The notes beneath the pieces are model-generated. The model was not told the DNA's origin, searched no databases, and saw only the letters and a list, made by a program, of their open reading frames with translations. A program made the translations under genes and the position numbers. From assembly GCA_963555705.1 (NCBI GenBank), contig OY743184.1, positions 28,288,639 through 28,352,638 of the forward strand: 64,000 bases of DNA, given 5' to 3'. This DNA comes from Ligustrum vulgare (taxonomy: Eukaryota > Streptophyta > Magnoliopsida > Lamiales > Oleaceae). Numbering within the stretch: position 1 is the stretch's first letter; every line of letters begins with the position of its first letter. This document shows positions 1 to 64,000 of this stretch, in pieces.

Positions 1-190
1 GTCCTATTGACTACTTCTGTCTGACTATCCGTTTGAGGATGGCATGTAGTGGAAAATAATAGTTTAGTACCCATTTTCCCCCACAGAACCTTCCAGAAGT
101 AACTAAGGAATTTGACATCTCTGTCAGACACTATACTCCTAGGCACCCCATGTAGTCTGACAACTTCCCTAAAGAATAAGTCTGCTATGT
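1..190 (-). pseudogene. Integrase core continuation of gypsy element A (shifted frame)
   Basis: Read on the minus strand, this stretch continues the integrase catalytic core of the element A polyprotein in a different frame. The translation contains a '[13 protein letters not shown]' segment, carrying the second catalytic Asp, and '[13 protein letters not shown]', carrying the catalytic Glu, both typical of Ty3/gypsy integrases. The frame is lost in the neighbouring ORF near positions 238-245, where the usual DSFSKMAHF-type motif reads as DSLVKWHTS. One missing base explains this. The window edge cuts the element, so the integrase C-terminus and the 3' LTR of A are not visible. Confidence 0.8.
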
Positions 191-3100
191 TCACGGCATC
201 ATCAGTTTTATGGCAAGGAATGAAGTGTGCCATTTTACTAAACTGTCCACCACCACAAAAATGGAATCCCGACCTTTGTTGGTCCTAGGCAATCCTAACA
301 CAAACTCCATGGATATGTCTACCCAAGGCTCACTAGGAACTGGTAGAGGAGTGTACAAGCCATTTGGTAATACCTTAGACTTGGCTTGTTTACAAGTTAT
401 GCATTTATTACAAATTTGGTGAACATCCCGTTTCATCCTAGGCCAATAAAAATGTTCCTTTAACGTTTTCAATGTTTTTAAAACACCAAAATGACCCATC
501 AAACCACCCCCGTGAGCTTCACGTACTAAAAACTCACGCATAGAACAGTTAGGCACACACAATTTATTTTCCTTAAACAAATAACCATCATGCCTATAAA
601 ATCTATCAAATGCTCCCTTTTCGCAAGAGACATAAATAGAGGAAAAATCATGATCGTTCGCATACAAATCTCGAACATATTCAAATCCCAATAATTTAGC
701 ATTCAATGAATTAAGGAGCACATATCGTCTTGACAACGCATCTGCAACTATATTGTCCTTACCGTGTTTGTATTGAATGACATAAGGAAAAGTCTCCACG
801 AACTCCATCCATCGGGCATGTCTTTTGTTCAACTTACCTTGCCCCTTGAGGTGCTTTAACGACTCGTGATCCGTGTGGATGACGAATTCTTTTGGCCAGA
901 GGTAATGCTGCCAAGTCTCCAATGCCCTGACAAGAGCATAAAGCTCCTTATCATACGTTGGATAGTTCAACGCTGCCCCGCTCAGCTTTTCACTGAAATA
1001 AGCTATCGGCCTCTTTTCCTGCATAAGAACAGCTCCAATCCCTATTCCTGATGCATCACATTCAATCTCGAAGGTTTGGTTAAAATTAGGTAATGCTAAG
1101 ACTGGTGCAGAACATAAGGCATCTTTAAGCAACGCAAATGCATTTTCCTGTTCATCCCCCCAACGAAAACCCACACTCTTTTTAATTACCTCAGTGAGTG
1201 GTGTGGCGATTGTACTGAAATTTTTCACAAACCTCCTATAAAAACTTGCTAACCCATGAAAACTCCTTACCTCGGTTACACTCTTTGGTGTTGGCCATTC
1301 CCTAATAGCTCGGATTCTCTCCTCATCAACCGCGATACCATCCTTACCAACAACATAACCAAGGAATATGACCTTATCGATGCAAAACATACACTTTTTA
1401 AAGTTAGCATACAATTTTTCAGTGCGTAAAACCTCAAGTACAAACCTCAAATGCCTAACATGCTCTTCTACATTCTTACTATAAATTAAAATGTCATCAA
1501 AATACACGACCACAAATTTACCAATGAAAGCTCGTAAAACATGGTTCATCAACCTCATGAATGTACTAGGAGCATTGGTGAGACCAAACGGCATAACTAA
1601 CCATTCATAAAGCCCATATTTGGTTTTGAATTCAGTTTTCCATTCGTCCCCCTCTTTCATGCGTATTTGGTGATATCCACTCTTAAGATCAATTTTACTA
1701 AAGACGCACGAACCATACAATTCATCAAGCATGTCATCTAACCTAGGTATAGGATGGCGATACTTTACCGTGATATTGTTGATGGCCCTACAATCCACGC
1801 ACATCCTCCAGGTTCCATCCTTCTTGGGCACCAATAAGACCGGCACCGCACATGGGCTCATGCTTTCTCGAACGTAGCCCTTGCTCAACAACTCGTCAAC
1901 TTGCCACTGAAGCTCCTTTGTTTCCTCCGGATTGCTTCTATATGCAGGCCTATTTGGAATGATAGCTCCCGGTGTAAAATCAATCTGGTGCTCGATGCCC
2001 CGAATGGGTGGCAGCCCACTGGGTATGTCTTCCGGGAATACATCATCAAATTCCTGTAAAAGAGAAACAGCTAAATGGGGGAGGGAAGAGTTAGTGTCAC
2101 CGAGCGCAAGGAAGGAGTCCTTGTACATTAGTAAGACCATTGGTTGGTGGTCAAGGGCAGCTCTTTTGATATCACTCCTTTTGGCTAGGAAGCTCATTTT
2201 GGTTTTCTCTCCTCTTTCTTTTCTGGCACTCGTCACTCGCTCTCCTTTTTCTGAGGTGGAACCCTCAACTCTCTGTTTTTCTCTCAGCTCTCCTTTTTCT
2301 GGGATCGTGGTCCCAACTCTCTTTTGAACACTCAGCTCTCCTTTTTCTGGGATCGGGGTCCCAACTCTCTTTGTCCTCTCTTCCTCACTTTTTAGTTTCA
2401 GCTGATCCTCATAAACTTGCTGTGGAGTTAATGGCATAAGTCTAATGCTTTTCCCATCCTTCGTAAAACTGTATCTATTTTTGTACCCATCATGTACCAC
2501 CCTCCTGTCATATTGCCATGGCCGACCCAACAGGATGTGTCCAGCATGCATTGGAACCACATCACAAATTAACTCATCCTCGTATTTCCCGATAGAAAGG
2601 TTGATTAACACCTGCTTATTTACTTTTATCTCACCGGACTCATTCATCCATTGTAATTTATAAGGCCTAGGGTGTTTGATAATAGGTAAACACAATTTCT
2701 CAACAAGAGTGGTACTAACCACGTTGGTACAACTCCCCCCATCAATGATCAAACTACACACTTTATTATTAACAAAGCATCTAGTATGGAATATGTTTTC
2801 CCTTTGCTCACCCGATTCCTCCACCTTAATTTGGGTACTAAGGGCACGCCTAGTAATAAGGGATTGAGCTACCGCATAATCTCCATCCTCACAATCACTA
2901 GCTTCTTCTAAGGCAGGCATATCCCTAAACTCATCATCATCCTCAACCTCATCCTCCGACACCACCACCCCGTTTCGCACAAGCATTATTTTTTTGTTCG
3001 GGCATTGTGATGCAATGTGTCCGATCCCCATACACCTAAAACACTTGATGTCCCTACTTCTAGGAGGTTGAGAGTTAGAAGCGGGGTTACCTTTATTGGT

Positions 3101-3508
3101 GGACTCCTCTCGAGCCTTTGGTGGTTCTGGCTTCCCCTTTGGAGCAGCTCCTTCATATTTGTTATTTCCACTCCACGTAGGTTTCCAAGGAGTTGAACCC
3201 GAAGAGTATTTCGTTGTTCCTTTCCTCTTTAGCTGCCTCTCCACTTTCATCGCCATGTGCAACATCTCCTCCAGTTCAACATAATGTTGTAGTTCGATTA
3301 CTTTTGCAATGTCCCTGTTCAAACCGCTCAAAAACCTGGCCATTGTGGCCTCCGGACCCTCCTCAATATTCGCTCGGATCATAGCAATCTCCATCTCTTT
3401 ATGGTATTCCTCGACACTCTTTGAACCCTGAGACAAAGTTTGGAGTTTTTGGTACAAGTCCCTATAGTAATGGTTGGGCACAAACCTTTTTCTCATCAAA
3501 CCCTTCAA
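191..3508 (-). pseudogene. Ty3/gypsy gag(C-term)-protease-RT-RNase H-integrase polyprotein, element A
   Basis: A 1105-residue open frame encodes most of a plant Ty3/gypsy polyprotein. Domains in order: gag C-half with a zinc knuckle (C156-x2-C159-x4-H164-x4-C169); retropepsin-like protease with D256-G-G in place of DTG/DSG; a variable linker (380-425) of VGTxIPEKGEL-like repeats; reverse transcriptase with FSKIDLKSG (603-) and YFDD (669-672); RNase H with D818, E855, D880 and D923; integrase with an HHCC-type region (H999, H1006, C1036, C1039) and first core Asp D1064. The internal frame is long and free of stops, so this is the youngest-looking element here. It is still broken: gag is split off upstream by a frameshift, and integrase is broken near 240. 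The ORF's first Met is an internal gag residue, not a natural start. Confidence 0.93.
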
Positions 3509-4116
3509 CTCGTTCCAGGTCTCAATAGGTCGTTTACGTTCCTCCTCCTACTTGTCACTAATTGATCCCACCACACAAGTGCATAGTCGGCGAATTCTAT
3601 AACCGCCAACTTCACCTTTTTCCCCTCTGAGTAGTTGTGGCACTCAAAAATCAGTTCTACCTTCTTCTCCCACTCAAGGTACACCTCCGGATCACTTTTA
3701 CCCTGGAAAGCTGGTATAGTCATTTTAATGTTTCCCAGGCTTCTATCCATCCCATCTTCATCCCTATATTCACGCCTATTGCCCCTTCCACGCCGACCAC
3801 CTCGGCCTCTTCGCCTACCCACGCTAGTCACTGACACATTCCCACTATCATCATCAACACTATCACCTATCTCAACATCATCATCATCCCAGTCTCTATT
3901 TCTAGGATTATGGTCATACCTTTGCGGCCTCCGGATATTAGGAGCCGTGCGCGGCTGCTCTCTATGTAGTTGGGCAATATCCGCACTATTCGTGTCCACA
4001 GAGTTTTTAATTTCCCCCAACCTCGCATCCAACTTCTCGAATCGTTTTTCCAACATTGCAAGAAAGTGGAACTGTTGGTTATCCTCCCCTGTCGATGATG
4101 CGTCTTTCTGTGACAT
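3505..4116 (-). pseudogene. gag N-terminal part, element A
   Basis: This 203-residue frame is the start of the element A gag. It has an N-terminal polar segment predicted coiled, then a basic Arg/Gly-rich stretch (about 101-120, RRRGRGGRRGRGNRR), then the retrotransposon gag core with the landmark 'EWEKKVELIFECHNYSEGKKVKLA' region split over the following residues. A frameshift near 3535-3550 sends the frame into a short tail. The correct continuation (gag core into [15 protein letters not shown]) is the adjacent 1105-residue frame, which overlaps by 4 nt. The ATG at 4116 is taken as the true start because a non-coding leader and primer site precede it. Confidence 0.85.
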
Positions 4117-4680
4117 GGTTAGTGATCAAAAGAAAAGAGAAAAATTATAAATAATTTTCAAGAAAATATATCCTCACGTGTTTAGCACTCGTGTATCACT
4201 CTATTCGGCCTTTTCCCTCTATTGATCTCACCACTCTGCCTTTTTCCTCTCTGTCCCTTTCCTCAAGCTCTCAACGAACCCACCAAACTAGTCACGGACT
4301 TGGTTCTTGTGGAATTAACCCAAGGTGCAAGACACAACAGATGAAAAGAAGATTTGATGGAATATTGGACTCAAGAAACTGATGGAACGGAATGAACGAA
4401 TTTGCAGGTAGTGATGGATGACGAAACTACTATGAATGTGGGAAAAATTAAAAGGTATCAAGAAAGGTCTTCTTGACTATGGAATGATGTCTTGATCTTG
4501 CTCTTCAATAATAATCACTTTTTTTTTTTTTTTTTAATCAAGAACAATCAATAACGACAAGAATTGAAACTAAGACCAGTTTAGTAACCGTGCAGAATTT
4601 TCAAGAACAATGAAATCTAATGAAGAAAAAAAATATGAAACCAAAAACAAGAATTATATCAAAACCTGGATTTAGAGCCA
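4117..4680 (-). other. 5' leader of element A between primer site and gag
   Basis: About 560 nt of non-coding leader read on the minus strand. It contains a long homopolymer run (T on plus, about 4518-4537) and AT-rich sequence, but no convincing ORF. The length is normal for the leader of a plant Ty3/gypsy element. Confidence 0.6.
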
Positions 4681-4693
4681 AACTCTGATACCA
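4681..4693 (-). other. Primer binding site (initiator tRNA-Met type), element A
   Basis: The minus strand reads TGGTATCAGAGTT. Its first 11 nt match the TGGTATCAGAG core complementary to the 3' end of plant initiator tRNA-Met. It lies 2 nt inside the LTR end (..ATCACATCA), as expected. The same PBS and a very similar LTR end occur in element E (51937-51949), so A and E are relatives. Confidence 0.85.
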
Positions 4694-4695
4694 AA

Positions 4696-5300
4696 TGATG
4701 TGATTCTTGTTGGGGAATCACGGGATCTCGCGGAAATTGAATTAAACACTTGGAAAGTTCCAAATCCAGATTAATTGACGATAACAATATGACCCGACAC
4801 TCACGACTCAAGAACCAAGGATGTATCAAATCCAAGACCCGTTAAGATGCGGAATGAAGAACCATAAAGGGGTGAACACCACAAAGGTTGTCAAATCCTT
4901 TGATAAGTTCAAGGGGTTCAATCAAGAACGAAGAAGAACAGGGATAAACTCACCTAATTCAAGCAATCTCATTAATCATAAAAGTTGTGTCTTTACAATG
5001 ACAAAGGAAACATAATATAACCTAAAAACACGTCCAAAATTAGCCCTAGCCGCAAAACACAATTTAAAACGCGGCGGAATTTACGGCCGTAAAAATCATC
5101 CTTACGGCCGTAATTGACCCTCGGGTCCAAAATTGCCTTTTACTCTTACGGCCGTGACATTGGTTCTTACGGCCGTAAGACACCTTCTGAATAAAACTGC
5201 ACAACTCTGTTACGGCCGTGAATTGATTGTTACGGCCGTGCGATAGCAAAGTTACGGCCGTAACTCCAAACCTTACGGCCGTAAAAGGCCATCTGAATTG
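4696..5300 (-). repeat. LTR of gypsy element A (shared with an upstream copy)
   Basis: In minus orientation the sequence ends ..ATCACATCA immediately before the primer site. The far (5') edge is not sharp; it lies just after the pol-tail stop at 5309. The U3-like part contains eight copies of (T)TACGGCCGT(AA) between 5081 and 5285. The downstream part shares a GGCTAGGGCTA phrase with the LTR of element E. The LTR is flanked on one side by gag of A and on the other by a pol C-terminus. Confidence 0.7.
5081..5285. repeat. Cassette of ACGGCCGT palindromes in LTR A
   Basis: Eight copies of the self-complementary octamer ACGGCCGT, most embedded in TTACGGCCGTAA, occur within about 205 bp of otherwise AT-rich sequence. 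They start near 5082, 5102, 5148, 5168, 5211, 5231, 5253 and 5274. Spacing is irregular (20-46 bp). They fall in the promoter-proximal (U3-like) half of the LTR. Function is unknown; they could be protein-binding sites or CpG methylation targets. Confidence 0.85.
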
Positions 5301-5308
5301 TTTTCTCC

Positions 5309-5527
5309 TTATTCTTTGACCCAAATGCCTTGTAACGGTTTTGGCGCATCTCCCATATTGTCATGCATTGAAAATGGAGTCTTCGACCATGCATTTGAAT
5401 ATTCATCCACACAAGCTTGCATAAACCCCTGCATTGCTTGCTTGATCTTCTTAGCCCTCAGCCTCGTTATTGGTCCCACTGGCACATGCAACGGGTCCTT
5501 AATGGTATGGTCACTCAGGTACTCATC
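5309..5527 (-). pseudogene. pol C-terminal tail of a second gypsy copy
   Basis: The minus-strand frame ends ..GIWVKE-stop at 5309. It contains a PVGPITRLRAKKIKQAMQGF-type segment characteristic of the extreme C-terminus of plant Ty3/gypsy polyproteins. It sits directly upstream of the LTR in the same orientation, as a pol tail sits before a 3' LTR. The LTR at 4696-5300 therefore has a pol end on one side and PBS-gag on the other. This is an LTR-sharing tandem pair or the product of unequal recombination. The fragment breaks abruptly at about 5527. Confidence 0.65.
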
Positions 5528-6925
5528 AAAGGGTCTTTGGATTGTGGAGGATTATCATAAGGAGATAGAGTTGTTGATGATTAAGACGAATGTAGAGGAG
5601 GATATGGAGGAACCATGGCCAGATTTTTGAATGGTTTGAATATGGTGTAGTTAATGTAGTGGAGCTGCAACATTATGTGGAGTTGGGGGACATGATACTC
5701 ATGGCTACGAAGGTAGTAAAGAGATTGAAGAGAAAAGGGGCAGCTAGGTATGCATCGGTTCTTCAGGTTCTAATCCATCATAGAAATCTAAGTAGGAGGA
5801 CAAGGGAGATGTGACTATTTCAAAGGGGAGAATGAAGATGCCTAAGGGGAAAGATGAAAGTGCTAGAAAGTTCACGCTAAAGGTAGAATCCCAGCCATCT
5901 AGGAGTAGGATATCCAATGCTTCCAATATTTGGAAAGGGGACACATTTCTTCTCAATGACCCAACAAAAGGGTAACGATGTTTCAAGATAATGGAGTAAA
6001 AAGTGAAAATGAGGAAAATTATATTGGCATGCTCACATTAGAGGAAGCTAGTGATGATGAAAAAATGGAGTATGTAGTGGGTGGAGGGCTATTGTTCACG
6101 AGGAGAGCTTTTAGTGTGCAAATCAAGATGGATGACTAGGAGCAACAAAATGAGAATATATTCCATACGCAGTACCACGTAAATAGCATGGTATGTAGTA
6201 TGATTATTCATGGGGTAGTTGTACTAATTTGGTTAGCACTACTCTTATTGAAAAATTGGGTTTAACTTGATTAAAACATCCTAAGCCTATAGGTTGCAAT
6301 GGTCGAATGATTGTGGGAATGTAGTAAATAGGAAGGTGTTGGTGAATTTTTCAATTGGTAGCTATCATGATGAAGTTTTGTGTGATGTAGTTCCTATACA
6401 TGTCGGGAACATTTTGTTGGGGAGACCATGACAATATGATAGGAAAGTGATACATGATGGGTACAAAAATAGGTATAACTTTACAAATGGTGGGAAATCT
6501 ATTATCCTTGCACCATTGACATAGATACAAGTGTATAAAGATCAAGTTAAATTGAAGAGTGAGGAAGAAAAAAATTGAGAAGGAATGAGAAAAAGAGAGC
6601 TGAAGCCAAGACCTCAAAAAATGAGAGAAGTGTGATGAAAAGAGAGTTGAGGTCAGGATTTTAGAAGAAGAAGAGAAGTGTGAAAAAATAGAGTTGATGA
6701 TTATACCTTAGAAAAAGGAGAGAATAGTGTCAAAAATGAAAATGAGAGGAGAGAAAGTTTTAGTAAAATTCTTTGCAATGGGAAGTGAGTTGAGGAGGGC
6801 AATAGTTAAGAGTAAACCAATGATCTTGTTGGTCTCCTAAGGATTCTAACACATCCCTTCATAGTTTCGATACTTCTTTATTATAGAAAATTGAAGATGT
6901 GTTCTTAGAGGATACGTGTTAAAAT
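5528..6925 (+). pseudogene. Degenerate gypsy gag-protease fragment (plus strand)
   Basis: Frames on the plus strand resemble the gag of elements A and E. 'VEDYHKEIELLMIKTNVEED' corresponds to [20 protein letters not shown] in A, and 'LQHYVELGDMILMATKVVKR' is recovered across frameshifts. Next come a protease remnant around 6140-6260 (NIFHTQ.. / MIIHGVVVLI, where DGGSCTN is expected) and a repeat-rich linker (6540-6770). A final 'EDVFLED' near 6890-6910 marks the start of the RT-proximal region. There are many stops and frameshifts. The fragment lacks the gag N-terminus, both LTRs and RT, and lies head-to-head with the minus-strand pol tail at 5309-5527. Confidence 0.75.
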
Positions 6926-7538
6926 TTTCAGTAGATTTTTAGGCATTTTTTCTACTGATGTGATTTTTCCTTGAAGGCTTCATTTGTTTTGTCTTTTAAT
7001 GAAATGTTTTTCTTTAAAGCTTAGAGCTCACTTTCTTATATCGAAGAGTACTTAGCTCATAACTTATGATACTTTTGAATTGTGTTTCATTTGTAGGGGA
7101 AAATTTATAGGGCAAATTTAATTTTAGGTAGCATTTTTACCTTCTCTATTTTTTCGAACCCTATAGTTTTATGCTCCAATTTTTACCATGTAGAACTTAC
7201 GTTTTTTTGGTTGAATTTTGTGTCTGCTTTTTGGACTTTTAGTCTTGATTCCAAAAAAATTTTCCCTTTAAGGATTTTTCCTTTTCTCAGTATAGATTTA
7301 TTTATTTATTATTATTTTTTTTGACAGGTATTTTTGTTGAGTACATTTTTACTAAACTCGCACTGTTTGGGCTTTTAGAGAGCATGTAATTCTCATGCCC
7401 TTGAAATTTCCTTTGCCATTTTGAATTTGGTCAGCTTTAATCATTTCAAAAAGGCTTTCAATTCATGTGAATTACATTTTTACAGATAGTATTTCTTGAA
7501 ATGCTCTGCATTCCAAGAATGGATTAATGGCTATCCCT
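6926..7538. other. Unassigned AT-rich DNA downstream of a minus-strand integrase
   Basis: No ORF or structural RNA is supported. Because the integrase relic at 7539-8136 reads leftward, this stretch may be the decayed pol tail, 3' untranslated region or LTR of that element. I found no PPT, LTR end or target duplication to prove it. Confidence 0.35.
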
Positions 7539-8136
7539 TTAGTGTTTCAAGTTCCTAAGCGCATCCCCACAATATTCTGGACACCTTGTAGGGACTATGA
7601 ATGGGACTCCTAGTTTTACTATGAGTACTGCCTCAGTTTTATAACTAAGAGAAAATGGAGTTTTTCTTGTGCTAGTTTGGCATGTTGTTTGGTAGGACCA
7701 AAGTATACTAGGAAGTAATTTCTCCCAAGCACCTTTGAGTTCATCTAACTTTGTGTGTTTAATAATCATGTTGATGACTTCTACTTGTCCATTGGCTTGA
7801 GGGTGGTTTGTAGTTGAGTAGTGTTTTTTAATGTCTAGCTCTTTGCAAAACAATTTGAGTTTTTCATTGTCGAACTACTTGAATTTTTTTGTGATAATTG
7901 AACGGGGGATTCCAAAGTGACAATGATGGATTTCCATATAAAATATTTATTTTTGGTTCAATGATCGTTGCCAAAGGTCTTATCTCCGCTGATTTTGTGA
8001 AGTAATCTACTGTCACAATGGCGCATTTGGTTTCTCCTTTCTTGATAGGCATTGTTCTAATTAGGTTTAACAATTGGTGCAAATCTCTGGCATTTATCTT
8101 ATTTTTACACGAATTTAATTGCATCTTTTTAAGCAC
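7539..8136 (-). pseudogene. Tat-like gypsy integrase remnant
   Basis: Two consecutive minus-strand frames form a broken integrase core. The upstream frame (7864-8136) has CAIVTVDYFTKSAEIRPLAT, carrying the first catalytic Asp, followed by EPKINI. The downstream frame (7539-7853) has 'HYSTTNHPQANGQVEVINMI', carrying the catalytic Glu, followed by WSYQTTCQTSTRKTPFSLSY. These phrases are typical of the Tat/Ogre branch of Ty3/gypsy rather than of element A. Frameshifts near 7860 and 7930 disrupt the second Asp region. Confidence 0.85.
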
Positions 8137-8599
8137 TGGAAAATAGTAATTTTTCCTTAAGAGTTTGTTGATGAATGCTTGTTCCTCAATACGGTTTCCA
8201 CACTTCTTGTGAACTTTCCTTATTGCAAAGAAGGCCTCTTCCTTATTTAAGGATCTAAAAATTGGGGATAATATCCTTTTTTATAAAGGACTTCATAAAT
8301 TATGGTAAATTTTGAAGCTCTGATTCTCAAGTCCCAAGTTGCAGAGTCATATTTTGGTATTCTACCATTCTTAAATTTTTTTTGATAATTTCATTTTCCA
8401 AATATACTCTTTTCTATCTCTATTAATGTAATTTCTCCATGATTGGTTGCCACTTGCTTCACCTTCCAAGTAGAATGCTATCGAGTTCGTCAATTCCCTC
8501 GTCGGTGGCAGAATGAGCTAACACTTCAGTGTGGCCATTCTGGGTCCTAAGATCTTCTTGGATGTTTATAATGGAAAACCTGCTAAGTTCTTCCTGAGC

Positions 8600-9660
8600 T
8601 ATTTACAAGAACTAAACCATGCATTTATCTTTGATTTGGTAGGATTCTTTAAACTGGTTAACTACCAGCTGGGAGTCATTATAAGCTATGATCTGGCTAA
8701 CTCTCATTTCTTTTGCCCTTTTGAGTCCTGCTAAGTGCTTTGTATACTACTTCATTGTTTGAAACTTTGAAGTTGAAGCATAGTGCTAAGCAGAATTACT
8801 GGTGATCTTGATTTATGAGGATGATGTTGGCACCCGCCTTAGTTTCTGTGGTGGATCATTTAAGAAAGAGATCCCATGAAATTTCCAAGGACTCCGTGCT
8901 TGCATTTTCTAGTTCCGAACTGATTTCTGCAATGAAGTCGGCTAGCATTTAGCCTTTGATTGATATTCTTGGTTTGTAAAAAATATCAATTGGAAGAGCT
9001 TCATTGCTCATTTTACCATTCTTCTAGAAGTATCAGATTTGTGTAAGACTTGCCTTAATGGGTAGTTCTTGAGGACTTTGACTTGATGATCCAAGAAATA
9101 CGGACTTAGTTTTTTGAATGACATAATGAGAGCATATGCTGACTTATTCATGGGCTAATACTTTTGTTAGGAAAACAGTAGTGCTTGTTTAACATAGTAG
9201 ATTGACTATTGGATCTTTCCCTCATTTCGTATGAGCACTGCACTAACGTAATCTTTTGATATTGCCATATACAAATATAGGGAATTCTTTACCATTAACT
9301 TGGCTGGTAGGGGAGCTTGAGAGAGCTAGATTTTGAGACCCCGGAACACTTGTTGGCATTCCTGAGTCCAAATAAAGTATTTCCCTCATTTGAGGATTTC
9401 AACGAATGGTTTACATTTATTTACTATTTTTAGACTTGAATCTGCAAAGTTCTACTATCCTTCTAGTCTAACTTTGTATAGGTTTGGATAGGGTCTTCAT
9501 TTCTAGGACTGCATTGATTTTTTTTTTTTTTTTATTTTGATTGATTTCTCTTTGGTTAACCATGTATCCCAAGAATTTCCAAAAATGTACTTCAAATGAG
9601 AGTTTTAAGCGAATGAGCTTCATTTCGTATTTTCTCTAAATATAAAGCATTTTTGGGAGA
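8600..9660 (-). pseudogene. Tat-like gypsy RT C-terminus and RNase H remnant
   Basis: On the minus strand, upstream of the integrase remnant, broken frames give three landmarks. 'LGYMVNQREINQNK' with 'INAVLEMKTLSKPIQS' (about 9480-9610) is the end of the RT palm/thumb. 'FIWTQECQQVFRGLKI' (about 9320-9370) starts the connection/RNase H region. 'LAGLKRAKEMRV..AYNDSQLVVNQF' (about 8640-8740) is the second RNase H block typical of Tat elements. Many stops are present. The order RT-RNase H-integrase is colinear with 7539-8136, so both are one element with its gag, protease and most of RT missing. Confidence 0.8.
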
Positions 9661-9716
9661 TGCTACATGTGGTCTTTCCATTTCTAGATCTGTAATCATG
9701 CAAGTCCTATCACCAA

Positions 9717-9730
9717 GACTCTGATACTAA
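9717..9730 (-). other. Decayed primer binding site
   Basis: The minus strand reads TTAGTATCAGAGTC, two changes from the TGGTATCAGAGC core of initiator tRNA-Met sites. It is followed at higher coordinates by a plausible LTR end (..TATCACAAAT). Only about 60 nt separate it from the RT remnant. If it is real, the Tat-like element lost gag, protease and most of RT by internal deletion. Confidence 0.45.
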
Positions 9731-10030
9731 TTTGTGATAATGAGACCTTGCGATAGTACAAAGCAATACAATATTAGAGTAGTTTGAAATCAATAAAGTA
9801 CATAAAGTCAAAGCAATAAATTGAAGAAAGTAAATCTCCAAGAATTACTTTTGAAACCGGTAGTAATATGTTCTTCAAAGGGACTCAGATTTCCCCCCCC
9901 CCCAACCCCCCCCCCCCCCAACAAAGATAACACCATAAAGAGGGCTCAAGAACACTCCCCAAACAACCCTTACAACCTACTGCTTTGGACACGAAATGGA
10001 GGACCTATTGACCTATAGGTAATTTAACAT
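9731..10030 (-). repeat. Possible LTR remnant with long C-runs
   Basis: AT-rich sequence follows the decayed primer site. It contains two long C-runs (about 9893-9902 and 9907-9919, with two A between). No gene is supported. The opposite LTR end is not recognisable, so assignment as LTR rests only on its position. Confidence 0.3.
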
Positions 10031-11349
10031 TGTTATTTTGATCATAACAAACAAGATTATATTGTGTTGTTAACAAATGTGCTTAAAGTGTTTCATGTAA
10101 TGATAAATCTTCAAAGTATTCAATGTTCAAATAGTCTCTCAAAGATACAAATCGATACTATATGATCAAGCACATGATATGCAAAGATCAATGTCAATTC
10201 AAGATCAAGAAAGAATTGAAGATATGATCAAGATTCAAGTTGAAAAGCATGACATAAAGATCAAGTATTCAAGCATACAAGATTAGAGTTCAAGCTCAAG
10301 TTGATTTGACCTATTTAAAGGTATAATACTCTCAATCTTTAGCAATGAAATTCAATAAGCACAAAAATGATTTTTATGCATCAAGACACTAACTTGAAAA
10401 TTTATCACTTGCATAAAAATATATTTTGGCTTCAAAATATGAAAATAATTTTAGCAAAAGACAAATTTGACATAAATAAAGTTTTCCAAAATTTATATAT
10501 TTCGGTCAACCATTGGAGTTTTGGGTCAATCGAAAGTTGGTCAACCGAAACTCCACTTTTACTATTTCTCAACCACCATATTGACACTTCCGTCTGCCAA
10601 AAGTCCAGAATTGATCAACCGAAAGTTGCTAAGTTTCAATTCCTTGTTCTATAAATAGTCTTCTCTTTTGCTTTCATTTTCAACAACTTAGAAGAGATTT
10701 TAGAAAAAATTTCTTGTGAAAATTCATTGTTCTTACTTGATTTATATTCATCTAGCTTTATAAAAAAAAAAACTTTGATTGATCTAAACTTTGTTTTATC
10801 AAATTCATCAAAATTTTTGGAAGAAAGTTTTTGTGAAGATTCTTGATTTCATATTGTTTAAACTTCTTCAACAACTTCACATTATATATTGAAATTAAAG
10901 TATAAGTCTCTCTTTATTCTAAACTTGTCTTAATCTTATAAAGAGAGAATTTCAATTGAATAACTTTGATTATTTGTACTATAGTTTTCATATCATTTTA
11001 TTAATCAAAGTTTCATTGCCTAAACACTTTTAGCTTAACTTATTGTTGATTATTCAAGTGTGGCATCTCTTGGTACTTAACTTGATTCAATCATTTAATA
11101 AGAGATTATATTCTTTGAAAAACTTTGTTTGATTACATTGAACTTTTCATTATTTTTTGCATCAAAGTTTTTTATCTAACACTCGAACTTAATTTATTGC
11201 TATCTATTGAAGTATTAGTCTAACTCTCTTGAGACTTAATCTAAGTATATCATTTATCAAGAGAGTTATTTCAATTGTAATTCAATTCATTATATTTGGT
11301 GGTTTCGAGAGCCTTGTGAAAACTCAATTATTGTTAAGGATAAGTGCTC

Positions 11350-11456
11350 CTTGTTGTAAGACACTTAGGATAGATGCTCCTTATTGTAAGTCACTTAAAG
11401 ATAAGCGCTCCTTGTTGTAAGTCACTTAATGATTTGATACTCCTTGTTGTAAGTTA
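11350..11456 (+). repeat. Short degenerate tandem repeat (GCTCCTTGTTGTAAG)
   Basis: Four near-identical units of the type GATAAGTGCTCCTTGTTGTAAG.CACTTA, each about 30 bp long, follow each other. The unit drifts toward the end. It lies inside the copia-type LTR, before the nested hAT element. Confidence 0.7.
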
Positions 11457-11543
11457 CCATTATAGTGTGAGTGACCTTACTCGTGACGGAGAGTTTGGTA
11501 ATAGAGGACGTAGATCATATTGATTGATTGAACCTCTTGAAAT

Positions 11544-12281
11544 TAGAGGCGTCAAAATTGACGGGACGACCAGACCCGTGAAAACCGGCCTGGATCGACC
11601 TAGGACCATGGGCCGACCCGTAACCCATGCGGGAGGTTCACGGGTCAAGAAGGTGTGAACTGCGGGTTTCGCGGGCCAAACCTTCGCGGACCGCGGTTAA
11701 CCCGCTAGCCCTTGAAATTAAAAAAAAAAAAAACTATTTTTATTAAATATCATAATATTGAAAATCTCCATTCTTCTACAAACTCTAATACTAGTACAAT
11801 TTCTAAAGCTAAATCTTATTTTTCTCCCTAATAGCTAAGAAACGTAATGTTCTTTGATAGTAGTAATTAGAAATGCATTCAGCATTTAGTTGTTATTTGT
11901 TTATATTTTGTTTAAATTTTTAAATTTAGAAGTAATTCATGTAACATAAAATTTATATTTATATTCTATATAAATATTTTATGGTATAAATATGAATTTA
12001 TCATTCTGTTTATCTCATATTTATAAATTTAACAAAAAGTATATATATTATAAATATGAAAAAATTTATATTTTTATTCATATTGGCCAAATCGGAATGA
12101 ACCGCGACCCGCGACCCACATGGGCTCGACCCGGATGGGCCAAGGACGGGCCTGGGTTGTAGTTCGAAATTTGTGGGTCGACCCGGAACCCGCAGCGAAC
12201 GAGTTTTTTTTACGCGGACCGTTACCGGGCTCATATGTTGGCAGGCCGACCCGGCCCGGACCACCCGGATTGACACATCTA
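11544..12281. mobile_element. hAT-like non-autonomous DNA transposon with perfect 8-bp TSD
   Basis: A 738-bp element is flanked by the exact 8-bp direct repeat CTTGAAAT (11536-11543 and 12282-12289). The ends are imperfect inverted repeats: TAGAGGCGTCAAAATTGACG on the left and, read inward from the right, TAGATGTGTCAATCC. The subterminal ~150 bp at each end are strikingly GC-rich and full of CGACCCG/CGGGTC words, while the centre is AT-rich. An 8-bp duplication and TA(G)..(C)TA ends are characteristic of hAT elements. No transposase is encoded. Confidence 0.92.
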
Positions 12282-12654
12282 CTTGAAATAGCGTTTGCAT
12301 CCTCTTATTCCTTTTAGTTACTTACATTGCACTTACACTATTCTATCAATCTATACTGCGCAATACTATTTTTAAGTGCTATACTTGCTTTATCAATTAA
12401 GTTTACACCTTTATAGTACACTACACTGATAGTTAAGTTACTTACTACACTAAGTGTTTATACTTGTACTTATTGATTTTAAGTTTGAGATTATTCGTCA
12501 AAAAAGTTTTACAAACCAATTTACCCCCTCTTAGTTAGTTACTCTTGGGATAACAGGGCGAAATCGAAGCTTCAAAGGAGTCAAGAAGAAAATGTAGACC
12601 CGAAAGTTTTGCAAGTCCGAAGAAGGAATTCGAGACAGGGACAGTCAGTTGAAG

Positions 12655-12844
12655 GAGTCCAAATCTGCTGTCCAAAAACTGTGTTCCCTTACCTGTCCAC
12701 CTAAATGAAATTGCACACATCGCTACTTTTTAATAACATTATTTGTATAAATTTAAAATTTGCTTGTTAACATGTATATGTGTACAATTTTAATTGGGTG
12801 GACAGATAGGGAGATAGCATTCTGGGACAGTAGATCTAGACTCC
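12655..12844. mobile_element. MITE / foldback element with ~65-bp terminal inverted repeats
   Basis: The left arm (12655-12718) and right arm (12780-12844) are near-complements over their whole length. They begin GGAGTC[C/T]A and include shared CTGTCCACC and ATTGCACAC/ATTGTACAC blocks. The loop is 61 bp and AT-rich, and there is no coding capacity. I could not identify a clean target duplication, so the superfamily (Mutator-like or foldback) is open. Confidence 0.8.
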
Positions 12845-12879
12845 AGGTGAATACGAGAGAAGCAATCGGGTTTCAACCA

Positions 12880-13016
12880 CGACGCGAGATATATATATAT
12901 ATATACACACTGAAAGAATAGGGTTAATTAGAGAGCCCTAATTAGAATGTGTCTTCTCTGAAATCTATCCACTGAGCAATAGAGTCGAGACCCAATTAGA
13001 ACCTCAAGATGGACGG
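12880..13016 (+). promoter_or_regulatory. Possible host promoter and first-exon remnant
   Basis: An (AT)n TATA-like run (12889-12904) is followed by about 100 bp resembling a plant 5' untranslated region, then ATGGACG directly before a GTAAAG splice-donor-like sequence at 13010-13020. The arrangement looks like a tiny first exon and intron donor. No second exon was found downstream, so this may be a dead fragment or chance. It is the only stretch with any look of a host gene. Confidence 0.2.
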
Positions 13017-13020
13017 TAAA

Positions 13021-14278
13021 GTTCTTTATCTCATCTCTGTATTTGGATTATCTAATTGCGGAAATTGGACAATATTATAAAGTTTCGACCATGAGATATG
13101 AGCCTGCGAAGTAAAATTAATTCAACGTGTTTTAACCATTATTGCCTCTGAAACTTTTTTGAGATCAAATTTCCCAACAATGTCAAATCAAATTAAATCC
13201 ACTAAATACTTTGAAAAAAAAAAAAAATTAAATCCACTAAAAGTTTAAGTTAAAGAAATTTAATATGTTGATTCATTAAGACCTAGTTTTCAATGCACTC
13301 TTCGCACGAAGATTATTTTAATCTTTATTAAAAATTAACAATTAATTTTAATAAACGGATCACAACAAGTTGTGAATTAGTGATTCTATCTGAAACCATA
13401 TTAACCCCTTGTTTGATCTCAATATTTTTGGAAAAAGAGATTAGTAATTAGTATTGATATATTTTTATTATTATTTTTTTTGTTAAAAGGTACGAATAAG
13501 TTCTAGGTTTATATATAAAATTATTTTATTTGAAGAATGGAAATGAGTTTGGAAAAAAAAAAAAGAAAAGAATAGGCTAAAATTACAATCCTTGAATTTC
13601 TTAAATTTTATATGTGGAAATTCATTTCTTATCGTTCAAAGATCTTGTATTTCATAATAGGCTAAAAGTTCTGGCACTAATTGTTCTTTTTTGTATCAAA
13701 ATTGCAGCTTTGTCTGTCGAATATAATGTCTATTCTTCAACAATAAAAGATTCTCTTAAACAAAATCTTCTGGCACCGACATCATTAAATATAGAAGAAT
13801 ATGTCCTCCAAAGATAAGCACACATGAAGGAAAACTATGCAATAATATTATTCCCACAATGAGATTTTTCATCATAGCAGTAACAAGTACTATAATTTTA
13901 ATTCAAAATTAACCAAAATATATTAAAAAACATGATGGTTTCTCGTTAGATTCACTTGCTAAAATTGAATTACTGTATATCACATCTATACTCTACAAGT
14001 CTGCATTATTTCAATTCGATAGTTTTCATTATTATACCAGATAAAAAGAAAGAACATTCATTAAGAATTAATTGATCATATATATAGTAATAAGTTTTAT
14101 AGTATATATTGTATACAATGAATAACTTTCACACCAATAAAGAAACTAGAAAATTCGTGAATCTAAATAGGTTCTTCTCGTGAAGAATTTTTCCTTCCCT
14201 ATTAAGAAATCTCGATCCAAGAAAGTTATTATTCTTAATTTAATTAATCTTGACTTTAATAAACAAAGAAAAGGGACA
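13021..14278. other. AT-rich DNA without recognisable gene
   Basis: Only short stop-limited frames are present on either strand, none resembling a known family. Homopolymer A/T runs are common. I see no LTR ends, TIRs or target duplications. Confidence 0.5.
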
Positions 14279-14535
14279 TTTACACAAATACCCACTTAGT
14301 ATCATAATTAAAATTTACGTCATTTTAAAGAATAACTAAAAAAATACTTCATTTTTTTATGAAAAATATGTTTTTCATCACAAATATTATATTATGATGC
14401 TTTTAAAGTATCACAATATGATACTTTTAAGTTTTTGTTTTCATAACATGAAATTCTATCAATTTTTTATGATGTTTTGAGTGGAACTTTAGTATCCCAC
14501 ATTGATACTTTATAAAATTTTTAAAGAGAAAAAAA
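14279..14535 (+). repeat. Dispersed AT-rich repeat, copy 1 (GTATCA/TGATAC words)
   Basis: This 250-bp block contains many GTATCA and TGATAC words that form small palindromes (for example AAGTATCACAATATGATACTT). The same block, in inverted orientation and with colinear phrases such as 'GTATCATAATT.AAA' and 'TTCATTTT', occurs at 19540-19805. This marks a dispersed repeat family, possibly a non-autonomous element. No terminal repeats were resolved. Confidence 0.6.
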
Positions 14536-15034
14536 AAAAGTAAAAATCAATTAAAATCTTAATTTAAGTAAAATTTTAAAAATGGATAAAAATGTTCTAT
14601 ATAATAACGCAGTTAAACTCAAGAAACCCATATGTTTAGTCAATTTTATCAAGTATCGACCATTCGACCCTACAATTATCTAGAAATATTCTGATCTTAT
14701 TCGATTGTATTATACAATTTACATGATAACACGTAGCCCGTAGGGAGCCGCCTCTGTTGTCCATATATTAATTAATTAATTAATGGGCACTTGTTAACTG
14801 AGTGGCTCATGTGGACCCAATTCTTGACATTCGAACGCCAACCAAACTGTCAAATTTTGAAATTGTGATAGAGAGTGAGTGTGTCTTATGTATTTGTCCC
14901 TTCGAATGTACTACTTGCTATGCGACTTTGTAAATACTCTTATCTCACATTCGATGGCGCATTTAGTGATTACAATAATATTCACGTATCTAAAATTCGT
15001 TGAGTAATCGATACAAATAGACAGAAATTATCCT

Positions 15035-15493
15035 ATCCAATGGGTTGTAAATAGGGTATGAGTATAAATTTAAAAATTCGACATGGGTATGGATAGGATA
15101 TGAATATTGTAGAAAAATCCATATCCAACCCATATACCTATTAATTTTTTTTAAAAAAAAATTATTGTATTTAAATTTTAACAGTATATAAATTTGGACA
15201 AGTAGACTATTTGATATTTGCTTATTTTTGAACAATTGGAGTCTATTTATTTTTGGACAATGGATGTTATATTTTTATTTCATTATTAATGCAAAAAAAA
15301 AAATTAAAATTAAAATATGTAACGGGTTTTAAATGTGTATAAAAATATACTCGCACCCTACCCGCATCCTACACGCACACGACCTTTAACTCTTAAGTGA
15401 GTATATGGGTAGAGTATGTGTATTATAAATCTATAATATGTAGATTATGAGTTTTTCAAACTCGCCACATACCCTACCTATTGCCATCTCTAG
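15035..15493. mobile_element. Possible hAT-type MITE with GGGTATGG words
   Basis: The right end reads ..TACCTATTGCCATCTCTA, which inward is TAGAGATGGCAATAGGTA. This resembles the TAGRGRTGGCAA ends of plant hAT MITEs and the right end of the element at 25364-25717. GGTATGG/GGGTATG words recur on both strands (15050-15130 and 15300-15480). The left end and a target duplication were not found, so the left border is approximate. Confidence 0.4.
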
Positions 15494-15555
15494 TCACCTT
15501 CTGTCCCACTTAACAGATTCCACTAATTTAAGTTGAATTTTTATTTATTAAATTA

Positions 15556-15719
15556 TGTTGTAAATATTGTCTTATATTGATTAATGATAATTGTATCCTT
15601 GTAACCTTCAACATTATCAATTTGTATATTTCCATTTTCCCCTATATATATGGGGCTCTGGTTTATAATAAAGCACACTAGTTTATTGGTGCCTCTACTT
15701 TTCTCTCCAGTTTATAACA
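15556..15719 (+). repeat. Short copia-like 5' LTR
   Basis: The stretch begins TGTTGTAAATATTG and ends ..CAGTTTATAACA, directly followed by a primer-site-like sequence. TGTTRTAA/TTATAACA are complementary ends. It contains a TATA-like CCTATATATATGG (about 15641) and an AATAAAG. The ~164-bp length suits a small-LTR Ty1/copia element. No second copy of this LTR was noticed. Confidence 0.7.
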
Positions 15720-15733
15720 CGTTATCAGTACGA
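15720..15733 (+). other. Primer-site-like motif CGTTATCAGTACGA
   Basis: The motif CGTTATCAG[C/T]ACGA directly abuts ..TATAACA at the LTR end, the arrangement seen in a common lineage of plant copia elements. It therefore marks the start of an internal region at 15734. Confidence 0.65.
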
Positions 15734-16129
15734 TTCTCTCAAAAATATTAGCTAGAAGTTAAATTTTTTTTATGCATAATCATCTATCATGTGCATCAAA
15801 ATTAATTTGACGGCATATGATTTTTTTTAATATAAATTTTCGAATAATGATTTTTATCACAAAATCGGTGCACATTTGCAAAAAAAAAAAAAAAAAAAAA
15901 GAGGAATTTCAAAATTCAATTCTCTTGAATCCAACGAATTCAATTGAAGTTTCAAAGTCAACCTTTGAATTCAATTCAATTTCAATTTGTGCAAATATTG
16001 TCAGAATCTATATATGTCGAATTGATTATTTACATGCACATATTTAAGTGTTTAATTTATATAATATTGTTATTGTTGAATTTCTTTTTATCATTTAAAT
16101 TAATAGTTCATTACATTGTTGATCCTAAA

Positions 16130-18245
16130 GTAGCGCGCAACTATATAATTAATATTCCAGAAGAATATTAATATGACTATCATATATTTTTGTTGTTATT
16201 TTTGAAATAGCACAACATTATAATATTCCAGAAAGAATATTATTTTCTCCAGAATAGTATAAAATTATAATTGTCAATATTTTCAGAATAATATTGACCT
16301 ATTATTGAAGAAATAATAGGAAAATACAAAATGCTCATGAAGTAGCACAATAGTATATAAATATTTTAGAAGAATAATAATCATAAATTTGTCCATTACA
16401 AATTTATTGATGTTATTTTGTTGTTACTCCTGAAATAGTGCAACGGATAATTAATATTCCAGAAGAATATTAATCATATAGTTGTCTATTATAAATAATT
16501 TGTTGTTCCTCCTGAAGTAGTATAATATTATAATAAATAATATAGAATAATATTATTTGTTCACGAAGGACATAAATTATAATTATAATTTTCAATATTT
16601 CAAAAAAATATTGATTTATTATTTTTGAAGAATCAAAATAAGTTTGTTAGCGGAAGAAGACATATCTTGTTCCAGCACATTAATTTTCATTTTAAAAGGT
16701 ACTGAAAATTTGTCATTGTCTATTTTTGCCTATATCAATTATGTTTGTATATACCATTTATGACACACAAGATTAACCTAAAATCTTGTAATCAAAATCA
16801 GCAAAGATTGAATAACCATGTTCATAGTTTATTTGTAATATATCTCTTTGTTTATGTTAATCCAATATTCTTGTAATCTTTAGATTTTATCTTTGTCTTG
16901 TAACCCAAGTAATATCTTGTATATATAAGATTACTTACTCGTGAAAAGCAGTATACTACAATTTCAATATTTCAGAAGAATATTGACTTAATGCTCCTGA
17001 AGAAGCATAATTTAAAATATGTTTTAAACGAATATGATATTGGTGTTCTCAAAGAAACATAACCCAAGTTAGATAAATATTCCAGAAGAATATTTTATCA
17101 TCACTCGTGTAAAGCATAAATATTGTTAGTTCAAAAGGTAGAATGAATCATTAATGTCAATATTCCCGAAGAATATTATTTGCTCCTGGAGATGATAATT
17201 TGTCAATATTTAATTTGTCAATATTCCTAAAGAATATTGACTTATTATTCTTGAAGAATTACAATTTTAGAAATATAATTATTTCAGAAGAATAATTCAT
17301 TATTTTTGCTCATAACTAGCATAATAGATATTAATTATTGTTATAATTGAATGAACTTAGAATCAATATTCCAGAAGAATATTGCGTTATTACTATGTTT
17401 CAATATTCTAGAAAAATATTATTTTATTGCTCATGTGATAAATATTGTATTCTCGTTCTCAAAGAAATTCGAATTTATTAATAATTCAGAAGATTATTAT
17501 GATGTTAAGTAATATATTGTTGTGATGATTTTTGAAGGATTATAATTTTATCTCATATGAAATATTATAACGGAATATAATTTGTTCTCGAATATCCCAA
17601 TATTATGAGATATGTTATTAATTTGATATTCTGGAACAATATTTTGTTCCTCCTCAAAATAACAACTTTAATTTATGATAAATATTCAATTTATTATGTT
17701 ACTTGTTCAAGAATAACATATTTTCATTTTTCTGCTCAAAGTAAATGTTAGTATTCTATTAATTTCGAATTTCCATAGAAAAGTGGTATCGTTATTCGAT
17801 CTTATCATATCGTTTTGATTATATCAATTTACAATAAACATTTGTTTGAATATATGTTTTACATTTAATAATATAGTACAATATTCCAGAAGAATATTGT
17901 ATCACTATTCTAGAAAAAGAAACAATCTAAATCAATGTTCCGGAAGAATATTGATTTAAATCAATATTCCAGCAGAATATTGCACATTAGAAATATCTCA
18001 ATTAAATTATCTTATAAAATATTCTAGAAGAATATTTCGTTTTTGTTTTTGAAGAAGCAAAATCTCATTTCACATTGAATCAAGTTTAATATGTTTAATA
18101 TGTTGTTACCCCCGAAGAAGTATAACAATTATAAAATAATATTAACTGCTCTTGAAAGAGCATAATATTACAATTTCAATAATCCAGAAGAATATTGACA
18201 TATTGATTTTGAATGAGCAATAAAAACGTGCTTTTTGAAGTAGCA
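16130..18245 (+). repeat. Array of >20 short hairpins with AGAAG loops
   Basis: Over about 2.1 kb, short imperfect palindromes recur. The commonest is AATATTCCAGAAGAATATT (perfect 7-bp arms AATATTC/GAATATT around CAGAA). Clear copies lie near 16151, 16220, 16451, 17080, 17353, 17883 and 18015. Variants keep the (C)AGAAG or TGAAG loop but change the arms together: TGCTCCTGAAGAAGCA (about 16992), CCTATTATT-GAAGA-AATAATAGG (16298-16320), GAATTATTTCAGAAGAATAATTC-like (about 17278). The region lies between a copia-like LTR/primer site and a tail motif at 18640-18745 and has no long ORF. It looks like the non-coding internal region of a non-autonomous copia-like element. Confidence 0.85.
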
Positions 18246-18639
18246 TATGTTTCAAAAATATATCATTTGAGTTCATATTTATCCATGTTTATCCCTTAAG
18301 GAAAACATATAATTAATGTCATAAGGACATTGATTTTGTTTGACTACTTGAATGATATATGATTATATAATGTTTAATCATTGAATTATATTTTATATTG
18401 AACCAAAAGTTCAATTTGATTTTATTATTTGGCATGACCTGTTGGACCATCACTGGATCAATAATGATACGAAATTAAAAATGGATACTCAATGAAAACT
18501 AGAAGATTCTTTAATTTAATCATATATGATATTTGTTCTCTTTCATGAAATTTCTTGACTATCACTAGCTAAAATAGCGATTAAATTCCCTATATTTCTG
18601 AAAATAATTAGGGTATAAATGGGACTCCATCACCCTCCA

Positions 18640-18745
18640 CGTTGATCATCTTAGACGTACTCCTTTTCCTTTTTCAATGTTTAGTCTCATTGAATTTTCT
18701 TGGCGAGGTTTTAACGAGGCAACATTCATCTTAATACTTCAAGAA
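18640..18745 (+). other. Copia-like 3' tail motif (GAGGTTTTAACGAGGC)
   Basis: The phrase GCGAGGTTTTAACGAGGCAA with flanking pyrimidine-rich text (CTCCTTTTCCTTTTTC..) resembles the conserved stretch just upstream of the PPT/3' LTR in many plant Ty1/copia elements. Together with the LTR and primer site at 15556-15733 it brackets the hairpin array as one element. The 3' LTR itself is not present; different sequence starts at about 18750. Confidence 0.5.
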
Positions 18746-18767
18746 AAACCCCGTTTTTTTGAAATAG

Positions 18768-18945
18768 GGTGTTTCGATCGACCGAACCGGTCGATCGAAA
18801 TATTTTTGGTCGATCACATGGTCAATCAAATATTTTTGGTCGATCACATGGTCAATCCTCAGTCGAACCTGACTGAGGGTAGCTCCAAAATTCTCTGCAG
18901 AGTTTCGGTCGACCGGAATGACTTTTGGTCCACCGAAATTGGCTG
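18768..18945. repeat. Cassette of TCGATCGACC / GGTCGATC words
   Basis: Self-complementary CpG words cluster here: TCGATCGACCGA, CCGGTCGATCGA, TTTCGGTCGACCG and two direct copies of a 32-bp unit TTTTTGGTCGATCACATGGTCAATC (18812-18868). The surrounding DNA is AT-rich. Comparable cassettes lie in several LTRs of this window, so this is probably a U3-type fragment of an otherwise unrecognised LTR. Confidence 0.7.
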
Positions 18946-19045
18946 AGTCCAATTTCTTCTTATTTTTGGCTCCAACTTGATTTTTGGATTATTTTCTTGA
19001 CTTTAATTACTTGTATGAGCCTTGAATCTTCTCTCAAAATAGCCC

Positions 19046-19562
19046 TTAATTGCCTCGGCACTCCACAAAAATGTACTTCAATATCGTGTTAGCTCGAACT
19101 ATGAAGTTTTCTTTGGCGAGCCCCATATGATTCTCATCAAGAATAAATAGAGCTTTAAAGCTCTGGAAGAAATTGACAGTGAAAGCTTCCCAAGCCACTG
19201 ATGTCCAAAACAAGTTCATAACATAGGAGGCTTTACAAGATTTAAATGTGCCCATCTCTTCAATCAAATTCTTCTAGTCTTCACTTGTGAAAAGCCCTAT
19301 TAGAATGATGAGCAATGCAACTAGATTCTGACATATTGACATATTTAGTATATCTTTCATAGTTTGATTTGAATTGTGCTAAAAGTTTTTGAATAATCTC
19401 CATATTTTGTTGGCTTTTGAATGTCTGGTTTGAACTTTGAATTGAACACAGTGGACAAGCTGCTGCCCGATCGAGGATGATGACCCACCTTAGAATAGTG
19501 CTTGTAAATTGTTTGATTTTGTGCCTGAGACAAAGTATCCTAAAAGTTTTGTAAAGTATCAT
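19046..19562 (-). pseudogene. Weak hAT transposase-like fragment
   Basis: Two minus-strand frames of 73 and 93 residues are adjacent. The phrase 'SEDWKNLIEEMGTFKSCKAS..VMNLFWTSVAW' in one continuous frame recalls the DUF659-type region of plant hAT transposases (W..., then FW.SV). The rest does not align convincingly and the frame is broken. I would not assign it beyond a possible transposase relic. Confidence 0.3.
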
Positions 19563-19805
19563 GGTATGATACTAAAATTCAGCCCTAAGTATCATAAAAT
19601 TTTGATAAAGTATCATGTTATAATACCAAAAATTTGAAAGTATCATAAGTATCATATTTTGATACTTTTAAGTTATCACAACATGATACGTGTGATAAAA
19701 CAGTATTTTTCAAAATAAAAATTTTTGAAGATTTTTCAGTGATTCTTGAAAATGAAGTAAGTTTCAATTATGATACCAAAAGTTGAGTATTTTTACAAAC
19801 GTCCC
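19540..19805 (-). repeat. Dispersed AT-rich repeat, copy 2 (inverted)
   Basis: Reverse complement of the family seen at 14279-14535, with the same run of AGTATCAtnnTATGATACT palindromes and the same flanking phrases in the same order. This copy is richer in GTATCA words (about ten). Confidence 0.6.
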
Positions 19806-21241
19806 CAAGGAGAAAGAGTTGAAGAAACTCAAGACGTCAATGTATGTGGATTGTGGTTTGTAATCTAGTTTTGGGTCAACAAATAACTATTTTTGTTAGA
19901 TACATTTTGGCTAGGCTAGGCATAGTTGGTAGTATAAGGACCAGCGCGGTCTAGTGCCCACACTGGGCATATGCAAACTCGCTCCTGTATGCTTGATTAC
20001 TGGACTTGAAGTTTCAGTATAATCAACAATAGGACGCTATTGAAACCTTTAGTCTTAATCTGGTGAACTTGTTTATAAATAAGTTTATAAACATCATAAT
20101 TCCTATAATAAGTTTTTAACGGCGCACGTTTCCGAAATCAATTTTCAGTAGCATATTATACCTCGAAAACATCATATTCTTTATTTATAAGCAAAAGTTT
20201 TATGAAACATAGGCTTAGTTACGGGTCACTCCTTGAATTTGTCCACCGTACCATCAGTACCCTACACCAATAATGCAGTACCCAATATCTAAGTAACCCA
20301 ATTACAAAGCCATAAATCAGTTTTGCCCCACAATCCACTCTTCTGCCATGGGAGCCCTGAGCTGTGACTTGCGATTTCAATCTGCAAGAATGTAGAGGCG
20401 AGCGACCGATGACGGTGGTGAGACGGCATTTCGTATTTCCAACTGCCTCCGTTTCCACTTCACCGTCTAAGTCTTAGTCACAGTTCGTGCTTGGTTAATG
20501 TGTTCTCAGGACCTCAGTTAATTGCAATTTTTGTATAATTTCTTGATTTGTGTACGTGGACTTGTTGGCTGCCGACTGTAATTTACTTATTTAGGCATTT
20601 AGGATTTTAGGAACTTGTTTAATTAACAACTTTTAAAATGCACATGTAATGTCTTTCTTGCTCATTTGAAAGGAATTGAAATTTAAATGTGCAATTTGCA
20701 AAAGAGTCCCTTAGTTTCGGTATTTTAGTACGATTGAATTGTGTTTAATCGACTGTGGACCTGTGGTGATGCTGATTGGCTAGAAATAAAGTTAAAGTTG
20801 TTCGATATGTAGTACAAGTAATTACTAAAATAAGTGTCGTGTTGTTGTTTTTCATTTGTTTCAAATTTGTGTTTCAATTTTCTTTAAGATTTTTTGCACT
20901 TTCTCAAACAAATTTGTTGTGTTGTTTTTAATTACTGTTGTGCTGTTTCTATTCTCATGTATCAGTTAATTTCAATATGAGTTCCATTTTGTACTTATAG
21001 GTTTTCCAAATATTTTTCAGCGGAGTGTTTTGAAGTTACTAGCCTTGAGATTATTTTTCAGCAAGTCCAGCTACATGAATTGGTTAAGCTCTAAACCCTT
21101 AAGGTATTTCACCTTCTAACTTATTTTCCCTTCAAGACCATTGTTTGTTAACTTGATTTTAACTTGGTGATTGGTGAATTGTGATGCTTTTAGCATTTTG
21201 AAATATTTCTTGATCATTACTTTTGTGTATAATAGTGAGCA
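19806..21241. other. No gene recognised; upstream flank of the hAT pseudogene
   Basis: No frame resembles a known protein. Some of this may be the 5' region (promoter and untranslated exon) of the hAT transposase that starts at 21242, but I could not find the left terminal inverted repeat or the 8-bp duplication. An 80-codon minus-strand frame at 20219-20458 has no family features. Confidence 0.4.
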
Positions 21242-23792
21242 ATGCCTCCCAAACCCCAGTCTGGAGCTCAAAAGAGAAAAAGGAAACAAAGGAAAATCAC
21301 ATTAACTCAAATTCAAGATGATATTAACAAATACTTTAATAGAAACAAAGAAGAGATAGAGGAGAGAGTGGCGATTGAAGCTCAAAATGACCATAATAAA
21401 AATAAGAAAATCCAAGAAATTGTGGATTTGAATGAATCAAGTGATGAAGCTGTCAATGTTGATGAATTGTATAACAATGAGTGAGTGATTGAATCAATTA
21501 ATGTAAATGAATTGAATGAAATTAGAAAATGGAGCTCGACTTGAAGAGATGGATCAAACAAAAGGTTCGACTTTGAATTTAGAGGATCCCATAAATTGGA
21601 ATAACATTGATCAGAAAATGATCGATTACTTAGTAGAAATGGGTCCAAAGAGAGTGGATGATCTTTTGTTTCCTAAAGATAGTAACAATAGGCAGTTTGA
21701 TTCATCACATTACACACAGGTACTGAAAAATGGGAGGACATGTGATAGATGATGGATAGTATATTTCGTTTCTCTAGATAAGATATTTTTCTTTTGTTGC
21801 AAACTACTCAAGACACAACAAATGATTAGTAGAATGGGGCAATTAGGCAATGACAGATACAGAGACTGACATAATGTGCATGGGAGTCTTAGAAATCATG
21901 AAGCTTTTAAGGATCATATGGACTGCATGTTTGCTTGGATTGATTTGGAAAAGAGGCTGAAAATAGAAAAAAAATTGATCGTAATGTACAACTTCAAATC
22001 CACAAGAGAGACATTATTAGAGGCAAGTTTTGACTAGAATAATCTCCATTATGAAAAGACTTGCTAAAAATAATTTGGCCTTTTGAGGAGACTATGAGAA
22101 GCTATATGTTGAGAACAATGGCCTATTTCTAAAAATGATAGAAATGACTGCTGAGTTTGATCAAGTAATGGAAGAGCATGTTCGGTGTGCCCAAGCACAG
22201 GAAATTTAGTATACATAACTTGGACAAAAACTCAAAATGAGTTGATATTGACTTTGACAAATGAAGTGAGAAGTGTAATCGTTGCAAAATTTAAACATGC
22301 AAATTTTTTTTCGATCATTCTTGATTGTACTCCAGACGCGAGTCATGAGAAACACATGTCTCTAGTACTACGATGTGTAGATGATTCTATAGACATTTTG
22401 AAAGTAGAAGAATATTGGATCAAAATTTTGAAGGTAAATGACACATCAGGACTTGGATTGTCAATTGAATTGGAAAATGTGCAAACTAGACTTGAGCTTG
22501 AATTTGATGATGTAAGAGCGCAACGGTATGGCAATGGAGCTAATATGAGTGGAAGACAGAAAGGTGTAAAAAAAAAAAAAGAATACTTAAAATGAATCCT
22601 AAAGCTCTCTACACTCCATGTGGTTGTCATAGTCTTAATTTGGCTATTGTGTATGATGGAATGTTGTTCTAAAGCAAAGTCATTTTTTGGAGTTGTGCAA
22701 CGCATCTACACATTGTTTCCTTCTTCTCCAAAAAGACGGATTTTTTTAAAAATATGGTGCCTGGTCTAACTCTTAAGCCATTGTCACAAACACGATGAGA
22801 AAGTCATGTTAAGAGTATAAAAGCTATAAAAGAGCAAACTACACAGATAAAAAATGGTTTATTTAATTAGGTAGAAAAAAATGAAGATTCTAAAACAAAG
22901 AGTGAGGTTGAGACCTTGGAAATGTATGATCTAGAAAATTTTGAATTCTTGCTTGGAATGGTGATTTGGTATAGGTTGTTATATGCTATCAATAGTGTCA
23001 ATAAATTTCTTCAGTTTGAAGAGATGAATATTGGCCTTGCAATCAACCTCTTACAAGGACTCGTTGCATTTCTTGATGAGTATAGAGAACATGGGTTTGA
23101 TAGTGCTATAGGTTAAGATAAGCAACTGCCAAGTGAGATGGGAACCGAACATAAATAGCGGGAATAACGCACTATTCGAAGAAAGAATCAATTTGATGAA
23201 ATGGCAGTGACGATGTAGCACAAATAGGTGAAGAATCTTTTTAGAGTTGAATGCTTTTTGTTTTTTTATTGATCAAGATCAATCTTCCCTTCAAGTCCGG
23301 TTTGAACAGTTTAAACAATATGAAGAAACTTTTGTGCTTTTGTTGGATTTAGATGAGTTAAAGAGGGAGGAGCCTTTAACTAGTTTACAGATGTCTTGTA
23401 AGAAGCTTAAGAAATTTTTGAATCACAATGGATGTTCAGACATTAATGGTGAGGAGTTATGTTCAAAGTTAATGGTCGTGAGATGTTATTTAACAAGTGA
23501 AAGAATGGCAATTGATGTGCTGCGTTATATGGTGAAATTGAATGTTTTATTCCCAAATACTTTTATTGCTCATAAATTTTTTCTATCCATACTGATAACT
23601 ATGACATCTACAAAAAGAAGCTTCTCCATCTTGAAGTTGATCAAGAATTTCCTTCAATCAACTATGTCACATGACAAATTAAATGGACTCGCTATGTTTT
23701 CGATTGAGAAAGAAATGGTTCAACAACTTGAATACATTGATTTGGTCAATATATTTGCCTCTAAAATAGCTAGAAGAGTAGTATTTAAGTAA
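21242..23792 (+). pseudogene. hAT transposase pseudogene (ZMYM1 / DUF4371-like)
   Basis: Broken frames are colinear with plant hAT transposases annotated as zinc-finger MYM-type protein 1-like. In order: a basic Lys/Arg N-terminus (21242-21484); 'EDPINWNNIDQKMIDYLVEMG' split by the next residues, with KRVDDLLFPKDSNNRQFD (21516-21752); a degraded TTF-finger region (21760-22020); the RNase H-like core with 'SIILDCTPDASHEKHMSLVL' and RCVD (22300-22390) and 'NGANMSGRQKGVKK' (22530-22570); and a C-terminal dimerisation domain 'TSTKRSFSILKLIKNFLQST' followed by LNGLAMFSIEKE (23600-23720). Stops at 21484, 21752, 22595 and 23116 and several frameshifts make it non-functional. The C-terminal dimerisation motif is the best-preserved part. 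Confidence 0.88.
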
Positions 23793-24014
23793 TTGTTTCG
23801 AACATTTTATACCTTGTTATTTGATTTAAGAATATAAGTATTTGGAATATCATATGTTGGTTGTTTTATGTTAGTTGATACTTTTGATTTTTTTTTTTTT
23901 TTTTACAATTTTATGGTGAATTTGCATATTATTTAGTACATTTTTCTTATGTGAATATGAATTTCTGTCATTATTTTTAGTCTTTTACACAAAAAAAAAA
24001 AAAATCTTTTGGGG

Positions 24015-24103
24015 GCGCTGCCCACGCTCATAAAACTCTGGGGCTCATTTCTCCAGGAATTGACTATTTGTCTTAGGCCTCAAAAACCATAGGTACGGCT
24101 TTG
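24015..24103 (+). mobile_element. Probable right end of the hAT element
   Basis: The sequence runs GGGGGCGCTGCCC... and GGGGCTC, then ..TTAGGCCTCAAAA..GGTACGGCTTTG ending at 24103. Read inward the end is CAAAGCCGTACCTATGG, resembling the CAGGGCCG.CCCTAAG-type ends of this hAT group. Immediately right of it, minus-strand copia RT coding sequence begins (GCKWV..IKCHTD). This suggests the hAT element jumped into that copia. The left end was not found. Confidence 0.45.
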
Positions 24104-25060
24104 TCAGTATGACATTTAATCATTATCACCCATTTACAACCAATGAGACTAGAGTTATAAGAAATAAGCTGCCAAATGCCATGCGACTCTAAGGCAGTAA
24201 ATCATCTGTGATAGCCTTACACCACCAGAGGTCCTTTAGGACTTGATAACATACATTGGCTCCAAAGGTGGTGAAAGAAGATGCCTGTTGGTGACACAAA
24301 GAAAGCTGTTTAGGACAAAAGAATATTATTTTGGGCACGAATGACCATAAGGTGAGTGCGAGAAGACGGGACATCTAATAGAGATATAGTGCTAGGTGAT
24401 AGATGCATAGAGCAAGGATGTGAGACATATTCATAAAATGTGACACAGCGGGAAAGATATAGTCAACTCGTTGACATATCCAAACATTTGAAGGAATTTT
24501 GGGTAAGGGAATAGTCGAGAAAAACACAAGGATTGGTCTTGGTTAGAAGCTTGTGTGCGCAATAAAAAACCAACAAAGGATGACATTGGAATCCGAATGT
24601 GCACAATTTGTGGTAATTAGGGACTCGTGCAAATAATGCTTCAAAATTGAGTAAAAGGATGGGAAAGAGATTAATAAGATACAAAGTCTTGTCTAATGAA
24701 TAAGCCTAGCATCTAGAGGGAAATGATGGACGGTATAGGAGATTCATACTAGTTTTAATAATGTCACGATGATGGCGTTCAGTAGTGATATTTTATTGAG
24801 GTATATAAGGTGCCACGGAATAATGGCTAGTACCATGTGTGCCTAGGAATGAGAGAAGTGTAATGAATTCACCATCATTATTTGTGTATAGATCTTTAAT
24901 TAGAGTGAAAAATATATTTTCAAGTACAACATACAACTGAACAAAAGTGGGGCGAACATCAGATTTATTATTCATAGGAAAATACCAACAATACTTGGTG
25001 AAATGTATGACAAATAAGATATAGTATTTATAACCATCAATAGAGAAAATCATGACTTTT
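24104..25060 (-). pseudogene. Ty1/copia integrase and RT-start remnant, element K
   Basis: Minus-strand frames give a copia integrase core ('SIDGYKYYILFVIHFTKYCW' with YFPMNNKSDVRP, and 'LYTNNDGEFITLLSFLGTHG'). These are followed by the post-integrase block (YLINLFPILLLNFEALFARVPNYHKL.. / CVFLDYSLTQNSFKCLDMSTS, each with changes). Near 24104-24330 is the start of RT: ALKD..W..A, 'LESHGIWQL' and GCKWV over two frames. The second integrase Asp is present in NNDGE. K continues upstream at 26600-27308. Its closest relative here is element L (62590-64000). Confidence 0.85.
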
Positions 25061-25062
25061 AA

Positions 25063-25346
25063 GAGAAGTATGAAGAAAGGGCAATTGGTGAGAAACTTAA
25101 CACCGATGAAGATGTTACTGCATATGGATCCGCTAGCCGTGGCACAACGGAAAGTTTGAACAGAAATCTGAAAAGGAAGCTAAAAGCAAAGTGCTGGAAT
25201 TATTTCAATGTGGTCGAAACAACTGCTAAAGACAGTGAAGGAAATTCGATAACGAATGCAAAGTGTAAAAGTTGTGGCAGACTTTTCTCTTGGAAGACGG
25301 TTGATGGCACAACACACCTCGATAGACACTACAAACAATGTTGAAA
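25063..25346 (+). pseudogene. BED-type zinc finger fragment of a hAT/RICESLEEPER-like gene
   Basis: An open frame of about 94 codons encodes a basic segment (RNLKRKLKAKCWNYF) and then a BED finger: W, F, 'AKCKSCGRLFSWKT', followed by GTTHLDRHYKQC, giving C-x2-C ... H-x3/4-H/C spacing. BED fingers form the N-terminal DNA-binding domain of plant hAT transposases and of domesticated RICESLEEPER/DAYSLEEPER genes. The frame hits a TGA right after KQC. Beyond that stop the same frame continues (KHGLVE..VNQSQL) across the MITE at 25364-25717 if the MITE and one TSD copy are ignored. The fragment sits inside the copia K relic. Confidence 0.7.
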
Positions 25347-25363
25347 GCATGGCTTGGTCGAGG

Positions 25364-25717
25364 TAGAGATGTCAACGAGCCGAGCTAGCTTGAGAGCCAA
25401 AGATCAAGGCTTGAGCTTGTCTCGAGCTTTTTTTAGCCGAGTCGGGCCGAGTCTTGATCCTTTAACTTAGTTTATTTTTATAATAGAAATTCATAAATTT
25501 GATATTGAAAATTTTTATATACAATGAGCTGAGCCGAGGTCGTACCGAATTTCAAGGTTAATGCCCACATCTAGATTTTTGGCCGAGATTTTTTGGCTTG
25601 AGTTGAGCCGAGCCAAAGCCCGTCTCTCAATAAAAAGCTCGACTCGAGCCGTGAACCGAGCTAAGTCCGAGCTTTTTCTGAGCCGAGACTGAGCTGCGAG
25701 CCATTTTGCCATCCCTA
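25364..25717. mobile_element. hAT-like MITE with perfect 8-bp TSD
   Basis: A 354-bp element is flanked by the exact 8-bp repeat GGTCGAGG (25356-25363 and 25718-25725). The ends are TAGAGATGTCAACGAGCC and, inward from the right, TAGGGATGGCAAAATGGC. The interior is built of GAGCCGAG/GCTCGAGC words on both strands, with an AT-rich centre and no ORF. Organisation and ends match the element at 11544-12281, but the internal words differ. It interrupts the reading frame downstream of the BED finger. Confidence 0.92.
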
Positions 25718-25725
25718 GGTCGAGG

Positions 25726-26599
25726 TAAACCAATCACAACTACAATTTGGTCAACTAAGTCTAAATAATTGTATCTACTCATAGATCTAGTCCTTTGGGA
25801 AGGGATGGTCATGTTTGTATCGAGTGGTGAGTTTCTGCTTTGAGCGAGTTAACTAGGCATTTCTCACAAAACCTTTTTAGTTTGTTAGACGATGAATAGA
25901 GAAATAATTTTGACATTCTTAAGTAGGGGAGACGAAATGAGCGTCAATACCTAGTTTCTATGATATAGCACGAGATCTACTAGCACCCCCGGTATCAACT
26001 TTAGCATCAAGGGCTGGTTTTAGTGCATGTTGTAGAGTTCTATCTGCTTATAGATCAAGAAATAAAAAAGACATATTGGATAGCTTAATATGTTTAAAGG
26101 ATTGAGAGTTTGTAGAGATAAATATACAAGATAGAATAAGTGAAGTTAAGGCCGAAGAATTTAGAGAACTAACGTATTGGTAAGCAGTTATTTAATATTG
26201 TCCTTACAACTTTACTTTATATGCATTTTTCTTTTTTCTTATTTTCAATTCTTTTTTTTTCAAATAAAAAAAAAAATTGTACACGTATCATTTTGTTTGT
26301 GTACAATTTTAACTTTCCTACAAGGAATTAAATGTAGTTGATCCCAAGCCCGGAATAAAGAAGGAGGGTTTAAATTTAAAATTCTTAATTGACTTCGGAC
26401 TTACGAGAATGTTATTACAAGAATGTTACATTTTAAGCCTAAATTAAATGTTACTATTCTTAATTTTACAAATATCACATTTATACCTCAATGTCTAATT
26501 CAATTTTCCACTTTAACTCTTTAAATCTTAAAAAAAATGGAAATTGACCACGAGCTTGGACCGACTTGTTCATCTTGTGAGCCATCGAGCGTACGAGCC
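25726..26599. other. Unassigned DNA between two parts of copia K
   Basis: No recognisable domain. A few short broken frames follow the BED-finger frame for about 60 bp after the MITE, so part of this may be the rest of that inserted hAT-like gene. An A/T-rich stretch with long homopolymers lies at 26225-26280. Confidence 0.4.
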
Positions 26600-27308
26600 G
26601 AAACCAAACAATCCATGTGGGAAATGAATTAGCTTGACAGTGGAAATGTTGTAAGAACAAAAGATACACCCCATCTTCATACCTATCGAGCATGAGCACC
26701 TTTTCCGTCATCTGATCCTTCAAATGTAAAATAGAGGATGAAATTAAACAAGTACATCATTATATATCATGAGTAAAATTTTGAACAAAAATCAACTTTT
26801 TTTTTGTGAATAAAGGGCACATGTAAGGTTTCATTTGAAGTAAGAGATTGTGAGGTGGAAGAAAGGGCTGTGGATCTAATTTGTGCAACTCTTAAACCTA
26901 TACTGTCTCCTAGGAATACTTTGTCTTGTCCATCATACTTCGAGTAAATGAAGAGGTTAGCCAGATCAGATATAATGTTGTACAATGCAGTAAAATCGAG
27001 GAGTCACTTACCTTTTTGGGACGTAGATAGTAGCATAATTTGTAGATGTTCGGGATGGCAGTTTTTGCAATTCTTGGCACTGTGACTAGGACGGTGATAG
27101 AACTGACACACAACAAATGACTTCCAAGAGGATTGCATGTTATGTTGCTAATGTTTGGACTTGTTCTTGCGTTCTTCTGTATGAGCATTGAACGACCTTC
27201 GCTGAGAGGAATATACTATAACTACCAAAGTTTAAGTGTTTCCATCATGTTCTTGATATAGTGTTCCTGACCAACCAAAAGGTCATGTAATTCCATAAAA
27301 GACAATGC
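26600..27308 (-). pseudogene. Ty1/copia gag, protease-region and pre-integrase remnant, element K
   Basis: Minus-strand frames, from high to low coordinate: the gag end 'SFMELHDLLVGQEHYIKNMM' (27220-27300); a zinc-knuckle remnant CQFYHRPSHSAKNC (about 27060-27120; the second Cys is Tyr, so C-x2-Y-x4-H-x4-C); the protease/connector stretch 'SDLANLFIYSKYDGQDKVFL' with GDSIGLRV (26800-26985); and the GAG-pre-integrase block 'VKDQMTEKVLMLDRYEDGVY'-like (26640-26723). It is colinear with the integrase at 24463-25053. The gag N-terminus is cut off at about 27309 by LTR F. Confidence 0.82.
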
Positions 27309-28189
27309 GTTGTGCTTTTTCCTTACTGCAATGTACGGATCGCACAAGTAATAAATTGAACTTTGAATCCAAGTGTCGTACTTACGAGGATTGAGTAAAT
27401 TATGATTTTAAATTACTATCCTTAAACTGGAACAAGAGAATCAATTTTTGTGATTTGAATTAAATAAAAACTAAAATTATCAACTAAGCTAGAAAATACT
27501 AAATTGAAATGAAGGGAGATGCAAAACTTGATTAAATATGTATGTGGGTGTACTGGTAGGGTCTAAAATCCATCATAAGTTTCAATTTTCACACCTTGGT
27601 TTGAATAATTGTCAATAATTTATATTTTGAAGATCAATGTTCCTAAATTTGTCAAAACTTTCTTATGAACAAGAGTTAACACCTTTTACGTATACATGAC
27701 TCACCTATTTTCTATGATGAATGAGAATATGCAAGAAAGTATTAAAATATCCAAGAACACTTAAAGATCACAAAAATTATAGTGCTATATTTCTATCCCT
27801 ATTGAACCTTACGGAAATTAAACTAGTCTAGCAAATTCCTAACCTTTCTAACTTAAGAAAACCCCAAAAATATCATATAATTACTTTGTAAGTAATTGTA
27901 GATTCATGAAAACTTAAATTAATTGCTCAAACATAAATGTTAAGAAACAAGAATCAATTGAATTCATCTCTCGGAGAAGTAATAGAATCTTCTTGTAGAT
28001 GAAAAGCTCCAATCTTGGTCTTCCGCCTCTTGAAAAAGATTAAGAACAAAGAAAATTTGTCTCTCAATAAAGATGTAAATTATGGGTGCCAAGCCATTCC
28101 CGAATTTCGTGCCCACTTATGGTATAGGTAGATTTAAAAGTCTAGTTGATTAAGGCTAGAAAGTAAGTCGAGTCCCTTTTGGTTTTTTG

Positions 28190-28220
<31 letters not shown>

Positions 28221-28680
28221 TGGTTTTTGGAAAATTCGCGTCCAGACGTGAACCATGTGGAGATGAACATGGCGATCGCGTGGTGAATGTTATTTGAATC
28301 TTCCAATTTTTCTTAAACCTTGCGTGTTTTGCCCTTACGCAACATCTTTCAACTCTTATAAGTTGGCCCTCTCTTTAATTGTGCGCGAATCCTCAACTTT
28401 TGATTTGATTTATTTAACCCTTAAACTTCTAAATCTCCTCACTTTCACTTTCATCTCTTAATTTCTTCAATTCAATCCTCGAACTTTTTACTTCTTCCAA
28501 TTTAGTCCAATTTTCTATCAAATTGATCTCTTTTTGCTCCAATTGCTTCAGTCTCTCGCTTTTGGGATAAAATTAAAATATATACAAATTACAAATAAAT
28601 CAGTTGCCTTTTTTTCCCAAAACGAACAACTTATTACCCTAATTTGAGCATCAAAATAAGTGAAGAAAATACACTTATCA
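27309..28680 (-). repeat. LTR of long-LTR gypsy element F
   Basis: In minus orientation it starts TGATAAGTGTATTTTCTTCA (28680) and ends near 27309 with ..TCCTCGTAAGTACGACACTTGG.. TTATTACTTGTGCGATCCGTACATTGCAG. This U5 end matches LTRs B, C and D in the window, and the head matches the B and C heads. The U3 contains a CpG-rich patch (GCGTCCAGACGTG.. GGCGATCGCGTGG, 28228-28270), degenerate 'TTTAGTCC'-type repeats (28380-28540), and a (TTTTG)n run (28186-28220). It is inserted in the gag of copia K. Confidence 0.75.
28186..28220. repeat. (GTTTT)n microsatellite
   Basis: About six perfect TTTTG units within LTR F. Confidence 0.9.
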
Positions 28681-29700
28681 AACACCCTAAAGTAGAATAA
28701 TAGTTCGACCTCAAACAAAACATAACTTAAATATGACTTTAGTAAAAACCAATCTAACTCAACTATTAATTTGCCTACCATATGCCTCAGGTTCGAACCA
28801 AAATATACACTCTAAAAAGGAATGTTAGAAAACATGATAAAATTATTTTTTACTTATCCCATGCTCAACATTTCATGTGTGTGTGCGCGTATAGCTAAAA
28901 CCAAATGCATAATCATGAAAGACATACTCAAAATAGACATGCATAAACTCAATTCCTATAAGGTCAAATAATGCATATATATAAATATTCCTTGCATCTC
29001 TCATGTGTGATCACATCCTTATGTTTTTCTCTCAAATTCAAAAGTTCCTTCTACTTATATGGTTTCTAAACATCATCAAATTGCATTTTTTCACACAAAG
29101 CAGTCAGAATCAGAAAAGTTTGCATAAAAGATCATTGGTAAGTAGTTCCCTATTCCAAACCTTCAGTCTCTAAGTTAATACCAAGCACTTTATTTTACTC
29201 TTTCTCATATTTTGTGAGATAATTTTCTCCTCAGTTTTATAAGTGGCCCCTATAATGAGCTTTGGACCGATTCCCAAGTCAGATGACTTCAGGGCAGCAG
29301 GTTCATAGAACCTTTAAAGCTTTACTTACTCGAGTCACCAAAGCTACAAAGAATACTAAAAGATGTTATTATGTCTTTTGTGTAAGTCCTCTCTTCCTTA
29401 AGATTTCAAATTGATCCATGTAACAAGCTTTAGGCCGATAACACCCAACTCAGATGAATATAAGGTATCAGGTTTTAAAAATCTTAAAAGCTTAATTGCT
29501 CAAGTAAAAAAAGGTTACGAAGAGTAGAATAAGACTATCATTAGTTACTGCTGACTTATACTCATTGACTAAAACCCCTTCAACGAAATATACATTTAAG
29601 GAACTTTAGAACCTCAAACGTTTGTGCCTACCTTCACTAATCTTTACCACAAAACTTGAAAATCTTACCCTTTAATCCAAGTCTGGAAGCCAAGAAGTGA
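28681..29700 (-). other. PPT and 3' untranslated region of element F
   Basis: Immediately upstream of LTR F (minus sense) is GTTTGAGGTCGAAC..TATTCTACTTTAGGGTGT. It aligns with the GTTCGAGGACGAACA..AGTTTGGGGGTGT that precedes the 3' LTR of element B, so it is the decayed PPT region. Further upstream, two copies of a ~95-bp module (29242-29337 and 29412-29508) match duplicated modules in B and C. The coding part of F is gone; the pararetrovirus relic begins at about 29740. Confidence 0.7.
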
Positions 29701-29741
29701 TGAAATTAATTCAATGCGCGACTGAAGACTTGATTTTTGGC

Positions 29742-30425
29742 TTAGAGTCGAATTTGGGTGATTTTTAAGGGAGTAGAGTGTCGATTTTGTGTTTTTAAAA
29801 TGAATATATTTGGGTGAAACTTTATGATACAATTATCTGGTAAGTTAAGTGTTATTTGTATATTTGGACTAAGTATACTAGTCTTAATTGATCTTGTACC
29901 TTGTATCAGATATATTATTTCTTTATTTCTGTTTACTCTAGGAAGTATTCTTTGCTTTCCTTCAATATTCATTTGTATAATATAAATTCTTCTAAATATC
30001 AAATGATGAGACTTTATCAAGAAAGTTCATTCCAAGTAATATAGGGCTTGAATCTTTTCCTTTTCTTTTATCTTTATGGATCTTAAGTGTTAATCTAAAT
30101 TGGTGTCTAACTATATGTGTAAAACATCATTCTAGATTAACAAGTGTTCTAATTTCATATATAATTCAGCGATAATCGGTAAAGTTTATCCCTTGTGGTA
30201 GATCTTTATCTAATTTCATATTTAATTCAACGATAAAATGTAAAGGTTATCCCTTGTGGTAGATCTGTTCTGTAAAATGATATCCTAAATCAACTCTAAT
30301 ATGACTTGTATTAGCTCTTGTATCTATAAGAGCTATAATCTCTTCATATTTTATTCTCGTTATTAATGTATTATGCTAAGATGAGGAAACTATCATTTTC
30401 ACATCTTCGAAGATCTATACTTCTT
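29742..30425 (-). pseudogene. Endogenous pararetrovirus: aspartic protease region
   Basis: Broken minus-strand frames carry a retroviral-type aspartic protease start: EEIIALIDTRANTSHIR, where DTGA is expected and Gly has become Arg. A later 'SPILLGMNFLDKVSSFDI' is the C-terminal hydrophobic-Gly motif. A ~61-bp tandem duplication (30150-30266) lies inside the domain. No reverse transcriptase follows: the sequence stops resembling a virus at about 29740. This is an old, defective Caulimoviridae-like copy. Confidence 0.65.
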
Positions 30426-30535
30426 CTAGGAATAATTGAATAGTTTTTATTTATTTGTTGACTAGAGCTTGGAAGTTCCCTAGTACTTAAACTTTTTCCT
30501 AGTCTTCTATTAGGCATTCTAGCTATAAGTTGTCC

Positions 30536-31432
30536 TCAAGGTTGTTGCATTACCAACCCTTTATTAATTTGATTACTGTTTATTGTTCTAGACCATTGAT
30601 GAAAATCAAGCAGTATATCTTGTGGTAATGTAATATTTTTGTTATTAAGCATTCTTTGTGGTTTAAGTTGGGCTAAGTGTCTAAAATATTCATGAATATG
30701 TATAAAGTCTCCAAATATTTTATTGATTTGTTTGTGGAGAGTATTAGTAAAAGCATATGAAGCTTTACATAGTAAAGTTGCAGCTTTACTTCTTAGTGGC
30801 ATTTCTAACTTGTCAATGTTATGGTATAGGTTTAATCTTAAACTTAAATTCTCGTCTAATGAAGACATGGCAAATCTAGGTCTTATAGTAAACATGATTT
30901 CCTTGTATACTAGGTTTTCTAAAACTCTCCCAATAAAGCATCAATTGGATCATGAAGGACCCTATTATCCATAATATATATTTGTATGGGAATATCCATT
31001 CCTTCTCTAAAATATCCTTTTACCATGATTTGGATTTTTCCAATCACTACATTTTTTTTTTCTCTCTAGTTCCTTTTTTTAATAATAGCTAGTTCTTTAT
31101 TAACCCATTATCTAGTTATAAGGGGTATTGTTGTGTACCCATTCTCTAGTTATAAGGGGTATTGTTGTGTTTTCTTTAACATTTTCTATGTTAATAGGTA
31201 CTTCATCATATTTGGCAACATATATAGTTTTATCTAGCCATGATAGAATTGGTGTTATAAAGACATCTTTGTCTCATAAAGATTATTTCTGTTTTATAGC
31301 TTCATATTTTTCTTCATCAAAGACTATAGTTTGTGAAGTTCCTTCTTCATTATCTAAAGATGTTTCTATAGTGTTTATTATTTCTTAATTCATATAGATT
31401 CCTTCATATTCTGGTTCTTCTATTTCTTCCAT
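30536..31432 (-). pseudogene. Endogenous pararetrovirus: 30K-type movement protein region
   Basis: A 119-codon frame (30536-30895) includes FTIRPRFAMSSLDEN and 'CKASYAFTNTLHKQ', typical of the C-terminal half of caulimovirid movement proteins. The frame opened by an ATG at 31432 gives a degenerate N-terminal half with stops (phrases FITPILSWLDKTIYVAKYDE and 'NTTIPLITREW'). A 34-bp direct duplication (31104-31137/31138-31170) disrupts it. This ATG lies 2 nt after the stop of the zinc-knuckle frame, which fits compact viral gene spacing. Confidence 0.65.
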
Positions 31433-31434
31433 AT

Positions 31435-32047
31435 CTAACTCATATTAGAATCAATTTTAGATAGTTCATCTATATCTTCTATAATTTCGTATTTTGAGTT
31501 AGTTTCTATCTCTTCCATTAATCTTATCGCTTCAACATTTTCTTTCCCATTCCTATTAGGACAATTTGGAGATATATGCCCCATTTCATTGTAGGTGAAA
31601 CACTTACATTTCTTATAGAATTCTTCCTTAGATTTTTTCTGTTCCAAAGTTTTCTTTTTCTAAAGTATTTCTTATTGCTTTTGAATCCTTTATACCTTGT
31701 CCAAGGTTTAAGATGTTTTTTGAATTTCTTTTTGTAATAATTTTTTTAAGTGGTTGGTGACAACAAAATTGTGGTACTGCTAATGTTTCTCCATAGCAAC
31801 ATATGTTTTCTTTTCTTCCTTGTTTTCTAAACAAGTGTTGATACATAGATTGTTTACACCATTTAGATATTTTTCATTTAGTAAATGTTATTCGCATTCC
31901 AAGAGTATCTATTTTATTATTAGTATCACTCCATTCTATATTATTCCAATAAGTTTTCGTATTCCTAAAACAATTTCTGACCACAAGGCCATGGTATTTT
32001 AAGAAAATACCTATTTAGTATTTTTCTATTTTCTTCCGAAATATTAA
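31435..32047 (-). pseudogene. Endogenous pararetrovirus: coat-protein zinc-knuckle region
   Basis: The 70-codon frame 31435-31647 contains KCFTYNEMGHISPNCPN, a CCHC knuckle in which the second Cys is Tyr (C-x2-Y-x4-H-x4-C), followed by an acidic tail. In caulimovirids such a knuckle lies at the C-terminus of the coat protein. Upstream frames up to about 32040 are probably the rest of the coat protein but are badly broken. A Harbinger-type MITE has landed at 32048-32223. Confidence 0.6.
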
Positions 32048-32223
32048 GCCCCTGTTTGGCCCCCAATTTTTGAAAACCAAGTTTTTAAAATAATCAATGT
32101 CAACCATCGATTTTAGTCAAGCCCACAATATTTGATTTTTCAAACAATTTTTAACCACACATTATTCCAAAAATATTATTCTAAACCACAATTTTCCCTA
32201 AGAACTAGGGGCCAAACAGAGGC
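32048..32223. mobile_element. Tourist-like (PIF/Harbinger) MITE with TAA duplication
   Basis: A 176-bp element has terminal inverted repeats GCCCCTGTTTGGCCCC and GCCTCTGTTTGGCCCC (15/16 identical), flanked by TAA on both sides (32045-32047, 32224-32226). A 3-bp TAA/TTA duplication and GGCC..TGTTTGG ends are characteristic of Tourist MITEs. There is no coding capacity. It lies within the pararetrovirus relic, so it inserted after integration. Confidence 0.88.
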
Positions 32224-33480
32224 TAAATAACTCTATAGTTTTTTTAATCTGTAATATATATTTCTTTAAATCTGCAGGTATATCTTTCTAATTTGCACAT
32301 ATCTCGTATCCTTAATAATTCCATTTCCTTTTCTGTTTCTAAAGCTTCTGGTTCTTATACAGTTTTTCCGATATTGGCTATTACTTCTCCTTCAAAGAAA
32401 TGTTTAAAGAATATTACAAATTTCTTTAAAACTTCTTTACCGTCTAAGTTTGCTTTATTATCAACTGTTATAGAAGCTAATTCATATCCATTTTGATGTT
32501 TACCTTATCTCTATCAGGTAATCTTCTTCACATATTTATGATATTTCTTCTAAAAGTATAAGTAATAAAATTCTAAGCTTCAGAAGTACTCCATTTATGG
32601 ATAGCTATATCTAAGACATGTATCCATGAATCAATGGCTTCCTCTTTATTGGAAATATAATCTAAGTCTAGCTATATTCTAGTTGTTGGTATAGGTTCAT
32701 TGACGATTTTAAGGGAGTATTTTTCCTAAGATGTATAGATTTAGTTGGCGTCATTCCAGGTCTTTTTCTTAAATTATAATTTTCTCATTCTATAGGATCA
32801 TCTTCTCTTTCTTTTCCTTTATCAATTTTAGATTGAGTTAATTCATCTACTGATGTATTAACTAGTGGTATACTAGTATCTACTGTAGCATATCTTATTG
32901 GCTCTTCCTCTTTGTTGGGAGGAGGATCATTCACATATATGTTTTCTATTTGTATAGATAGTCTTTCTAAATTTTTATTCTTGTCCTGCTTCAAAAAATC
33001 TTGTTTCTAATTCTTCTATAGTATATGCATTTGTAGGTGAATTTATACTTATATGTGTGTCATCAAAATTTGACTCTATTTGTTTGTATAGCAAACATGG
33101 TCCAGTTTTTATATTATGATTTAGAATTTCTAAATTTTAATCCTATATTTCTCAAACGAACCATCATATCATGATTTGAGTGTTTTGTATGTAAAATAGG
33201 TTCAGAATGATTTTTATATTGATCTGAGAATTCCTTTATAATAAGATCTTCGTTTTCTAATGATTGTCTCATTAATCTCTTTTGTGTTTTATCCTTAAAT
33301 CTATTTAATTGTTGTTGAGTCTTAATTTGTTTTATTTCTTCACTAAAAACTTCAAATTCAGAACATAACATTATAGTCAATTCTTGTAATTTATTACGAT
33401 TATGTTATTCAAAATATTACTATTTTATATTTTTTTACAATTACAAAATCTGTATTATTCATTTTATGTATTTTTATCTT
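32224..33480 (-). pseudogene. Endogenous pararetrovirus: 5' coding region, unassigned ORFs
   Basis: Minus-strand frames include an acidic 69-codon frame (32785-32994) and an 88-codon charged, helix-rich frame (33114-33380, EEIKQIKTQQQLNRFKDKTQ..) just downstream of the primer site. By position they would be the first small protein and the N-terminal coat region of a caulimovirid. I recognise no specific domain in them. Frames between them are broken. Confidence 0.45.
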
Positions 33481-33494
33481 TATTAAGCTCCTAG

Positions 33495-33506
33495 GCTCTG
33501 ATACCA
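33495..33506 (-). other. tRNA-Met primer binding site of the pararetrovirus relic
   Basis: The minus strand reads TGGTATCAGAGC, the full 12-nt match expected of the initiator tRNA-Met site used by caulimovirids (and by many LTR elements). It lies upstream of the virus-like ORFs in the same orientation. No LTR end abuts it, which favours a pararetrovirus over an LTR element. Confidence 0.7.
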
Positions 33507-33510
33507 ATTG

Positions 33511-34108
33511 AAAAGTGATGGCAATAGATTTGAAAGTTTGTTAGATACAGTTGATCAACAATTGCGAAAATTAAGATTAAAATCTTTTACTTTTTGTTTT
33601 AAGGATATTTTGGGTAGTATATAATAGTTTTAAAAACCCTAATTTGGTCAAGGGCTATTTTCACAAAAATGCAAAATGGTGGTCTATTTTCCTTATGCCC
33701 ACTAGAAATTGACTAATAAATTAGAAATTTAGTTAAGAAAACAAAATATAAAAATATAAAAGAATGTGAAAATAATATAAAAAAATTCAAATTGTAATGT
33801 AAATTAATATATTAGATTTAAATTTAATGTGTCACATCAAGATTTTATGAATTGATATAGCTGTTTATGGGTGAAGTTGGTTCCTTATGAAGATGTAAAT
33901 TTACAACTTTTATATATCTTTGGCTGAAAATACAATTTACATCTCTGCATTGGACACGATTCCGACAAATTTGAAAATGTAAATCACAAAATAATTCTAT
34001 TGTACACCACCATTAGAGACGCTCTTATGACTATCAGCTCGTCCAAGCCAATTGTTCAAAGGTGGAATTTGTAACTTCCTTTAGCCCATAACACATGCCA
34101 TACATTCC
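33511..34108. other. AT-rich DNA, no gene recognised
   Basis: Possibly the viral intergenic region and flanking DNA. A pair of complementary stretches (AGATGTAAATTTACAA near 33893 and TACAATTTACATCT near 33950) could be a small decayed MITE. No ORF is supported. Confidence 0.35.
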
Positions 34109-35108
34109 TGTAACAACCCGAAAATTTCGTACCCTAGATATTTTATTTAGAAAGTTAGAATCAAGTTTTTTTCTTAGAGAAGAGACAATTCCACGTGTTG
34201 TATGATGAGATAATATAGAATTTATAAGAAAATGGAAGAAATTGACGTTATTGATAATTTTGGAGACTAAATTGGCATAAAAGAATTTTGTATATGATGT
34301 TTGAACTCAATCAGATGGAATTTCATAGTTGAGGACTAAGCTGGAAATTTTAGAAAGTCCTATTAATTACAGTTTTGACATTGTGATGAACACGAATTTG
34401 GGATCATTTTGTGGATTATATAATGATCTTTGGCCATTGTAAGTTCTATCAATTTATAGTTCATGATGAGATCTAAGTATTGGTATCAAGTTTGATCACA
34501 ATTAAGGTTGAGAAGTACTTCAAATATCGAATTAAAGTTACATACTTGAAATAGTAAAAGTGCTGAAAAATCAAGAAATTTGGCTAAGTATGGAAATCCA
34601 GTCTAGTAGCCATTTTTGGACGAACGGTACGGGTGGTATTATGATCCGTTTTCTTTGCATGTGTAACCGTTGCGAAGCTTGAAGTGTGAACTTTACAGCG
34701 GTATAAAAATTGGACAAAACGGAGCTCGTCTTGACTTTCAAAGATTAATCCGAATGTGGCACCTTGAAAAGGGAAAATTTGGAATTTTTGTATTAAAATA
34801 ATACAAGCGAGGGACACTTGTCATCACACCTTAAGGGTGTGTTTGGCTTATGAACTTATTTTGGTTATAAGTAATTATTTATTATAAGTTATAGGGCTCG
34901 GATAATAGAAAAGAAAGCTTTGAGGACTTAGTTGCTATTACATAAGGGCCAACTTGTGCAAACTTGAAAGTTTGGGACTTGTTTATGAATATATCACATA
35001 TGTATCTATTAAAAAAAAAGGTTTTTGGCCCTTTGGTTCTTCAAAGTCAGTGGAAAAAATAGAGAAGAGAGTGAGAGACCAAAAATTGAGAGGAAATGGA
35101 GAGAAATC
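34109..35108 (+). repeat. LTR fragment (TGTAACAACCCG head), left part
   Basis: The start TGTAACAACCCGAAAATTTC is typical of plant gypsy LTRs of the TGTAACRACCCG type and resembles the head of the solo LTR at 35109. The sequence is interrupted at 35108 by that solo LTR and resumes at 37746. No end of the ..GGGTTGTTACA type was found, so it is truncated on the right, at or before element B. Confidence 0.6.
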
Positions 35109-36354
35109 TGTAGCGACCGAGAATTTTCGTGATTTTATTCAAATAAATATTTTTAAAAAGCGTGTCGCTTCGACCTTGCCCATCATTTAGTTATTTTATT
35201 TTTAAACGCGTGCTCGTCTAGCCAGTTAAGTGGAAAATTTAATTTATTCAAATACTTAGTCAAATTTTAATTTTTATCAAATATATTTCAATATCACAGT
35301 TTATTTTCAAAGTCCAAGTATTAATTACATTAAGTCCAGATTTCAACTGTTTTAATCCAATCCAATTTATCGAGCCCAAATATTTTTACCAATCACTCAA
35401 ACCCATTTAAAACTCAATAAGTCATTCTTGGCCCAACTAAATCAACAACTTATTTTCCAAGTATTTCCTTACACAACCATATTCACTTCCAAAATTCTCA
35501 CAATTTTCCTTAAATCAAGATTTAACCTAAACTACCATGTTTAACACCTAAATCAACTATTAATTGGATCCCTATCCCTTGCCTTCAGGACACCCAAACC
35601 TCCTGCACGGTATACTTTCTTCTCTCTCAAAGTATATTCAAGGCAGCCATCCTCCATAACCAGCGGCCTATTTTATCGAACCACCACCTAAGCCGCTCGC
35701 CTATTCTCTGCCTTCTTCACAACCAAAACAACCAAACTGCCAAACCGACGACCAAGTTCAAAATCAGCCCACAACGCCACAACCGAACCACTGCCCATTT
35801 CTATCATCTGAACCAAACCCCAATCCACCATCATAGACCATAACCACTGTCATCACAAAATGAGCCTCAATCACTCGAGCGCCACTGTAACTAGCCACGG
35901 CCTCAATTAGTTTCTTAACCAAAGTCGCTGGACCACCAGCCATCACACGAAACCCGCCACCGCACCAACTAAGAATCGCCTACTGCCAACCCAAAGAAAA
36001 TTCCAAAATCATCCAAATCAAGAACCCCAGAAACAAGAATCAAAATAACCCAACATTTACCTTGGACCACCGGCTTTCGTCGCCGGAAAATCGTAACTCT
36101 TCAGCCTCGGCTTTCGCCCAAGAGATTTGCCCAAACTCAGCTTCTTTCACCATCCCTCCACTGACCCATCGCCGCCACATGATGGCGGCCTGATTGTTGG
36201 TATAACGCCGGCGAAAGGGCGCCGGCAGTGGACGGAAATCAGAAAGGGTCGACGCCGTTGCGTCGCTGCCCTCTGGTCTTCTCTGTCTCGGTCTTATGTG
36301 TGAGAGGGAGAGAATTTGTGTTTTTCCTTTTAAAATTTGATTTTTTACAAATTT

Positions 36355-37060
36355 GCCTATTAGTCCCCATCTTTTGAAAGTGTTTAATTTAGTCCCTATT
36401 ATGTTCTAAAATGTGTTTAAAAGCTCAGACCCTGTATTTTAGATGTCTCTCATGTTGGTCCCCAAATTTAAACCCTTTAATTTCAGCCCCAACAATTAGC
36501 TTCCTTTTTATTTTAATTTCATTATTTAAGTCCTCCAGGTTTTTAAAATGTTTTATTTCAGTCCCTTTCACTTTTATTTGTGTGATTAAGTCCTAAGTTT
36601 CAAAATATATTATTTTAGCCTCTATCGAGTTTTAAAAATATTTCTAGTCAGTCCTGCACTTTTAAAATATATTGTTAGTCCCAAGTTTTAAAAATCAGCT
36701 ATTTCAGTCCCTCAAGCTTTGAATAGTTTAATTCTAGTTCTTTTAGCTTGAAATGTTTTAATTCAGCCCCTTCAGTTTTAAAGTTACTTATTTTAGCCCC
36801 AATTTTTGAAAATGATCATTTCAGTCCCCAACCTTCAATTGAGTATAATATGACCCTGAGTGTTGACCAAAATATAATTTGGTCAGGAACTTTCCGGGTT
36901 TATCAATTTAGTCCCTAATTTCAAATTATTCATTTTAGTTCCTCAACTTTCAAAGTATTCATTTTAGTCCCTCACCTTTCAAAGATATTCATTTTAGTCT
37001 CTCAACTTTCAAATCATCAATTTCAGTCCCCAAATTGTAAATTATCATTTTTAAACCGTA
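36355..37060 (+). repeat. Degenerate ~25-30 bp repeats (TTTAGTCCCY..TTTYAAA)
   Basis: At least fifteen imperfect units of the type CATTTTAGTCCCTCAACTTT and CAAA follow one another, with drifting length and sequence. They are best preserved at 36925-37030. They lie in the U3-like part of the solo LTR. Confidence 0.8.
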
Positions 37061-37430
37061 AATTTCAAAAGATTAATGTAACTTATTGGCTAGACGAGGC
37101 GTAAGGAGATTTGAAAGATTTAAGTCATTCCCGCTCAACCACACTCGTTAAGGTAGACTCTAATCTACAAATTTACGTTTTTCAAAAGTGCGCATCAATA
37201 ATTATTTGGATTATAAGTTTAGCATGTATGATTGTGTTCATGAGAATTACTTGCTTTCTGAGCATGAGACTATGTTACGAGAATTTACTTGCTTAAATGC
37301 ATGAGACTTGAACTTGTATATTATTTACTTGTTCATGAGAATACTGGTGATCGTTAGACACCTGAGACTTAAATATCATGATTATGTCTTTTGATTTATA
37401 ATGTTAAATGATTATTATGCGGGAGTCTAC

Positions 37431-37453
37431 TGAGTATTTCTATGAAATACTCA
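37431..37453 (+). other. Perfect 10-bp stem hairpin in solo LTR
   Basis: The arms TGAGTATTTC and GAAATACTCA are exact complements separated by TAT. The hairpin sits about 300 bp before the LTR end, near the expected R/U5 boundary, so it could act in RNA 3'-end formation. That role is inferred from position only. Confidence 0.75.
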
Positions 37454-37750
37454 CGTTTTCCAAAATAAAATTTTACAGATGATGGAGTTGGCGGCGGGGC
37501 GTGCGATGGTGGCCATTATTGAGATTTTAGAAATGTTTTATTTGAAATTATGAACTTATTTTTATTATGTTATGTTCAAGTTATTTTTCCATGTTTAAAC
37601 TATTTTGACAGTTTGAGTCAATTTTTATAAAGTTATGTGAAATGGAATTTCAATTAAATTTATTTTCCGCTAAATTATTATCTTCAAAGTCAATTTTGAG
37701 ACGAAGAAGTGGCGTTCCCGAGTGTTCAGAACTCGGGGCGTTACAAAATC

Positions 37751-38150
37751 AAAGGTAAAAATGGAAGAAATGAGATTCTGCTATACCGAGGATACTAGCA
37801 GCATCGACAGAGACAAAACAAAGGTTACTGGTAGCATTTTCGGTTCTGGATAGGTTCTTCAAAATCACAAAATTCTCAATTTTGGGCTGATTTTCTTGGT
37901 AATTCTTAGATTAAAAAGTAAGATTTTTAGTATATTGAAGCTACCCTAACACTTGGTTAATTGATTGTAGGGATAAAAGCTCAAAATCATCATTTATAAG
38001 TTAGAAGGTGAGTGAAACTTGATTTGTGTAATATTGTATTAAGTTTTTCATATTGTGTTGGAGTATTATCTTTAAATTTCAGATTCTAATATGGTTCTTA
38101 TTGATTATGATTGATTTGATAAATTATGTTTAATATTAAAGTTAAAGAAC
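37751..38150 (+). repeat. LTR fragment (TGTAACAACCCG type), right part
   Basis: Continuation of the LTR at 34109-35108 after the solo-LTR insertion. The flanking text GAGAGAAATC|AAAGGTAAAAATGG reads on smoothly once one TSD copy is removed. The border with element B (38151 onward) is abrupt but not precisely mapped. Confidence 0.5.
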
Positions 38151-38171
38151 ATAATTGCCCTCTATATTTCA

Positions 38172-38729
38172 ATTGACACATCGGATGCAAGTCACATGCT
38201 TTTTGATGAGTGTGAAGCAAACGATTGGGATGAGGACATCCCTCTTGTGGGAGATGGTCCTCCACTATGGAGTGAAAGGGTAATTTCAAAATACTATGAA
38301 AAGCTAGCCAAGTTAGATGAAGGTGATATGGTGCTAGGAGACTCCATTTATTGGAGTGAATTTAAAAGGTGGGGATATAATCCACTCGAGAAAGTTCCTA
38401 AGAAAGACTTACTATTGCCATTGGAGTTTGAGGAAGTATCAATCATTCAACCCAAGGACGAATCGAATATTGAAGAAATAATTGAAGAAAATGAAATACC
38501 AATCACAATGGAACCTAACAAATACGTGGCCATCATTGAGGAAAAAATCAATCTTCATTGTTTTGACTTTGATGATTGCCAAGAAATTGCTTTTGTGATT
38601 AAACCTGATGAGGAGGTGGAAATCTTCGTAGTTGAATTTGAATTGGATGAAAGGTACAGGTTCTATAATATAGAGAGGGGCAATTTTGAGTCTTGGAGAT
38701 TAAATGAAGAGTGGAACAAAGCCAAATGA
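38172..38729 (+). pseudogene. Acidic ORF of unknown function in element B (5'-truncated)
   Basis: The open frame runs upstream of the ATG at 38196 and is homologous to the ORF of element D on the other strand (60103-60937). Shared blocks: DTSDASHM / DTFDASYM; 'DWDEDIPLVGDGPP'; KYYEKLAKLDEGDM; FEEVSIIQ; a 'VVEFELDE' core; and the C-terminal EEWNKAK. About 180 codons remain, and the N-terminal ~95 codons present in D are missing. The protein is strongly acidic with a basic tail. It resembles neither gag, protease, RT nor integrase. It is followed closely by the TTGGG..CCCAA hairpin. Function unknown; it may be a structural or regulatory protein of a non-autonomous element. Confidence 0.75.
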
Positions 38730-38820
38730 AAAAAGATGGACAAGGCATCCAAAGCTTTCTTTAGGTGCCCGTGAATCAATTGGCAAAAAGTCTAGCTCTA
38801 GATTGTAAATGAAGTGCTTG

Positions 38821-38836
38821 TTGGGAGGCAACCCAA
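38821..38836 (+). other. Conserved hairpin TTGGG-AGGCAA-CCCAA, element B
   Basis: A 5-bp stem with a 6-nt loop starts 92 nt after the ORF stop. The same hairpin occurs behind the coding region of C (49612-49627) and D (60041-60056). The stem is identical in all three and the loop varies (AGGCAA, AGGAAA, AGACAA). Confidence 0.85.
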
Positions 38837-38846
38837 TTTCACAAAC

Positions 38847-41742
38847 CCTTTTCTTTATTTGTTTTATTGCTTTTGAGTTATTTTATTGTTTAGTTTAGTT
38901 GCTTTACATTGTATTTTAGGATTGCTAGCACGTTTAGAATTCACATTTTGACGTGTTAGTTTCATTGTCATTGCGTGTTAGTTTCATTGTCATTTCCCCT
39001 GTTTTGCATGTTTAAGCATTTTAGTATTTACTTGCAATTCTACTTGTTTTGTTGTTTTTCATCACAATTTTCAACTTGATCATCTAGCTTAGGACATGAA
39101 CCTATAGTTAGAAGTTAGTTGCATACAATGGAATGCATTTAGGGGTCGAAAACGGAGATCAAAACTGAAAATAAAAAATAAATTAATCTGATCACTGTTC
39201 TTCTCTACCGTGTGATCGTACGGCAGTATAACTATGCGGTAGCACACTTATATTCTGGGCAGAAACGGCAGATTGCTTTATATTAAGCAAGACTCTCATT
39301 TTAACCACTTTACACCCGTTTTTCCTCCCCCAAATCATCCAACATTGAGTCCCCAACAAGTCCCGTGTCTTTGTGCATCATCTCAACTCCAATTCATGCC
39401 TTACATTGCATCCAAAACATTCCAAAGGTATGGATTCATTCACAACTTTAAAAGATCATGCATAGTTTGATGTTCTTCATATTTTTTTGTGATTTGTGGA
39501 TTGTGAATAAATGGAGATGGGTTTAGGCTAGGATTGGAGATATTGAATTATGATTTTATAGGTGAAAATTTTTGGCTTAATTCAAGTCTCTAAATCTATG
39601 ATTTCACTTGATTTCTTTATATGCACATAAGGTGTTTGATAAAATGTTTCAATGAGATTTTTGTTGAGTTTATGCAATTCTTTTTGGATGATCACCTTCA
39701 CCACATGTTATACATCATTTGTGCATCATTCAATCATTGTTTACACTGATTGAAGGCATAGAATTCAACTTGAACATCATTGCACCACAAAACACCTCAT
39801 TATAAGGCCATTGTAGGTACCAATGCACCACATACCACATTTTCAGCTTCACTGCATCTACTTTGTCGCATTTTTTCATGACAAAATCCAAATGTGATGA
39901 ATTTTTGATATGCTGTAGACCACGTTATGTACTTTCACATGCCTAGGACATGTCTCTGAAAATTTTCACTTTTTCGAGACGATGTCAAGGGCTGAAGATT
40001 AGTGGTCGATCACTTTTCAAAAATTTCAAAATTTTTCTAAGTCATAGTTTGGGTGTGTTGTGTTGATTTGCTTTAGTTCGGTGATATTTATGCTTCTAAT
40101 GATCATTAATTCTTGGTTGCAAGAAAGATATCATCATTGGATACCTCGACCCGAACATGGAAAAGAAAGAAAACGATTGTTTCATCCAACAAAGCATTCA
40201 AGTCAAAGCTTCAAAATGGGAATATCACCTCTCCAAACTCGAGAAGTACCTAAACCCTCTTTGTTATTTTTGTGTTTATTTTATTTATTTGCTTTAAATA
40301 CATTTAGGACAATGCATAATTCTAGTTTGGAGGTGGGAATCTCATTCATGTGTTTTTATTTACACATACATTCGATTTTGGGGTAGAAAATTCATAAAAA
40401 ATTGAAAAAAAAAAATCATAAAAAGTAAAAAATTTGAAAATGTTTGTTAATTTATTTATTGCTTATGACATGATTTGAATTGACTTTTGTGCTTTAGTTA
40501 GAAAATTGGGCAACATGAGAACTAAAATTTTTATTAACATTCATCCATGTAAGACTTTAATTAAACTTGAGCATATAGCCACTTTTGAATAATAACTTGT
40601 GCAGGAAGATGCTTGATACTTGCGGGGTAAACTAGTGCACTTGGAACGTAGAACTGACTGAAAATTCTCAAACCTTAGGAATTTAGATCCCGACCTGAAA
40701 TATAGAACCAAATTGCTCAAGAAGCAGTTTGGGGGTGGGAAGGTTAGTATGAGTAGGCATTGATGGATTGAAGATCTGAAGTTTTTAATTTTTCATCTTT
40801 AGTGTAAGGGGTTTTGATCACCAGGTATAAACCATAACCATCATAAAAACAGAAAATGCTGAAGGTCTTATTCTACCCTTCAAATGCCTTTTTGACTCGG
40901 ATAATTAAGTTTGAAGGGTTCTCTAAACCTAGTACCCTAAGCTCAATTGAGTTGGGAGCTGCCGACCTAAAGTTCACTACAGGGGTCAACTAGACAGCAA
41001 GTGCGGAGAGTGGACTTATACATAAGACGCTAAAACATCTTTAACTTTTCCGTTTAAGCCTTTATGATTCGAGTAATTAAGTCTGAGGGGTTCTCTGAAC
41101 CTGGTACCCTAAGCTCAACTGAGTTGGGAGCTGTCGACCTAAAGCTCGCTACAGGGGTCATATAGAAAGCAAGTATGAAAAGTTATGCACAAAGATGGTA
41201 AAAGACAAGGACATTAAAAGAAAAAGTCGTCCAAATAAATTAAAAATGGAATGAAAATGGTATAAACTTTGTAGATTGAAATCCCTAACGCTTTGTTAAT
41301 TATTCTTGGTCTGTCATGCATACTTGTCCAATCCTAACTGCCTTGTGTGGGAAAATTCGATTTATACATGTTTAGAAACCACATCAATAGGAAATACTTT
41401 GGGATATGAGAGAAAAGTAGTAAGGTTGTGATCATCCATGAGAGTGTAAAGAAAATCATAAGAAAATGATTGTTGACAACATGGGATTTGGGCTGATTTA
41501 TGCATAATCCACCACACAGTGTCAAGTATATTTTTACATGAGTTTGCATTCGATTTTTGGTTATTCACACACACACAATGAAGTTGAGCATCGAATGAAT
41601 GAAAATAATTTTTGTTGTTCATATTTCTTCTCTAAAGTGAATCGTCAATTTAGATTGGTGATGCGCATGTCAAATAGGTAAACAAAAACAAAAACATTAT
41701 TTTATTTGCATTTTTATTTTTATAGTTTAATTTTATTTTGTT
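38847..41742 (+). other. Long 3' untranslated region of element B
   Basis: About 2.9 kb without coding potential, colinear with the region behind the hairpin in element C (49628-51131 plus 55376-56640). It includes a CpG patch (GTGTGATCGTACGGC..ATGCGGT, 39207-39245), an internal PPT-like site (AGGACAATGC..TCTAGTTTGGAGGTGGG, 40309-40339), and two copies of a ~95-bp module (40893-40988, 41065-41159). Short ORFs here (such as 39273-39470 and 40060-40386) have no family features. Confidence 0.7.
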
Positions 41743-41772
41743 CGAGGACGAACAATAGTTCTAGTTTGGGGG
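41743..41772 (+). other. Polypurine tract region of element B
   Basis: GTTCG-AGGA-CGAAC forms a hairpin (TTGTTCG/CGAACAA arms), followed by TCTAGTTTGGGGGTG immediately before the LTR head. This matches the PPT context of Tat-related gypsy elements and the decayed version in F. Confidence 0.8.
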
Positions 41773-43405
41773 TGTTGATTAGTGTATTTTATACACTTAT
41801 TTCTATCCTAAAAGTAGGATTTAATTTGTTTGTTTAAGAATATCTGTTATTTATTTTGTTATTATATGTTTATATTTCAGAAATAATCTCAAAATCGAGA
41901 AAATAATGGAATTGAAGCCAAAATCAAGCAATTTGATGATAAAAGTGTCAAAGTGAGAAAATAAAGAGTTGATGAAATAGATCAAAGGCTAATGGGAAGA
42001 AAAGTCAAAGAAAGAACCAAATTGGAAGAAATTAGAAATTCAAGGATTAAAGTATACAAATCAAATGAAGAAGGACCAAATTGCAAATACTTGATGATTG
42101 ATTTGGGCCATGATAAGATACTTTAATATTTATAGGAGTCAATTGGATGCAATTAAAGTAAAAAAGGAATGGAATATGACAAGAATATTACCATAAATTC
42201 ATTCCAATCACACAATATTTTCGGACTTATTTTTAGTCAGACTTTGAAACCTAATTTCAGGGCAGGAAACGTTTGAATTAGAAAAATCCTATTTCAGGAA
42301 GAATTGTACCTTATATTTCTAACACAATTTGAATCACCTAAATAGGATAAGGGAATAGAAAGATATAACTAAAATACTAAATGTTGTGCAGTAAAAAGAA
42401 GATCTCCCGCGAAGGTAACTTTCCTTGTTCGGTTAGAACTCTTTTGGAAGCCAATTTGGACGTAATTTTCAGCATTCTTCTTTTTCAAGTAACCTATACT
42501 TTGACCTAATCTATAAATACCAGACCTTAGGAACATTTTTGGGGGTTCCCAACTTGCTCAATTCATACCAAGACGTTGCCCAATTGTTGAGGAATCCAAG
42601 CAACACCAAAATCAAGATTGAAGATATAATTCTTAGAAGATGAACGGGGTAACATCCATTTACTTTTCTTGCTATTTATTTTCTATCATGTATCTAGGCT
42701 AGGCTTTCAATTGTTAGAATTGTGATGATACTTTGTTTACCGGATTCCATGTTTTGATTTAGTATTTAAATAAAGCTTTTTATGGGGTTGAGCAATTGAT
42801 TGTGTATTTATTTTCATTTATAATTGTGGATGCATGATTATTTGATGCTTGTGATAATTTTCTATATTCGAAAGAGTGGAGAATTATTGGACTTGAGTTA
42901 ATTTCCATAAAGTTCAATAGGGGATAGAAATATACCCCTATACCTTGTGTAATCCCAAAAAGAGTTCATAAATTGATAATTTTTTTTTATAGGTTTGGAT
43001 TTTTCATAGAAATTTGGTCAAATTCCTTATAGAAAAAGTTTTTAATTCACCCTTTGAAAGAGGGTTTTAAAAACATATGGAACATGGATTTTCAATTTCC
43101 CATAAATTGTCGTTAAATGTTAAATTCAAGACATGGATGATGGAATAAAGTGGATTCACAAATCTAACATGTTTATTTCATAAGTTTTCATAAATCAAAT
43201 TTTCTCGCTATTTAGTTTAATCTTTAGTTTAATTTTCAAAACAAAATTTCCAAATTCAAAGTTTTCATGATTCAGGTTTAGGAATTGTAATCTAAAATAC
43301 AATTTGCACAATCTCCGCGGGAACGATATTCGGACTCACGTCCATTATATTACTTGGACGATCCGTACACTTGTGGTTTAGCGAGCAACTGTGAGATACA
43401 ATTCA
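41773..43405 (+). repeat. 3' LTR of element B
   Basis: The head TGTTGATTAGTGTATTTTAT directly follows the PPT. The U3 contains 'GGACCAAATTG'-type degenerate repeats (41950-42090). A TATA box CTATAAATACC lies at 42511. The U5 end reads CTCCGCGGGAACGATATTCGG.. TTACTTGGACGATCCGTACACTTG, the same signature as LTRs C, D and F. The last bases are uncertain (about 43395-43410). No 5' LTR of B exists in the window; its 5' part is lost. Confidence 0.75.
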
Positions 43406-44600
43406 TTAACAACTTATTTTAAAACTGTTCCAAGTCGAAGTAACAATAAGATACGGATCTTGTTGTTGCAGTTAGACTAGTATGTGTTGCATTTCTTTCT
43501 TGTGAAGAAAGTAGCTTATCTCACAAGCTAGATGTAGAGGGTCATTTGAATGAACACATGGATGCATTGTTAGATGAACAAAGAATTGGATGACCCGCCT
43601 AGAGATTCCACATGGATAACTATCCAAGCGTCAGTGATGAATCTCTAATGCGCGATTGTGGATTTGGTCCTTTGAATTGTGTATATTTGATTTTTTTTAG
43701 TGTTGAACATAAATGTGGAGCTAGAGCTAGTATACGGTGGATTGAGGAATTCTTCCTTTTTTTTTCCCTTGTTTGATTGTTGGTTAAATCTTTTGGGTAT
43801 GATCTAACAAGAATTCACACTTTTCCTTTGATTTTGGTAGTAGAACGCCAAGTATAATTGAAAATGTATCAGTAGAAAAAATCATCTCCATCAACTCCAA
43901 CAAATTATATATGGTCTTCCAAAAGTTTGGGGGTAGTAATGAGATCGCAAAATCTTCATCATCTTTAGCACTTCATCCAATTGAGTTACAATTCAGAAGC
44001 TTCACCTTTCCTTTCTCTATCAGTTTTCTAGTATGCATGCCACAATATTGAGGATAATGTTATCCAAAGTCTTGGCATGGATTCTAGTCGTGCGTGTAGT
44101 ATTTCATTGTATCATTATGCCCTTCAATTTTTTGTATATAATAATAATAATAATAATAAATTGAAACTTTAAAAAAAAGTCTAATTCTAGTTTCTGAGTG
44201 TAACTTCCTGGGATTGAGTTATGCCGTATTATACATTTACACATGTACAATTTTACTGTGTTCCAGTATGAAATTGTTTAAACCAAAATTGAGCATATAT
44301 AGCCATGCCCTAGTTGTTACTTGGAGAATTTTGTGTGAAATAAGTAATAGGCTCTGATAATGCCAAAAATATGCACTTGTAATTTCCTGAACTTGACTAA
44401 CAAAAGAGCACAAGTTGAATCTCCGAATACCTAAAACAAAGGTGTGTCCTTGTCGCCCCTCCAATGATTAAGTTGGTAAAGAGGGAGAAAAATATTTATG
44501 CAAAAGGCTATAAACTATAAAAAATAATTGTGTACCTGAATTGTGGTTGAGAACCGTTCATATATAGAGGTAGGTAGGATCCAGATAGGATTATGACATT
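43406..44600. other. Gypsy-like untranslated fragment, no gene
   Basis: Contains AAAAGTTTGGGGGTAG (about 43921), a PPT-like string, and ATTGAGGATAATGTTATCC (about 44047), like the AGGACAATG motif that precedes PPTs in B, C and D. A (TAA)n microsatellite lies at 44137-44159. These suggest a fragment of another long-LTR gypsy 3' region. No coding sequence is supported. Confidence 0.45.
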
Positions 44601-45144
44601 TGTAAGTGTTAGGAACTTATAAGTCCTACTAGGAGTAGGAGTCCCAAAGGTGAAATTCGGATAAAGTTGTGAGACTGCAATGTTTGTGTAAGGTTATAAC
44701 TATGAGGGCCACAAGTTCTAGCGAGGTTAGGAAACAGTATTTTTCTCAGGAGGAAAGGACCCCAAGCATAGACAACCTCAAACTGCATTTCTGGGTTAGA
44801 GGGGTTGAGCTAGTGCTCGAGGTGCAAGTGATCCTCCGGGGTAAAAAGTACCTGAGGGTTGTACAATGTTATCTCTGATGGCACGGTGTGTGTGTTTCAG
44901 GTTGAAGGCTTAGGTTTTTTCAAATGTGTTTTGAGGAGAAATGGATGCGCAACAACGTTATTATTCCTAATCGGGCTAAATGTCTTTGGGTTTTTGAAAG
45001 TGTTCGGTTGTGGTGTGATGTGATGTGAAGGCTTTGTCAAACGACATGACTCTGACAAGATGCTACGTTTGTCAGTCGTGGGCCATGGATGGTCTCCACG
45101 TGGCATCATTTTGCAGTTCAAATTTCACGACCTTTGGAATTCCC

Positions 45145-45200
45145 ACAGACTCCTCCTATAAATAGGATTTTTCTTCATTTCACACTTCATAGAAACAAAT
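45145..45200 (+). promoter_or_regulatory. Core promoter with TATA box
   Basis: CTCCTATAAATAGGA at about 45153-45167 is a near-consensus plant TATA box. Transcription would start some 30 bp downstream, about 110 bp before the ATG of the gypsy-type-transposase gene. It may belong to an LTR whose edges I could not define. Confidence 0.55.
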
Positions 45201-45308
45201 TTTTAGGAGAGAGAAGTGATTGTTCTTGGGCTATCTAGAGAGTTTTTGGGCTTCAGGTATATTTCAAGTAAGTGCTCGTGACTTGCTAAGTTTCAATTTT
45301 CTAAAAAG

Positions 45309-46112
45309 ATGTCCCATAGTAGTTCTCGGGGGTTCTAGCAGTAGGAGTAGTGACAGTAGTATGAACAGTATTTTCCCTGAGGAAGTAGATAATCAAATAA
45401 TCCCAATGGCCGTGCCTTTAGATGCTAGGCCCCAAACTCAAGAGGAGGATGCCATCCCCCTGACTTACCCTGACCTACCATGTATATAGAAAGAGCACAA
45501 GGTTATAGAAATAGCTAGGGAGTTCGGGTTTATGCTTTTATGCGTTGTACGTGCTTTTGGCTCCAATGATAGAGTATCAGAGACTTTGGGCAGGGAGATA
45601 GTTGTTTATAGGCATGCTTAAAAGGCTGGACCGAGGTGGCCTCTTCACACTTTTTTCCTAGAATTTCTCATCAAGCACTCCATGTGCCCAGGGTAGCTAG
45701 TGCCGAATGGGCGGAGGATGCTTGTGTATTTCTTTATTGCATGTATGTATTTATCCATAGTTCCTCAGCTAGTCCTCTGTAGGATAGTCTTCGAACTTAA
45801 GCAGCTTCCCCACTATTCGTGTTTTACATATTTATCTAGTTGGGGTAGGTTTAAGTTGCCTAGGATGTTACGCTCTCTTCGGGGGGTGGAAAGGGATATT
45901 TTTTTATGTGATTCCTTAGGAGGCCAGGCATTCTTTTTGGAGGAGCAGACCTATTTCGAGGTCTATTTTAATGAGGAGCAGTCCTATTTTTAGGTCTTAG
46001 AACGGGATAGGCAGATATTGGAGGATCACGAGCCTCTAGCATATAACTTGGATGACCTTCTTAGGGATGAGGTTCTTGATATTGTTCGTACCAGAAACTT
46101 GAGGGTAGGAGT
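45309..46112 (+). pseudogene. 'Transposase (putative) gypsy type' domain gene, broken
   Basis: One frame with in-frame stops encodes a Ser-rich start, then 'EHKVIEIAREFGFMLLCVVR', KAGPRWPLHTFFLEFLIKH, then 'LVPNGRRMLVYFFIACMYLS' and SSWGRFKLPRMLRSLRG. These match the order and hydrophobic pattern of the plant domain known as 'transposase (putative), gypsy type', found upstream of gag-pol in some gypsy elements. The ATG at 45309 is out of frame with the rest because of a one-base slip in a G-run near 45329. A possible second exon (46200-46279, EMTFGLANLRNFIKGK.. to stop) follows an intron-like gap ending in AAG. Retroelement-derived, inactive. Confidence 0.65.
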
Positions 46113-46274
46113 CTAGTTTTTATCCTTGTGTTTTTATTTTGTTTTCTCAGAGCTTTTGCTCATGCTAATTACTTTATTTGTACATCCTTTATGCAAAGGA
46201 AATGACGTTTGGCCTTGCCAATCTTAGAAATTTCATTAAAGGGAAGATCATGGGTGCTTCTGCTCGACCCCCAG

Positions 46275-46470
46275 TGTAGAAGATATTAGGAATTAAACAT
46301 ATTATCTCTTTATACTTTAATTATAGTTTTATTTATCTTTTACCTTTGTAATTTATCCTTTGTATTCTTCTCTAGATAAAGGTTAGTTAGGTTAACTAGC
46401 TTGTATAAATCTATTTTCCTTGCATTAATGAAATTAACATTCCTTCAATATTTTATTATCTTTAATTCTT
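46275..46470 (+). repeat. 5' LTR of copia element L
   Basis: About 190 bp of AT-rich sequence (ATTAGGAATTAAACATATTA..) ends right before the primer site at 46473. The length and the 'TTAGGAATTAAAC' head are usual for short-LTR copia elements. The start is uncertain (46275 or 46285), with no clear TG. Confidence 0.55.
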
Positions 46471-46472
46471 TA

Positions 46473-46484
46473 TGGTACCAGAGC
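46473..46484 (+). other. Primer binding site of copia L
   Basis: TGGTACCAGAGC, one change (T to C) from the initiator tRNA-Met complement TGGTATCAGAGC, located between the LTR and the gag start. Confidence 0.75.
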
Positions 46485-46512
46485 TTCTTTGGTCTCAAGC
46501 ATTTTAAATCCT

Positions 46513-47216
46513 ATGGCCTTAAACACAAACTCCACAGCTGCCTCACTCATTTCTCAAATCCCTCTCTCCATCTCACTATCGTAACCACCTTTCCTTCACC
46601 TCCCATTGTTATCAATGGCCAATCACATCTCCCCATCGAACTCACTTCTTTAAACTTTCCCGCATGGTACGATTTCATAGCCTCTTGGCAGTATATGATA
46701 TGATTGGATTGAATTGGTTGATGGAACCTTACCTTGCCCCTCTCCTATGATACCAAATCTAACCACACCGATTACTTCGATTCCAAATCCTAAATTCACT
46801 AAATGGTTTCGGCAAGATAAACTTTTGCTAAATGCCATCATTAGCTCTCTATCTCCAAATCTCATCTCTTTTATTGTTGCTGCAAAAACCTTTAAACCAG
46901 CCTAGGACAACATAACAACCACTTATGCGAAACCGTCACGGGGATGCATCATGAACCTAAAGAGCAGTTTAGGCTAACTACAAAAAGGGGACTCCACAAT
47001 CACGGAGTATATGAACAACGTCAAAAGCATTGTAGATAACTTAACCTTGATGAATTTTGCACCTGATAGTAATGAAATCGTCCTTTACATTCTACGAGGA
47101 ATAGGCCCTGAATACAATAGATTTTGAGGGGCTATTTGCACTCATGAATCAGCAAAATATCATTTGGAAAACTTCACGAAAAACTAGTCACAAGAGAATC
47201 TCTATTAAGAAGATCT
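46513..47216 (+). pseudogene. Ty1/copia gag (5' part), element L
   Basis: Starting at ATG 46513, broken frames give a typical copia gag. It has a Ser/Pro N-terminus, 'INGQSHLPIELTSLNFPAWY' (46610-46670), 'PNPKFTKWFRQDKLLLNAII' (46785-46845), 'LQKGDSTITEYMNNVKSIVD' (46976-47036), APDSNEIVLYILRGIGPEY, and HEKLVTRESLLRR just before the break at 47216. Stops and frameshifts are numerous. Gag resumes in the same frame at 58259 after the first large insertion. Confidence 0.85.
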
Positions 47217-48680
47217 AAATTTCGTGAATTGCTTCCTTTTGACACAGAAATCAAAAGAAACTTTCGAGAAAGGCATAGACAACAATTGGAAGCAGCTCAA
47301 CAAACAGATTTAGCCATGACAGACAATAGAATTCAGAACAATCAGGAAAATCAGAATGCCAGAAGTTGTCATTGAACAGCAATCAAATCATGGGAGGCAT
47401 GCTTTGAGAGAATACATGGTTCCTCCTGTAGGGAACATTGGGACCTGTGTAGTATTGCCAGCAATACTGGCCAATAATTATGAGATCAATACTTCCTTGT
47501 TTTCATTGATCCAAAACTCAGCTGTGTTTCATGGATTGCCATTTGAAGATCCACATACACATCTTCAAAATTTTTAATGTGAGATACGCAGCTCATAATA
47601 GATTTCTAGATGATGCCATGAAGTTGAAACTATTCTCATTCTCATTGGCAGACAAAGCTAATACATGGTTCTACTAATTGTCTCTCCATACAATCAATAC
47701 TTGGGAAATCTTAAGCCAAAACTTTATTGATAAATTCTTCTCACCTGGTCGAATATTAAAGCCCAGGCCTGAAATCCTATCTTTCTGTCAACAACTAGGG
47801 GAGTCTATTTTTGAAGCTTGGGAAAGGTTTAATGGGCTTATAAGATAGTGTCCTACTCATGGAATAACTGACTGGATTTTGGTGCAAACGTTATATAATG
47901 GTTTGACAAATGAAAACAAGAAGCATGCAGATTCAGCAGCTTGGGTATTCGGTTATGGACATGACTTATGAAGATGCTTCTGAAATATTTGAGAAAATGG
48001 CTTCCAATAGTTACTAGTGGTATTCAGATCGATCTACAACAAAATCTAGGGGAATTGTTGTAGTTAATTAAATTACAGCATTGAATGTAAAGTTGGATGC
48101 TTTGACTAAGAAGTTTGATAGTTTGAGTTTGCAATCAGTTCATGCAGTGTAGACAGCCCTTTGTGATTTCTAATTTGAACATCATGTTGCAAATAATTGG
48201 CCCATGGCTCATCAAAATCAAGCAAGTCTAGAGAAAGCAAATTTTTTGGGACACAGGCAACAGTGTGGTCCTTATTCAGAGACTTATAATCCAGAATGGA
48301 AGAACCACCCAAATTTATCGTGGTCCAACAATCAAAATGTTCAGTGCCTACCAAGTTTCCAACAGCAACATCAAGCTCAGACTACCATGAAGAAAAACCT
48401 GGACATGTTAATTCAGCTGGTAAAAAGTCAACAAGATGCATTACCAGAGTCAACAAGCAAAAATTAAGAATTTGAATAATCAAATGGAGCAATTAGAAGC
48501 AAGTAGAGCACAAAGGCAACCTAGAAAGTTACCAAGCAACACTGAAACTAACCCTCATGAGCATGTGAATGAAATAACAACTAGAAGTGGGGTTCAATTA
48601 CCAGAAATCACTGTTGAAGAGTATGAAGAGAAAATGAGGCAGAATGTGGTGAAAGAACATAAAAGTGAGAAAGACTAGGG
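47217..48680 (+). pseudogene. Tat/Athila-like gag, element C
   Basis: Starts at a sharp junction with copia gag ('ELLPFDTEIKRNFRERHRQQ', the N-terminal gag segment of this group). Continues with 'LREYMVPPVGNIGTCVVLPA' (47410-47470), the retrotransposon gag core (ANTWFY..ILSQNFIDKFF; LGESIFEAWERFNGL; TLYNGLTNE, 47650-47910), and the group hallmark VNEITTRSGVQLPE (48568-48610). Several stops and frameshifts (e.g. 47576, 47676, 48466). There is no zinc knuckle. The 5' LTR and leader are missing. Confidence 0.82.
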
Positions 48681-49520
48681 GTCTACTACAGAAATTTAAG
48701 AAAAGGGTGAAGAATCAGTTCGAGTTCGACCTCTAGAAAAAGCATATGTTCCACCAATCCCATATCCTCAAAGGGTGGGAAGGCACAAGTTGGAGCAGTA
48801 ATTTATGAAGTTTTTGGAGATTTTCAAACAACCACACATCAACATCCCATTTATTGAAGCATTAGCTCAAATGCCTCTCTACATGAATTTTGTGAAGGAG
48901 ATACTGTCAAACAAAAGAAAGCTGATAGATTTTGAAACAGTAGCACTGAGTGAGGAGTGCAGCACCATTCTTCAAAACAAGTTACCATAAAAACTAAAAG
49001 ATCCAGTGAGTTTTTCTATCCCTTTTACAATTGGTAATTCCAGTTTTGATAATGTTTTGTGTCATTTAGGGGCCAGTGTTAATTTAATGCCTCTTTCTGT
49101 ATACAAAAAACTTTGTTTGGGGGAGCCTAAACGAACAAATATCTCATTTAAGCTAGCCAACAGATCAATTCAAGAATTCTTCTTTCCAGTTGATTTTGTG
49201 ATCCATGACATGGAAGAGGACCATCATATGCCCCTCATATTTGGAAGAGCATTCCTTGCTACTGGATATGCCCTAATAGATATTAAAGAAGGGAAATCAT
49301 CTTCAGGGTGGAAAATGAGCAAGTTACTTTCAGCATTACTCCACATTGTGATCCTAAAGTTCAAGTTGAAAGTTACTGTAAAGTGGAAGTTGTAGTGCAA
49401 AAAGGTGGATGGAGGGACAAAAATGAGGAAAAGCCTAACATCCTTCAACAAAAAACTGATACGGAGGCCTTGAAATTAAAAAAAAGTGAGAAAAAGGGTA
49501 AAAAAATGCAAGGTTGGTAA
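48681..49520 (+). pseudogene. Tat/Athila-like aspartic protease, element C
   Basis: Frames carry the segment upstream of the protease (PYPQRVGRHKLEQ; 'KFLEIFKQPHINIPFIEALA'; MPLYMNFVKEILSNKRKL), then the protease: FTIGNSSFDNVLCHLGASVN with LMPLSVYKKL, and 'MPLIFGRAFLATGYALIDIK'. The catalytic Asp of the CDLGAS motif is replaced by His (CHLGAS), so the enzyme would be dead even without the breaks. A frameshift at about 49300 moves the C-terminus (ENEQVTFSITPHCD..) to another frame. Nothing of RT, RNase H or integrase follows; the hairpin comes 91 nt later. Confidence 0.85.
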
Positions 49521-49611
49521 TTGCTAGATGTTCAAGGCTTCAAGAAGATCATTTATGCCTCCATGATAAATAACACAAAAATTCGGGCTTTAGACTATAA
49601 ATGGAGTGCTC

Positions 49612-49627
49612 TTGGGAGGAAACCCAA
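49612..49627 (+). other. Conserved hairpin TTGGG-AGGAAA-CCCAA, element C
   Basis: Same stem as in B and D with a different loop. It stands in the same place: shortly behind the last coding remnant and before an AT-rich CCCTTTTATTTATTT stretch that is also shared with B. Confidence 0.85.
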
Positions 49628-51131
49628 TTTTTTTCCCTTTTATTTATTTTGCGTTAAGTATTTATTTCATTACTTGTTTTTAGATATATGCATGATAGGT
49701 GACATGTCTTAAGTGTTTTTCATGTTTGCATGTTAAGACAATTTTGCGTGGTGCACTATTTTACAAGTTTAGATATGTTTTCAATTTTGCATGTTTTAGT
49801 AGACTAGGCTGTTGTCGTCATCCCAAAATCACACACGCACACACACTAGTTTAGGATATGAAGATGATGTTTGGTAGGGTTTAATAGATCACAGATTGAC
49901 TAGGGGGTTAAATTCAAAAAATGCAAATTTTTAAGCCTCTGCTGGAGTGTTTGCACGATCGCACAATAGAAATACCAAGTGATCACGCGATTGAATTTAA
50001 TTCAGTATTTTGCTATAGCATCTGCTCATGCGATTACGGGTACTCTAACCATGCGATTGCGTGGGTATATTGGAAGTCAGCTCGGCAGTCTTTAGTATTT
50101 AAATCACTTCTTTCAATTTTAAACTATAAAAAATCGTGTTCTTCCCCAAATCACTCCAAATTTGATCTTCAATCTTCTTTTCCTATAATCAACACAATAT
50201 TGCATCAATTTCATTGTTCTATCACAATCAAATCCAAATCAAAGGTAATATTTCTTCATTTATTTCATAGTTTAATCAAAATTGTGAAATTTTCTTTTAG
50301 TTCATGGAATTTGAGATTGTGAGGAAAGAAGAATGGGAGTAGGTTAGTCATTGGGGTATGTGATTTGGGCTTACTTAGGTAAAAATTTTGGGTTCATACA
50401 CGTCCCCAACTCTATGCATCCTCTTCGAATTTTGCAATGCGTACAAAGTGTTCGATTGAATGCCACAAAGACATTTTTGTTCAAATTTGAGAAAATCTTC
50501 CTAGCTATATATCTTCATAACATGTTTATCATTGATTTTGTGTAATTAATTCATAGTTTGGATCATTACATTGCTTAAAATTCATGAAAACCATTCTTGC
50601 ACCATGGATGCCCCACTGCAGGGCCACTGCAAGCCACTACACCTAGAAATTAGCTCACGTCACCTACTTTTGCATAGTTTTTCAAGATCCTATTGAAGTC
50701 CAAATGATATGAATTTTTAATATGTTTTAAATCATGCTGTGAAATTTAATATATCAAAAGATGGCTCGGAAAAATTATTGTTTTTCTAGGCTATGTTAGG
50801 GCTTGAATATATGTGGTCGACCATGTTTGAAAATTCATGAATTTTCTTCAACTTTAGTTTGGGGGTATTGGTGTTGAATATTCATTGTCTCATTTATGTT
50901 TGTGACTTATAATGTTACTTATCTTTTGTTTACAAGAAATACACTAATCAAAACACCTCGAACAAAGTTGGGCAATGCAAGAATTAGGTCAAATTCATCC
51001 AAGTGCAATCAAATGAAAGCTTTAAGGCAACAACAAAACATCTCCATTACAACTAAGAAGTTCTAGTTCTCTCTCCATCTTGTCTTATTTTACATAGTTA
51101 TATCTATTTGAAAAATATTGAGGACAATGTT
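49628..51131 (+). other. 3' untranslated region of element C, first part
   Basis: Colinear with the B region behind its hairpin. Contains a CpG-word patch (GATCGCAC, GATCACGCGATTG, GCGATTACGG, GCGATTGCGTGG; 49957-50068), an internal PPT-like TTTAGTTTGGGGGTATTGG (50852-50870), and TTGAGGACAATGTT directly at the insertion point of element E. The two ORFs of 133 and 64 codons here lack any family signature. Confidence 0.65.
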
Positions 51132-51934
51132 TGATGTGATAAAAAGTAGGCATCGAAAGGAGAAGTTGAGCTATCTGCAATACGACAGTGATCTACGTGA
51201 GAAACAGTGCAAATTCGGTATTGGGGTCGAGCCTAGAAGATGAAGGAATCGAGCATAATCAAATGATCGAAGTTTGAAATCCAGAATCCTATTCACGACC
51301 GTAACTCCTTCTCAGGTGGAATTGAAGAAATCCAGCAATTTAATATTTAAGGCGTGAGAGTGCTCGTTACGGCCGTAACACATTAACAGGGAGTCACTTA
51401 CGGCCGTAAGTGACATTGTTACGTTACGGTCGTAACTTCAATTTTTCGAATTTTTCACAAATTTTGATTATTTTTCCTTTTTAATTAATTATTTCCTTAT
51501 TTTGAACCCTAATTATGGCTAGGGCTAGCTTTAAGGTTTTTTTACTATATTATGTTATGTTTTTCATCATGAACAATTAGACAACATTGATTATTGAATA
51601 GATTGAGAGTTTTTCTCTTTGAAAAGGTTGAGGATTCTCTTTTGTGTTCTTCAAGAAAAAGAATCTGTACTTATCAAATATTGTGAAATATTTGTGGAGT
51701 TCCAATCAGAAACTTATCAAGAAAATTGACAAGTCCTTGTGGTGTTTCAAAGACCTGGGTTCTTTAATCCGCATCATTGAATCTTCGCATCTTGATCGTT
51801 GGGTCAAGGTCTTATCGCCAATTTTATTTTTCCAGTCATTTTGTTTCTTGTGTTTGTTGCTGAATTTAAATCTTTCCTATCGTTTGTGTCTTAATTTCGA
51901 GTTCTTCATCGCGTTTCTAAGTGGGATCACGTCA
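51132..51934 (+). repeat. 5' LTR of internally deleted gypsy element E
   Basis: The LTR starts TGATGTGATAAAAAGTAGGC and ends GTGGGATCACGTCA. The first and last 10 bp are near-complements. The 3' LTR (54553-55370) matches it throughout with scattered substitutions and small indels. Contains TTACGGCCGTAA words including an exact 22-bp palindrome centred on CGGCCG at 51393-51414. Preceded by the target duplication ATGTT (51127-51131). Confidence 0.93.
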
Positions 51935-51936
51935 TT

Positions 51937-51949
51937 TGGTATCAGAGTT
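51937..51949 (+). other. Primer binding site of element E
   Basis: TGGTATCAGAGTT, 2 nt after the LTR end; identical to the site in element A. Confidence 0.88.
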
Positions 51950-52348
51950 TTGATCTAAATTTAGTTCTTATATTCTGATGACTTTCTTAAGTTTCTTATT
52001 CTTCGTGTTTTTCATTGTTTTCTTAGTCTGATCCATACAAAAATCCAACAAAAACTCATTCTTGTTTATTTTAGTGAATTCTTATATAATTCAATTATGT
52101 TTGCTTCACTGCAATCGTGGTTGAGTTTTCGAGTAAAAATGTGTGTGTATATATATATGTATATATATACTCCGAAAATTCGATATTTTTCCCAAATATT
52201 CCGAATTTTCTCAATTCTCAAATTTTCTTATTCTTATTCGTGTCATATCTTTCCCTACCCTTAATTGAGTTCTTGGAGTTCTTGAAAGGGGATTTTTGAG
52301 TGATACATTTTTTGAGGAAATTATTAATTATTTCTTTGAGAACTAACA

Positions 52349-53737
52349 ATGTCTAGCAGGCGGGATTCATCTTCTTCATCGGTTGGTGACAACAAGGGCA
52401 TTGGTAGAAGGGAGCCAGCAACTTCATCAATGAGCCACAACAAGCGACTTGAAGGTATCAATAGGGTGAAAAGGAATGATGTAGGTGTGATGGAAACTTT
52501 GCATGAACATTTTGAGAAGTTGATGACTAGAATGGATAGGCAGGAAGAAACTATTAATCGGTTGCGTAGGGATCAAACTCATATGGGTCCTAGAGCTAGG
52601 AGGGGAAATAATCATAGGGTTGGATATGGGTTTGATGAAGAGAGGGATGATAGTGGATGGGGAAGTGTGCATTCTTCAATGGCTAGTGTGGGAAGAAGGA
52701 GTGAAAGGGGTGATAGGCGTGAAAGAGGTCATAGAAGGAGGCATGAAAATAGATATGAAATGGATGGTAACCTCGGAAATATTAAAATGACCATACCACC
52801 TTTTAGTGGGAGGAGTGACCCGTAGGCTTATTTAGATTGGGAGAAGAAAGTGGAGTTGATGTTCGAGTGTCATAACTATTCAAAGGAAAAGAAGGTTAAG
52901 CTTGTCGTAGTTAAGTTCGCTAACTACGCCATAAACTGGTGGGACCAATTGGTGAAGGATTGAAGGAGAAATGGTGAGAGGCCAGTAGATAGATGGTGTG
53001 AGATGAAAACCATAATGAGAAAGAGGTTTGTCCCAAGCCACTACCATAGGGATATTTACCAAATGTTGCAAGGTCTTACGCAAGGTTTTAGGAGTGTGGA
53101 GGAGTATCATAAAGACATGGAGGTAGCCATGATTAGGGCCAATGTGGTGGAGGATCGGGAAGCAACAATGGCTAGATTATTGGGTGGGTTGAACAAAGAT
53201 ATTGCCAACATCATTGAGTTACAACATTATGTGGAACTAGAAGACACGGTGCATATGGCAATGAAAGTGGAGAGGCAAATAAATCGAAAGGGGACAACAA
53301 AGCATTCACCTGGATCATATCCTACTTCTCGTCAACAAAGGGATCCTATTGACAAACATGTTTTGAAGGGAAAGGAGGAACCTACAACTAAAGGTAAAAA
53401 CATTTCTGATTCCCAACCTACTAAGGATATGAATATTAAATGTTTTAAATGCTTGGGTTCGGGTCATATTGCATCCCAGTGTCCAAATAAAAGAGTAATG
53501 TTTTTGCGAGATAATGGGTAAATTAGTTTGAAAGATGAGTTTAAAGGGATGCCTAGATTACAGAATATTGAGGATAGTAGTAGCGATGATGAAGGGCTAA
53601 CTTATGCGGTTAAAGGATCACTTGTTAATAGGCATGTCCTAGGTTCTAGAGTTAAGGTGGCTGAAAAGTGGATGAACAAAGGGATAACATTTTCCACACT
53701 CGGTGTTTGGTGGGAAAAAAGGTTTGCAAGATGGTGA
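52349..53737 (+). pseudogene. gag of element E
   Basis: A single frame from ATG 52349, interrupted by three in-frame stops (at about 52823, 52961 and 53519), where A has sense codons. Domains as in A: polar N-terminus, basic RRSERGDRRERGHRRR block, gag core ('WEKKVELMFECHNYSKEKKV'), second core block ('SVEEYHKDMEVAMIRANVVE', 53096-53155) and an intact zinc knuckle CFKCLGSGHIASQC (53443-53484). The frame is lost at about 53700, where the protease begins in another frame. Clearly a relative of element A in the opposite orientation. Confidence 0.9.
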
Positions 53738-54340
53738 TTGATGGGGGAAGTTGTACTAATGTTGTTAGTACAATATTGGTGGAATTGTTGGGATTGCCTA
53801 AGTTGAAGTATCCTTATCCCTATAAATTGCAATGGTTAACCGAGTCGGGGGAACTTAAAATGAACAGGCAGGTCAATAACAAATTTACCATTGGGGGTTA
53901 TAAAGATGAGGTTGTGTGTGATGTGGTGCCTATGCACGTGGGGCATATTTTCTTGGGAAGGCCTTGGTAACATGACAGGAGGTTGGTGCATGATGGTTTT
54001 AAGAACCGATATTCGTTTGTGAAGGGTGGAAAGAAGATCGCTCTCGTTCCTTTATCTCCTAAAGAGGTCCGAGAAGATCAATTGAAAATAAAATGTGAAT
54101 TTTAGGGGAAAAATAAGAGTGTTGAGGCCACGACCTCAGAAAAAGGAGAGGGTGTGAAAATTGAAAACAAGAGAGTTGAGGCCACGACCTCATAAAAAAG
54201 AGAGCTTGAGAGCAAAAAGAAAAGAGAGTCCACCCCCAAATTCAGTTTTTTTGCACAACGGTTGATGTACAAGGATTCATGCCTTGCACTTAACCAATCT
54301 AACAAATCCCTCCCTAGTTCTACTAAATTTGTCTTGCATA
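53668..54340 (+). pseudogene. Protease and linker of element E
   Basis: The frame shows 'NIFHTRCLVGKKVCKMVIDG', then [17 protein letters not shown] (the same DGGS active site as in A) and CDVVPMHVGHIFLGRPW, followed by a stop. After that comes a linker with repeated KRVEATTSEKGE-like units and 'MYKDSCLAL', which in A lies about 40 codons before RT. Sequence then jumps to a pol-tail-like frame, so RT, RNase H and most of integrase are deleted between about 54340 and 54390. Confidence 0.82.
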
Positions 54341-54389
54341 CCTAAATCAAACTCCAAAACTAAAGTTGGGACTAAATGTAATACCATGG

Positions 54390-54552
54390 AGAATCAGCCC
54401 CGAAAGTCCAAGGATTGCATGAAGTACAAGCATGAACATCAATCCCGCAGAAGCAAGTATAGGCATGAACCAAGAGCCAACATACCCCGGAGTTGCAAGA
54501 GGATTGAGCGAGTTGCAGATTCGAGGTTGAATCCTTTTCAGGAGAGGGGGGA
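54390..54552 (+). pseudogene. pol C-terminal tail and PPT of element E
   Basis: A highly basic frame (ENQPRKSKDCMKYKHEHQ.. and 'RVADSRLNPFQERGDD') resembles the extreme C-terminus of gypsy polyproteins (…D.R.NPFQE..D). It runs straight into the purine tract AGGAGAGGGGGGA (54540-54552), which touches the 3' LTR. The ORF continues into the LTR by chance only. Confidence 0.65.
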
Positions 54553-55370
54553 TGATGTGATCCAAAGTAGGCGTCGAAAGGAGAAGTCAAGCTATCGGCA
54601 ATACGACAGTGATCTACGTAAGAAACAAAGCAAATTCCATGTTGGGATCGAGCCGAGAAGATCAAGGGATCTAGCCGAATCAAAGGATTGGGGTTTGAAA
54701 TCAAGAAGCCTATTCACAGTCGTAAACTTAGTTGGTTACGACCATAACTCCTTCTTGGGTGGAATTGAAGAAATCTAGCAATTTGATACTTACGGCTGTG
54801 AGAGTGCTCGTTACGTCCGTAACTCATTAACAGGGAGTCACTTACGGCCGTAAGTGATATTGTTACGATCGTAACTTCAATTTTTTAGATTTTCACGAAT
54901 TTTGATTATTTTTCTTTTTTAATTAATTATTTCCTTATTTTGAACCCTAATTGCGGCTAGGGCTAGGTTTAAGGTGTTTTTAACTATATTATGTTATGTT
55001 TTTCATCATGAACAATTAGACAACTTTGATTATTGAATAGATTGAGAGTTTTTCTCTTTGAAAAGGTTGAGAATTTTCTTTTGTGTTCTTCAAGAAAAAA
55101 TCTGAACTTATCAAATATTGTGATATATTTGTGGTGTCCCAATCAGAAACTTATCAAGGAAATTGACAAGTCATTGTAGAGTTTCGAAAACCTCGGTTCT
55201 TCAACCTGCAACGTTGAATCTTTCCATCGTGATCGTTCGGTCAAGGTTTATCATCAATTTTATTTTTCCAATCATTTTGTTTCTTGTGTTTGTTGCTGAA
55301 TTTAGATCTTTCCTATCATTTGTGTCTTAATTCCATGTTTTTCGTCGCGTTTCCGAGTGGGATCGCGTCA
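54553..55370 (+). repeat. 3' LTR of element E
   Basis: Starts TGATGTGATCCAAAGTAGGC and ends GTGGGATCGCGTCA, followed by the target duplication ATGTT (55371-55375). It differs from the 5' LTR at many positions (for example GGCGTCGAAAGG versus GGCATCGAAAGG), so the insertion is not recent. Confidence 0.93.
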
Positions 55371-55375
55371 ATGTT

Positions 55376-56689
55376 TCTTTCTAGTTTGGGGTGAAAAATT
55401 TCTTTCATTTCATTTGCTTTAGATTCATTCTATTCTTTCTGAACATTCATATTGATTTTAAAAAAAAATTGAAAAATTTTGGAATTTTTGTTGACGTGTT
55501 TATTTCCTAGGATATAATATGGATCAAATTGTGCTTTGGCTTGAATTATTGGACAACATCAACACATGAATTTTATTGACTAGTTATAACTTGCTTGATT
55601 TAATCTTCTTGCACACATAGTCATTGTTGAATTACTACTTGTGTAGGAGTATGTTTAATAAATGTGGGCCTAATTATTCAACTTGAACTTAGGAATGACT
55701 TGTTAATCCCTAAACTTAGACCATTAGATATTCTGTCCCTAAAGTAGAACCAAACAGCTCGAAAAGCAAGTCTAGGGGTGGCATGGTTGAGAATGTGCAT
55801 GTATTGATAGGTTGAAAGTATGTGGTTCTTGATTTTGAAATTTAGTTAAAATAGTTTAGTCAACAGGTATAAACCAAAAGTAGCATAAAAATGGAAAAAT
55901 GCTAAAGGTCTGATTCTACTGTTCGTAGCCTTTTTTACTCGAGCAAGTAAGCTTGTAACGGTGTTGAAACCTGGTATCCTAAATTCAATTGAATTAGAAG
56001 CTATCATCCCAAAGTTCGTTACATGGGTCAATTAAAAAGTTTAAGGGAGAGTGGACTTACACATAAGATATAAAACATCTTTAAACTTTTCTTTGTCTCC
56101 TTTGTGACTCGAGTTATTAAGTCTGAGGGGTTCTCTGAACTTGATGCCCTAAAGTCGTCTGGCTTGGGAGTCATCGACCCAAAACTTGCTAAAGGGGTCA
56201 CATAGAAAGCAAATGAGAAAAGTATTGCACAAAGATGATAAAAGACATGGACAATAAAAAGAAAAAGTCATCCATAAAAATAAAAAATTGACTGAAACTG
56301 TGGAGATTGAGGGTGTAGAATTGGGGATTGCTTACCATTGATTTATTGTGCATGCCTATTCCTAATTCTGACTATCTTGGGTGGAAAAATGCAAAGAAAA
56401 TGTTTAGGAACCACTATGGATAAAAACCACGGATGTGAAAGAAAGGTAGTAGTTGTGATTAACCATGAGCTATGAAAGGAAATTCATTTGGTTGACCACA
56501 TGGGATTTGGGCTTAATTATTCATAATTAGCAACAAAGTGTTAAGTATATCTTTGCAAAAGTATGCATTTAACTTTGACTATTCACACACACTTGAAAAT
56601 CTGGCATGAGATAACTAGAACTAATTTTATTATGTTGTTCAAAACTCTATTCTAAGGTAACTATATAATTTGTGTTTATTTGTTTATAT
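55376..56689 (+). other. 3' untranslated region of element C, second part
   Basis: Continues the C element after removal of E: ..GAGGACAATGTT|TCTTTCTAGTTTGGGGTG, an internal PPT-like context as in B (40309-40339). Two copies of the ~95-bp module lie at 55935-56029 and 56106-56199, separated by a GGAGAGTGGACTTA.ACATAAGA block also seen in B and F. Compared with B, about 200 bp including the true PPT and LTR head are missing at about 56660. Confidence 0.7.
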
Positions 56690-58051
56690 TTTAGAAATTA
56701 TCCCAAAATCGTGAGAATGGAGCAATTGAGAGGTTAATGACGTCAACTGGGAAACATGGATGGTGCCAAAGTGAATAAATCAGAAGTTGGAGGATCCAAT
56801 TGAAGAAGTTGAGAGATGAAACAACCAAATTGAGAATATTCTAAATTATGGGGATTAAGTCGCTTTAATTGAAAGTGGAGGACCAAAGTTGAAATAAAAG
56901 GTAGGGACCAACTTACACGAACGTCAAAGTGGAAATTTGCATTAGGAGACATTACCATGCGATCGCAGACAAAATAGCCACGTGATCGTGTGAGGCATCA
57001 AAAAATTCACCCAAGCCTAAAAGGAATGACCGGTCGATCGCACGGTTTGTTGATTGGGCCGCGAGTTTGGCTTTTTCAGAGATTTTCAATAGCTTTTGTC
57101 CTACTTTCACCTAGGTTTCTCCAATGCTTATAAAAACAACTTGTAAGGCATGAAAATAGGACCTTTGTCTCACCTAATAACATCATAAAATTGAGCTTTT
57201 CACATTTTTGGGAGATTGAAGCATAGCAAAGTGGAGAGACTTGGAGATTAGTTGAAGAATTGATACTTGGTGTTATCTTTCTATTCTTCTTTATTATTTT
57301 CAATGAACACTTTTATTTATTGTTCTTGTTGTTTAATCATGATGTGTAGCTAAATTTCTTGTTGGGATGAACAATGTAGCCTAGTTATATTATTTTAATT
57401 CCAAATTCCTTTGTTTAGTTATTCGTTGCATGTGTATATTTATTATTGTGTTTAATGGTGAATTAATTGACTATTAATTCATGATTTTATTGAGTTATTT
57501 TCATAATTCAAGAGGTGAGTTAATAACTTAGATCAAGATAATAAATCTAATAAATAGACAAGAGATAGAGATATACTTTTGTTATTATTGCGGTTGTGTG
57601 TGAATTCTTGTATTTTTTGCATCTAGATAAGGAATACTTGGACCCTCTGTAGAGATACATGGTTGACTTATTTAGATAAAATTGATTTAAACTCAAGAGA
57701 GGAATTTCAATACACATTATTGAATTCGACCGAATGCATATCCAGAAAATAAAACTGGAATTAGAGTTAATTTAATTGGTTAGATAAAATTGTGAATCCT
57801 AACTACTTTACAATCTTTTTAAAAACAAAACAATCTTGTAATTTTAATTCTTTAATCTTTTTCTTAGTTTAAGTTTAAAACACTAAACAAACTCGTCTGT
57901 TCAAATAGGGATAAGAATTAAAACATTTCAATACTTAATAGCAGTTCTCGTGGGAACGATAATTCAGACTGTTTTGTCCACTTTATTACTTTTCACGATT
58001 CGTAGACTGCAGGTATATTTTGCATCGCAAAATAAAGTTTGCAAGTTTCCC
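56690..58051 (+). repeat. 3' LTR of element C, headless
   Basis: Matches LTR B in order: TTTATATTTTAGAAATTATCCCAAAATCG.. (U3), a CpG patch GCGATCGCAGAC..CACGTGATCGTGTGAG..GGTCGATCGCACGG (56957-57048), a TATA-like CTTATAAAAAC (57127), and the U5 end TCTCGTGGGAACGATAATTCAG.. TATTACTTTTCACGATTCG. The LTR head is absent here but occurs, inverted, directly after its U5 end. Confidence 0.65.
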
Positions 58052-58258
58052 GGCTGACGTCATTAACCCCTCAATTGCTCAATTTAGCTCCAATTAGAAT
58101 TCAATTGTGCATTTTCCCATCAATTGCTACATTCTCATGATTTTGGGATAATTTATGAAATGTAAATAAATAAAACAAATTTAATAGTATTTATTCTCAA
58201 AAAATAACATAATATTCTAATTTTGACATATAAATAAGTGTATAAAATACACTTATCA
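58052..58258 (-). repeat. Inverted LTR head
   Basis: On the minus strand this begins TGATAAGTGTATTTTATACA at 58258 and runs through AAATTATCCCAAAATCATGAG to GGTTAATGACGTCAGC at 58052. The same phrases are in plus orientation at 56695-56747, so an inverted repeat encloses the C LTR. The border at 58258 coincides with the return of copia L gag sequence. Confidence 0.7.
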
Positions 58259-58503
58259 ATCTCAGTTGCAACCCGTGAGACCTCCTGATTCTTTTACTCA
58301 TGTCATAGCCATCTTTACCTCAAAATCCAAAACCTGTCACCCTAACTCATCTCACACACAAAATACTAATTAAAAAACCAACACCCAAAGAAACAACAAG
58401 CAATATTGTTGCTCTGCCAATTCTTCCAACAACTATAATCCACGCCCCTACAAGGGAAATTGCAAGTTGTGTAGTCCATAAGGTCATTCAGCAAAAAGAT
58501 GTA
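58259..58503 (+). pseudogene. Ty1/copia gag middle part with zinc knuckle, element L
   Basis: The frame is the one left at 47216. It encodes a Thr/Asn-rich linker (NTNxKTNTQRNNKQY, one stop) and a zinc knuckle read as CKLCSPxGHSAKRC, with a TAA inside the knuckle at about 58480. Interrupted after KRC by element D; the sequence resumes at 62590. Confidence 0.75.
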
Positions 58504-59763
58504 TGTTCACAAAAATTGTGTACCGCAAGCGCACAAATCGCGTTCAAGTAATAAAGTGGACTTATGAGTCCGGGTTGTCGATCTCTCGAGGAATGTATAC
58601 TCAATTGCACACTCTAGTTAATTTAATTTTTTAACAACAGAGTCACACAATAAGTTTTTGGATTTTTTTAGTGAAAATAAAACATAAACACTCTAACTTT
58701 AAATTCTAACAATAACGAAAATGGAATATTAAAAAGTTGGGATTCATGATTTCACTTAAACAACACTAAAAAAAAAAAAAAAAAGATTAACTACTTAAGA
58801 TAGATAAATGCAAGACAATAAACATAAATCAAAGTACACAACATTAAAAGACAATAATCATAATGTAAATGCTTGAAAGTAAATAACTCAAAATAAATAA
58901 ACAAACTTAAAATAACTTAGTGAAGTTAAGTAACAACAATCATCACAACAAAATACTATTTAGCCCAAAATAAAAATTAACTCATTACAAAATCACAATA
59001 TTTAACCACTAACATAATCGTTTCAACAACAAGCTAAACAAAGTGTTCAAGACAATAAAAGAAAACTCTCATTCTAGTTAAACTCTTGAATTTGAAATTC
59101 CAAGTTTTCTTCACTTTAAATCAAGATTTTTTTTTTTCATTATCTATTAATTTCATGAACAACCCAACACAAAGCTTTAATTAAACCATAAATAACATGA
59201 AAGTTTGAGGAGAAAAGTTAGAGAAAACAACAATAATGAAAATTTCAACAACATTAAGCTTTAATTTGAAGGAAAGCAAGTAAAAATACAAAAACTTAAA
59301 AGATTTAATGCATTAATTAGGAAAAACTTGAGAGAAAATATAAGAAAAATGGAAAAGAGACATAAAACTTACATACCCTAGTTGAATGAGGATTTTGGGT
59401 ATTTATATCATCTCAAAAATCAACCAAAAACTCTAAAAAACGCTAATAGATAAGCAATTTATAAAAATAGGAACAAGTAACATATTCGATCATAATTCGT
59501 GAATTAATCAATAATTAGTTATGACTATTGTGCTCAAGTGAACTTAGGATCACTCATAGATAAGCAATTTATAAAAATAGGCACAAGTAGCATATTCAAT
59601 CATAATTCGTGAATTAATCAACAATTTCAAACATCAAATCATTTTGAGCCGACAAGGCTATCTAGCATGTCAATATCCAAAACAAAATGAATAAAATCAA
59701 ACATCACAACATCTTAAGCCGGCAAGGCTATCTAACATGATAAAGTGTAAAATGAAATCAACA
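58504..59763 (-). repeat. 3' LTR of element D
   Basis: In minus orientation it starts TGTTGATTTCATTTTACAC next to the PPT and ends ..CTTGCGGTACACAATTTTTGTGAACA at 58504. The U5-proximal ~930 bp match the 5' LTR (61070-62010) closely, including the TATA-like GATATAAATACCC (59400-59412) and the ..CCCGGACTCATAAGTCC.. U5 signature. The U3 part is unrelated to the 5' LTR and instead has two ~110-bp tandem copies around ATAAGCAATTTATAAAAATA (59448-59640). Confidence 0.75.
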
Positions 59764-59774
59764 CCCCCAAACTT
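59764..59774 (-). other. Polypurine tract of element D
   Basis: AAGTTTGGGGG on the minus strand, abutting the LTR start TGTTGATTTC. The upstream GAAGACAATG phrase matches the pre-PPT motif of B and C. A second PPT-like CAAGTTTGGGGGGTG lies at about 59903-59918. Confidence 0.75.
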
Positions 59775-60040
59775 GAATTACACATTGTCTTCAATGTGAA
59801 AATAGAAACAAAGTGTAAAGAAGAAATGAGTTAGTAAAACTTCCCTGATTTGATGCTTGTTTGTGATGTTTGAAATTGACCTAAGCTTTCGCCGAATGTA
59901 GTTCACCCCCCAAACTTGTTGAGAACAATAACGCTTAGGATTTTCAAAAATATTTGTTACCTACAAAAGTTTGACAAATAATTAAAAAGAAAGTAAAGAA
60001 GTAATGTAAATAATCACAAGTAAAGTAAAATAGAAGAAAT

Positions 60041-60056
60041 TTGGGTTGTCTCCCAA
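60041..60056 (-). other. Conserved hairpin TTGGG-AGACAA-CCCAA, element D
   Basis: Stem extended to 6 bp (TTTGGG/CCCAAA), loop AGACAA. It begins 46 nt after the stop of the D ORF in minus sense. Third member of the set in B, C and D. Confidence 0.85.
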
Positions 60057-60102
60057 AAAGCGCTTGGTTAAAGTCATAAGCTTGACTTTTTGCATAAGTA
60101 CT

Positions 60103-60937
60103 TCATGGCACTTTAACTGAAGCTTTTGATGTTTTGCCCATTTTTCTTCTTTTGGCTTTGTTCCACTCTTCATTGATTCTCCAAACTTGTACCTTGTTCC
60201 TTCCAATGTCATATGACATGCCTACTTCATCTTCATCCAATTCAAATTCAACTACGTAGACTTGCTCCTCCTCAAGTGGCTTAATCAAAAAATCAATTGT
60301 TGGGAAATCAATGAAGCTGAGAGAATGTAATTTAATCTCTTCCTCATTAACGGTCACTTCCCCTTGTGATTCTTCGGTGATTAACTTGTCATTCGTTTTG
60401 AGCTCATCTTCAATAGTTGATATCTCCTCGAATTGAATGGCCGATTCAAAATTTGAATCCATGGGCAATGACAAGTTTTTCCTTTTTATCCCCAAGAGTG
60501 GATCATACCCCCCACATTTTAAATCCTTCCCAAAATATGGTATCTCCCATAGGCATATCATCTTCATCCAACTTGGCAAGCTTATTGTAATATTTTGCAA
60601 GTACTTTTTCATTCAAAAATGGAGGACCCTCTCCTATAAGAGTAATATCCTCATCCTAATCTTCCGGTAGACAATCTCCCAAAGGCATGTAACTAGCATC
60701 GAATGTGTCAATTGCTTGTTTTCTGCAATTAAAATATTGTCTAAACACAAGAAGGTTTGACATAAACAAAGTATTGCCCGAATACAAACACTGTCCATTA
60801 TCATGCATCTTGTAACAAATTTCACAACTCGAATATTCTCCAAGTATATGTTCATTACCCATGCAGAGAATGTCCATTGGAAAAATCTTTCCTATTTCAT
60901 CAATGTTAGACTCATGCATACATAAAAGGAAAACCAA
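60103..60937 (-). pseudogene. Acidic ORF of unknown function in element D, in the gag position
   Basis: About 278 codons long, starting 110-130 nt after the primer site, where gag normally begins. It is split by a stop at 60656-60658 (TAG where B has a Trp codon) and by one extra base in a C6 run (60508-60513). The N-terminal part (60656-60937) contains CEICYKMHDNGQC, a C-x2-C-x3-H-x4-C cluster reminiscent of a shortened zinc knuckle. The C-terminal part aligns with the B ORF: 'DEDITLIGEGPP', KYYNKLAKLDEDDM, 'VVEFELDEDEV' and EEWNKAK, followed by a basic tail. The 169-residue frame starting at 60612 has an out-of-frame N-terminus of about 30 residues. It has no gag, protease or pol similarity. 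Function unknown. Confidence 0.75.
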
Positions 60938-61045
60938 AAATAAGAAAGATTAAAATTATAGTGGTTAACCAAAAGTAGCAAACTAAAACATAAATTAAAA
61001 TTGTTAAAACTAAACTTAACTAAAGTGGCAATCAAGTAAAAACAT

Positions 61046-61063
61046 TCCCTGGCAACGGTGCCA
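61046..61063 (-). other. Primer binding site of element D (tRNA-Asp type)
   Basis: The minus strand reads TGGCACCGTTGCCAGGGA, two changes from the TGGCGCCGTTGCCGGGGA site of Tat/Athila-type elements that is complementary to tRNA-Asp. It starts 6 nt after the LTR end (..GCGAACA at 61070). Confidence 0.82.
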
Positions 61064-61069
61064 AAAACT

Positions 61070-62589
61070 TGTTCGCTAAAATCCTGTACAGCAAGCGCAC
61101 GGGTCGCGTTCATGTAATAAAGTGAACTTTATGAGTCCGGGTTGTCGATCCTACAAGGAATGTATACTCAATTACACACTCTAGTTAATTTAATTTTTAA
61201 CAACGAAGTCACACAATAAGTTTTTGGATTTTTTTTTTTTTTTTTAGTGAAAATAAAACATAAACAAGCTAACTTTAAATTCTAACAACAATAAAGAAAA
61301 TGGAATATTAAAAAGTTAGGATTCATGATTTCACTTAAAAAACACTTTTTGAAAAAAAAAAAAAGATTAACTACTTAAGATAGATAAATGCAAGACAATA
61401 AACATAAATCAAAGTACAAAATATTAAAAGACAATAATCATAAATGCAAATGCTTGAAAGTAAATAAACAAACATAAAATATCTAAGTGAAGTAAAGTAA
61501 CACCAATCATCCTAACAAAATATTATATAGCCCATAATAAAAATTAACTCATAATAAAATCACAGCATTTAACCACTAACATAATCATTTCAACAACATG
61601 CTAAGCAAAGTGTTAAAACAAGATAATAAAACAAAACTCTCATTCTAGTTAAATCTTGAATTTGAAATTCCAAGTTTTCTTCACTTTAAATCAAGATTTT
61701 TTTTCCGTTATCTATTAATTTCATGAACAACCCAACACAAAGCTTCAATTAAACCATAAATAACATGAAAGTTTGAGGAGAAAAGTTAGAAAAAACAACA
61801 ATAATGAAAATTCCAACAACATTAAGCTTTAATTTGAAGGAAAGCAAGTAAAAACACAAAAACTTAAAAGATTTAATGCATTAATTAAGAAAAGCTTGAG
61901 AGAAAATACAAGAAAAAAAATGCAAAAGAGGCATAAAACTTACATACCCTAGTTGAATGAGGATTTTGGGTATTTATATCATCCCAAAAAAAACCAAAAA
62001 CCCTAAAGCCGCGTTGACCCGGTCCAGGCAGGATTTTTCTTTTTTATATATATATATATATATTTAAAGCCGCGTGATCTCGTGCCAATACCTCGAGCGA
62101 TCACGCGGTTCAAAAATCCGGCCAGTCGTTTTCTCGAATCCGTTCCATGGTTTGAGTCGCGTTTGCGACTTGGTTCGAGCCACGCGTTCGTGTGGCTCTG
62201 CTGGGATGGTTCTTTGTAGCTTAGTCCCTTTCGTAATTGCAATCTAGTCCTCCATCTTTCAATGTCGATCAATTTAGTCTCCAAACTTTCAGATTTCTTT
62301 CAAATAGGTCATTCTAAAATTGTACTTGAAGTCCTTCAACTTTTGAAATTTTACAATTTGGTCCCTGGGTTAAATTGCCTAGCAGGTCATCAACTTTTCG
62401 AAAGTGACACAATGGTCCCCAAACTTCCAATTTCAGCATAATTTGCACTCCTTTTGTGATTTTTGGCCTCAAACTTGGATATTAACCTATTTAAACACAA
62501 AATCTGCATATATTAGTAGATATTTGCTCAAGATATTCCAAAATATGCTAATATAAAGGTATATAAAGTGTATAAAAATGCACTTAACA
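61070..62589 (-). repeat. 5' LTR of element D
   Basis: Minus sense: TGTTAAGTGCATTTTTATAC.. at 62589 to ..TTTTAGCGAACA at 61070, about 1.52 kb. The U3 holds 'GGACCAAATTG'/'GGACTAGATTG' degenerate repeats (62216-62450), a CpG patch with GCGTGATC, GATCACGCGG and GTCGCAAACGCGACT (62065-62190), a (TA)n run (62045-62063) and a TATA-like GATATAAATACCC (61970-61985). Flanking bases ATGT occur on both sides of D (58499-58502 and 62590-62593), consistent with a 4-5 bp target duplication. Confidence 0.82.
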
Positions 62590-64000
62590 ATGTCCCACTT
62601 ATCGTGTCTCTTCTTGGTAGAACTCTCATCCTCTCAAAACCTCAACTTTTGGTCCTCTAGAACCAATCACATGGCCAATGTGGCCCAACCAATGGCCTCC
62701 AACTCATCCCCAGATGATTGGCTTCTTGAACATGGGGCTTCTCATCATATCACCAATGATATGCATAATCTCTCCTTACACTCCATCTACACTGGCAATG
62801 ATGACGTCATCATAGGCGATGACACAGGTCTTGAAATATAGCATACTGGAAAAGCTATACTTCGCACAACAAATTTTCGTTTCTCTCTAGACATCACTCT
62901 GTGCGTTCCTAGCATGAAAAGCAATCTTATTTCTATTTTTAATTTTTGCCATCAAAATTCTGTTTCCATTGAATTCTCACCAAGTTGTTTTGTTGTGAAA
63001 ATTTGCAGACAGGAGCACTACTATTAAAAGGATCAGCTAAAGATGGAGTATATGTGTTATCACCTTCCAAAGCCAAACCAATCTTTGCCTTTTCTACTAC
63101 ACACTCATCCTTATATTCATCGATCATTTTTCTAAATATATGTGGTTTTACCTATTAAAGAAAAAATCTCATGTTCGTGACATTTTTATTAAATACAAGG
63201 CACTTGTTGAAAATACACTTAAAAACCAAACTGACTACCCTATTTACCGAAAATGGAGAGAATATATTGCATTGTCAAACTTCCTTTCTCAAAATGGTAT
63301 AAATCACTTAAAAACTCCTCCTCATACACCCTAACAGAATGGCCTTTCTGAGCGACGATATCGACACCTAGTTGAAACTGGTTTAAGTCTTCTTCAACAA
63401 GCCTCAATTCCTACAAAATATTGGCCTCATGCTTTTGGTACAACTGTCATTTACCCAAAGTTAACCTGAAGTTTAGTTCCTCATTTTCCAAATTATTTAA
63501 AACTAAGCCAAATCTTTCAAAGTTACGTATTTTTGGTTGCTTGTGTTATCCTTGGTTATGTCCATATCATATTCACAAACTTGATCCTAAATTTGAACCT
63601 TGTGTTTTCTTTGATTATAGTACAATACAAAGTGCATATCTATGCTTTGATCGCACTACCAAGTGACTTTATGTTAGTCGTCATGTTCAATTTGTCAAGG
63701 AAATCTTTCCTTTTCAATAAACCCGAACTCACCCACACCAAACACGTCTACTACATGTTCGTCCACCTCGTCTTCTCCTTAAAGTGATATTCTTCCCACA
63801 CATCCGTCATTATCCCTTTTAAAAATCCAATCCCCAACTAATCCTAATCCTCACAACCATCAAGGTTATAACTCATGCAATCCGTTGCCTACTAGGACTC
63901 CAATAGTGGACTCCTTTGCATGTAACTCCAACAAGCCATTGGGTGGGACTCCAAACCAAGGTGATTACTCCTTATTATTTAATTCTTGTTCATCTTTATC
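62590..64000 (+). pseudogene. Ty1/copia protease and integrase, element L (continues beyond window)
   Basis: Broken frames continue copia L after element D. They include a protease start 'WLLEHGASHHITNDMHNLSL' (the DSG active site reads EHG, so the catalytic Asp is lost), IYTGNDDVIIGDDTGL, and a GAG-pre-integrase remnant (62880-63020). These are followed by integrase core pieces (VENTLKNQTDYPI; 'LSNFLSQNGINHLKTPPHTP'; NGLSERRYRHLVETGLSLLQQAS with the catalytic Glu) and the post-integrase block 'FKTKPNLSKLRIFGCLCYPW' / PCVFFDYSTIQSAYLCFDRTT (63500-63660). RT would lie beyond 64000. Same family as the minus-strand element K. Confidence 0.87.

Follow-up and report, generated by a model that had tools for sequence, protein, structure and literature searches.

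In the window, the 64,000-nucleotide stretch of Ligustrum vulgare DNA analysed here, we identified a compact LTR retrotransposon, element D, with a single ORF coding for a conserved protein with no Pfam match to gag or pol; we are highly confident that both the element and the protein family are real. The full reading that we tentatively favour, at a little short of an even chance, is that D is a compact nonautonomous Athila/Tat (OTA) LTR retrotransposon with a fast-evolving accessory protein as its sole gene. D occupies 58504-62589 on the minus strand and is nested in a Ty1/copia-like element; its features, in the direction of its transcription, are as follows.

62590..62594, no strand: right copy of the TSD, ATGTC, equal to the left copy at 4/5 positions
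61070..62589, minus strand: 5′ LTR, 1520 bp, TG...CA ends
61047..61063, minus strand: PBS, tRNA-Asp type, beginning 6 nt past the LTR end
60103..60919, minus strand: ORF, first ATG at 60919, with one stop and one frameshift
60788..60826, minus strand: Cys/His cluster, C-x2-C-x3-H-x4-C, near the N-terminus of the ORF product
60070..60089, minus strand: first 3′ hairpin, 7-bp stem, predicted fold
60041..60056, minus strand: second 3′ hairpin, TTGGG-AGACAA-CCCAA, predicted fold
59906..59918, minus strand: extra PPT-like tract, ~130 nt upstream of the PPT that abuts the 3′ LTR
59764..59775, minus strand: PPT, abutting the 3′ LTR
58504..59763, minus strand: 3′ LTR, 1260 bp, TG...CA ends, directly after the PPT
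58499..58503, no strand: left copy of the TSD, ATGTA

D has paired LTRs with TG...CA ends, a TSD, a PBS after the 5′ LTR, and a PPT before the 3′ LTR, and the LTR element proposed in the initial annotation is thus confirmed, with the LTR ends and the 4/5 TSD newly added. The LTRs are 89% identical between 61070-62007 and 58504-59437 (957 columns, 62 mismatches, 12 gap openings), and this identity is confined to the TATA-R-U5 part, setting in shortly before a TATA-like box. The U3 parts (62008-62589 and 59438-59763) do not align except for a weak 27-column match at their extreme ends (E 0.078), so the outer boundary of the 5′ LTR is set not by alignment but from its CA end, the TSD, and the host reading, the right end of D having been chosen partly by the TSD match. 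The unlike U3s could have arisen if plus-strand transfer involved a co-packaged relative whose U3 differed, or if one U3 was replaced later.

A copia-like reading is present on both flanks of D: on the left, a knuckle-like 'CKLCSP*GHSAKRC' ends there, and on the right, a reading starts that leads into a protease-like 'WLLEHGASHH', motifs that we take to belong to a Ty1/copia-like host. This decayed host spans 58300-58503 and 62590-63787, with an SH3_retrovirus Pfam match at 63376-63663 (2.2e-16). Elsewhere in the window, a further LTR element at 51132-55370 has an LTR pair of 86% identity and matches to Retrotrans_gag, zf-CCHC, and aspartyl protease, and decayed gag-protease remains that we presume to be Athila-like lie at 47148-49520 on the plus strand; six ORFs of this relic have no Pfam match at 0.01.

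The internal region of D (59764-61069, 1.3 kb) holds one ORF, two small predicted hairpins, and the PPT. Its PBS reads TGGCACCGTTGCCAGGG, and we assign it using what we take to be the tRNA-Asp letters; 61051-61063 on the minus strand matches TGGCGCCGTTGCC with one mismatch, and the window has no second match even with two mismatches allowed, a threshold at which 8/100 shuffles contain at least one match. Pfam gave no match above cut-off for any of five minus-strand ORF pieces scanned from the internal region, and Rfam gave none in 58400-62700. The tRNA-Asp-type primer site, the succession of hairpin, PPT, and LTR downstream of the ORF, and the lack of recognisable gag or pol, all claimed from a first inspection of the sequence, therefore hold, as does the C-x2-C-x3-H-x4-C cluster in the ORF.

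The ORF has 272 codons counted from 60919, or 258 from 60877, where its relative P0003 begins. It is interrupted by one in-frame stop (60656-60658) and, near 60510, by one frameshift, because of which it is read in two frames. A related copy, B, lies on the opposite strand of the window, with these features.

38170..38839, plus strand: copy B, a 5′-truncated ORF (38172-38726, early stop at 38727-38729) plus hairpin
38789-38804, plus strand: first hairpin of B, at the like place, predicted stem
38821-38836, plus strand: second hairpin of B, counterpart of 60041..60056 in D

B and D are 70% identical in DNA over 38170-38839 (477/685), the similarity beginning within the ORF and ending just past the second hairpin; their proteins are 58% identical over 67 aligned columns and 45% over 120, and the frame of B ends 15 residues short of the family's end. 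We found no direct repeat pair flanking B within 10 kb (blastn E up to 1e-8, >60 bp), and, as B is truncated within the ORF, no primer site and nothing of its former upstream sequence is visible. The initial annotation had placed this second copy in an element of its own; the homologous ORF and hairpin are indeed there, but as an ORF-plus-hairpin fragment without flanking repeats. B backs the ORF-hairpin arrangement, not a full element.

The hairpin motif of B, used as a pattern, matches D with two mismatches, against a mean of 0.00 matches in 100 shuffles. Folding predicts short stems in B and D alike, yet we rejected the hairpins as strong RNA structure, their folding energy being ordinary: 15/200 shuffles fold as well in D, and 103/200 in B. 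A covariation test would call for more than these two sequences. Just past the ORF, the stem bases of the first hairpin differ between D (60070-60089) and B (38789-38804), which would be a compensatory change if more copies confirm it.

The placement of the ORF bears on the main rival reading, to which we give roughly a one-in-three chance: D would derive by internal deletion from an autonomous Athila/Tat-type element, retaining an extra ORF, likeliest the 3′ sense env-like one beside the hairpin and PPT, or a 5′ one, so that the protein serves the helper and D is a passenger. The ORF begins 127-169 nt beyond the PBS with nothing recognised between, which speaks against a deletion and agrees positionally with the 'gag position' first ascribed to it; however, by coordinates, the distance from the family's stop to the second 3′ hairpin downstream is 46 nt in D and B alike, so the ORF could equally be a 3′ (env-like) extra ORF after loss of gag-pol. 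The truncation of B within the ORF leaves room for an upstream gag-pol in that copy. Plant LTR elements are known to carry extra ORFs of unknown function on either side of gag-pol (PMC7264820, PMC11963269, PMC11728184, PMC3485330, PMC6317226), most commonly between pol and the 3′ LTR (PMC7264820), and the deletion reading can draw on descriptions of both positions (PMC7264820, PMC11728184). In contrast, the protein of D has no match to the extra-ORF domains of Athila, Retand, and Ogre named in the cited parts of PMC6317226.

Protein searches found relatives well beyond the window. A search with B alone identified P0001 at 1.9e-57; a profile search with a 4-row alignment gave eight proteins, seven of them new (1.4e-83 to 4.9e-25), and one with an 11-row alignment gave 11 proteins, three new (4.0e-21 to 3.6e-15). 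With 11 relatives from outside the window, the homologous conserved protein recognised at the outset is well borne out, and the chance-ORF candidate is refuted. A chance open frame, which could appeal to the weak outcome of the spectrum-preserving null described below, is in our estimate next to impossible given that B alone finds P0001 with such strength. P0003 and P0004 have frames open across 256 aa and are ~50% identical to each other. None of the 11 relatives has a precomputed Pfam domain; the contigs that carry them, from sources labelled jgi or lgn, measure 0.9-1.8 kb at the longest, and with relatives known from such short contigs, the PBS-ORF-3′ hairpin arrangement is seen in D only. 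P0010 matches the family mainly in its C-terminal half; the N-terminal half is unlike it and has MLVCD and MLVGD motifs. With P0001 alone as query, which finds close relatives only, no relatives were found in viral contigs or in prokaryote genome contigs; the hairpin motif was absent from the viral contigs, and 19 stretches in the prokaryote contigs match its pattern. The occurrence of relatives elsewhere suggests a helper protein that such elements keep.

Searching 14 rows of the family against Pfam gave three families at E up to 1, sub-threshold DUF matches only; no gag, pol, or zf-CCHC family was among them, and neither were Athila ORF-1 (PF03078), Transposase_28 (PF04195), and the plant mobile domain (PF10536). 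Lacking such matches, gag, Pol, Athila ORF-1, Transposase_28, and plant mobile domain were rejected as identities, and the initial view of a non-gag/pol protein stands. There are no relatives of the family in PDB, and a description of it was not found in open-licence papers; judged by Pfam, PDB, and that literature, the family appears to be uncatalogued. A captured piece of a host gene, carried without function, is thinkable inasmuch as plant LTR elements are known to capture genes (PMC7264820), but eleven divergent relatives, the avoidance of stops (below), and the lack of a Pfam or PDB family match make it distinctly improbable.

The N-terminal cluster is reached by four rows (P0003, P0004, P0009, and D), with three cysteines in 4/4, the His in 3/4, and a further Cys in 3/4; P0003 and P0009 share the pattern of D, and in P0004, Q replaces H but a further Cys is present. 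At the other end, 6/8 relatives that reach the C-terminal region (P0001-P0005 and P0010) have a basic tail, with a net charge of +5 to +7 over the last 22 residues and of -21 to -32 in the acidic remainder. The tail is not kept in P0006 and P0008, which have different C-terminal ends. The stretch KAKRRKMGKASK resembles a nuclear signal or RNA-binding patch. AlphaFold models have a mean pLDDT of 33.9 (11 rows) and 36.8 (10 rows), a quality that does not permit a fold search, and being uninformative, they support neither a fold nor disorder.

The Cys/His cluster also invites a reading of the protein as a strongly diverged piece of gag, in which a nucleocapsid-type knuckle precedes a region that has drifted, and gag-only nonautonomous Athila elements under purifying selection are known (PMC2410132). 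The Athila-like relic reads C-D-F-stop-F-E-H-H-V-A-N-N-W at ~48.16 kb, a broken Cys/His pattern that in our reading would have the same spacing as D, given loss of its second and its last cysteine. We nonetheless consider a gag origin improbable: the 14 rows match no gag or zf-CCHC family at E up to 1, the cluster is near the N-terminus, the wrong end for gag, with no capsid before it, and a profile comparison of the family with one ORF of the relic was null (prob 0.4%). The gag knuckle of Diaspora is reported as C-x2-C-x4-H-x4-C (PMC1142308), compared with which the spacing in D is one residue short. The zf-CCHC zinc knuckle was rejected as the identity of the cluster on this spacing and the absence of a Pfam match.

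Selection on the protein is likely, judging mainly from its divergent open relatives, although a database of predicted proteins favours open frames, so these fall short of proof. The initial annotation had taken retention of the protein to imply selection and proposed computing dN/dS between copies. For the B-D pair, over 184 codons and with the single aligned codon containing the D stop dropped, dN is 0.36, dS 0.66, and dN/dS 0.55 (bootstrap 0.36-0.79; 2/2000 at ≥1). Differences at codon positions 1, 2, and 3 are nearly even (58, 48, and 67), and a null that preserves the spectrum, with the observed base changes in shuffled places, reaches an equally low pN/pS in 193/2000 sets; the B-D ratio, not beating this null, is weak on its own. 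Support for selection comes from the divergent open relatives and from stop avoidance: one aligned stop is observed between B and D, against a null mean of 7.6, with one or fewer in 8/2000. B and D agree at 59% of the 41 columns that are strongly conserved in the other members, versus 41% of the 95 others, a difference matched in 472/10000 permutations; 136 columns were kept, excluding those with fewer than four database rows and the D stretch from stop to frameshift.

A tree was built from 10/14 rows, leaving out P0007, P0009, P0011, and the N-terminal piece of D (60 residues or fewer in the region), and 2/7 inner branches are well supported. The end branches of B and D are long (0.58 and 0.43) compared with that of P0001 (0.035), so much of the change in B and D may be post-insertion decay; those of P0008 and P0010 are 0.64 and 1.13. 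B and D may belong to different subfamilies, as old copies that have decayed.

Among known systems, the nonautonomous Athila elements of Arabidopsis are similar to D in having LTRs and few ORFs and in missing pol; they are thought to move via the machinery of pol-bearing families, and their ORFs, gag or gag plus env, are under purifying selection, unlike D, which has no gag match (PMC2410132). Diaspora/Calypso resembles D in its tRNA-Asp PBS a few bp past the LTR (5 bp in Diaspora/Calypso) and in a PPT abutting the 3′ LTR, but Diaspora has a gag-pol ORF, with no other lengthy ORF reported in the cited parts of the source (PMC1142308). D has the tRNA-Asp-type PBS with a short spacer, an Athila/Tat trait, and no RT, and since non-chromoviruses use several primers, tRNA-Asp among them (PMC6317226), the PBS type is no more than suggestive of the Athila/Tat lineage. 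Athena of peanut is also nonautonomous, and its printed 618-bp piece contains TGGCGCCGTTGCCGGGG; it has no ORF described in the cited parts of the source and is likened to D by description, not sequence (PMC5904367).

Retrosat2 ORF0, the Tekay 5′aORF, Grande gene23, and Retand TRP28 are, like the D protein, extra and of unknown function; some are fast-evolving, and some have nuclear signals and predicted disorder, but they sit beside gag-pol, and some Retand clusters are without some domains (PMC3485330, PMC11728184, PMC7264820, PMC11963269, in the parts cited). The D protein differs from TRP28 in having no Transposase_28 match, and from ORF0, the Tekay ORF, and gene23 by description only. Because selected gag and env on nonautonomous Athila are published, a nonautonomous element with a gene under selection has precedent; the novelty appears to be the protein family and its place as sole gene.

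Nonautonomous LTR elements are usually viewed as empty or gag-carrying. Under the accessory-protein reading, D would depend on a partner's Gag-Pol to package its RNA, reverse transcribe it, and integrate the product, and the one gene of D would supply a fast-evolving accessory protein. That protein probably binds nucleic acid: its small N-terminal cluster of zinc type and its basic C-terminal tail, with an acidic middle between them, would serve in nucleic acid binding or nuclear entry. It would most likely act on the element's own RNA or its silencing, and not in the particle shell. That a lineage without gag or pol has long kept its own Rev-like or anti-silencing factor, aiding export, packaging, or an unmethylated state, is a more specific proposal that we consider rather unlikely; if true, a retrotransposon parasite would provide its own trans-acting function. 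If a conserved non-gag protein is the only gene of such elements, this would show that parasites of this sort contribute functions themselves, and the protein family would offer a tractable handle on the packaging, export, or silencing of plant retroelements.
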